DNA from: a virus
DNA length: 35,285 nt
Virus record (IMG/VR): IMGVR_UViG_3300030333_003349
Location: 1 to 35,285 of that record
Reading direction: 5' to 3' (one strand)
Position numbers and translations under genes: made by a program. This document shows, piece after piece, positions 1-35,285 of the stretch. Position 1 is the stretch's first letter; the number at the start of each line of letters is the position of its first letter. The notes below the pieces were generated by a model. The model was not told the origin of the DNA. It did not search any database and worked only from the letters and a program-made list of their open reading frames with translations.

Positions 1-105
1 GAGAACCTTCCTTTGCCAGGGGTAAAGCTTGAGCCCGAATATCTCTTCTGCGAATCGATCAAGATGGACTATGCTCTCGTCAAAGTTGTCTTTCTTCTCT
101 GCCAT
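1..105 (-). CDS. terL: Terminase large subunit, N-terminal fragment (cut by window edge)
   Basis: The ATG at 105-103 opens a frame that runs 35 codons to base 1 without a stop. Its end, LYPWQRKVL, is the short segment with a conserved Trp-Gln that precedes the ATPase domain in many phage terminases. The rest of such a protein lies at the other edge of the window (34010-35285), beginning PGSRVALKAANGSGKT. The two pieces do not join in frame directly (3n+2 bases are missing). In related proteins roughly four or five residues would separate them, so only a short stretch should be absent. The start codon overlaps the stop of the upstream glycosyltransferase as TAATG, implying translational coupling. 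There is no clear Shine-Dalgarno sequence. The fragment is too short to identify alone; the call rests on the two halves together. Confidence 0.75.
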   Translation of the reverse strand, partial: MAEKKDNFDESIVHLDRFAEEIFGLKLYPWQRKVL

Positions 106-1037
106 TATACGTAGACCACTTTACCTCCGTGCCTGGTGATAAAGTCTATGTTTGCTCTCTCCGGTTCGTGATAAACACTGGCTTCGTGCATTGCTATATT
201 CAGTGCCCCTTTTCTGGCGAGATGATAGTACATAACTTTTGCCAAAAACCTTTCATCACTACCGTAAGCATTCCAGGTGTTCCCGAATCCGTTTGGATGC
301 CCGGCACATGGTTGATTGTATTCGTTCTTGGGTTCTATGACGGTCAAACAGTTGCAGCAGTAATCCCAGAACCGGGCGATAGCATTGCTTACGTTGAAGG
401 TGACATCCTTGGGATCGTAAGACCAAGCACCCCCACCGATCGGCGTGTACTTTTTAGCCAACGTGATTCCGCACACGTTAAAGACATCTGTCTTTCTTCC
501 ATAGAACAGGGGCGCAACTGGGAAATGATTTTTCAGCAAACCCCAATGGGCCGTCCACAAATCATCAATATCTAGCTGAACAGCTCGCTCGCACCTTCGA
601 CCACCCAGCACATCAGTTAGCAGCAACCTCCAATACATACCTGTGTTGCCAAGGCTGGGCCTCTTCATCACATGCACGTTTACCCGGTCACAATCTAATG
701 ACCAGTCATCCGCTACTAAGTCTGCCAGGGACGGGTCAACGAATAACTCGACAGCCACATCGTCCCTCAGACGCTTTAGGTCTTTGACGTTTTCTACTAA
801 GCCGGCCAAATACCGAGTTTTAAATTTGTCCCCATCGTTTTTGGCCAAGCCGGTCAGCGATTTGGTGTCAACATCGTAGAGGCTTACAGGTATGACGTAC
901 TCGGCCCCATTGTTTCGTATGATACTGTGATCGATCTCCAGCAGATCGAGAAACTCGTCATGGACGATGCAGTGGCTTTCAAGCCAATCTATAGTCAGCT
1001 CGGGATTGTAACGGTGAATGGGCTCACTGCACCTCAT
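105..1037 (-). CDS. Putative GT-A fold glycosyltransferase
   Basis: A 310-aa protein with no signal peptide or membrane segment. Its middle reads like a GT-A nucleotide-sugar transferase: a strand (VAVELFVD, about 94-101), a helix with GMYWRLLLTDVL (133-144), then ERAVQLDIDDLW, where DID at 156-158 could be the metal-binding DXD motif. This resembles family 8-like transferases, but the match is by eye. It would transfer a sugar from an activated donor to an unknown acceptor, such as a virion protein, phage DNA or host surface glycan. It is the last of three modification genes; it overlaps the methyltransferase before it by 4 nt (ATGA) and terL after it by 1 nt (TAATG). Such tight coupling to a packaging enzyme is unusual. 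The family assignment is moderate and the substrate is unknown. Confidence 0.55.
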   Translation of the reverse strand: MRCSEPIHRYNPELTIDWLESHCIVHDEFLDLLEIDHSIIRNNGAEYVIPVSLYDVDTKSLTGLAKNDGDKFKTRYLAGLVENVKDLKRLRDDVAVELFVDPSLADLVADDWSLDCDRVNVHVMKRPSLGNTGMYWRLLLTDVLGGRRCERAVQLDIDDLWTAHWGLLKNHFPVAPLFYGRKTDVFNVCGITLAKKYTPIGGGAWSYDPKDVTFNVSNAIARFWDYCCNCLTVIEPKNEYNQPCAGHPNGFGNTWNAYGSDERFLAKVMYYHLARKGALNIAMHEASVYHEPERANIDFITRHGGKVVYV

Positions 1038-1663
1038 ATCCGCTCGAGTAACACCAATCCGCTTAGGTGTTCGAGGTAGCAGACCTGTCTGACTTCGTCT
1101 CTGTAGTTATTGCAAATGTCCTCGACCGCAAACTTGACCTCCTCCCCGTGATAGTCATCGATCAGTATGTGCTTACACTCAGCCCGGATAGCCAGCAACG
1201 TGTCCTGGTAGCATCCTCGGTAGTCGTGCATAGCATCGACAAAACAAAGGTCCGCTTCAGGGATGGACTCGACTTGTCGCAGATCGCACATCTCCAAGTT
1301 GTATTTCTCAAAACTGTTTGCTTGGAACATGGACTTCATGATCACTACCGGATCCCAGGGCTCGCCTTGTTCGTTTGTAGTGGGTCCATAGGAGTCGTAG
1401 CCAACGTAACTCGCTTTCCAGTCAACGCCCGTAAGCATTGCATTTGTGCCGGGCCCATGTGAGCTCCCAAGCTCGACAATGCTTTCAGGCTCGAGAAGTG
1501 CGGTGGCATTTTTAAGAACTCTGTACTTGTGAATGAAAGCCTCTCTGTGACCCTCGTAATACGAGGCATCATAACTGTTAAACACCGAGTGCTCCTTAGC
1601 CGGCACCCAGGTATCAGCCTGGGATTTCTCAGCAACCTTTTTGGCGAAATCTTTAGTAACCAT
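1034..1663 (-). CDS. Class I SAM-dependent methyltransferase
   Basis: A 209-aa protein with a Rossmann-type methyltransferase core. Motif I is IVELGSSHGPGT (62-73), where the glycine-rich loop binds S-adenosylmethionine; the acidic residue after strand 2 is D90 (YVGYDSYG). Later strands give FVDAMHDY (141-148) and ILIDDYHG (166-173). The last two, with paired acidic residues, are typical of the Methyltransf_24 / sugar O-methyltransferase and cephalosporin-hydroxylase-like group, not of DNA methyltransferases; no (D/N)PPY motif is seen. It sits between two glycosyltransferases, overlapping them by 11 nt and 4 nt, so methylating a sugar that they attach is a reasonable inference. The family call is good; the substrate is unproven. 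Confidence 0.75.
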   Translation of the reverse strand: MVTKDFAKKVAEKSQADTWVPAKEHSVFNSYDASYYEGHREAFIHKYRVLKNATALLEPESIVELGSSHGPGTNAMLTGVDWKASYVGYDSYGPTTNEQGEPWDPVVIMKSMFQANSFEKYNLEMCDLRQVESIPEADLCFVDAMHDYRGCYQDTLLAIRAECKHILIDDYHGEEVKFAVEDICNNYRDEVRQVCYLEHLSGLVLLERI

Positions 1664-2693
1664 ATTTTGTTCCCTTGAAGGTCTCGCGGATCACATCGAC
1701 GTAACCATCCACCATTCGTTTGTACGTAAACTGCCTGGCCTGACGGTATGACTTCTGCCCCTTCTTGATCAGCATCTCACGGTTCGTGACTATGTCCCGC
1801 ATGACAGCCGCACAATGCATCACGTCTGGCTCGGCCCATAGGCCCATGCCCTCGTAGGAGTCCGTAGCAGAGACTAGCTTGTAGTCCACCGGAAAGCTCA
1901 TCTCCTGTGTGATGTGATCGCTGAAACCAAAGAAAATTGGCAGCACACTCGGCCGCCCACACGCCGCTGCCTCGGCCGGCATCAGCCCCCATCCCTCTCC
2001 TTTACTCATGCAGACGTATACGTCGATCGACTTATACCAGTCCGCGAGCTTGTCCTTCGGCCAGGTGCCCTGGTCAATCGCGATCCTTGAATCTGAGAAG
2101 CCGGGAAGGGGATCTTTCGGGTAACACTTGATCCTAAGCTCGACCGGCTCATTGCCTCGAGGAAATGCCTCCTGGAAGGCCTCCACAACCTCGTCAAAGC
2201 CTTTGCGAGGCCATCCATGCTTGGAGATGCCTGACGTGCCAAAAACCACGTAGGGGCGCTCCTTGGGCTTGGAAGGTTGGAAGGCATCCACATCGATGCC
2301 GAAAGGCACCTGGTGCATAGGTGCGGTCACTCCCTGGCCGGATAGCGCGATGATATTACTCATCGAAGGAATGATGACGCTTTTGCACACATTGAGATTT
2401 CTGATCCACGGATCAGGGATCCGAGTAGTCTCCCACATGGTTGAATAAATCGTGCGCTGGGGATCGTCCGGCAAATACTTGGGAGGGTAGATCACCAGAG
2501 TGGGAGCATCGATGGTAGGCTGCCTAGCGAGCCGGGAATCGTACTTCTCAGGGATGCGTCGGGTCCAGGCATCCTGATTCATCGGGATGATGCACAACTC
2601 ATACCCACGCTCAAGCAGTCCATCGATGATAATCCGCGAGTGAAAATCGTAGCTGGAATTGTCTCCTATCTGACCTCGTATAATTAATCTCAT
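1653..2693 (-). CDS. GT4-type (GT-B fold) glycosyltransferase
   Basis: I take the ATG at 2693 (MRLIIRGQIGDNS), giving 346 aa. It has a good ribosome binding site (GGGGAG, 7 nt upstream) and avoids a 71-nt overlap with the gene before it; an upstream ATG at 2798 is also open. The N-terminal half has Rossmann-like strands and a glycine-containing first loop. The C-terminal half has PFGIDVDAFQP (about 130-140), VVFGTSGISKHGWPRKGF, and KGEGWGLMPAEAAACGRPSV with the E-x7-E pair E233/E241 that binds the nucleotide sugar in GT4 retaining transferases. It is the first of the three modification genes between the small and large terminase genes. Acceptor and sugar are unknown. The family assignment is strong. 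Confidence 0.85.
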   Translation of the reverse strand: MRLIIRGQIGDNSSYDFHSRIIIDGLLERGYELCIIPMNQDAWTRRIPEKYDSRLARQPTIDAPTLVIYPPKYLPDDPQRTIYSTMWETTRIPDPWIRNLNVCKSVIIPSMSNIIALSGQGVTAPMHQVPFGIDVDAFQPSKPKERPYVVFGTSGISKHGWPRKGFDEVVEAFQEAFPRGNEPVELRIKCYPKDPLPGFSDSRIAIDQGTWPKDKLADWYKSIDVYVCMSKGEGWGLMPAEAAACGRPSVLPIFFGFSDHITQEMSFPVDYKLVSATDSYEGMGLWAEPDVMHCAAVMRDIVTNREMLIKKGQKSYRQARQFTYKRMVDGYVDVIRETFKGTKYGY

Positions 2694-2727
2694 TCCATCT
2701 CTCCCCGGAGGCTTCTTGGGTCGTATG

Positions 2728-2961
2728 TCAATTCCTAGAAAATGAAATAAAAGGCTCGCCATCGTCCTCGTCATCCGGGCCGGATTCTTCCGGCTCATTC
2801 AAAAGCTCTGTAGCATTCTCTAAAAGCTCATCAACTAACTCCGCGACATGGTTGGCTATCAGGCGCTCAGTGTCGTCTGGATCCCCAAATGAAGTCATCT
2901 TCCGGCTCATAGTTAACTCACCATCCGGGGACAGGTTGATCGATACAGTGCATTTGATCAC
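2728..2961 (-). CDS. Small acidic hypothetical protein
   Basis: 77 aa from a GTG start; a later ATG at 2910 (MSRKMTSFGD, 60 aa) has a GGTGAG sequence a few bases upstream and is an equally likely start. The C-terminal part is strongly acidic (EEPEESGPDDEDDGEPF in sense), with a predicted amphipathic helix before it (VAELVDELLENATELLNE). I do not recognise the family. It lies between the small terminase and the glycosyltransferase cassette, transcribed with them. An acidic tail of this sort is seen in DNA mimics and in chaperone-like small phage proteins, but nothing here proves either role. Confidence 0.5.
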   Translation of the reverse strand: MIKCTVSINLSPDGELTMSRKMTSFGDPDDTERLIANHVAELVDELLENATELLNEPEESGPDDEDDGEPFISFSRN

Positions 2962-3114
2962 ATGGGCTATTTAAGGGGGGGATATAAACTTACAAAGCAT
3001 TGAAATACCGATTCCGTACGCGTGAGAAAAAAGGGGGTGGGGGTATTCGAATGGCGGCTTGGATTATGGGGCCCCTACCCATCGTTATAAAATCATGTAC
3101 AAAATCGTGTACAA
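2962..3114 (-). other. Non-coding gap after small terminase gene
   Basis: No convincing gene. It contains a C-rich run followed by T6 (leftward reading), the palindromes GGGGCCCC, TTCGAA and ACGCGT, and two TGTACA hexamers 12 bp apart at its right end. A 30-codon leftward frame starting at 3082 is open (MGRGPIIQAA...), but nothing supports its expression. Its position beside the small terminase makes it a candidate place for the packaging site or a promoter. That is inference from position only. Confidence 0.3.
3096..3113. repeat. TGTACA pair with 12-bp spacing
   Basis: TGTACA occurs at 3096-3101 and 3108-3113, just past the stop of the small terminase gene. The intervening ATCG, giving ATCGTGTACA, is shared exactly with the five-copy array inside the integrase gene (11022-11075). 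The same 12-bp period at two places suggests a common DNA-binding protein or a common origin of the segments. Confidence 0.5.
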
Positions 3115-3702
3115 TTATGTGTCCTCTTGTTGATTATCAACGACTTGTGCATCCAGAACAGGAGACTGTGAATCTACTGCTCGCCTCGCCTGGTGAAGCT
3201 TATCGAAAATTGCATGACCGTGTGCGTGAGTGATTGAGCCACTCTGTACTAGGTTCTTTTGCGGCGCATAATCGTCTGGATGAACTCTCTCTAATAAATC
3301 CAGTGCCAGCCTCGGATGTTTGCTCATGCCCTGATAAACGTAGTTCAGCAGCATCATCTTGTTGATACTCCGCGCTTTCTCTACTGATTCGGCGAAGTCA
3401 GGATGTCTCTGCTTCCATCGGCTGATCTCTTCTGCGCTGCAATGGATCAGCGGCGCGGCTGCCTTCTGCTTGAATCCGAGAGCGATTGCCCGGAGGAAAA
3501 CGAGCACATTATCTCGAGTGTATTTGTCTTGTTGGCGCAATTTCCTGTTGCCATTTGTGACAGCTATCGCTGACGGTGGACAGATCTCCTCAATCTCGTC
3601 CTGGTAAGGCGCCAAGGCCTCTTCCATGCCAGTGACCTGGTCTGGGTTCACGGAGTTCTTAGGAGCGATCTGAGGAACTTGAGCAGCTTTCTTACGAGGC
3701 AT
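3115..3702 (-). CDS. terS: Probable terminase small subunit
   Basis: 195 aa. An N-terminal basic stretch is followed by a helical DNA-binding region (about 64-106): the segment KYTRDNVLVFLRAIALGFKQ, then AAAPLIHCSAEEISRWKQ as a helix-turn-helix, then HPDFAESVEKARSINK. This leads into GMSKHPRLALDLLERVHPDDYA (about 125-146). The last segment (helix, then 'LALLERRxPxxY') is a common signature of phage small terminases that recognise the packaging site. It lies upstream of terL in the same transcription direction when the window is closed into a circle, though about 3 kb away with five other genes between them; normally the two are adjacent. An alternative is a regulator with the same fold. Confidence 0.6.
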   Translation of the reverse strand: MPRKKAAQVPQIAPKNSVNPDQVTGMEEALAPYQDEIEEICPPSAIAVTNGNRKLRQQDKYTRDNVLVFLRAIALGFKQKAAAPLIHCSAEEISRWKQRHPDFAESVEKARSINKMMLLNYVYQGMSKHPRLALDLLERVHPDDYAPQKNLVQSGSITHAHGHAIFDKLHQARRAVDSQSPVLDAQVVDNQQEDT

Positions 3703-3783
3703 AGCTTTAATCGTACGAGGATGCGTTCTAACGCGTTTTAATTGGCGAGTAGATAGAAGTGTACAGAGAGAGGGTAAACGAGC
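3703..3783 (-). promoter_or_regulatory. Gap upstream of small terminase; possible late promoter
   Basis: This 81-bp gap separates the replication genes from the packaging genes. Reading leftward it has TTTACC and, 17 bases later, TATCTA (weak -35/-10 candidates), the palindromes AACGCGTT and TCGTACGA, and one TGTACA at 3760-3765. It is one of the few gaps in the long leftward operon where a late promoter could lie. The promoter boxes are poor matches, so this is only a candidate. Confidence 0.25.
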
Positions 3784-4035
3784 TTAGGGCTTAAGCTGCT
3801 TCGCTATGGATTTCTTCCAGATTTCCATGTAAGCCTGGCCCTTATTGTGAGGATCATCGACTGGCACCACGATCCAGTCTACTCCCCGGCTGTCGAGATC
3901 CTTGGCTAGGTTCTCAATCATCCAAGCCTCAGACTCGGCATCGTACCGGTAGGTCAGAGCTCGGTAGCCTTTAGCTCGAGCCACGGCCGGAGCGAGCACC
4001 TGGCGCTCGATGCCTATGATCTCGATAGGTTTCAT
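3784..4035 (-). CDS. Hypothetical protein
   Basis: 83 aa, no recognised family. It looks like a compact alpha/beta protein: IEIIGIERQVLAPAVARAKG, then YRALTYRYDAES, then VDWIVVPVDDPHNKGQA and a C-terminal amphipathic helix EIWKKSIAKQL. It starts with an ATG that overlaps the stop of the helicase loader gene by 4 nt (ATGA), so it is translated together with the replication genes. A helper role in replication is possible by position only. Confidence 0.55.
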   Translation of the reverse strand: MKPIEIIGIERQVLAPAVARAKGYRALTYRYDAESEAWMIENLAKDLDSRGVDWIVVPVDDPHNKGQAYMEIWKKSIAKQLKP

Positions 4036-4655
4036 TTGGTTCTGAAGCTATAGTCTTTTGATTTTAGGTACACCACTTTGCTTCCGTTTCTCGCCATTCG
4101 GCTGGCGATGCGTACATCGACTTGGGCTATCTCTCCGGCTGATTTGTTCGAGGTGATGATCGTCCATCGCTTGTCTCGAGCCCCGAGCAGATTGTGTAAT
4201 TTCTCGGTTGACCAGTCCGACTGTCTCTCTGCCAAAACATCATCGAGCACCAGGTAAGGCCATCGTGCCATGTCTCTAAACTTCTCGTAGTTTCCACGGT
4301 CTCTAAGCTCCTCGATGTACTGGGGCCAGTAGATCCATTGAGGTGAGTAATCGGCCTTGTTGTCCCAGTTAGGCCGAGTCCTGAGCCAATCCCAGAGGCG
4401 CCGGGCTACGTGCGTCTTACCCACTCCACTGTTGCCGAGGAGCGATAGCCAACGAGGTCTGTCTTCATGCTCGACCGATAGCGCCCACTGTGAGGCTGCT
4501 ACGATCATGCGCTCAACATCCTCATCGACTGGGTCGATCTTAAACCACTTTGCCCAGACCTTCGTATTGATCGGCCTGTCCTGAGTTTGCGGTGCCTTCG
4601 TTTCGATCTGGTTGCCGAAAAGATCCGTTGTGATTTGTTGTGCGCTTTTTGTCAT
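4032..4655 (-). CDS. DnaC-like helicase loader (AAA+ ATPase)
   Basis: 207 aa. Walker A is LLGNSGVGKTHVAR (GNSGVGKT at 74-81), Walker B is YLVLDDV (134-140), and sensor 1 is WTIITSNKS (164-172), followed by RIASRMARNG, as in DnaC/IstB-type ATPases. These load the replicative helicase onto the origin. The protein lacks the long N-terminal helicase-binding domain of E. coli DnaC. The start at 4655 overlaps the upstream initiator gene by 116 nt; an ATG at 4508 (M50) would remove the overlap and leave the whole ATPase core, but the sequence between reads well in both frames. It follows the initiator gene directly, the usual initiator-loader pair of phages. Confidence 0.85.
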   Translation of the reverse strand: MTKSAQQITTDLFGNQIETKAPQTQDRPINTKVWAKWFKIDPVDEDVERMIVAASQWALSVEHEDRPRWLSLLGNSGVGKTHVARRLWDWLRTRPNWDNKADYSPQWIYWPQYIEELRDRGNYEKFRDMARWPYLVLDDVLAERQSDWSTEKLHNLLGARDKRWTIITSNKSAGEIAQVDVRIASRMARNGSKVVYLKSKDYSFRTK

Positions 4656-5316
4656 CGGTCCATGGAGAGTTTTGAATGATATGCCACCATCTCACTGGTG
4701 TTTTGTTTTTGTTCAGCCAAAGGTTTTGGCCTTGATAGTAGTTATAGAAGTCGATTGCTCGTTGCTCGGGGATGCTGCGCGAAGCGCAGAAGGCCTTTAT
4801 TTCGTCCAGGCTTGGAGGCTGTTTTGCGTCTGCCTTTAATAAGTCTTTATCTTTAGCTTTAGATATAGATATAGAATGCTTCGCGTTTGCTTCGCGTTTG
4901 CTTAAGCAGTCGTTAACGTTTGCTTCGCTTTTGCTTAACGTTTGCTTCGCTTTTGCTTTAGCGCGTGCTTGGCCGGATGCTTTACCTCCAGCTCTCCCGG
5001 CGGCCGCTTTGGCTGCTGCGTAAGCGTTGTACTCCTCGGCCTCTCTTGTCATGCGGTCGCAGATTATCGACACAGATTCATCGTCAAACCTAACCTGACA
5101 CGCCTGGGCATCCTTGATTTCCTGAAGCAAAGCTTTAGCTTTTCCCGGCTGCACTCGCAGAGCTCGGCACAGGTGAGCCATGCTGCACTCAAGCTTTCCG
5201 GGAGAGGGTTGGGATGCCAGGAGGCAAAGGATGCGGATCCACGCTCCCTCTGCCTCCAGGCTTAGAAACATCGCGCCTGATAGCCATGCGTCTGGATAAA
5301 AGCGGATGTACTTCAT
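4540..5316 (-). CDS. Replication initiator / primosomal protein carrying the origin repeats
   Basis: 258 aa. The N-terminus (MKYIRFYPDAWLSGAMFLSL, then EGAWIRILCLLAS) has the short motif found at the start of DUF1376/DnaD-like phage replication proteins, with a winged-helix region to about residue 90. The middle (about 95-165) is low-complexity, rich in Lys, Ala and Ser, and contains imperfect repeats such as LSKSEANVNDCLSKREANA. The C-terminus (about 168-258) has IPEQRAIDFYNYYQGQNLW and TPVRWWHIIQNSPW, as seen in replisome-organiser proteins. The low-complexity linker is the translation of an 11-bp iteron array, so this gene probably contains the origin, as in lambda O. It is followed by the helicase loader. 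Confidence 0.75.
   Translation of the reverse strand: MKYIRFYPDAWLSGAMFLSLEAEGAWIRILCLLASQPSPGKLECSMAHLCRALRVQPGKAKALLQEIKDAQACQVRFDDESVSIICDRMTREAEEYNAYAAAKAAAGRAGGKASGQARAKAKAKQTLSKSEANVNDCLSKREANAKHSISISKAKDKDLLKADAKQPPSLDEIKAFCASRSIPEQRAIDFYNYYQGQNLWLNKNKTPVRWWHIIQNSPWTDDKKRTTNHNGSFRQPDRNEGTANSGQADQYEGLGKVV
4835..4954. other. Candidate replication origin: iterons plus AT-rich tract
   Basis: Seven tandem 11-bp units run from 4878 to 4954 in strict register: GCTTCGCGTTT (4878), the same (4889), GCTTAAGCAGT (4900), CGTTAACGTTT (4911), GCTTCGCTTTT (4922), GCTTAACGTTT (4933), GCTTCGCTTTT (4944); a decayed unit follows at 4955. Directly beside it, 4835-4877 has only 8 G/C in 43 bases. Because 11 is not a multiple of 3, the DNA period cannot be a by-product of a short protein repeat. 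One helical-turn spacing plus an adjacent AT-rich melting region inside an initiator gene is the classic lambdoid origin layout. Function is inferred. Confidence 0.65.
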
Positions 5317-5318
5317 GA

Positions 5319-5666
5319 TCAGTAGTCGTAGACGGTGCCGCCTTGTGCAGCCCAGTTTTCCTTAAGAGCATCGACGCCTTTTTCCTTCAAGATGCAGTGC
5401 ATCTCCTCGGCCGCTCTGACAGCCTCAGTCCGAACATCAACCAACTCTTTTGCGTCAGTGTAAGTCACCCCGCTATGACTCTTGGTCCATGGGCCTCGCA
5501 CCGGCTGATCTTTCACCCAGTGCGGATTGTTTTCGTTCCTCGATACATCCCGGAATAGGCAGATGATCTGAGTGTTTGCTGAGTGGTGCGTGAAACATGC
5601 GTTGACGTATTTATCTCCAACCTCAAGGAGGTAGCTTTTGTTTAGTCTAATTTTCGGTGTTTCCAT
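5319..5666 (-). CDS. Hypothetical protein
   Basis: 115 aa from the ATG at 5666 (METPKIRLNKSYLLEVG); the frame stays open to 5828, but that part only mirrors the preceding gene. It reads as a beta-rich start followed by a C-terminal helix (YTDAKELVDVRTEAVRAAEE, about 67-86). No family recognised. It lies between the DnaA-like gene (20-nt overlap) and the initiator gene (2-nt gap), so it is part of the replication operon. Its ribosome binding site is not obvious. Confidence 0.5.
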   Translation of the reverse strand: METPKIRLNKSYLLEVGDKYVNACFTHHSANTQIICLFRDVSRNENNPHWVKDQPVRGPWTKSHSGVTYTDAKELVDVRTEAVRAAEEMHCILKEKGVDALKENWAAQGGTVYDY

Positions 5667-6045
5667 TTTGGTTATCTTTGTGTTTTTCGATTTCGATTTG
5701 GTATGCGTTTTGGAGCGACTCGTAAGTCGCGGTGAAATGCGGGTCTCGGTTAAGCCAGTTCGTCGCGGTCTTACGTCCATGTGTGACGTTACTACGCTGC
5801 ATGTTGAAAAGTTTGCTGATTTGATCATCGGTACATCCGGCGATATCGTGCAACAGCATCATCAGCGCATAACGCGCATAGAGAATGTGCTTGAATCGCC
5901 GCTTAGAGGTTAATTCGTCTTCAGAGGTGCCCCAGAGCTCCTGGGCTAATTGTTTCGCTTTCTCGATTCGCCACCTCATCGGCGGCAATACGTATTTGGT
6001 TGATGAAGTTTGTGGTTCCGTCATTTGTGAAGTCTCGGTCTGCAT
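5647..6045 (-). CDS. Stand-alone DnaA domain IV-like DNA-binding protein
   Basis: 132 aa. Residues about 45-98 match the pattern of the DnaA C-terminal domain: basic residues before a helix (SKRRFKHILYARYALMMLL), then a helix-turn-helix (GCTDDQISKLFNMQRSNVTH, 70-89) ending in THGRKTATNWL, which corresponds to the DnaA signature region that contacts the DnaA box. No ATPase domain is present. It may recruit or mimic DnaA at the phage origin, or block host DnaA boxes. The start at 6045 overlaps the dNMP kinase gene by 125 nt; an ATG at 5979 (M23) keeps the whole domain and shortens the overlap. A second protein of the same kind is at 8390-8959. Confidence 0.65.
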   Translation of the reverse strand: MQTETSQMTEPQTSSTKYVLPPMRWRIEKAKQLAQELWGTSEDELTSKRRFKHILYARYALMMLLHDIAGCTDDQISKLFNMQRSNVTHGRKTATNWLNRDPHFTATYESLQNAYQIEIEKHKDNQNGNTEN

Positions 6046-6466
6046 TTATTTGATTAATCATTGTTTCGCTTATGTGGTTATCGTTGTCCGTAAATTTGCC
6101 CGTAAGCCTCCATACCAATCCTCCCTCGGCATGGACCCAATCGGCTTCGTATGGAAATCTCAAATCGTCTATGATTAGGTGCTCATAAAAGGGTTGCATC
6201 TCATGCCAGTCAGATGCCAGGGCCTCGACCCAAATGTCCTCACCGTATCGTTCCTTGTATGCCTGGCCCACTGCCTGGTACACCGGTCGCAGAAGCTTCT
6301 TCTCATCGGCATCATGCGGGTCGTATGGTCCAAAAATCTTCTCGACCTCTTTCTTGATGCGGTAGGCAAAGCTCAAGATCTTGGTCTCTCCCTGAAGCAC
6401 CTCCTGTAGCACCTTTGCGGCTGTTGATTTGCCGCTCAGTTTTTTACCTGTAAGTGCAATTATCAT
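5921..6466 (-). CDS. Deoxynucleoside monophosphate kinase
   Basis: 181 aa with the P-loop GKKLSGKST (7-15) at the extreme N-terminus. It continues in the pattern of T4 gp1-like dNMP kinases: ILSFAYRIKKEVEKIFG, YQAVGQAYKERYGEDIWVEAL (about 66-85), and LIIDDLRFPYEADW (about 97-110), where the Asp and Arg are part of the lid/substrate region. It phosphorylates dNMPs to dNDPs to feed phage DNA synthesis in the cytoplasm. There is no Shine-Dalgarno sequence; instead a 9-bp hairpin sits 8 nt upstream of the start. The first replication gene after a 127-bp gap. Confidence 0.85.
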   Translation of the reverse strand: MIIALTGKKLSGKSTAAKVLQEVLQGETKILSFAYRIKKEVEKIFGPYDPHDADEKKLLRPVYQAVGQAYKERYGEDIWVEALASDWHEMQPFYEHLIIDDLRFPYEADWVHAEGGLVWRLTGKFTDNDNHISETMINQINADRDFTNDGTTNFINQIRIAADEVANRESETISPGALGHL

Positions 6467-6593
6467 TCTTAATTAAGCCGGGGATGGGAGTATCCAACAG
6501 CACCACCCCCGGCTTGTTTGTCATGCGCTAACCCATTTTTAGATTAGCTTGTTTTTGTTTGCTTGTTTCCCCATCAGCACTCGCTGACAGAAA
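6467..6593 (-). promoter_or_regulatory. Gap with 9-bp hairpin upstream of dNMP kinase
   Basis: AAGCCGGGG (6475-6483) pairs perfectly with CCCCGGCTT (6507-6515) across a 23-nt loop. Leftward transcription has no T-run after it, so it is not a standard terminator; rightward it is followed by GTTTGT, which is weak. The hairpin ends 8 nt before the dNMP kinase ATG and could control its translation or protect the transcript. A 26-codon leftward frame (ATG at 6524, MTNKPGVVLLDTP...) covers the hairpin and overlaps the kinase start. It is possible but unsupported. Confidence 0.35.
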
Positions 6594-6941
6594 TTAGTTG
6601 GGGCCGGCTAGATCGCCCCTGATAAATGAGAACAAAGAGCTCTTGGAGGTGATCTCGATCCACTCACCATTGTCTTCACGCCAGGTCACGACCCAGTGAT
6701 CAACTCCGGCTCGCTTGGCATCTGCTTTGGCTTGTGCAATTGCCTTACGCAAATCGAGCCTGTTAACGCGCTTGACCTCCCAGTGAATTGGAAGGTCTTT
6801 GCAGACAACATCCGGCTGCTGAGATCCGTCCGAGCCTTTGCCGCTATATTGGCAGCCACGGTGGGCCTCGTAGCCTTCGGCTCTCAGTTCGTCACGCCAC
6901 TCTCTCTCTCCGCGCTCCCCTTTGTCCCTTGAGTTAACCAT
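6594..6941 (-). CDS. Hjc-like Holliday junction resolvase (PD-(D/E)XK)
   Basis: 115 aa from the ATG at 6941, one base after the stop of the preceding gene (TGACATG); a frame open to 7016 only mirrors that gene. The N-terminus DKGERGEREWRDELRAEGYE (6-25) resembles archaeal-type Hjc and VRR-like resolvases, with the first catalytic Glu. QQPDVVCKDLPIHWEVKRVN holds the core PD (D44) and E-x-K (E55, K57), and RLDLRKAIAQAKADA is the helix after the core. It likely resolves branched DNA made by the annealase and nuclease encoded just upstream, before packaging. The family call is good by motif. Confidence 0.75.
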   Translation of the reverse strand: MVNSRDKGERGEREWRDELRAEGYEAHRGCQYSGKGSDGSQQPDVVCKDLPIHWEVKRVNRLDLRKAIAQAKADAKRAGVDHWVVTWREDNGEWIEITSKSSLFSFIRGDLAGPN

Positions 6942-6942
6942 G

Positions 6943-7227
6943 TCAGAATCCCGGTCCTGGTAAGGCCTCGACGTTGGAGGGAGTTGCGGCGCCTGACTGC
7001 TTTGGGGCGGCGCCATCCTCCACTACCTGACTGATAGAAACGGATAAATGCTTTTCACCATCATCGCTGGTGTTAAGCCACCCAGCATACTGAATCTTGT
7101 CGCCGGCGCGGAGGGTTACATCCTGTGTGACTTCGACGGACCCGTTACCATACTGGGGCCGGTTACTGTTTGGATCTTCCGGGTTCTTGAAGAGTCTTCC
7201 GTTTGCGAACTTGTTATACTTTTTCAT
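6943..7227 (-). CDS. Small possible OB-fold ssDNA-binding protein
   Basis: 94 aa. It reads as a small beta-barrel: RLFKNPEDPNSNRPQYGNGS, then VEVTQDVTLRAGDKIQYAGWLN, then DDGEKHLSVSISQVVED. The pattern of 'lysine/phenylalanine start, charged loop, A-x-W, S-x-x-GE-x-x-LSV' is like DUF736 and related phage single-strand-binding proteins. A flexible Pro/Ala-rich tail follows (about 74-94). It sits between a RecB-like nuclease (14-nt overlap) and a resolvase, where an SSB would make sense. No signature is diagnostic, so this is a tentative fold-level call. Confidence 0.4.
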   Translation of the reverse strand: MKKYNKFANGRLFKNPEDPNSNRPQYGNGSVEVTQDVTLRAGDKIQYAGWLNTSDDGEKHLSVSISQVVEDGAAPKQSGAATPSNVEALPGPGF

Positions 7228-8203
7228 TTTTTGATTTACGTAACACAGTTATGGGTTTGCCTGGCGTGATGTAATCTCCCTTGAGCTCCTCGCCAGTGCG
7301 GATCTCATGGAGAGCTTTGAGTTTAGATAGATCGACTTTGCAACAATCGAGAATATCATTAATGGTGTAACTGCCCTTTAAAGCTTCCCAGGCGGCATTG
7401 GGATCGACTTTAGAAGCACCGGGCCTGGTGTATACCTGGTAGCCTTCAACGCCGGCGCCAGAATCGATCTTCTCCTTCAGAGCTGCATCGACTCGCCTCT
7501 TCATTCCCGCTATGAAATCAAGATCAGGCTTAAGCTCCTTGAGCATTTCAATGTCATCGAATGCATGATCCCAATCAGTCATCCACGCTCGCTTGAGCCT
7601 GTGCTGCACCTCCTCGCATGAGTCGTAGCGTGAGCACCAATTGCATTGCGGACCTTTGGCTCGGCCGCCAAACGCAATGTGATTCATCAATCGTCTTACA
7701 GTGTAATACACTTCGTCGCGAGAAAAGAAGTAGGAGACGACTTGGCGCCGGTCCCAGTAGAGAAAGTGGCACTTAGCCTCCAGCAGCTCTGGATCTTTAC
7801 TCATGATCGCATAGGCATACCCAACAAGCTGCACCCATTGGTAATCATTACCCTGGCCGGATTTGCAATCCACCACATGGATTGTCGAACCTTCCTGAAA
7901 GACTGCATCTGCGTAGCCAAAGTAATCCGGCTCATCAGACTCAAGGTACTCCTCATAATCTACGCTCGCGCCCTCACTGAGTTCATCAAGCTGATCGACA
8001 GCCCACTGAGCGTTGGCTAACTCAGTTACGTCTGCTGCTTCGAGGTCAAGCTCTTCACTTTCGGTGCCAAGCTTCTCGAACAGATCGTGAATCCTGGTGC
8101 CTCTCTGGGCCGCCTCAGAGCTTTCTGAGCTCGGGGCATAGTCAGCGCATACCCACAAGCCTGGCCACTTAGAACAGCCAAATGGATGATGAGGTCTGCT
8201 CAT
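7214..8203 (-). CDS. Cas4/RecB-like PD-(D/E)XK exonuclease, probable Fe-S protein
   Basis: 329 aa. RGTRIHDLFEKLG (34-46) contains the His of motif I; FGYADAV (95-101) supplies the Asp; HVVDCKSGQG (109-118) supplies the D-x-K core; YQWVQLVGYAYA (121-132) is the QhxxY-like helix. C187-x2-C190-x5-C196 (CNWCSRYDSC), with an early Cys at 10 or 19, matches the four-cysteine iron-sulphur cluster of Cas4 and AddB nucleases; the layout is that of the phage DUF2800 family. It probably resects DNA ends to single strands for the ERF annealase, whose gene overlaps it by 4 nt. A TTACA-N-TGTAA palindrome lies inside the gene at 7696. Confidence 0.8.
   Translation of the reverse strand: MSRPHHPFGCSKWPGLWVCADYAPSSESSEAAQRGTRIHDLFEKLGTESEELDLEAADVTELANAQWAVDQLDELSEGASVDYEEYLESDEPDYFGYADAVFQEGSTIHVVDCKSGQGNDYQWVQLVGYAYAIMSKDPELLEAKCHFLYWDRRQVVSYFFSRDEVYYTVRRLMNHIAFGGRAKGPQCNWCSRYDSCEEVQHRLKRAWMTDWDHAFDDIEMLKELKPDLDFIAGMKRRVDAALKEKIDSGAGVEGYQVYTRPGASKVDPNAAWEALKGSYTINDILDCCKVDLSKLKALHEIRTGEELKGDYITPGKPITVLRKSKNEKV
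7696..7706. promoter_or_regulatory. TTACA-G-TGTAA palindrome (candidate operator)
   Basis: Perfect 5-1-5 palindrome, followed by TACA as at the other sites near 9070 and 10004. It lies inside the Cas4-like gene. With ten fixed bases, chance predicts far fewer than one such site in 35 kb. Confidence 0.4.
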
Positions 8204-8706
8204 GCTAGGTTCCCAAATTCGTCGTCGTCAGCTTTTTGAACTGGCGCCTTCTTGACAGTTCTTTTGGTAGGCTTCTTTGGAGCACTCGCGGCATTTCCAT
8301 CGTCGTCCTCCCCGGCAATACCGAGAATGGATTGCAATGCGTAGCGCCTCGCATATGAGATAGCCGATCCAATTTTCTGTACGTTAGCATCACAAGGAAG
8401 CCTGAGGTCGTGCTGAATGTTTTGGCCGGAGTTGTGGCTGATGCACGTCTTGACTACAACCGTTCCGTTCTCGCACGTCGGCCACTGGCTCACTGAGAGT
8501 CCATGTTTGTTCATCACCTTCACCGGGCCCGTCAGGATCTCTTCGAGCCGAATGTAATTTGATTTGAAATGCGGATTGTAGCCCTTCTTCTCTGGCGATT
8601 TCATCTCGAGTTGCGCCCGGGACATTGCGGTCCAGAATTCGCTCGAGGCATTCCTTGAACCTTGGCTTGTGCTGCTTGTACTTGTCTCTGGATCTTGTGT
8701 TTCCAT
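8200..8706 (-). CDS. erf: ERF-family single-strand annealing recombinase
   Basis: 168 aa. MSRAQLEMKSPEKKGYNPHF and KSNYIRLEEILTG (28-60) match the start of the P22 Erf / Redbeta-like ERF domain, and GSAISYARRYALQSILGI (113-130) followed by AGEDDDGN is its most diagnostic block. A Lys-rich acidic-tipped tail follows (about 142-168). ERF proteins form rings that anneal complementary single strands; with the nuclease encoded directly downstream this makes a Red-like pair, often used to circularise the incoming genome. The start at 8706 overlaps the preceding DnaA-like frame by 317 nt; an ATG at 8625 would keep the whole domain. Confidence 0.85.
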   Translation of the reverse strand: METQDPETSTSSTSQGSRNASSEFWTAMSRAQLEMKSPEKKGYNPHFKSNYIRLEEILTGPVKVMNKHGLSVSQWPTCENGTVVVKTCISHNSGQNIQHDLRLPCDANVQKIGSAISYARRYALQSILGIAGEDDDGNAASAPKKPTKRTVKKAPVQKADDDEFGNLA

Positions 8707-8959
8707 GATAATCGTTGATTGCGTTTCGTATTGAATAGGTTGTTCGATTTAAATTTTTGGCTAGGTAGTGGATTGCTGCTGGACCCATGACTGGGACCAA
8801 AGTCTCAATGATAGCCCATCTAGCGTAGACTGCGCGTTCACTCCTGTTTGCTGACGTGATCATGTTCTGAGGTAAATCGAATGCCTCCGAGGCTGCCAGA
8901 ATTGTCAAGTCGAACCGGTCCTGGAGCCACAAGCTCTGTAGAATTTTTGTGATATTCAT
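8390..8959 (-). CDS. Second DnaA domain IV-like DNA-binding protein
   Basis: 189 aa. Residues about 38-90 follow the DnaA C-terminal domain plan: ANRSERAVYARWAIIETLV (37-55), then MGPAAIHYLAKNLNRTTYSI (58-77) as helix-turn-helix, then RNAINDYHGNTRSRDKYK. It has no ATPase domain. From about residue 110 the frame overlaps the ERF gene and the sequence looks like an out-of-frame reading of it; no stop codon falls earlier, so the tail would still be made. It is an early gene, near the control region, and might act as a regulator or as a replication factor. It differs clearly from the copy at 5647-6045. Confidence 0.5.
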   Translation of the reverse strand: MNITKILQSLWLQDRFDLTILAASEAFDLPQNMITSANRSERAVYARWAIIETLVPVMGPAAIHYLAKNLNRTTYSIRNAINDYHGNTRSRDKYKQHKPRFKECLERILDRNVPGATRDEIAREEGLQSAFQIKLHSARRDPDGPGEGDEQTWTLSEPVADVRERNGCSQDVHQPQLRPKHSARPQASL

Positions 8960-9053
8960 AGTCGCTAAGTATTCGTTTTAGGGTCATGTGTGGTAGTTCG
9001 CCCAAATCTGCTAGGCTTCTCAATCTTTTTAGGGTTTTAGTTGGTATTTTCAT
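8838..9053 (-). CDS. Small hypothetical protein, first in leftward early operon
   Basis: 71 aa. The first 40 residues look helical and basic (PTKTLKRLRSLADLGELPHM, then TLKRILSDYEYHKN). The rest (from about residue 33) overlaps the DnaA-like gene by 122 nt and may be incidental. No family recognised. It starts 17 nt after the palindrome at 9070-9080, so it would be the first product of the early transcript. There is no clear Shine-Dalgarno sequence. It may be a leader or a small regulator, or not be translated at all. Confidence 0.35.
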   Translation of the reverse strand: MKIPTKTLKRLRSLADLGELPHMTLKRILSDYEYHKNSTELVAPGPVRLDNSGSLGGIRFTSEHDHVSKQE

Positions 9054-9203
9054 TTAAGGTGAAAATATCTTACACTGTAATACGTTGATTCGCTAACGAT
9101 TGTGCCAAATAAAAACAAAAACAGTTGTATAACTTTGATTGTCATATAAATTTTAACCGGATGTTGTGAGGTACCTATTACAATATTCACCCTATTTTCT
9201 AAC
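9054..9203. promoter_or_regulatory. Divergent control region of the lysogeny/early switch
   Basis: AT-rich 150-bp gap between the only rightward gene and the leftward early operon, so it must contain promoters on both strands. Rightward, TTAACC and TATTAC are 17 bases apart (about 9155-9183), a weak -35/-10 pair; leftward boxes are not clear. The perfect palindrome TTACACTGTAA at 9070-9080 sits where it could block the leftward promoter. The region is the obvious genetic switch of the phage. Confidence 0.6.
9070..9080. promoter_or_regulatory. TTACA-C-TGTAA palindrome (candidate operator)
   Basis: Perfect 5-1-5 palindrome 17 nt upstream of the first leftward early start, followed by TACG. Small ribbon-helix-helix dimers bind palindromes of about this size. 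Similar sites lie at 7696 (perfect), 9407 and 10004 (one mismatch each). Confidence 0.5.
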
Positions 9204-9395
9204 GTGAGCAACGATCAACGAGACCCGGATAAACAACTTGTGAGCCTATGGGTTCCTAGTGAACTTAAGGCTGAAATAGCTGCATTGGCGGCGGAGGAGG
9301 GACGCAACATGTCCGGGATGGTAGAGCGTATCATCCGACAGCACCTTACCAAAAGAGGCTTGGACAAAGACCGTCCAAGGGCCGAAAAGGGTTGA
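9204..9395 (+). CDS. Ribbon-helix-helix (Arc/CopG-like) regulator
   Basis: 63 aa from a GTG start. KQLVSLWVPSELKAEIAALA (10-29) followed by EEGRNMSGMVERIIRQHL (31-48) is the standard ribbon-helix-helix fold: one beta-strand (KQLVSLWV) that enters the major groove as a dimer, then two helices. The C-terminus is basic (KRGLDKDRPRAEKG). This is the only rightward gene in the window and faces away from the early operon, so it is the best candidate for the lysogeny repressor or a Cro-like antagonist; no CI- or Xre-type repressor is visible. Its transcript appears to end at a terminator at 9505-9531, within the 3' part of the convergent gene. Confidence 0.8.
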   Translation: MSNDQRDPDKQLVSLWVPSELKAEIAALAAEEGRNMSGMVERIIRQHLTKRGLDKDRPRAEKG

Positions 9396-9406
9396 TTTTT
9401 TTACCC

Positions 9407-9417
9407 TTACAGTGCAA
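9407..9417. promoter_or_regulatory. Near-palindrome TTACAGTGCAA
   Basis: One mismatch to TTACA-N-TGTAA, 12 nt after the stop of the ribbon-helix-helix gene, in the short convergent gap. It could be an operator of the same regulator. AAGGGT and ACCCTT around 9387-9408 also form a short stem with a T-rich loop. Confidence 0.3.
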
Positions 9418-9438
9418 TCAATCGACAGCCTTTCGCAT

Positions 9439-9912
9439 CTAAACTGCAATGCAGCTTGGTGCGTTTGGAGATACCCAATCGCTGGGTATCGAATGAAGAT
9501 CGGCCGCTAGGATGTACCTAGCGCCTTTTTTGTTTGGGGCGTATACCTCCGAGATCTCGCTGCCCTGGCACCATCCCAGGTAATGAATCGTGGGCCATCC
9601 TCCGGCGAGCACGTATCTCAGATCTCGATCCAGATGGCATTCCGTCACGATTAGCTTGTTGGTCTTAGTCCACTTGATCTCTATGTCAGGAGGACAGTCT
9701 GGGGTTCCGCACAAGCCAAACAATTCGCCGTTTCCGATAGCCAAATTGAAGCCCATCTCAGCCAGCCATGAGACAGCTCTCATCGCGATAGAATCCTCGA
9801 GAGGCTTGGACTCGCAGATGTTCCCGTTCGACGACTTCCAGTGATTGGCCCGGTGATGAGCGGAGGCCGTGAACGCTCGAGAGGCTTGGAGGAGTGTCGG
9901 AGTGAAGGTCAT
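9439..9912 (-). CDS. Accessory protein, possible PD-(D/E)XK nuclease-like fold
   Basis: 157 aa, not firmly recognised. After a loosely conserved N-terminus, residues about 44-60 form a helix (MRAVSWLAEMGFNLAIG). CPPDIEIKWTKTNKLIVTE (about 73-91) then looks like the D...E-x-K strand pair of restriction-type nucleases. RYVLAGGWPTIHYLGWCQGSEI (about 98-119) resembles the strand-turn-'xGW' segment of small phage nuclease-like proteins (DUF4365-like). Position is telling: between integrase and repressor, outside the lytic operon, as for lysogenic-conversion genes. The U-run of the integrase terminator ends at its ATG, leaving no space for a ribosome binding site; M44 at 9783 is another possible start. 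Confidence 0.45.
   Translation of the reverse strand: MTFTPTLLQASRAFTASAHHRANHWKSSNGNICESKPLEDSIAMRAVSWLAEMGFNLAIGNGELFGLCGTPDCPPDIEIKWTKTNKLIVTECHLDRDLRYVLAGGWPTIHYLGWCQGSEISEVYAPNKKGARYILAADLHSIPSDWVSPNAPSCIAV
9505..9531 (+). terminator. Rho-independent terminator of the ribbon-helix-helix transcript
   Basis: CGCTAGG (9505-9511), loop ATGTA, CCTAGCG (9517-9523), then CC and six T on the plus strand. It lies inside the 3' part of the convergent gene 9439-9912, so the regulator's transcript would overlap that gene antisense by about 90 nt. A second perfect hairpin, GATACCCA/TGGGTATC at 9470-9490, lies just before it. Confidence 0.65.
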
Positions 9913-9944
9913 AAAAAAAAGGAGGGAAGCCTGAGCCTCCCTCC
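9913..9944 (-). terminator. Rho-independent terminator after integrase
   Basis: On the minus strand GGAGGGA pairs with TCCCTCC (plus-strand 9921-9927 with 9938-9944), and eight T follow (A-run at 9913-9920 on the plus strand). It ends integrase transcription and directly abuts the start codon of the next gene. Confidence 0.75.
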
Positions 9945-9978
9945 GATTTACCTAGTCTATGAATAACACGCTATGATC

Positions 9979-9993
9979 AGTAACGAATAACCA
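9979..9993. repeat. 15-bp inverted repeat flanking integrase (left copy)
   Basis: AGTAACGAATAACCA, the exact reverse complement of 11241-11255. The pair brackets the integrase gene. It may be an arm-type binding site for Int or an accessory factor, or a duplicated regulatory site. Confidence 0.7.
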
Positions 9994-9998
9994 TGACC

Positions 9999-10018
9999 AT
10001 GTAATACAATGTAATACA
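9999..10018. repeat. Tandem ATGTAATACA repeat with operator-like sequence
   Basis: Two exact copies of ATGTAATACA (9999-10008, 10009-10018) just past the integrase stop. Across the join, ATACAATGTAA (10004-10014) has one mismatch to TTACA-N-TGTAA, and TGTAATAC also follows the two perfect palindromes at 7696 and 9070. Confidence 0.5.
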
Positions 10019-11227
10019 TTAAGTCAAGATGCCAATCGTCACGGATTTCTTCTCGGTGAGATCTGCGTAGTACTTTGAAGTGATCTCGGGCCCGGCATGG
10101 CCGAGATACTTCTGAGCCGCAAACAATCCGAGCTGAGTTGCTACATTGGCACCAAAGTATTTTCTGAGCTCATGACAGCTCTTGTGACCCTTTAAGCCAG
10201 CGTCCCGGATGATCTTGGCTACCGCATTACATGCATGGGCATACCGAGCAGTTGGATTGCCGCCGGGAATGATGTAGTCGTCTGGCTGAACCCGCTGGGC
10301 TTTTCCAACGCGACTGAAAACAGTGACAGCCTTACGGAACGATCTAATGTGGGCTACCTGGTCCGGGCTCAGAGGCACCTCCCTGGAGCGCCCAGACTTG
10401 GTAGAGAAATCATCCTCGCTCTGCACAAGGAGCGAATCCTCGGTGAGCCAACTCCACCTGGCACATGCAGCCTCGTTGCGCCTGAGACCGCAATGAAGCT
10501 GGAGGTAGTATGCGAGGTAGGCAGCCGGGTTTGAGTCCTTCAGTTTTTCGCATCGCTTGATGATTACTTTGAAGGTGTCGATCTTGTCCTTGACCGTGTA
10601 CTGAGTGTCGTCAACTGCTTTGGGTAAGGGCTTGGACTGCCAGGCAGTGAGAGAGGCCGGCAGATCGAACTTGTAGCTGTCGATGAATCGCCGGCTGAAA
10701 AGCGATCTTACATTTTTAATGTGCGAGTTGGCAGTGCGGATAGCTGTCTGCCGTGCTTTGTTTTCTTTGCCGGCCAGGCGGCGCTGGTAGAAAAGCTCGA
10801 ATGCCTCCGGGCTGAATGCCTCAGACAAGTTTGAGTGCTCATTGCATCGAGTCTCTCGGAGATAGATTCTCAGGTGCGAGCTCACCACCTTTGCCCTGGT
10901 CCTCGACCGCACGTGGAGCGCGTTTGCAGTCCAGTGCAGAATCACGTCAATTACACGTGGAGTAGGGGAGTCTGACTGTACATTTTCGGTCTCCTGTTTT
11001 TGCTGGGGTTTTTCACAAATTTGTACACGATCGTGTACAGTTTCGTGCACAGAATCGTGCACAGTTTTATGTACAATCCCTAGTTTCGTAAGTAGCTTGT
11101 ATTCAGCGACTTGTGATGCTGCGGACTTAGAGGTTTCGCCGGTAGAAACTACGTATTCTTTGCCATCGACGATTTTCTTCCCGTACCATTTTTTGCCTCT
11201 TTTGAAGAGGGTTAGTGTTTTCTTCAT
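10019..11227 (-). CDS. int: Tyrosine recombinase integrase
   Basis: 402 aa. The C-terminal catalytic domain has all expected residues: Arg in CGLRRNEAACARW (R249), Lys in the beta-hairpin (STKSGRSREV, K278), H352-x-x-R355 in SCHELRKYFG, His in YLGHAG (H377), and the nucleophile in SKYYADLT (Y386 or Y387). A core-binding domain precedes it (about 90-190) and the N-terminus (KRGKKWYGKKIVDGKEYVVS) resembles the usual arm-binding fold. It integrates the phage into a tRNA-Lys gene: attP lies 57 nt upstream of its start. Odd: residues 52-69 are the repeat VHKTVHDSVHETVHDRVQ, encoded by a 12-bp DNA repeat. A terminator follows at 9913-9944. Confidence 0.95.
   Translation of the reverse strand: MKKTLTLFKRGKKWYGKKIVDGKEYVVSTGETSKSAASQVAEYKLLTKLGIVHKTVHDSVHETVHDRVQICEKPQQKQETENVQSDSPTPRVIDVILHWTANALHVRSRTRAKVVSSHLRIYLRETRCNEHSNLSEAFSPEAFELFYQRRLAGKENKARQTAIRTANSHIKNVRSLFSRRFIDSYKFDLPASLTAWQSKPLPKAVDDTQYTVKDKIDTFKVIIKRCEKLKDSNPAAYLAYYLQLHCGLRRNEAACARWSWLTEDSLLVQSEDDFSTKSGRSREVPLSPDQVAHIRSFRKAVTVFSRVGKAQRVQPDDYIIPGGNPTARYAHACNAVAKIIRDAGLKGHKSCHELRKYFGANVATQLGLFAAQKYLGHAGPEITSKYYADLTEKKSVTIGILT
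11022..11075. repeat. Five TGYACA hexamers at exact 12-bp period inside int
   Basis: TGTACA at 11022 and 11034, TGCACA at 11046 and 11058, TGTACA at 11070. In protein this gives a VHxT/VHDx four-residue repeat. The same 12-bp pair, including ATCGTGTACA, appears outside any gene at 3096-3113, so a DNA-level role is possible. Confidence 0.7.
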
Positions 11228-11230
11228 GTC

Positions 11231-11259
11231 TGTAAGTAGTTGGTTATTCGTTACTTACA
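11231..11259. repeat. Inverted repeat between int start and attP
   Basis: TGTAAGTA (11231-11238) and TACTTACA (11252-11259) form a perfect 8-bp dyad, and one arm overlaps the 15-bp inverted repeat copy at 11241-11255. Candidate arm-type site or operator for int autoregulation. Confidence 0.5.
11241..11255. repeat. 15-bp inverted repeat flanking integrase (right copy)
   Basis: TGGTTATTCGTTACT, the exact reverse complement of 9979-9993. It lies between the int start codon and the attP core, where arm-type sites are expected. Confidence 0.7.
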
Positions 11260-11283
11260 CAACCGAGAAAGCATGGGGAAAGT

Positions 11284-11333
11284 TGGTACCCCGAGTAGGA
11301 CTCGAACCTACAACCAATTGATTAAGAGTCAAA
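11284..11333 (-). other. attP: attP core: 3' half of a tRNA-Lys(CTT) gene
   Basis: On the minus strand this has the anticodon loop CTCTTAA (11328-11322, anticodon CTT) with four stem pairs TTGA/TCAA, a T-arm GTAGG-TTCGAGT-CCTAC, the acceptor 3' strand TCGGGGT, discriminator A and encoded CCA (ending at 11284). No 5' half (acceptor partner ACCCCGA, D-arm) is found upstream. Half a tRNA next to int is the hallmark of an attP that restores the host tRNA gene on integration. The exact boundary of identity with the host gene cannot be set without attB. Confidence 0.9.
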
Positions 11334-11354
11334 AGGTTACGCTTACTCGATCGC

Positions 11355-11373
11355 GTACTTATAGAGTACTTAT
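11355..11373. repeat. Direct repeat GTACTTAT, possible integrase arm sites
   Basis: GTACTTAT at 11355-11362 and 11366-11373 (11-bp period), on the side of the attP core away from int. The shared TACTTA element also occurs in the dyad at 11252-11259 on the other side, as expected of arm-type sites flanking a core. Confidence 0.45.
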
Positions 11374-11425
11374 TTGCGCGATATCGTCAAGAGATATCGA
11401 AAAAATTCACATTGAATCAGGGCAC

Positions 11426-11449
11426 AAAAAAACCGGGGATGAACCCCGG
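11426..11449 (-). terminator. Terminator at the end of the late operon
   Basis: Minus strand: CCGGGG (complement of 11444-11449), loop, CCCCGG (complement of 11433-11438), then seven T (A-run 11426-11432). A 6-bp all-GC stem with a 5-nt loop. It ends leftward transcription of the long structural operon before attP. Confidence 0.85.
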
Positions 11450-11475
11450 CTTCTGCTTTGAAATTGATTGAAGAC

Positions 11476-11664
11476 TTACTCGGAATCTTCCGGCTCAGAA
11501 GTCTCACTCATGGCTTCGTTGACCGCACTGACGATACCCAACATTGAGTTGCCTTTGAGGATACCTCCACTGTTGTAGTACATGCCATCATCCTTGGCTT
11601 GTTGGTTAAGGTAAGCAATTCTTTCTGCCTTGGGCATATCCTCAAACTTCTTCTGGTCATTCAT
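11476..11664 (-). CDS. Small hypothetical protein, last gene of late operon
   Basis: 62 aa, acidic. It begins MNDQKKFEDMPKAERIAYLN, which looks helical, and ends with ETSEPEDSE. The ATG overlaps the stop of the 2027-aa protein gene (ATGA). The late-operon terminator follows 27 nt after its stop. No family recognised; a small virion or assembly protein is possible by position. Confidence 0.6.
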   Translation of the reverse strand: MNDQKKFEDMPKAERIAYLNQQAKDDGMYYNSGGILKGNSMLGIVSAVNEAMSETSEPEDSE

Positions 11665-14600
11665 TTCTTAGCCTTCTTCTTTACTGCTTCTTTCGCCGCC
11701 TTGATCTCGGCCTTCCTGGCGCGTTTGCGCTTGGCACTGATCCATGGTGCGTTCTCTTCAAACGCTTGGCGATCGAAGATCTCTTTGGATCGTACGACTT
11801 TCTCTTTTCGGCGCAACTCTTTTCGGATTGGGATTTTTGCGATTAGACGCTTGAGCTCCTTTTTAATTACATCTCCCTCCTTGTAGGTCAGGTCTCCATT
11901 CATCACGGCGATGTCAACCGGGGTCGTCATCTCGCTCACGAAATCCCCCCTCTTGGACTTAGACCCAAGGGACTCTTGGTTGCCGATCATCTCCCGACTC
12001 CTGGCCGGGAGGTCCAGCTTCTGATCGACCGGCCCAGCACCCTGGGACTCCACCTTTTCGACAGCTTTCGATACTTGGCGCCTGGCAAAGTTCATCACGT
12101 TCCGAGCGAGCTCACTGCTTCCAGGGTTCCTGGTGATCGGGTTTTCATCCGATCTCTTGAACGTGTCGTACAGGATTGCTTCAAGCTGATACTCAGGCAC
12201 GTTGTGATCCTTCATGATCTTCTTAATCGTTTCCCTGTTCTTCTGAATCTGTACGTCCATGTCTCCCCCGTAATACTGATCGCCTATAAACATCCCCCCA
12301 GGAGTCTCGGTGTATCCGGTGAAGATGACATTGCCATCGTCGTCGGTCAGCTTCGACAGGTCCAGGTAGAACGCTGACCTCTGCTCCTCGTTCAGTGCTC
12401 GCGTGTCAAACTCGATCGCAGTTCCTGTGGGAACATTTTGAGCAACCTCCTCGAGGGTAGGCTTCCTGATGATGTTACCCTCCTCTTGATCCCATGCCCG
12501 GCTTAGTGCCTCCATCGTAACGCGAGTTGCAGTCGCATCGCCGGTCAAGGCAATGACCAGGTTGGGGCTAACGGCAACCCTACCATCCTGAGACAAGTAA
12601 GCTCCTCTGCCAGTCTTGATCGTGTCGATGCGAGCATCAATCCCGAGGCCATCAAAAATGCGCTGAAGTCCATCTACCAGTCCATCAGCAACAGCTTGGG
12701 TCATGGCAACAGCCCCAACTTTGTTGCTGGCTGCCTGGACCCGCTTTGCGTCCAAGGACGTACCGTCAGTAACCACTTCGATTGGGATTAGCTGCTCGGA
12801 GGTTTTGTCCCAGGTGTCCTGAATTGCATCGAGAGCATTCTTTGCTAGGGGATCAATGTTGGTCATCCAATCCTCCTTGGCGGCCATCTTCCTGATGGCT
12901 TCGATTGCTGGCTTAAGGCGATCCCCAAAACGTGTCAGATCTCTATTTTGCATGAGAGGGTTATCACGCTTCTCGATAGCCCAAATGATTTCCTGTGCGT
13001 TGCGAGCTTTGAGAATGTCTTTACCCAAGCTCGATGCGAGACCGAGCTGATTAAGTCGATCTGCAATCAGCCCATCAATCATCTGCTGCGCGTCATACAC
13101 CGGACCACTTCCTCCTGGCGTTAAGCCGGCCTCGTCAGGCTTCTTGTAGTAGGACCACTCGGTATCTTCATCAAAGCCTTCAGCAACCCTCTCGGCCCAT
13201 GACTCTGCATTCCAATCCCGGCGGCCATCGATGAGGAGACCTTTCGCATATTGATAGTCGAGCTCAGAGATTGAACGAGGGATGCGTTTGACAGCTTTGC
13301 CCTGGGCATTCATCACCACTGAGGGTGAGTCCTTGAGCGCCTTCTGAAACATCGGAGCACCGATCGTGGTTTTGACGCGATGCTTCTGAACAGACCACTG
13401 ATACTCTTTTCCTTTTTTGCGATTCTTCAACGGGATGTATCCAGGTTGCGCGTAACCCTTCGAGGCCATGTCCCACATGTCTACGGTTGCGAGACCATCT
13501 AGAAATTTAATCACTTGAGTCTCGACTGATGGAGTCATTCTTCCACCTTTAACAAGCCCCAAGGTCCGGGCTGCCATGCCGCGCAATTTCTTTTGCTCTC
13601 GCGCTCTCTCAACCTTGGACAAGCTTTCATCTTTTCCAGCCATGTCGATGAGCTCTGCCAGGGAGTTGAGATAAAAGTTTCTCACCTTGTCGTCTGCTCC
13701 GATTGCATCTTTGGATAGCACGTCGAAGTGTTTGCCCATCTGCCAATCCTTGGCGGCCTTGGATGCCCCCAGTTGCCCGAGGCCCATACCAATCTTGTAG
13801 CCAGCCTGTTGACCTCGAGCGCCAAGTATTGATCGTGCGCTCTTGGTTGCATTGGCTTTTACATCTGTCCTCGGAGATCCCAGTGCCAGGAACCGGAGCA
13901 TGAGCTCGGCTGTCCTGTAGACTTCCGGCTTACCTGTTCCGTCCATCGGAGCAATGTACCTAGCCAGCCCCAGGCCGGACTCAGCCATGTCGCTGTAGAA
14001 GTTGGCAGCCTCGACTGCAAAATCTGGATTCTCTTCGATGAGTGCTTCGATGCGTCTGACCTGTTGATCGACGATTGAGATGACCTCGGCGTACGAGTTA
14101 GGGACTCCGCTCACGCTACGATTCACAACGCCCAGGCGAGCCGGCAAAGCCACTGAACCTTCCACCGGGTTCTGCGGGTAGTCTGCAATGGACAGACCAA
14201 CCTGGGTGCGTTTTTTGTCACCAACATCCATGGAGCGAAGATCACTCTCTCTTCCGGCTGCTGTCATCGATGCGTTGAGCTTAACTTGTTGATAACCTCC
14301 AGAGGTCAGTGGATGCCTGGTAGCAGTCGAAGGCACAACCGAATTGACCGCATCCAGTCTGCGAGTCTGAATGAGACGATCCCGATCCTCCGGGTTCATC
14401 AAATTGAGAAGCGCATTCTGTTTCGCCGCATTGTTCTTGAAGTCAATATCCTTGGCTTTGAAACCAAAGAACGCAGACAGCACATTCGCTTTCTGACGGG
14501 CAATCTGAGGGTCAGCATCCAAGCCTTTGGATAGGCCTATTTTTGGATCTGGATCCAGAGTGTTCTCCAGATACTTGACCAGATCAGTGCTGAAGTTTTC

Positions 14601-17600
14601 ACGGACGATAGTCATGTCCTCCTGGCCTGAACCCCAGAGCTGGGTGATTCTTTCAGCCCTACCACCCTCGGACTTGTCAGTCATGATGCGCTGATATTTG
14701 TCAGCGATCCTACCGAGGTCGAGCGTATTGAATGTAAGGTTGCCAGCATTGGTGACCCTCATCGAAAACACTGCCACCTCACGCAAAGAGCTTCCGATCA
14801 AAGAGGAGTAGACTGCTTTCGGGTATGTTCGCTTTTTCTTTTCTCCAGACTTTGTTGTGACCTCCTTAGTGGTGAGCCTGGCATTGTAATCGAGTGTGAT
14901 GATCTCGCCGGTCTTAGCCGATTCATTGATCATCGTGAGATGCTTGAGTAAGGCCGGAGGCATCGTGTACTTAGGTGCATTGCGAAGCTCCTTCATGACT
15001 ACGTCCGGGATGTAGTCACCGTGAATCGTGTAGCCACCTTCACCGTCTTCCTCATACCTCACAGGAGTCATTCCATTCTTTGACTCGATGTGGTTGCGAT
15101 GACCCATGAAGGCTTTGAGAAATACCTGACCTCGCTCCCTCTCTTTTTTGCGAAGCTCTTTCTGAGACTCCTCGAACAAGATGTTGCCGGATGAGTCGAA
15201 CATGACGTTCCCGGCCTGGTCATGTTTAACCAGGAGAGAGCTCTCCAGGCTTTTAGCGAGCGCACTACCCTTCTTAATTTGCGTTCGCTTATAGACCTGA
15301 CCACCGGGTTCGCTCTTGGGCTCGGCTTTTCTGAGTTGCCCATCAACTACCTCGAGCCTATTGGCCTCGTTGATAAGACCATTCATGGCCGCTTCAACAT
15401 CCGGGCTATCGTAGGAGATCAGATCAGTGACGCTGCCTTCTTTGCGGTAACCTTGTTTGCTTAAGAGGCGATCGGTAGTTCCATTGATGATCGAAATCAT
15501 GTTATTGATTCGACCAGAGAACCCTCGATGCAGCTTGGCTGCATTCTCTTCAAGTCCGGCGCGTTGAACGTAGAGTGGATCTTTGCTGGCAAAGAAAGCC
15601 TCGAAGGCATCCGCGACCACCTCTTCCTTCATCCTTACTTTTCGCCAGTAGTTTGTTTCGCTCTGAAGTGATTCTGGCTTTGCGTTCTTTGCGAGCTGTT
15701 CATCCTGGGCGACGATCTGATCTGCCAGAGCTCTGGTCTCTGGCTTTGATCGGAGATTGTTTATGTATTGGTCGTAGTAGAGGAGCAACTGGTCATCGCT
15801 TACCAAACCCTTGATGGCGGCATCCCCGTCTCTCCCTGGAGTGTCGAAAAGCACTGAGTGCAACTGTTCAAAAAACGGTTGGTAAATATCGAGAGAGTCG
15901 AGGCCGTGGGCCATCTCATGGATGGCAGTGGTCTCGGTCATCTTGTTGACGTTGACCAGTAGGATGGGCTTTGCTCCAGCCCGGCGCGTGTTTAAAATCT
16001 GTACACCTCGAGTGGCGCTGACCTGTTTGTCAGCATCAACATTTGTGGTGATGGTTTGATAATGCTCAGTGGCCGTGTCCAGGTCTAATGCCTGATCCAC
16101 TCCGGCCTCCTGGAGGCTTCCGAATAGCTCCTTCTGGTTTTTACCGTCCCAGTAAATGACATCCATGAAGGTGTCACCAGTGGTGCCCCTCACTGCTGTC
16201 TTAGCCATTGCCTCGAATGCCGCGATTCTCGCGATGCCTTCCTCGGTGACTTCACCAGACTTCATGCGGTCACGGACGATTTGCTGCATGTCCTCTGGAA
16301 GCGTACTCATCCACCTGTCGGCCTCTGCCTTGATAGCGGATTTGTCCGTCCAGAATTTAGCGCCCCGACCAAACCCTCGAAGGCCGCCAAACAGTGCACC
16401 ACCTCCGGCCACTGATCCCATCATCTCATCGTCCATGGTTAAGGCAGAGATAGCCAAGCCTCCCAGGGCACCTTGTGCTGCACCTGATGTAGTCTTAACC
16501 GAGACCCGTGCAATCGGAGTTGCCAAACGCAAAAGCGGAGACAGGAAGGGAACGTCTTGAAAAATCCTATGGCCTATAAAGTTGGCAGCAGATCTGATCT
16601 TGGGGCTGTTCGTAGCATCCCTGGCGATCCGCATGAAGATGTTTGACTGGCCCGTATCATCGAGAGCTCTGGTGATGGCCTTGGTGGTCCTGTTAATCGC
16701 ATCAAGAGCATCTTTGATTTCTGGAACGCGCCTGGTGACAGCACCAACGATTGGAGCTGTCTGCGATTCTGCGGTGAAATTGTCCAGCTTTGAAGCGCCA
16801 GTTGCCATGGGCTCGACCGTATATTCTCTGGCCTTGTCCACAACATCTACAACCGGCTTTTTCATGGCTTTTGTTAACACCCTTCCGGTCGTCGTTGCGA
16901 ACTGCATAGGTTCGACGATGGGGAAATATGACATGGCCTCTGCCAACTTTGTGGGCATTGCTGCTCGCACAACATTACGAAAATCTTGGGCCGCCAAGGC
17001 AGATTGCTCGCTTCTCTTAACTTCGCCAACCCCAAGAGGCGCCGAGTATGTTGCGCTTTTGTCGTCTCCAGTAAGGCCCGACAACGCCAAACCCAAATCC
17101 CCGATAGCTGTCTCTTTGCCCGATAGGTAATCCTCACGATCGGCCATCATGTTTTGGAGCTCTCTAAAACTTTGACGCACACGCTTCTTCTCCTCCTCCG
17201 GGCGATCTATGTAATCGACTTTCTCCCACTCAGGGTCAAAGCTTTGCCACCATGAACCCTTTGGTGCGACATTGCGGTACCCACTAAGCGAACGCTTCAA
17301 CTCAATCATCTTAATAAGTATCCCCGTATCGTATGCAGCACGTGCCCCACCCTCAACAGCAGCCAGTCCAAAATCACCTGGCTTACCCTCTTTTAGCGAT
17401 TCAATCCCTTCCCCGAGACCGGCACCGAGCTCACCAATAATAAATGGAATAGCTTCAGTCGCAGCAGTGGTCAGGCCCCCAAAATCAAAGTCCTTGTTGT
17501 TAGCGTATGAAAGGTAAGCATCAATTTGTTCATCTGTAAGGTCTCTGCTGGGATCTTCCCGGACTGCATAGTATAAGGTCTCAGGATCAGCCGGGTCGTA

Positions 17601-17744
17601 CCGGTTGACAATCTGCTCAACAGGAATGCGCTCCTCGGTCACAGGAGCAGAGGCACTTTCAATCGCATCGAGTTGAATGCGTCCGGCTTCCTCCGCTCCA
17701 CCACTGGCGCCAAGGATCTGATCAAGAGTCAATCTTTCAGCCAT
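11661..17744 (-). CDS. Giant internal virion (ejection) protein with zincin motif
   Basis: 2027 aa, 17% of the window. No signal peptide. Visible parts: hydrophobic glycine-rich segments at about 88-150 and 412-455 (AAQGALGGLAISAL and SVAGGGALFGGLRGFGRG), which suit membrane insertion; TTAIHEMAHGLDSL with H609-E-x-x-H613, a zinc-metallopeptidase motif; and a very basic C-terminus (KRKRARKAEIKAAKEAVKKK). The overall style, with mixed domains and one enzyme motif, is that of large phage 'polyvalent' or internal core proteins injected with the DNA. Upstream are two smaller, probably related virion proteins, arranged as in T7-like ejection clusters. The start overlaps the preceding stop as TAATG. 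Whether the peptidase is active is unknown. Confidence 0.75.
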   Translation of the reverse strand: MAERLTLDQILGASGGAEEAGRIQLDAIESASAPVTEERIPVEQIVNRYDPADPETLYYAVREDPSRDLTDEQIDAYLSYANNKDFDFGGLTTAATEAIPFIIGELGAGLGEGIESLKEGKPGDFGLAAVEGGARAAYDTGILIKMIELKRSLSGYRNVAPKGSWWQSFDPEWEKVDYIDRPEEEKKRVRQSFRELQNMMADREDYLSGKETAIGDLGLALSGLTGDDKSATYSAPLGVGEVKRSEQSALAAQDFRNVVRAAMPTKLAEAMSYFPIVEPMQFATTTGRVLTKAMKKPVVDVVDKAREYTVEPMATGASKLDNFTAESQTAPIVGAVTRRVPEIKDALDAINRTTKAITRALDDTGQSNIFMRIARDATNSPKIRSAANFIGHRIFQDVPFLSPLLRLATPIARVSVKTTSGAAQGALGGLAISALTMDDEMMGSVAGGGALFGGLRGFGRGAKFWTDKSAIKAEADRWMSTLPEDMQQIVRDRMKSGEVTEEGIARIAAFEAMAKTAVRGTTGDTFMDVIYWDGKNQKELFGSLQEAGVDQALDLDTATEHYQTITTNVDADKQVSATRGVQILNTRRAGAKPILLVNVNKMTETTAIHEMAHGLDSLDIYQPFFEQLHSVLFDTPGRDGDAAIKGLVSDDQLLLYYDQYINNLRSKPETRALADQIVAQDEQLAKNAKPESLQSETNYWRKVRMKEEVVADAFEAFFASKDPLYVQRAGLEENAAKLHRGFSGRINNMISIINGTTDRLLSKQGYRKEGSVTDLISYDSPDVEAAMNGLINEANRLEVVDGQLRKAEPKSEPGGQVYKRTQIKKGSALAKSLESSLLVKHDQAGNVMFDSSGNILFEESQKELRKKERERGQVFLKAFMGHRNHIESKNGMTPVRYEEDGEGGYTIHGDYIPDVVMKELRNAPKYTMPPALLKHLTMINESAKTGEIITLDYNARLTTKEVTTKSGEKKKRTYPKAVYSSLIGSSLREVAVFSMRVTNAGNLTFNTLDLGRIADKYQRIMTDKSEGGRAERITQLWGSGQEDMTIVRENFSTDLVKYLENTLDPDPKIGLSKGLDADPQIARQKANVLSAFFGFKAKDIDFKNNAAKQNALLNLMNPEDRDRLIQTRRLDAVNSVVPSTATRHPLTSGGYQQVKLNASMTAAGRESDLRSMDVGDKKRTQVGLSIADYPQNPVEGSVALPARLGVVNRSVSGVPNSYAEVISIVDQQVRRIEALIEENPDFAVEAANFYSDMAESGLGLARYIAPMDGTGKPEVYRTAELMLRFLALGSPRTDVKANATKSARSILGARGQQAGYKIGMGLGQLGASKAAKDWQMGKHFDVLSKDAIGADDKVRNFYLNSLAELIDMAGKDESLSKVERAREQKKLRGMAARTLGLVKGGRMTPSVETQVIKFLDGLATVDMWDMASKGYAQPGYIPLKNRKKGKEYQWSVQKHRVKTTIGAPMFQKALKDSPSVVMNAQGKAVKRIPRSISELDYQYAKGLLIDGRRDWNAESWAERVAEGFDEDTEWSYYKKPDEAGLTPGGSGPVYDAQQMIDGLIADRLNQLGLASSLGKDILKARNAQEIIWAIEKRDNPLMQNRDLTRFGDRLKPAIEAIRKMAAKEDWMTNIDPLAKNALDAIQDTWDKTSEQLIPIEVVTDGTSLDAKRVQAASNKVGAVAMTQAVADGLVDGLQRIFDGLGIDARIDTIKTGRGAYLSQDGRVAVSPNLVIALTGDATATRVTMEALSRAWDQEEGNIIRKPTLEEVAQNVPTGTAIEFDTRALNEEQRSAFYLDLSKLTDDDGNVIFTGYTETPGGMFIGDQYYGGDMDVQIQKNRETIKKIMKDHNVPEYQLEAILYDTFKRSDENPITRNPGSSELARNVMNFARRQVSKAVEKVESQGAGPVDQKLDLPARSREMIGNQESLGSKSKRGDFVSEMTTPVDIAVMNGDLTYKEGDVIKKELKRLIAKIPIRKELRRKEKVVRSKEIFDRQAFEENAPWISAKRKRARKAEIKAAKEAVKKKAKK

Positions 17745-19174
17745 TAGTTTTTAGGGGATTGTTGGGGTTGGGTTGGATCTTTCTCGAGCGTCCTTGTGAC
17801 CATGCTGTTCCCATTCCAGAAGGTATAGGTCTCGCCAATGTTTAGATCTCCTGATTGGATATCGGCGGCCATCTTTTTCTCCATTTGATCGACACTTAGG
17901 TAAGCAATCACCGGCGTGTTCCTCGCAGCAAAGGACGCATACTGAGCCGCATATCCCTTAACGTTTTTGGACTCTCCCACTAATCGCCTGACCTTGTTTC
18001 TTAGCGCGTTATGGATGAACACTTTTGTGACAGCCATAATCTTCTTATTTGACCCAGGGGAGTTGTCCAGGGAAGCAACTGTTGCTGCGTAGTTTTTAAT
18101 GTCCTCGTTGGTTAACACGCCAACCTCTCCCATGATGCCTCGAGCATATTTAGGGATGAGCTGAGTTACAGCAGCTTTGAAAGCCTCAGACTCCATGCCG
18201 GCATCGGTTTGCAGAACCTCGTTAAGAGTTGCTACTGCGGGGCCAAGGAATTTTCCAGTGGGGAGATCAAGATCCTGTAGCCTGTCCTCCACATTGCGAG
18301 TCAACTCAATAGCCGCGAATGCGCCATCAAGCTCCTGGCCTTCAGCCACGCTTAGATCCTCACCTAATCCGGTAAGAGTCATTACGTCTGCAATGGGTTG
18401 ACCATCTTTTATTGCCTGATCAACCAACCTCGAGACCTCCATCTTCTGTGCCGCTGATGCAGAAGCAGTCTTTAGCTGCTGCTGCTTTGCTAGCTCACCA
18501 TTAAACAAAGCTCGAGCTTTTATAAACTCGTCAGGAGTTAATTTACCTTTTGTGGGATCCATGCCGACATCCTCGTAAGAAATCCCTTTTGCCATAATGT
18601 CTTTTTCCATCCGCATGAAGCGGCTTATCTCGAGCACCTCCTGTCTGTCCTTTGGATTGTCAATGCTGTAGGAAGTGCCCCGGTCTTGGTTAATCTCCCT
18701 GACCTGTTCCTTGAGCTTAAGCTTCTCTTTGTACTTAGCAGCCTGGTCATCCAAGATAGACTTATAGGCAGCCTTCTCGCGGAAGCTTTTATCGATCATG
18801 TTCAGATTCGCTAGGACTTTGGGGTCCTTGATCTGACTATAAGCGTGAGAGAACAGTGTTTCATACTCTTCAACATCCTCGAGCTTGTCGAAGTCGAACT
18901 GAGAGGCCTGGCTGTAGTAGTAGCCCAACACGGACTGACTGGTAGCCTGTTCCCGTTTGAGGCGTTGCTGCTCCCGGAGATCGCGTGTAGCTACCTTCTG
19001 CTTAGTTTTAGCTGCTGCCAGGTTGACCTTGTCGATTTTCTTCTGGCGTTTATCCAGCTTGGCTTGACGCTCCTCCTGGCGATCAGCTCGCTCCTCTTGG
19101 CGATCCGCTCTTTGATTGGCTTTGATCTGACTGTACAGATTCAGCCCGGCCATCCATCCCTGTTGGAAACTCAT
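17744..19174 (-). CDS. Probable internal virion protein, coiled-coil N-terminus
   Basis: 476 aa. Residues about 18-80 are a highly charged helix with the duplicated RADRQEERADRQEERQAKLD followed by KRQKKIDKVNLAAAKTKQKV, a likely coiled coil. The rest is mainly helical (for example EEYETLFSHAYSQIKD, then KEQVREINQDRG) with an all-alpha tail. No enzymatic motif. It lies between a glutamine/glycine-rich virion protein (4-nt ATGA overlap) and the giant protein (TAATG), so it probably belongs to the ejection core. GGGAGG lies 6 nt before the start, one of the few good ribosome binding sites here, though within the preceding gene. Confidence 0.6.
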   Translation of the reverse strand: MSFQQGWMAGLNLYSQIKANQRADRQEERADRQEERQAKLDKRQKKIDKVNLAAAKTKQKVATRDLREQQRLKREQATSQSVLGYYYSQASQFDFDKLEDVEEYETLFSHAYSQIKDPKVLANLNMIDKSFREKAAYKSILDDQAAKYKEKLKLKEQVREINQDRGTSYSIDNPKDRQEVLEISRFMRMEKDIMAKGISYEDVGMDPTKGKLTPDEFIKARALFNGELAKQQQLKTASASAAQKMEVSRLVDQAIKDGQPIADVMTLTGLGEDLSVAEGQELDGAFAAIELTRNVEDRLQDLDLPTGKFLGPAVATLNEVLQTDAGMESEAFKAAVTQLIPKYARGIMGEVGVLTNEDIKNYAATVASLDNSPGSNKKIMAVTKVFIHNALRNKVRRLVGESKNVKGYAAQYASFAARNTPVIAYLSVDQMEKKMAADIQSGDLNIGETYTFWNGNSMVTRTLEKDPTQPQQSPKN

Positions 19175-20043
19175 CGCCCACCTCCCAGGTATGCCATCAT
19201 TCCTTTACCCGCACCACCACCTATGTTTTCAGCCAGCGCACCACCCAGGCCGGCTGTCGCCAAGCCTCCTACGGTCCCCAGCATCGTATTAAATGGATTC
19301 ATCTCGGCTGCCTTAAATGCGTTCGTTGATTGTTGCTGATAAGATTGCATTGCAAATTGTTGACCCAGTGCCCCGGCGTTAGGGTTCAAGGTTGCGCCCT
19401 GTTGAATCCCCATGGGGTTGAATGCGGCGGCACCTTGTTGTGCGCCACTGATGGCACCAAACTGAGCAACCGGAGTTATGCCAGCCAGGAAGCTGGATGC
19501 GTTTGCCAAGCGTTGCTGCCTTAGACGTATCGCGGCATCGCCGACAGCAAATGCCTCGGCTGCTACGTTAGCATCACCAAAGACGTTGCCCCTGGCAGCC
19601 TGGCCTCCACGTATCCCTTGAGTGATTTGATTTCGCAATCCATCACCAAGCTCATACCCGGCCGCCAAATCGTCCTTGACCATCTCGCCCATGGCTTCGC
19701 GGATCTCAAACCCGGTAGGATCAGACTGTTTTAATTGCTCGAGAGATTGCCGAACGAAGTCCTCGCCAAACTCCTCCTGGATATCCAGTTGTGTTTGGGC
19801 AATGGTCCGAGCGGACTCTGCCATGAACTCAAGCTCCTGGCGTGACTGATCAATGTCACCGAACCCCGTGAAATCATAGGTCTTCTGCTCACCAGTGTCC
19901 GGGTCAGTAATTGTGACCGTAGTGCCCATCTTGGCAGCGGCCTCGATCTGCTTGATCAGTGGAAAGCTGTCTACTTCAGCCTTCACGCCGGCTGCTGTTG
20001 CGGCTGCTACGTCTGGTGGTTCTGGTGGTTTCGGTTTCGACAT
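19171..20043 (-). CDS. Probable internal virion / ejection protein
   Basis: 290 aa. It begins MSKPKPPEPPDVAAATAAG and has a helical middle (SRQELEFMAESARTIAQTQL, about 66-85). Around 139-185 comes ITQGIRGGQAARGNVFGDAN and VAAEAFAVGDAAIRLRQQRL, a segment style I know from small podovirus proteins next to tail genes. The C-terminus is Gly/Ala/Gln-rich (GTVGGLATAGLGGALAENIG) and could cross or bind a membrane. It overlaps the GNAT-like gene by 37 nt and the next gene by 4 nt. Function inferred from position. Confidence 0.55.
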   Translation of the reverse strand: MSKPKPPEPPDVAAATAAGVKAEVDSFPLIKQIEAAAKMGTTVTITDPDTGEQKTYDFTGFGDIDQSRQELEFMAESARTIAQTQLDIQEEFGEDFVRQSLEQLKQSDPTGFEIREAMGEMVKDDLAAGYELGDGLRNQITQGIRGGQAARGNVFGDANVAAEAFAVGDAAIRLRQQRLANASSFLAGITPVAQFGAISGAQQGAAAFNPMGIQQGATLNPNAGALGQQFAMQSYQQQSTNAFKAAEMNPFNTMLGTVGGLATAGLGGALAENIGGGAGKGMMAYLGGGR

Positions 20044-20441
20044 GTCATCAATCTCCTAAAGTCTTTGTATCTATAGCGCGTTAGCTTGAGCTGCCTGTGA
20101 GCCCAGTAAGTCAACTCTGGCGCGTCCCTGTTAATGTTTTGAAAGTTTGCAAATAGCGTGAGGTTGCCGTGCTCATGGGCACTGCATAGTTCATGTATGT
20201 AGACGTGTTTCCCAGTGGGCTCATTTTCCTTCCAAAAATGCGGAAGCACATCCCCATCAAATTCTTTAATCCTCCGATAGATGAGGAGACCCTTGATCTG
20301 TCCGTCTTCTGACGCGACGACAAGTGTCCCATTCCTGTGATGGAGGCATAGGTGCTGCCTAATCTCATCTTCCGTCCAATATGTGAATAAGTTTCCTCGG
20401 CCATTTTTCTTCGCAAATTCTATAACGTCCTCGATCGTCAC
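20007..20441 (-). CDS. GNAT-like acetyltransferase
   Basis: 144 aa. NGTLVVASEDGQIKGLLIYR (37-56) resembles the strand-turn-strand of GNAT enzymes before the acetyl-CoA site, and KHVYIHELCSAHEHGNLTLF (about 78-97) fits the following strand and pyrophosphate region, though a canonical Q/R-x-x-G-x-G/A loop is not clear. GNAT-like proteins at this place, between tail tube and ejection genes, are known in several podoviruses (gp13-type). The start overlaps the preceding stop by 4 nt; the last 37 nt overlap the next gene. Confidence 0.5.
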   Translation of the reverse strand: MTIEDVIEFAKKNGRGNLFTYWTEDEIRQHLCLHHRNGTLVVASEDGQIKGLLIYRRIKEFDGDVLPHFWKENEPTGKHVYIHELCSAHEHGNLTLFANFQNINRDAPELTYWAHRQLKLTRYRYKDFRRLMTCRNRNHQNHQT

Positions 20442-22225
20442 AGTTGGCTTTCCATTGTCTCTACGAACGCGCCCAGGTTTACGTTCCTTAAGGCCATGTA
20501 TCTTTGATCGCCCAAGGTTAACCCGGCTTGAGTAATTTGATTATCACTCGAGTTTACGATTCTTACCTGAAACTCTCTGCCTTGGTTGTTGCCAAGCAGA
20601 CTCATGTTGTGACGAACCACTCCAGGCCGACCCAGGACATCAGGCAGAACAAAGTCCAACGTGAGATCGCCGGTGCCAGTGTCTACGAGGTTGCCGCTAT
20701 CAAGGATGACTTCGTCTCCACCATCAGGAACAAGTGTGATGTTTACTCGGGCCTTGGATTTAAAAAACTCTACCTCCATGTGATCGCACGTTTTTGGAGA
20801 TACGGGATCGTTGAAGGTCATTGCTCTCGTAAGGATCTCGAAGGGCACCGTGGTCTTTGTGCCGTTAAGATCATCTGCGTAGTCATCCGGCACCGTAGCG
20901 TCATTCTCAATGTGGTCGCGAAGCTGAACGATGTTGTTGTTGGTCTTATCTGCAAAGACCAGTGAGCGGCGATCGTTAAGCGGCTCCCAAATATCAAACT
21001 GGGTTGGCTTAAGCCCGGTCCACACGCCAGCCCATTGTTTGACCTCAGTGTTATAGACCAGGACAGTATTGTTCTCCGTGCTCGACCCTGTTGGAACAGC
21101 TAAGATGTAGCGGCCTCTCCAGTATGTTGCACAAGCCTTGTTAGCAGATCCCCAGTTTATGCTTTCGATCACGTCTTGGATCGGAAGGCTGATGGGATCA
21201 CTAGTCGCCATCTGGTCCTGTTGGAATGCTCGCCCGAGTGTCCTTACGCCATCGCGTGAGAGGAACATGATATCGTCACCTACACGCACCGCACTCTTCT
21301 CGGCCAGGCAGCCCACCTTGTCACTGACAAGTTGAACAGTGAAGTTTGCGGGGTTGGTCACTGCTGGGTTGGCATCGACCACGTAAATCGAATTCTCTTT
21401 TAGCACTGCCAGCCGGAAGTCAGTGAAGGGAACAAGCGCACGGATAGCATCGCTATCACCTTTGCCAATGCGAATGGATGCTAGTGCTTCACTGTTGAAT
21501 GCACTGTCTCCACTGGTTGTGTCAAAGGCATCAGACCCAGAATCAGCCGGATCATCATCACTGGCGTCAGTGGGAGTAGTCCCGCCGATCTCTGGTAGGA
21601 TCTGTGAGACGTGAAGAGTGTCTATGCCGGTTGCACAGAATAACCGGAAGCGATGAGCTGTAAGAGCTCTTGTGCTTTCCGGGCTGTCCGGGTCCGCAAT
21701 CTCGACTGCTATATCATAGGATATGAGAGAGCTTACATCGTCCCAGATGCTGTTGCCGTCTGCGTCTACCAAGATGCCTTCATCGCCAAGCTTCCTTACT
21801 GCCAGAATGTCTCCGCTGCCATCACTGAAGTAAACCACCCCAGCGATCTCTGTGACCGAGCAATTCTTTGGGTCCGCATTGGGATCGTAATTGCCAACGA
21901 TATGTGCGTTGTCGATTAGCTTCCCGGAAGCAGTAACACTGTGAAGGTAGATGTGCCCATCCGCAAAAATCATGATGCCATAATCCCACGTGCTGATGCG
22001 TAGGGTTATGATTGCGTGAATCGTCGTGTAGGTGGTCGCATCGATGCGGTGACAGCCCCGGCGGGATCGGGTAATGCCATTTACCCCGAGCTCCACGTTC
22101 TCGAGCTTAGAGGCGATTGTGGCGGCCAGGGTTGCAGACCGTCCGTACGTATTGACTCCAGTGATTAGTGGCTGGCTGTCAAATACGAGGGGATCATCTG
22201 TTCTGTCATTGTAATAAATTGGCAT
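20438..22225 (-). CDS. Tail stabilisation / tubular protein B-like
   Basis: 595 aa. An N-terminal arm (MPIYYNDRTDDPLVFDSQPL) leads into repeated blades: WDYGIMIFADGHIYLHSVTA, GDDIMFLSRDGVRTLG, CATYWRGRYILAVPTG and NTVLVYNTEVKQWAGVW. These 'x-R/G-x-Y-x-x-A-V-P' and 'V-Y-N-x-x-x-x-x-W' strands are typical of beta-propeller tail proteins of podoviruses (T7 gp12-like, P22 gp10-like). The C-terminal third is a beta-sandwich (from about 470). It builds the tail tube below the adaptor encoded directly upstream (3-nt gap). Confidence 0.75.
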   Translation of the reverse strand: MPIYYNDRTDDPLVFDSQPLITGVNTYGRSATLAATIASKLENVELGVNGITRSRRGCHRIDATTYTTIHAIITLRISTWDYGIMIFADGHIYLHSVTASGKLIDNAHIVGNYDPNADPKNCSVTEIAGVVYFSDGSGDILAVRKLGDEGILVDADGNSIWDDVSSLISYDIAVEIADPDSPESTRALTAHRFRLFCATGIDTLHVSQILPEIGGTTPTDASDDDPADSGSDAFDTTSGDSAFNSEALASIRIGKGDSDAIRALVPFTDFRLAVLKENSIYVVDANPAVTNPANFTVQLVSDKVGCLAEKSAVRVGDDIMFLSRDGVRTLGRAFQQDQMATSDPISLPIQDVIESINWGSANKACATYWRGRYILAVPTGSSTENNTVLVYNTEVKQWAGVWTGLKPTQFDIWEPLNDRRSLVFADKTNNNIVQLRDHIENDATVPDDYADDLNGTKTTVPFEILTRAMTFNDPVSPKTCDHMEVEFFKSKARVNITLVPDGGDEVILDSGNLVDTGTGDLTLDFVLPDVLGRPGVVRHNMSLLGNNQGREFQVRIVNSSDNQITQAGLTLGDQRYMALRNVNLGAFVETMESQL

Positions 22226-22228
22226 CGC

Positions 22229-23206
22229 TTAAAATCCAAAGTCAGAACGATCGAAGTCTCCCAGGGTGTTTGGCTGGAGCACAGAGACAGCAGCCGACTG
22301 GCCACGTTCAATGTCCCTGGTAACAGTGAGCAAAGATGAAGCCTCCTGGAACTTAATCTGCGCCTTCCCAAACTGACGCCCACGCTCAAGCATGTCACCT
22401 TCCACAAAAGCTATCAGGGCATTGTCAATACCTCTGATCATGGGCTCATCATTATCGTTCCTCAGAGGCCTGATGCGCTTCTTACCGATTACGATTACCG
22501 AGACAGTTTCACCGTCTACGTATTCCGGCTTAAGGTTGAGCCTGACACGACAGAGGCTATAGCGGGTCTCTTCAGCCGGGATGACCTCAGTGGCTGCTCC
22601 GTTACTGAACTGCACCTCACCAACCGTCACAGGCTTGGACGCATAGTGGACCTCGTCAAACTCAACGGATCCGTAATGGTTATTTGCAGTGAGCGCCAGG
22701 GACTCATTAACCGGGCGCTGATTTCTAGTGCCCTTGAAGTAGACAGCCTTACCCGCATCGCTCGCATCTGTGTAAGCTTTAAGCTGCATTTTGAATGGCT
22801 CACTGGATGTTGGCTTGGAAATCGCCTGGGGCTCCATCTCGGTAAACGCGACAGGGTCACCAACCGATAGCAAAGTGTCTGGCTGAGTCTGCGCCAGGGA
22901 TTGCAAATCGCGACATGACAGGAGCTCACTATCGTAGACGATGTTGATGGGTCGCGCTACGGCATAAGGCAGAGTGAACGTCTGAAGGTATTCACTCGAG
23001 GTGATATCGGAAGTGTAAGGGTTAGTGTCAGTCGTATCCCTGGTCTGAAGCGTGAAGTCCGTTATGATGATGCTGTCCTTCCAGAGACCGGTGTCATAAA
23101 CCATTTCGTGACGCTGCCTCACAAAGTCCTTCGCAATCGCAATGGAAGATGAATCGGTCTTACCGATTTTGGCACAAACGAAATTGGCTATCGAGGAAAG
23201 TGTCAT
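22229..23206 (-). CDS. Tail tubular protein A-like head-tail adaptor
   Basis: 325 aa. The N-terminus LSSIANFVCAKIGKTDSSSI and AKDFVRQRHEMVYDTGLWKD (3-45) is the all-helical start of gp11/P22 gp4-type adaptors (here 'RxxxxxYxxxxW'). It is followed by ITDFTLQTRD and a beta-rich body with TLPYAVARPINIVYD (about 75-90). It forms a ring between portal and tail nozzle. It precedes the tail tubular B-like gene, the standard order. A weak GGTAGGG lies upstream of the ATG. Confidence 0.75.
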   Translation of the reverse strand: MTLSSIANFVCAKIGKTDSSSIAIAKDFVRQRHEMVYDTGLWKDSIIITDFTLQTRDTTDTNPYTSDITSSEYLQTFTLPYAVARPINIVYDSELLSCRDLQSLAQTQPDTLLSVGDPVAFTEMEPQAISKPTSSEPFKMQLKAYTDASDAGKAVYFKGTRNQRPVNESLALTANNHYGSVEFDEVHYASKPVTVGEVQFSNGAATEVIPAEETRYSLCRVRLNLKPEYVDGETVSVIVIGKKRIRPLRNDNDEPMIRGIDNALIAFVEGDMLERGRQFGKAQIKFQEASSLLTVTRDIERGQSAAVSVLQPNTLGDFDRSDFGF

Positions 23207-23216
23207 TTTGCCCTAC

Positions 23217-24242
23217 CTAACTAGCTATAGAGAGTGAGACGGATGCTGTGATTTCAGCAACCTGAGTATCGGACCTGAATGATATTCCTGTAGTCGTTCT
23301 TGAATACTCCGAAAAAGCGGTACCAGTTGAAGTGAACGTCATGGTCTTAGATATGGGTACCGAATTGGTAAACGTAAAATTAATAAACATGTAACCGGTG
23401 CCGCCGCCACCAACGTTTCGCGTACTTGAATAAGATGCAATGTTAATGCTGCTGTCACCGATAGTTGTGACGCCACCACTTCGCGTAACAGTGCCCCGAG
23501 CTAAATAAGAAGAAGTGCCCGACCCGCTAACAAGTTCGCTTTTAGCAATCTTCTTAACGGTGCCAGTACTTGTATCGTAAACCAGAAGCACGTCATCGTC
23601 TGCGACTGTTGTGCTGTCCAATGCGGTTAGATCGTTAACGCTGGAAAGGGTTGCCGTCTGCAAATTTGCCTGAGTGATTTTCTTGGCGTTGCCCCCATCG
23701 ATGATTAAGTGCTCGTCTGGTCCGGCAACATCAGAAGCAGCTAGCGTGTCGAGGCCCGACACTGCCTTGAAGAGGTTCTGTAGCTGAAGGCTTTTGTTTA
23801 CACCGTCCTTCTCTTTAACAAGAACCATGTCCTCGGCGCCGGGGCTCGCCAGGTCACTGTGACCACTAATCATTGCAGTGTTCACGCCACTGCTATCAAC
23901 CGTTCCCCATTCAGCCAGGTTGCTGGACCCAACTTTAAGTATAGTCCCAGCGGCGCCAAGAGAGAGCTCCTGGAATGCCCCTCCAGTTCCGCTCTGAATT
24001 ATGGTTCCGCTAGATCCACTGGACGCATTGCTGAGAGCTGTCAGAGCAACAGTGTTCGAGCTAAGACTGGCGCCTGACACTGCACCCGCTGCCAAATGAT
24101 TGCTGCTGATAGCATTGTCTGCAATCATGGCGCCCGTTATTGCGTCATTGTTTAGAGTAGCATTGTCCACCAAGTTGTTTAGCTTGGCGGCAGTTACGGT
24201 GTCACCGTCACTGAAAGTATGTCCTTTGCTTATTGCTCCCAT
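23217..24242 (-). CDS. Tail fibre-like protein
   Basis: 341 aa, low in Cys and rich in Ser, Thr, Ala and Gly. The N-terminal part has repeats of the 'ALNNDAITGAMIADNAISSN' type, where short strands with I-x-x-x-x-I/A-D/N-x-A-I spacing occur in trimeric fibre shafts. KVGSSNLAEWGTVDSSGV and LLVYDTSTGTVKKIAKSEL follow (the latter like base-plate/fibre attachment domains), and then a beta-rich C-terminal domain (about 245-341) with YMFINFTFTNSVPISKTM. Likely a virion surface protein; receptor not known. Confidence 0.65.
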   Translation of the reverse strand: MGAISKGHTFSDGDTVTAAKLNNLVDNATLNNDAITGAMIADNAISSNHLAAGAVSGASLSSNTVALTALSNASSGSSGTIIQSGTGGAFQELSLGAAGTILKVGSSNLAEWGTVDSSGVNTAMISGHSDLASPGAEDMVLVKEKDGVNKSLQLQNLFKAVSGLDTLAASDVAGPDEHLIIDGGNAKKITQANLQTATLSSVNDLTALDSTTVADDDVLLVYDTSTGTVKKIAKSELVSGSGTSSYLARGTVTRSGGVTTIGDSSINIASYSSTRNVGGGGTGYMFINFTFTNSVPISKTMTFTSTGTAFSEYSRTTTGISFRSDTQVAEITASVSLSIAS

Positions 24243-24703
24243 CAGATCAAATCTAAGAGTTTGCGGATGATGCCAAAGGTGCCTTTGACTTTCTGGTCCT
24301 TGATGATGCCTTTGAGCATGGGTTTGTAATCCACGTTGTGTTTGGCGAGCTCCTCTTTAAATATATTGCCGGCATCCAAGGCGCTGATACATGCGAGCCG
24401 ATACTGTCTGCCTCGGATTGCCGCACCGATCGCCAGGGCACTTGTGAGCACAAATGTAATCAGGCCTCCCAAGGGAATGCCCAGGTCTTGTGGGAGCTCG
24501 GCCACTCTTTGTGCCTGGGAACGAACCACCCAGTTCGTGGACTTGGTCACCATGCTGACCGGACCAAGTGGAGTGTCCACCGTGTTGGTGCGTGTAGTTA
24601 CAACCGGCTCATGCACCCGGTCGCTGAGTTTTTCCCACTGAGCGCACCCGCTAAAGGTGACAATCAATCCGGCAAGAAATGCAATTTCAATCCAACGTTT
24701 CAT
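24242..24703 (-). CDS. Spanin-like lipoprotein with second membrane segment
   Basis: I start at the ATG at 24703 (153 aa); an upstream ATG at 24742 adds 13 residues that spoil the signal peptide. MKRWIEIAFLAGLIVTFSGC is a lipoprotein signal with lipobox FSGC. A periplasmic stretch (about 21-73) precedes GGLITFVLTSALAIGAAI (about 79-96), a membrane helix, and a basic helical tail. It overlaps the holin-like gene by 17 nt, as lysis genes often do. An outer-membrane lipoprotein anchor plus inner-membrane helix is the plan of a unimolecular spanin, but those have the TM at the extreme C-terminus, so the match is imperfect. Confidence 0.5.
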   Translation of the reverse strand: MKRWIEIAFLAGLIVTFSGCAQWEKLSDRVHEPVVTTRTNTVDTPLGPVSMVTKSTNWVVRSQAQRVAELPQDLGIPLGGLITFVLTSALAIGAAIRGRQYRLACISALDAGNIFKEELAKHNVDYKPMLKGIIKDQKVKGTFGIIRKLLDLI

Positions 24704-24881
24704 CAGTATCTTTCTTTTTGTTTGCGTAGTCGCGAGCTGCACTCATGCACTTGATAACCGTGTAAGTCAGCGTCGCCAGTGCTATGCATATTCGCAGCAC
24801 TGAATCCAGTTGTGTCGTGGTTACGGTCACGCCCAGTAAAGCAACCCCTCCTACTTTTGCGTGATCGAACCACGTGTCCAC
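24687..24881 (-). CDS. Small membrane protein, possible holin
   Basis: 64 aa. A short polar start (MDTWFDHAK), then two hydrophobic segments, VGGVALLGVTVTTT (about 10-23) and LDSVLRICIALATLTYTVIK (25-44), then a charged, Lys/Asp-rich tail (ARDYANKKKDTDE). Size, two short TM segments and a charged C-terminus fit class II holins. It is directly upstream of the lipoprotein gene, with which it overlaps by 17 nt. No endolysin gene is recognisable nearby. Confidence 0.55.
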   Translation of the reverse strand: MDTWFDHAKVGGVALLGVTVTTTQLDSVLRICIALATLTYTVIKCMSAARDYANKKKDTDETLD

Positions 24882-24892
24882 TTACCCACCTA

Positions 24893-25225
24893 CTAAGCCC
24901 AAACCCTCGCGGGTGTTGCTGGTGTCGGATCTACAGCGTAGCCAGCGAGTGCCTCGCCATCCTCACCCTCAAGCGCACGAACATTGACGTGGTAACCGTC
25001 CACATACGTTGGTGCGGTCAGCTCGTTACCTTCCTCGTCGTAGCTACCTTCTGTAGCTACAACCAACGGCAGCACATCGATGTTGCGGTAATTCTGCCTC
25101 TGCTCGGTTTCGGTGACCACAGGGCTCTCCGGATCGCTGTTATCCCAAGCCACTGGCACTTCGGTGTAGAGCACTGAGTCAGCCTCGGCTTTGTCAGCAA
25201 ACTTCAAATAATAATCGGTGAACAT
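24893..25225 (-). CDS. Hypothetical protein of aquatic-phage type
   Basis: 110 aa. It opens with MFTDYYLKFADKAEADSVLY, a start I associate with small uncharacterised proteins near tail fibre genes in marine phages. The middle is beta-rich (RNIDVLPLVVATEGSYDEEG), and TYVDGYHVNVRALEGEDGEA follows, then an Ala/Pro-rich end. Acidic throughout. Placed between the receptor-binding protein and the lysis genes. Probably a tail accessory or chaperone; no domain is assignable. Confidence 0.5.
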   Translation of the reverse strand: MFTDYYLKFADKAEADSVLYTEVPVAWDNSDPESPVVTETEQRQNYRNIDVLPLVVATEGSYDEEGNELTAPTYVDGYHVNVRALEGEDGEALAGYAVDPTPATPARVWA

Positions 25226-25251
25226 ATCAATTGTGATGTAATCTATGGTTG

Positions 25252-27078
25252 TTAGGAGGTCAGAGCTTGGAGGTTGGTGTCAGTCAGTGCCTCGGAGTAG
25301 ACTGCAAGCCGCTTGATGGTTGAGTTAAGCTGGTAGTTGCCCTCCAGCTCACCCACCCACAAAGTGTCAATTCCAACCGGAACTTTACCGCTCGTGTCAC
25401 TGACAACCGTTCCTCCGTTCATCGAAGCAGCTATGTTGTCCAGCTCATATCGACACGCTAGCTTGTAGCCTGTGCCGACCGTAGCAGTGCCGGCGTTTAG
25501 ATAAGCTTGGTCGCCGTCTGGTGTTAGTAAGTAAACTCTCACCGACGTGTCTGTAACGCCCCCATTGTTGACGCCAGCCGTGAAAAAATTATTGGACGCT
25601 GGTCCGTTTAAACCGAACGCTAGTTGAATGTCTGGCGTTGCGCTCGCCACGCCACCCGTCTCGCAGACAATAGTTCCCACACCCTCGCTGAAGCCGGGAA
25701 TGTCTGCGGTAGCCACACTGAGCTGGTCGCTGGCTCTCGTCGTAGTGCTGCCCGAATTGCTTTTGATGTAGCTACTCGCAAAGCTGGAAGCCTCATTCTG
25801 AAAACCCCAAACAATCAACCCGTCATAATCATTCCCAGTCGTGTTGGGAAAACGGGCATCTGAAGCTGAGTCAATGTCTGTCACTATGACAGTCGCCTCA
25901 CTGCCAGACGCAGTGGCTGTGGCGGTTAATGAGACGCGGTAAAAGCCATTTCCAACCGCCTCAATCGTGCCTGTCGCTGAAGACCCAGCAGACACGGCAC
26001 CATCACCCGATAGTGTGTAGTTTGCGTATGCGGTTGTGCCGAAATTTGCGGTGGGAAAAACTAACTGGCAGAAACCGTTACCGGCGGCTTTAACAAAAAC
26101 TGAGCCTGTGTAAGTTGTGCCGCTCGAATAAGTGCATGTGTTGGCGTAAAAATAACGATTTGCGGGAGTTGAATTTGGAACCATCAAACTGGCTGTCAGG
26201 GTTCCGTCTGGCGCTATAGCCGCGTTGGCTGTCGAGCCGTGATTGTTGACCGTCCACTGGGTCGAGTCTTCCGAGTAAGTGACCAGCGATGTGCTTTGCC
26301 CCTCGATGAGACATCCCAAACTCGTACCCTCTGACTGACCGTCAGTTGGGTCGTATTCAAATCTAGCAGCTCCAGCCGTAGCAACTGACTTGAGCGTGGG
26401 TGCATACTCACGGTGAATTTGGGTTGTGGTTTCACTCAGCACCGTCTGTCCAGTAGTGGACAAATTGGCTCCCCAAATCAGAATGTCTGCCGTGTCTGCA
26501 TTGGTTGGGCTTTGGCCCCCTCGGAGCCGGACCCCATACGTGATGTTTCCAAAACTGTTTGCCGTGACCGTAAACTTTTGCCAGCTCCCAGTGATTGTTA
26601 CAGCCACCCCCGGTCCCGCTGGACTTAGAATCTGCGCGGCATAGCTGCTGGTCCCGTCCGTCGACTTCATCCAGACAGCAAACGTGGTTGAGGTGCCGCT
26701 GGCTACATTGTGGGTTTGGTAGTAACGAGCGTAATCGCTACTGCTTGTGTTTCCGTTCAGGTCAAGTTGGACACGCGTTGCTTGGCTCGCAGTGCCATCT
26801 GGGGATGCTGCGTGATTGGCTGTTACAACTGGCACCAAGGCCGCACCGCTACTGTCACCCGTCCAATTAGCTGTCCCAGTCTTTGAATCAAGCAGTAAAT
26901 TCTCACTGCTTAGGTGTTTTTCATTACTCCAGAAGTGAACAGCAGAAGCAGCAGCTTTGGTCGCATCAATCGGCGAGTCCGCGCGACTGAACGTCATGTT
27001 CGGTGGAATGCGCCCAGAATTGGAAGCATCGAACATGAAGCTGGGGCGTTGAGCGGGGAAATTTTGGCTGTAGGCCAT
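25252..27078 (-). CDS. Receptor-binding / tail fibre protein with lectin-like domains
   Basis: 608 aa. Two similar modules are visible: the first (about 58-208) starts SENLLLDSKTGTANWTGDSS and has VTANHAASPDGTASQATRVQ; the second (about 265-420) has TYSEDSTQWTVNNHGSTANA and AAIAPDGTLTASLMVP. Each looks like a jelly-roll carbohydrate-binding module. The C-terminal part (about 450-608) is lectin-like (LamG/concanavalin type), ending in IKRLAVYSEALTDTNLQALT, a typical last strand of such domains in phage proteins. It likely binds a cell-surface glycan. The gene starts 3 nt downstream of the preceding one. Confidence 0.7.
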   Translation of the reverse strand: MAYSQNFPAQRPSFMFDASNSGRIPPNMTFSRADSPIDATKAAASAVHFWSNEKHLSSENLLLDSKTGTANWTGDSSGAALVPVVTANHAASPDGTASQATRVQLDLNGNTSSSDYARYYQTHNVASGTSTTFAVWMKSTDGTSSYAAQILSPAGPGVAVTITGSWQKFTVTANSFGNITYGVRLRGGQSPTNADTADILIWGANLSTTGQTVLSETTTQIHREYAPTLKSVATAGAARFEYDPTDGQSEGTSLGCLIEGQSTSLVTYSEDSTQWTVNNHGSTANAAIAPDGTLTASLMVPNSTPANRYFYANTCTYSSGTTYTGSVFVKAAGNGFCQLVFPTANFGTTAYANYTLSGDGAVSAGSSATGTIEAVGNGFYRVSLTATATASGSEATVIVTDIDSASDARFPNTTGNDYDGLIVWGFQNEASSFASSYIKSNSGSTTTRASDQLSVATADIPGFSEGVGTIVCETGGVASATPDIQLAFGLNGPASNNFFTAGVNNGGVTDTSVRVYLLTPDGDQAYLNAGTATVGTGYKLACRYELDNIAASMNGGTVVSDTSGKVPVGIDTLWVGELEGNYQLNSTIKRLAVYSEALTDTNLQALTS

Positions 27079-27081
27079 AGG

Positions 27082-27381
27082 TTATGCCTCGGTTGGGGTT
27101 TCGTCAGCAGTACCGGCTGATGCTCCATCAGTTGCTTCAGCAGCATCAGCGGCTTGCTTGTCAGCCCAATCAGCTTTGACTTGGTCTGTGAATACAGCCG
27201 CTGCCATCGCTTGGATGTTCTCATCACAGCCGCTGGTGTCCGAATCGGGGTGTAACACCATCCGATGAAAGCTCGCACTTTGTTCAACACCGTCCTCAAC
27301 GAATGCCACACGCTGACGGCACTGAATTGCGAACGGTGGGAGGTATTCTGCTTTATCGCAGTATGTCTTCTTCTCAATCAT
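27082..27381 (-). CDS. Hypothetical tail-associated protein
   Basis: 99 aa. The first 60 residues (YLPPFAIQCRQRVAFVEDGV, SFHRMVLHPDSDTSGCDENI) look like a small beta domain. The C-terminus is Ala/Asp-rich and probably disordered (ADKQAADAAEATDGASAGTA). Similar short proteins with a divergent acidic tail occur between fibre genes in aquatic phages. Three bases separate it from the receptor-binding gene. Function unknown; a fibre chaperone is possible. Confidence 0.5.
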   Translation of the reverse strand: MIEKKTYCDKAEYLPPFAIQCRQRVAFVEDGVEQSASFHRMVLHPDSDTSGCDENIQAMAAAVFTDQVKADWADKQAADAAEATDGASAGTADETPTEA

Positions 27382-27426
27382 AATTGTTTAGTAGGTCTGT
27401 CCCGACATCCAGCCGGGGTAAATTGG

Positions 27427-29082
27427 TTATGCGGATAGATAGGTGATGTTAATGTGCAATTCTTCGTTACCACTAAAGTCTTGGCCTGTGGTTCCAGCGC
27501 CCAAGCTGGTGCCGTCCGTCGAACAAATGTAAGCAGTCGAACCAGCATTTGGCACAAACACTCCGTACGTGTTTACGTTGCTTGCTGCGGCAGAAATTAA
27601 GACGGTTCCAGCGGTTCTGTTGCCGGTGGCACTGCCAACAGTAAACGGCAGATTTAGATAAACATATGAGCCGACTGGGCTGCTAACTGCGGAGACTGCG
27701 ATTTTGCCCGTGACGCTCACGAGGTTACCGACTTTGACGTATCGCAACGTATTGGTTGAGCTGTCTACGGTGATTGTGCCGCTACCGCTTGGCGTCAAAG
27801 TAGCGGTGAGGCTTCCAGATTCGTAATCGTCCAGCAGACCACCGTTAGCTACTGGGGTTCCTGAGCCTTCAGCAACTGACCCGAAATCTATGCCTGTTGA
27901 GTTGGCGACTAGGTTGCCTGATGAGTTGATTGTCCAGCGGTTGCTTCCAGCTGTTCCGAAAACTAAATTGTCATTCGAATGCTGGCAGACGATATAGGAC
28001 CTGTATCGAGCATTTCCGCTCGTTCCGTCGGCAAAATAAATAGCACCCTCTCCCGAAGTTCCCGACCGAATTGTCAGCCCCGAGTCACCTCCAAGCCCGT
28101 CGTTCGCTATGACGAGATTATCCGCGCTACTGTGATATGAACCGGGTGTTATGCCCGCTTGTCCAATTCGCCCAGAGCTGTCGATGCGGACACGCTCGGC
28201 TGTTGAACCAGCAGTTGCGGTTTCGAAAACAATTGCACCGTCGTCCTTGTTGGTAGTGTCGCTGCCCGTCTTCAGGGCTATTTTGGCAACCGTTGTTCCG
28301 TCCCAGTCTGATATGATTTGGCCAATAGCCGTATCTGCGCCCGTGCGATTTGCCTCTAGCTTTAGGTTGGCCGCAGAGTTACCGCCAGAATCGCAATGAA
28401 GTAAGACGTTCGGCGAGGTTGTCCCGATGCCGACATTGTTGCCTAGCGGGTTGAGGACCAGAGGCTGGCTGTTCATTGACTGGACCCACTTGTAGCCGCC
28501 GCCCTGATAGTCACCCAACGCTAAGCCTCCCACTGCACTGCTCGGTGCGTAGTCAGTGTCGATTGTCAGCACACCGTTGACATCAACTTTGGTACTTGGG
28601 CTAGGCTGGCCAAAGCCCGTGTTGCCCGATGAGTCCACCACGAGGTGCTTATTGTTGCCCCCGTAGCTCAGCTGCATAACGTCAGCGTCTTGGTCGTAGC
28701 TGACTAGGCCCTTGGTCGTGCCAGCATCGATTTGAAACTGTATCTGCGTGTTGCGGCTTGCGGAATCGTTGTCACTATCAGAGCGGAGTGTCAGTGTGCA
28801 GTTGTCTTCGTCCGCAATCTCAACGCTGCCGTCGATTTTGTCAGAAATTGACACAGTACCCATAGCCACTGAGTCAGCGTCTGCATAGGCTAGGCTGCCC
28901 AAGTGTAAATTTAAGGGGGTCTGATTAGGTTGGCTACCAACCTCCGGTATTTCTAAAGTGGTGCCCAGGTTCTCTTTTGAAATCTTCCTGGTGCCCGAGG
29001 TGTTACCATCTACCGGGATGAAGTCGTCAGTGCCCAGTGATGTTGCCTCGGTCGATAGATCTTTGATTCGTATATTACTCAT
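27427..29082 (-). CDS. Tail fibre protein
   Basis: 551 aa. The N-terminus MSNIRIKDLSTEATSLGTDD followed by FIPVDGNTSGTRKISKENLG is the virion-attachment segment found in many phage fibres. The shaft has 'NVGIGTTSP' (about 216-224), VDSSGNTGFGQPSPSTKVDV (about 148-167) and RIDSSGRIGQAGI, classic short repeats of trimeric fibre and tailspike proteins. A C-terminal beta domain begins near 430. The start codon lies within the stop region of the 46-aa gene at 29075-29215. The third surface protein in this block. Confidence 0.75.
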   Translation of the reverse strand: MSNIRIKDLSTEATSLGTDDFIPVDGNTSGTRKISKENLGTTLEIPEVGSQPNQTPLNLHLGSLAYADADSVAMGTVSISDKIDGSVEIADEDNCTLTLRSDSDNDSASRNTQIQFQIDAGTTKGLVSYDQDADVMQLSYGGNNKHLVVDSSGNTGFGQPSPSTKVDVNGVLTIDTDYAPSSAVGGLALGDYQGGGYKWVQSMNSQPLVLNPLGNNVGIGTTSPNVLLHCDSGGNSAANLKLEANRTGADTAIGQIISDWDGTTVAKIALKTGSDTTNKDDGAIVFETATAGSTAERVRIDSSGRIGQAGITPGSYHSSADNLVIANDGLGGDSGLTIRSGTSGEGAIYFADGTSGNARYRSYIVCQHSNDNLVFGTAGSNRWTINSSGNLVANSTGIDFGSVAEGSGTPVANGGLLDDYESGSLTATLTPSGSGTITVDSSTNTLRYVKVGNLVSVTGKIAVSAVSSPVGSYVYLNLPFTVGSATGNRTAGTVLISAAASNVNTYGVFVPNAGSTAYICSTDGTSLGAGTTGQDFSGNEELHINITYLSA

Positions 29083-29215
29083 AGTTCAGTCCAAGTGATA
29101 AGCTGTTTCCGTTAGAGTCGATTAACCTGTCTCCAGCCGAGGTTCCCAGGAAGAACATGTTGGCAGCACGTACCCCGCTGGATGCCGTCAACAAAAGCAT
29201 GACTATGTAATCCAT
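29075..29215 (-). CDS. Small virion-associated protein (46 aa)
   Basis: A short frame fills the gap between two genes exactly: ATG at 29215-29213, one base after the preceding stop (TAAGATG), and TAA at 29077-29075, overlapping the next start by 8 nt. It begins MDYIVMLLLTASSGVRAANM, which could be a hydrophobic or signal-like segment, and continues FFLGTSAGDRLIDSNGNSLS. No family recognised. Perfect packing between neighbours is the main support. Confidence 0.6.
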   Translation of the reverse strand: MDYIVMLLLTASSGVRAANMFFLGTSAGDRLIDSNGNSLSLGLNYE

Positions 29216-29216
29216 C

Positions 29217-29453
29217 TTATTCGTGTATGGCTAAGAGTGTGCCGGAAGTGAGCTGAATGCTGGTTGCTCCGATCGGAATAAACTGTCCGGCCTGGAGGGT
29301 GACGCCTGACCAGTTAGTTCCGGCGCTATCTTTGATTGAGCACGTTACCGAGTTGAAGACCACGTCCGTAACCGCATACACGAAGTTAAACTTCCCCGTG
29401 TGCGCTGACGTGTTCCTAATTAAAAGCCCCTCGGCTTGTATCTGCATGTTCAT
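29217..29453 (-). CDS. Small virion protein
   Basis: 78 aa, all-beta: GLLIRNTSAHTGKFNFVYAV, TDVVFNSVTCSIKDSAG, then LQAGQFIPIGATSIQLTSGT. The pattern 'T-G-K-F-x-x-x-x-x-x-T-D-x-V-F ... L-x-A-G-x-x-I-x-x-x-x-T-S-I-x-L-T-S-G' recurs in small proteins next to capsid genes in marine phages, probably decoration or fibre-base proteins. The start overlaps the preceding stop by 4 nt (ATGA). No enzymatic motif. Confidence 0.55.
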   Translation of the reverse strand: MNMQIQAEGLLIRNTSAHTGKFNFVYAVTDVVFNSVTCSIKDSAGTNWSGVTLQAGQFIPIGATSIQLTSGTLLAIHE

Positions 29454-29701
29454 AAATTCCAGGCCTTCTTGATTTGTTTTTTGCTATACTTAGAGCGCCA
29501 TCCTTTTTGCTCGGCCTTGTAGTAGCCGGACTTGATGCCATCCCTCTGATCTGGGGCCTTGGCACCGGTGTTTACGTTAAATCCTATCGGGCGCGATACC
29601 CGCTTCCACTCTTCACCATCTTCATCAATCCATACGCTGATATCGCTCGGCACAATGCGCTCTATCTCGATGCCGTCTTTGCTAAAGATGTATGTGGGCA
29701 T
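29450..29701 (-). CDS. Small hypothetical protein (FmdB-like start)
   Basis: 83 aa from the ATG at 29701 (MPTYIFSKDGIEIERIVPSD); the frame also opens at 29734, but that would translate through the hairpin at 29711-29732. The start and the following VWIDEDGEEWKRVSRPIGF resemble small zinc-ribbon FmdB-type phage proteins, except that the cysteines are missing. The C-terminus is basic (AEQKGWRSKYSKKQIKKAWN). It is the first gene after the capsid group. Role unknown. Confidence 0.5.
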   Translation of the reverse strand: MPTYIFSKDGIEIERIVPSDISVWIDEDGEEWKRVSRPIGFNVNTGAKAPDQRDGIKSGYYKAEQKGWRSKYSKKQIKKAWNL

Positions 29702-29704
29702 GTT

Positions 29705-29732
29705 AAAAGAGGGGGGAGCGTTAACTCCCCCC
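29705..29732 (-). terminator. Intercistronic hairpin between capsid and tail genes
   Basis: Minus strand: GGGGGGAG (29732-29725), 6-nt loop, CTCCCCCC (29718-29711), then TCTTTT. An 8-bp GC-rich stem with a short T-run: a partial terminator or mRNA stabiliser, reducing tail gene levels relative to capsid. Confidence 0.6.
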
Positions 29733-29739
29733 ATGATTA

Positions 29740-29997
29740 TTACATTCCAGATGCTTCTAGCATCGCCATCATACCTTCACGATCGAGCTCGCCGCCACCA
29801 GGTGCTTTGGCTTCTGGATCGCCGCCCAAATCAACTCCGTTGGCTTTCACAGCGTAGATACTGACAGTACCTTCGTTCATGCCTTCAACAGTGCCCTCAA
29901 TCGTCACTGAAACGGTGTCGCCCTGTGTAGGCATGACAGCCTCTTCACCATCCATTAACTGGACAGCCTCTGTTGGTATTTCGATGACAAATGGCAT
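29740..29997 (-). CDS. Small acidic virion protein, possible capsid decoration
   Basis: 85 aa, strongly acidic. The N-terminal part has a beta pattern (MPFVIEIPTEAVQLMDGEEA, DTVSVTIEGTVEGMNEGTVS), then a Gly/Pro-rich linker (KAPGGGELDREG) and a short C-terminal helix (MMAMLEASGM). It follows the major capsid gene by 5 nt and precedes a hairpin, so it is made at high level with capsid protein. A cement or head protein is inferred from place and size; no known family fits. Confidence 0.5.
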   Translation of the reverse strand: MPFVIEIPTEAVQLMDGEEAVMPTQGDTVSVTIEGTVEGMNEGTVSIYAVKANGVDLGGDPEAKAPGGGELDREGMMAMLEASGM

Positions 29998-30002
29998 GAC
30001 TA

Positions 30003-30989
30003 TTATGCTCCGTATCCGGTCTTGGAGTACACACGTGCAACGTGCAATGGCTGAAGCGTCTTGGCTGCATATAGAGCCTTAAAGCCAACGCGAGTTTTCT
30101 GATTGAGCGGATCGCTCTTATCGGCTCCAGAAGTGATAGTCACGCTAGGAGCAAATGGAGACTGAGAGCTCAATGACGGAACCCCGTAAGCCTGGTCGCC
30201 AAACACAATCGAACCGTAAGCAGTTCCAGCCGCATTGTAGGTGTATTGAGATCCGGTCACCAAACGGTGAGGTACGGAAGTCTCAACGAACCGAATCCCG
30301 TGCAATCGACCAACTTCACCACGCAAACGAGCATCAGGCTCGGCGTAATGATGAGCGTTAATCCACTCGCTATCGTTCATCAGATCGCGGCTAACTTGAG
30401 GTCCAATCACACCAACATAGTACCCGTCAATCTGAGATGCGTTATTAATCTTCAAACCAGTAGCAGCATCCAAGAAGTCGAGTGCGTCAGCGTTGCCAAT
30501 GTCAGCAAATGTCCAGTTAGTTGCAGTGCCGGAGAACACGTCACCAGCAGTAGACCCAACATTGCTGAACACTTCGTTTCGGATAATCTCGTCAAGCTTC
30601 AGAGCGGCGTCACGGCCGATCCTTAAGGTTGCTTGTTCCACGTTGTTAAACAACTCAAGAGCAGTCAGGAGATCAGTGATATCGATCACCTGTCCGTACT
30701 GAGCGAGGTCAGCACTGACAGACTCAAGTTGCAGAACATTTGCGGTTGGAGTAGTTCCCTCAGTGAGGCTGGATACGTTAGAGGCGGCGCCTTTAGCGTA
30801 TCGGAAAAACTTCATCGTGAGATCGCCACCACTCTTTTCCGGGAGAGCTTGTTTGGAAGCGAATTGTGAAAGGACTAGATTGTCCTCGATAGTGCGAAGG
30901 AGTTCGCGTGAGAAGTAGTCTTGAAGACTGTTCTTTACATCACCGGCACCTGTACCGGTTGCTGTTGTTAATGTGCTATCTGCTGCCAT
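30003..30989 (-). CDS. Major capsid protein, N4-gp56 family (HK97 fold)
   Basis: 328 aa. SLQDYFSRELLRTIEDNLVL (22-41) is the N-terminal helix that N4-gp56-type capsids share. It continues with LPEKSGGDLTMKFFRYAKGA (about 49-68), LTEGTTPTANVLQLESVSAD, and ALKLDEIIRNEVFSN, the spine helix of the HK97 fold. Later come NASQIDGYYVGVIGPQVSRD (about 181-200) and VFGDQAYGVPSLSSQSP. The gene is flanked by scaffold (10-nt gap) and a small acidic protein, as usual. An A/T-rich leader without Shine-Dalgarno precedes the ATG. Confidence 0.9.
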   Translation of the reverse strand: MAADSTLTTATGTGAGDVKNSLQDYFSRELLRTIEDNLVLSQFASKQALPEKSGGDLTMKFFRYAKGAASNVSSLTEGTTPTANVLQLESVSADLAQYGQVIDITDLLTALELFNNVEQATLRIGRDAALKLDEIIRNEVFSNVGSTAGDVFSGTATNWTFADIGNADALDFLDAATGLKINNASQIDGYYVGVIGPQVSRDLMNDSEWINAHHYAEPDARLRGEVGRLHGIRFVETSVPHRLVTGSQYTYNAAGTAYGSIVFGDQAYGVPSLSSQSPFAPSVTITSGADKSDPLNQKTRVGFKALYAAKTLQPLHVARVYSKTGYGA

Positions 30990-30999
30990 TTTATAATTT

Positions 31000-31896
31000 C
31001 TAGTTGTCGGCTTGGCTTACCATCTTAAGAAGCGCATCTCGTTGATCCTCTCTGCTCATACGATTAAAGCTTTGAGGTGATGGCCTCTTTGCGACATCGC
31101 CGCCACCGAGGTTCATTTTCTTTTTTAGTTTTTCGAGCTCACTTTTGAGCCCTTTGTTCTCTTGTTTAACTCTATCCAGCGCCTGGGCATCCAGATACAT
31201 CTGGGCTACCTCGACACTGTCTCGGAATCCACCGGGATACATTTGCAACGCCGGCTTGTTCTCGAGCAAATACTTGACTGCCTTGTGAAGTTCTGACTCT
31301 GGATTCTTTAAATCCGGGTTGGCTTCACTTAGCTCTGCGACAGACGTTTGCCACTCCTTCTTAAACTTCTCCGTTTCTAGAGTTTTGTTGGCGTTTGACT
31401 TTTTATTGCGAGCCTCCTCGGCCATCGCTTCCGCTTGTTCAGCGAGCTCTGGCTCACCTTCATCTCTGAAGTTCTGAGCCACTGCCTCGTAAGTCTCAGG
31501 CGAATATTCTTCGCCAGCCTTTACCAACTCCTCTGCTACGTTTATGCGCTCGCTATTGAGCTTTTCACGATCCGCTTCTAATAGCCTTTTTTGCTCTTGG
31601 AATTTTTCTTTTTCTTCTTCGAGCTTTTTCCAGGCTTTTGCTTGGCGGGCTTCGCCTTTCCGTAGTTTTTCATATCGGCTTTCAACCTTTGATTCTTCCT
31701 CTGAATCCGGCTGCTTAGTTTCTTCCGGTTTGACTTTTTCGTCTGCTTGAACCTCTTCGCTGGCAGCAGTTGGTTCCTCTGCTGATGTTGGAGACTCTTC
31801 CACTTTAGAGGTTGGCGATTCCTCCGCTTCTTCGCCGGCGAGCATGGCTAGCATGTCCTCGCGATTCATGGGTTCGTCCATATTACTCGTCGTCAC
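31000..31896 (-). CDS. Scaffolding protein
   Basis: 298 aa, highly charged, no hydrophobic core. An acidic Glu/Ser/Pro-rich start (about 15-70) is followed by a long Lys/Glu helix (KLRKGEARQAKAWKKLEEEK and neighbours, about 78-130). The middle has EEYSPETYEAVAQNFRDEG, and the C-terminus is basic (LKSELEKLKKKMNLGGG) with a final helix likely to bind coat protein. Composition, length and position between portal and capsid genes fit a head scaffold. No protease motif is seen. The start overlaps the preceding gene by 14 nt. Confidence 0.75.
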   Translation of the reverse strand: MTTSNMDEPMNREDMLAMLAGEEAEESPTSKVEESPTSAEEPTAASEEVQADEKVKPEETKQPDSEEESKVESRYEKLRKGEARQAKAWKKLEEEKEKFQEQKRLLEADREKLNSERINVAEELVKAGEEYSPETYEAVAQNFRDEGEPELAEQAEAMAEEARNKKSNANKTLETEKFKKEWQTSVAELSEANPDLKNPESELHKAVKYLLENKPALQMYPGGFRDSVEVAQMYLDAQALDRVKQENKGLKSELEKLKKKMNLGGGDVAKRPSPQSFNRMSREDQRDALLKMVSQADN

Positions 31897-32182
31897 TTAT
31901 CAGGAGGCCATTCTGGACCAAGGTATCGAGACAGCCTATGCCATCTCTGAATCCTGATGAGTATCCGACATTAAATTCTGCCTTGTCGGCTCCTCTGTCT
32001 ATAGATGCTAAACTCTGCTTAACTATCCATGAGAAAATTACCGATTTTAACTTAACCCCCAGTGGGCTGGCTAAGAAGTTCTGGAGCGCCTGGGCTTCCT
32101 CCTTCGTCCAATTGGGGTTCTCCACCTTGGGAAGCTGCCTGTTCAGGCGGCACAGCGTTTTGGCTAGCTTGATTAACTGCAT
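31883..32182 (-). CDS. Small head protein between portal and scaffold
   Basis: 99 aa with a 131-nt overlap with the 3' end of the portal gene. PNWTKEEAQALQNFLASPLG (23-42) followed by VKLKSVIFSWIVKQSLAS and FNVGYSSGFRDGIGCLDTL (about 70-88) matches the plan of a small phage protein found between portal and scaffold genes ('ALxxFLxTPxGxKL ... AGYxxGxRxxxxxL'). Because the motif begins within the overlap, the overlap seems genuine. Function unknown. Confidence 0.65.
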   Translation of the reverse strand: MQLIKLAKTLCRLNRQLPKVENPNWTKEEAQALQNFLASPLGVKLKSVIFSWIVKQSLASIDRGADKAEFNVGYSSGFRDGIGCLDTLVQNGLLISDDE

Positions 32183-33956
32183 TAGAAAGTTCCTGGACCT
32201 CGGCTGCTAACTGCCTGGCCGCCTTGGAATCCTGTTCCGCAAAGGCTGCCATATGTTGGGCAATGTGTTCCTGGATCCTTTGCAACTCCACGGGATCTGC
32301 CTGGGCGCCCTGGCCGGCCTTAAGCGCCATGTAATCCAGCATAGTACGTACGTGGGTTGGATGATCGTCGGTTGGCTTAACAGCAGCCGGGAAGCCGATC
32401 TTCATTACCGAGAGTTCGATTGCCTGTTCCTCGGCCTGATCTGCTGCCTTGGTGTTAGGATCGGTTAAGAGTCGCTTAACCAGTCCAGAGTCATCAGCCT
32501 CCAGGACACTTCGCCTGAGTTCTAGCTGATTAATGAACGGATCCTGAGAAAACATCTGCATCCGGCCTATAGCCTTCTGGTAGTGCCACTGCTTGTTGAC
32601 CCCATCAGCAGACCCGGAAGGAGTAATGTTATACTGTGAATGAATCGCTTCCTGGGGCACCTGTTGCAGCGTGTCCAGGTAGAAGTAATTAAGTGAGGTG
32701 CTGTCGTATTGTGTAAGCAGTGACCAGCATTGCTCATAAAGATCGGACAAGAACATACGGAAAGTCCGCATACGTAGGTCTGCGCTCTGCGAGAAAAGAT
32801 TTCCGATCGCGTTAACCTCTGTTGCTGTTCTTCTATCAGTCCGATCCAAACTCTGAGCGATGCCGAAATCTGGAGTCGATACTCTCTGCTGCGCGAGCTC
32901 CCGGTACAGGACCATGTGCTGGTCGAAGCTGATAGGAGGACTCGGCATGGGGATGGGCTGGATATCCTCTGGGAGGATTTGCCCTGGCACAAATCGAAGA
33001 TTGCTAGTGTTAGGCAGACTCCGGCTGGACCTAAACAAGGGCCGATTGTACAGACTCATACAATCGTTCTTTTCGTTTAAGAGCTTTGTCAATGCAGTCT
33101 CGAAGACTGCTACCTGTTCGACGACCCCACGTGGGCTATACCATCCCGGATCCTTGATCTCGTAAGCAAAAGACGTAAACGGAGGATGGCCGTGATCGAA
33201 CGGAATCTCCATCGAAGGCCTTACAGGCGTTGACGGGTCAGAAGGGCTATAAGTGTGAACCGTCCAGGTGCCGTCATCGTTCTGGACGTAAGTCTCCCAG
33301 ACAATGATCTGGCGCTCGTAACCCTCCGTGATACCTTCACGAATGTCCTCGCTGCCTCGGCGTGTATTATCTCCGGCTGTCTCATTGTTGCCGCCGGTGA
33401 TCCTGGCAATGAAGTCCTCGTCTTGGTTAAAGCTTGTCTGCCTTCTGTAGCTTTCGGGCGTGTATTGTTGAACGTGCGTGAACCGATCAGCCGATTTGAG
33501 ATCTTTACAGGTGCCCGGCACGATCAAGTGCATAGGATCGACACTCTCGAACCTGAGACCATTCTTTTCAAAGTCGTATGTGGTCTTAAGTATGCCGCGA
33601 CCACTCACCAACATTGCGTCGATGGCGCTGATAATCTCAGTCTGAAGATTGCTGGCTTGTTTCAGCTTGTAATCAAACCACTGAGAGGCTGCTGTAGTTA
33701 CAGCAGTGTTCTGGTCTCTGAGAGACACGAATGTCGCCACCACGTCCAGGGCAAACAACTGCTGCACGTAGTAAGGCTTAAGGTTAGAAATAATCGTGTC
33801 GGAAAGAGGGAAATGCGCGTCACTAGCACCGGGCCATGGCTTTGATTTGCGCCTGACTCCGTGGTGCCTGAGATCGTAGAAAAGTTGCTGCCTGGTCTCC
33901 CAGAGGGAGCGATCGCGGAGATCGTCCAGGGTTAAGCTATAAAGCTCATCGTACAT
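32052..33956 (-). CDS. Portal protein
   Basis: 634 aa. N-terminal: RSLWETRQQLFYDLRHHGVR (about 15-34) and KPWPGASDAHFPLSDTIISN, a recognisable block in podovirus portals. Then the clip and stem region with LKLNEK-type helices (FETALTKLLNEKNDCMSLYN, about 287-306), and REYAQQRVSTPDFGIAQSL-like sequence at about 360-380. The C-terminus is Gln/Ala-rich (VQELSNAVNQASQNAVPPEQ), perhaps a barrel. Twelve copies form the ring through which terminase pumps DNA. It lies 53 nt downstream of terL. Confidence 0.8.
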   Translation of the reverse strand: MYDELYSLTLDDLRDRSLWETRQQLFYDLRHHGVRRKSKPWPGASDAHFPLSDTIISNLKPYYVQQLFALDVVATFVSLRDQNTAVTTAASQWFDYKLKQASNLQTEIISAIDAMLVSGRGILKTTYDFEKNGLRFESVDPMHLIVPGTCKDLKSADRFTHVQQYTPESYRRQTSFNQDEDFIARITGGNNETAGDNTRRGSEDIREGITEGYERQIIVWETYVQNDDGTWTVHTYSPSDPSTPVRPSMEIPFDHGHPPFTSFAYEIKDPGWYSPRGVVEQVAVFETALTKLLNEKNDCMSLYNRPLFRSSRSLPNTSNLRFVPGQILPEDIQPIPMPSPPISFDQHMVLYRELAQQRVSTPDFGIAQSLDRTDRRTATEVNAIGNLFSQSADLRMRTFRMFLSDLYEQCWSLLTQYDSTSLNYFYLDTLQQVPQEAIHSQYNITPSGSADGVNKQWHYQKAIGRMQMFSQDPFINQLELRRSVLEADDSGLVKRLLTDPNTKAADQAEEQAIELSVMKIGFPAAVKPTDDHPTHVRTMLDYMALKAGQGAQADPVELQRIQEHIAQHMAAFAEQDSKAARQLAAEVQELSNAVNQASQNAVPPEQAASQGGEPQLDEGGSPGAPELLSQPTGG

Positions 33957-34009
33957 TTAGCTGACCTTGGCCTCTGCGCGGAAGCCGGTCATGTACTATT
34001 TTTCCGATT

Positions 34010-35285
34010 TTAACCGCAATGAAATCCCTTGTCAGCGTGGCTGATTACATCCGGTATTTCGACCCCATCGAACATCTCCTCGATGCTGGGTCTTACGTAT
34101 TCCTCGAGGTAGTCATGATCCGCACCCATGGCCACTGCCAGGCATAGCGCATCAGCCCTATCCGGGCTGCTTAACCCTCGAGCCTTCATCTCTCCTTTGG
34201 CCTCGAGCTCAAGCTTCCCGGCCTTGTTCGCCCTGGCGCGGCGTGAGGTCATCTGAGCCATGAGCACCTCGTCATCTGGCAGTATGAGCTCGCCCCTCTC
34301 AATCAGACGTGCGGTCTCATACCACATTTCAGCGGAGCGATTGACGAAGGACTCTGGGTCTCGAGCTCGGGCTCCAAAGTTTACCCGGTTAACATCCCAT
34401 CCGGCTTCGCTCAGTGCGTCTGCCATCGGGCGCCCCAGGCCGCCCTCATCGCAGTAGATGTTTTCTGGCTCGAGTCCGGCTTTTCGAAATTCTATGACGA
34501 ACTTAGAAACAGCAGCCATGGTGTTTTTATCGACCCAGGACAGAAGCTTGGTAATCTTGTTCCCCTCGCGGACGCATAGCACGTTCTCATCCGACCCGGC
34601 TGCAAAGTCTACACCGGCTACAGGGACAGTCTTCTCGAAAGCCGGAGGACTCTGAAGACACTTTTGATAGGCATCGTAACTTACCAGCAGACTCTCGTCT
34701 GAGGTAGCCATGAACTCTCCGTAAATCATCGAGCGGATGAGCGGATGATCTTCGCCCCATCGCTTGATCTGCGAGTCAATCCATGACTGCTGAATGTGTG
34801 GGCAATCGAACGAGGTGACAGTGTGCGTGGAGTAAAGGTCCGAGTGGCGCGAGAAGATGCGATAGAACTCTCCAGAGTTCCCGCCAGGCGAGCTCATGAC
34901 CAGGATGCGGTTGGGCTGGCACCGTTCCACGGCCTGATAGATCGCATCCTTAACGGACTTGGCCTCGTCAATGATGATCATCAGGTTCTCCGCATGGAAC
35001 CCCTCGAAGCGCCCCGGATCGTCTGTGCTGAAACCAACGATCCTAGAATTCAATGCCGGAACCCGCAAATCAGTCTGGTTGATCTCAACTCCGAGCCCAT
35101 CAACCTTCTGTGAAAGTGTGCGGATAGTAGGCCAAAGCTGTTCCTTCACTTGGCGATACACCCCAGAGGTTGTCACGCATACGGAATCGGGAAACATCAG
35201 CGAATGCCAGAGCGCCGAGGGAGCAGCCACCATGGCTGTCTTCCCGGATCCATTGGCCGCTTTGAGAGCAACCCGCGAGCCGGGT
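34010..35285 (-). CDS. terL: Terminase large subunit, C-terminal fragment
   Basis: 424 codons from 35284 to the stop; the frame is open through the window edge, so the ATG at 35233 is internal. ATPase: KAANGSGKTA just upstream of that Met is Walker A, NLMIIIDEAKS (83-93, counted from that Met) is Walker B with the catalytic Glu, and ILVMSSPGGNSG is the coupling motif. Nuclease: VAGVDFAAGSDE (D209), IYCDEGGLG (D262) and SPDRADALCLA (D358/D361) give the RNase H-like metal site. It cuts and packages concatemeric DNA into the procapsid. The first 35 residues lie at 1-105. Confidence 0.95.
   Translation of the reverse strand, partial: PGSRVALKAANGSGKTAMVAAPSALWHSLMFPDSVCVTTSGVYRQVKEQLWPTIRTLSQKVDGLGVEINQTDLRVPALNSRIVGFSTDDPGRFEGFHAENLMIIIDEAKSVKDAIYQAVERCQPNRILVMSSPGGNSGEFYRIFSRHSDLYSTHTVTSFDCPHIQQSWIDSQIKRWGEDHPLIRSMIYGEFMATSDESLLVSYDAYQKCLQSPPAFEKTVPVAGVDFAAGSDENVLCVREGNKITKLLSWVDKNTMAAVSKFVIEFRKAGLEPENIYCDEGGLGRPMADALSEAGWDVNRVNFGARARDPESFVNRSAEMWYETARLIERGELILPDDEVLMAQMTSRRARANKAGKLELEAKGEMKARGLSSPDRADALCLAVAMGADHDYLEEYVRPSIEEMFDGVEIPDVISHADKGFHCG

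Follow-up and report, generated by a model that had tools for sequence, protein, structure and literature searches.

An 11-bp Iteron Array Embedded in a Phage Initiator Gene as the Probable Initiator-Binding Part of a Replication Origin

Short direct repeats inside a protein-coding gene may serve the protein or the DNA. We met this question in a viral sequence record 35,285 bases long (the whole stretch is called the window here), in which an initial annotation, made from the sequence alone, had placed a probable replication origin inside an initiator gene. This gene runs from 4540 to 5316 on the minus strand and encodes 258 amino acids. It matched phrog_9327, "primosomal protein" (PHROG E value, 2.9e-8), over residues 1 to 158, which comprise the N domain and the linker. 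Directly downstream on the same strand lies the gene for a DnaC-like AAA+ helicase loader (4032 to 4655; phrog_50, E value, 5e-22; Bac_DnaA/IstB-type AAA+ match), whose start codon sits within the terminal part of the initiator gene. Neither a Phage_rep_O nor a RepA_N (PF06970) domain was present among the Pfam matches of the initiator up to an E value of 1. Matches to Tudor_2 and DUF2203 (E values of 0.08 to 0.18) were taken as chance.

Slightly upstream of the initiator gene, a 132-residue protein with a DnaA C-terminal DNA-binding domain (PF08299; E value, 5e-7) is encoded at 5647 to 6045 on the minus strand, and a DnaA-like gene also adjoins the DUF1376 gene of Rhizobium phage RHph_N28_2. 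The window contains three DnaA boxes, which equals the chance expectation, and none is close to the array. No Rfam matches were found within 4000 to 6500. Farther away are genes for an integrase (10019 to 11227) and an N4-gp56-family major capsid protein (30003 to 30989, minus strand), which mark a temperate phage having this capsid type, together with an open reading frame (ORF) in the structural region (11661 to 17744, minus strand; 2,027 amino acids). The integrase gene itself contains a 12-bp tandem repeat, TCGTGCACAGTT, in 3.1 copies (11031 to 11067), which codes for part of the peptide HKTVHDSVHETVHDRV.

The array occupies 4871 to 4958 on the minus strand and is made of 11-bp direct repeats, AAGCAAAMGYK, with seven AAGC units and one degenerate slot (4904 to 4914); the last unit (4871 to 4881) is a half match. 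The seven in-register units that had been reported were recovered. Tandem Repeats Finder returned a period of 11 at 4877 to 4958. Identity at lag 11 was 0.66 at the array and 0.43 at the runner-up place (85-bp windows, whole 35 kb), making the array the strongest 11-bp periodicity anywhere in the window. On the coding strand, AAGCA starts at 4958, 4947, 4936, 4925, 4903, 4892, and 4881, with the degenerate slot at 4914, giving core spacings of 11-11-11-22-11-11. A 26-bp three-unit pattern, with up to two mismatches allowed, had four matches in the window, all within the array, and zero matches in 100 dinucleotide shuffles. No second array of the AAGCA unit was found elsewhere in the window. 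Two outlying AAGCA copies lie at 4959 to 4982 on the minus strand (starts at 4982 and 4970). The array had been described as strictly helical-turn spaced; this is true of the core only, since the spacing becomes 12 bp at 4970 and 4982. These outlying copies are probably relevant, given the mixed 11- and 12-bp spacing in DUF1376 relatives described below.

Because its AAGCA starts are 11 bp apart, the seven units occupy all three codon phases. The initial annotation had called the period out of step with the codons; this holds for the single unit, but three units make 33 bp, which is in step, so that an 11-residue peptide repeat (SKSEANVNDCL/SKREANAKHSI) arises as a by-product. We compared the array with 2,000 synonymous shuffles in which the peptide was fixed and the codons were redrawn from genome or gene usage. 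The observed identity at lag 11 or lag 22 was reached in none of the 2,000 (windows of 60 or 70 comparisons); with 44-comparison windows, lag 11 gave a P value of 0.0015 to 0.002. Lags 10 and 12 showed no excess over the shuffles. The array encodes approximately residues 116 to 160, the end of a long helix and the linker. Read in the coding orientation, the repeat gives hydrophilic peptides; in the opposite orientation, the peptides are mostly hydrophobic. Of random 11-mers, just some 4% stay open in three phases without encoding F, L, I, M, V, W, Y, or C. In-gene iterons may look alike because so few 11-mers are both open in three phases and hydrophilic.

Beside the array is an AT-rich tract at 4835 to 4877, a probable unwinding element. 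The 8 G/C in 43 bp that had been noted there proved to be the lowest count in the window, tied with one other place, and by nearest-neighbor energy, no other 40-bp stretch in the window is as unstable as 4837 to 4876; over 60 or 80 bp, the tract is not the least stable. Its coding-strand units (TATATC TATATC TAAAGC TAAAGA TAAAGA) have a 6-bp period, and its lag-6 identity exceeds that of synonymous shuffles.

We then looked for relatives. A whole-protein search with the window initiator returned none in annotated phages or in bacterial genomes and one viral contig (96% identical), and a peptide-repeat query among phages found nothing. Since these queries gave almost no relatives, we searched by DNA pattern instead. 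The three-unit pattern AAGCAAANGNN AAGCAAANGNN AAGC was found at 70 viral loci, mostly inside the linker of initiator-like ORFs; the 53 distinct ORFs included 13 of DUF6291, 11 of DUF1376, and 5 of Lin1244_N, and 16 matched phrog_9327, although the loci, here and in the sets below, share ancestry and such counts are not independent events. Control patterns with the same core matched 27 loci when the spacing was 10 bp and 108 when it was 12 bp. Generic AK/AE-type protein repeats made up many of the latter, but a dozen were DUF1376 initiators, and we therefore dropped "11 bp only" as a general rule. Five near-identical contigs (L005, L011, L032, L042, and L061) have iterons of the AAGCAAA type, with a spacing of about 11 bp and AT-rich surroundings, where the strand concerned has no long ORF; these may be origins of the same type at a noncoding place.

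The window initiator has no direct Pfam match to DUF1376 (PF07120); nonetheless, an iterative search of the fetched ORFs from its N domain gathered DUF1376, Lin1244_N, and a few other initiators. The N domains of the window, DUF1376, and Lin1244_N are therefore probably distant relatives, judging by sequence. A single multifamily alignment was too diverse for scanning. Since the pattern-found set is biased by its selection, we assembled two sets chosen on the N-terminal domain alone, one of DUF6291 (30 genes, nonredundant at 90% N-terminal identity) and one of DUF1376 (28 nonredundant genes).

All 30 DUF6291 genes carry an 11-bp array at a constant place. The unit sequence varies (AAGCAAA, AAGCGAA, AACCAAA, AACCCCA, and others), while identity at lag 11 is 0.743 compared with 0.548 in synonymous shuffles (P < 0.05 in 30/30), and the best lag, multiples of 6 left out, is 11 or 22 in every gene. 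Of 123 spacings in AAGC-type members, 97 are exactly 11 and none is 10 or 12, and the three codon phases contain 48/45/52 of the AAGC units. In other ORFs at the same loci, lag-11 identity has a median of 0.43 and reaches 0.61 at most, compared with an initiator median of 0.75. From sequences read by eye rather than by profile search, the gene that follows the DUF6291 initiator often appears to encode a helicase of the DnaB type or a zinc-finger primase-helicase. The initial annotation had predicted that relatives would keep the period while codons drift, and this is what DUF6291 does: in 30/30, the 11 bp persists while unit and peptide change. An amino acid repeat kept with the DNA period lost had been named as the refuting outcome, and the opposite was seen. 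Together with the shuffles, this bears out the claim of selection at the DNA level. We also asked whether the iteron class (AAGC or AACC) covaries with the N domain. The signal was weak (within-minus-between identity, P = 0.008; nearest-neighbor agreement, P = 0.03), and we do not claim it: the C domain shows nearest-neighbor agreement too, and the comparison is confounded by relatedness.

In the DUF1376 set, AGCA spacing is mixed, with 29 cases at 11 bp and 35 at 12 bp; the strongest lag excess is at 23, and single-gene tests at 10, 11, or 12 bp gave a P value of <0.01 in only a quarter of the genes. One-turn spacing is therefore the rule, but only certain families keep to exactly 11 bp. The window acts like the strict 11-bp families, though its N domain is closer to DUF1376. 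Among named phages, the spacing is just as varied: 11 bp in Riemerella phage GRNRAP2, Nitratiruptor phage NrS-2, and Rhizobium phage RHph_N28_2 (in its DUF1376 gene), 12 bp in Pseudomonas phage AH02 and Komagataeibacter phage phiKX1, and 10 bp in Lactobacillus phage JNU_P4. The O-like initiator gene of Vibrio phage Athena1 (L291) has a 21-bp repeat, 98% exact, which is a two-turn spacing nearer to that of lambda. No clear array was seen in the initiator genes of the Azospirillum Cd and Microcystis JY08 phages. In Vibrio phage 1.183.O (MG592549), a "CRISPR spacer" is annotated inside the DUF1376 initiator gene, at the repeat array (L302, 1540 to 1569); it is probably the array mistaken for CRISPR.

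In both N-terminally chosen sets, the array is followed by a period-6 tract, positioned as in the window. Lag-6 identity in the tract is 0.62 in DUF6291 (background, about 0.3) and 0.45 in DUF1376 (background, about 0.26). Codon choice in the relatives' tracts is restricted: inside versus outside, asparagine is AAT in 244/258 versus 262/454, valine is GTA in 74/92 versus 71/208, aspartate is GAT in 63/64 versus 157/227, serine is TCA in 77/81 versus 69/319, and proline is CCT in 62/83 versus 78/281. These figures show that the 6-bp tracts are under synonymous constraint; slippage could contribute to their codon uniformity. The tract may be no more than meltable, or it may be read by a protein as a single strand.

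An AlphaFold2 model of the window initiator predicts an N domain of winged-helix topology, a long helix, a disordered linker (pLDDT of <50 over most of 133 to 156), and a small helical C domain; this model and that of DUF6291 were built on shallow alignments (32 and 29 sequences, respectively). The best PDB matches of the modeled N domain included RepA_N N domains, 4pql, 4pt7, and 5kbj (Z scores of 8.9, 8.7, and 8.2), of which 4pql and 4pt7 carry only the labels "DNA binding protein" and "initiator" in the match list. Matches to the RepA_N winged-helix fold of the 4pt7/4pta/5kbj type cover 83 to 86 residues of the predicted N domain, but unrelated winged helices score 7 to 8. DUF1376 models were among its top viral fold matches, again as predicted structures. 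A profile search against PDB sequences gave only apparent chance or tag/linker matches. The DUF6291 model has no predicted winged helix and, among Foldseek's candidates, no PDB match with a Z score of ≥5. Given that missing winged helix, the families may not share a common iteron reader.

The array is very probably the initiator-binding part of a phage replication origin that the initiator gene itself carries. The in-gene origin that the initial annotation had proposed gains support at the sequence level from the match to a primosomal family, the adjoining helicase-loader gene, and the 11-bp period and 6-bp tract of the relatives. We infer binding, melting, and the start site as follows. Copies of the initiator would bind the 11-bp direct iterons, and since these are one helical turn apart, the bound copies would sit along a single side of the helix. 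Bound initiators would then strain and open the adjacent AT-rich tract, where, to judge from gene order and homology, the DnaC-like loader would deliver the replicative helicase. A disordered, hydrophilic linker would tolerate many peptides, leaving the DNA there free to carry a second message, and it is in the initiator linker that the array is located across several families (DUF6291, DUF1376, and Lin1244_N).

Other explanations have to be weighed against this. The array might be an operator through which the initiator or another regulator controls its own operon, with no replication start at the site. An iteron array conserved at the DNA level suits any multisite binding protein, and iterons may also act in autoregulation, as is established for plasmids. 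However, the array sits in the middle of a gene, several hundred base pairs from the start of the coding sequence, and always next to a tract that is meltable or 6-bp periodic, in genes that neighbor helicase or loader genes, and we consider this reading improbable. The array could also be the by-product of selection for a flexible, charged 11-residue linker repeat; the peptide does repeat, as 3 × 11 bp is 11 codons, and the linker is hydrophilic all along. Yet the period is lost when codons are shuffled synonymously, the units are spread evenly over the three codon phases, and relatives encode differing peptides with the same DNA period (SKTEAKPKQ, SETEAKPKR, TKPEPKRNQ, and NPTETPQKPHK). Selection on the peptide is thus already largely refuted and very improbable. 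Neutral tandem duplication in an unconstrained linker would fit the predicted disorder of that segment and the apparently slippage-prone hexamer tracts, but 30/30 nonredundant DUF6291 genes share position and period despite differing units, and the period is rare in other ORFs of the same loci, so that neutral duplication is hardly credible.

With the array read as the initiator-binding part of an origin, a broader idea may be put forward, tentatively and with some doubt: DUF6291, DUF1376, Lin1244_N, and other phage initiators might share a dual-coded linker cassette, in which one-turn iterons open in every used codon phase are followed by a synonymously constrained 6-bp tract that is a sequence-specific single-strand loading site and more than an AT-rich stretch. 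If this holds, the sequence alone would reveal the origins of very many uncultured phages. Only a few model replicons are known to have in-gene origins. Our results indicate that the layout is widespread among phages, suggest a function for DUF6291 and DUF1376, families annotated as unknown, and offer a simple rule for locating origins in uncultured phages: an 11- or 11/12-bp linker array, then a 6-bp-periodic tract. They also provide a clear example of coding sequence made to follow a period in the DNA. Arrays of 11-bp, one-turn units across these phage families were not described in the literature searched, and most subscription journals lay outside that search, so this silence is weak evidence of novelty.

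The window has the sequence features of an in-gene iteron origin, namely, an in-gene array, an adjacent meltable tract, and constraint at the DNA level. In lambda, the origin lies inside gene O, with iterons and an AT-rich tract mid-gene and the helicase-loader gene next, and the iterons, four in lambda and six in Stx phages, are 19-bp near-perfect inverted repeats that bind O dimers (PMC5043065, PMC7466680). The window shares this order of iterons, AT-rich tract, and loader gene. The likeness to lambda ori drawn by the initial annotation therefore stands for the in-gene layout, as does its remark that the iterons are shorter, but the window has direct 11-bp one-turn units instead of 19-bp inverted repeats, and its initiator lacks a Phage_rep_O match. 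SPP1 oriL lies inside gene 38, where direct repeats and an AT-rich unwinding element are found within the gene for the origin-binding protein; SPP1 also has a separate loader gene and a second site, oriR (PMC6316719). Here the likeness is one of layout, with in-gene direct repeats, an AT-rich element, and a separate loader gene in both, whereas the window has a single array of its unit and SPP1 the additional oriR. For the gene of Francisella phage KIRK, fhv_0043, which holds a putative origin by prediction only (PMC7924643), the likeness is that a phage replication gene contains both repeats and an AT-rich stretch.

In plasmid pSK41, ori is central in rep, the encoded linker between the N and C domains can be deleted, and the winged-helix N domain of Rep binds repeated Rep boxes (PMC5703833). 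The window array is likewise central and codes for the N-C linker, and the modeled N domain of its initiator is closest, by a narrow margin over other winged helices, to RepA_N structures. In contrast, pSK41 has four Rep boxes with inverted subrepeats and a poly-A tract where the window has one-turn direct units, and the pSK41 C domain contacts DnaG primase, whereas the window initiator gene is followed by a DnaC-like loader gene. The window initiator has no sequence match that would place it in RepA_N. By sequence neither lambda O proper nor RepA_N, the locus is best read as working like the origins in lambda O, SPP1 gene 38, and pSK41 rep.
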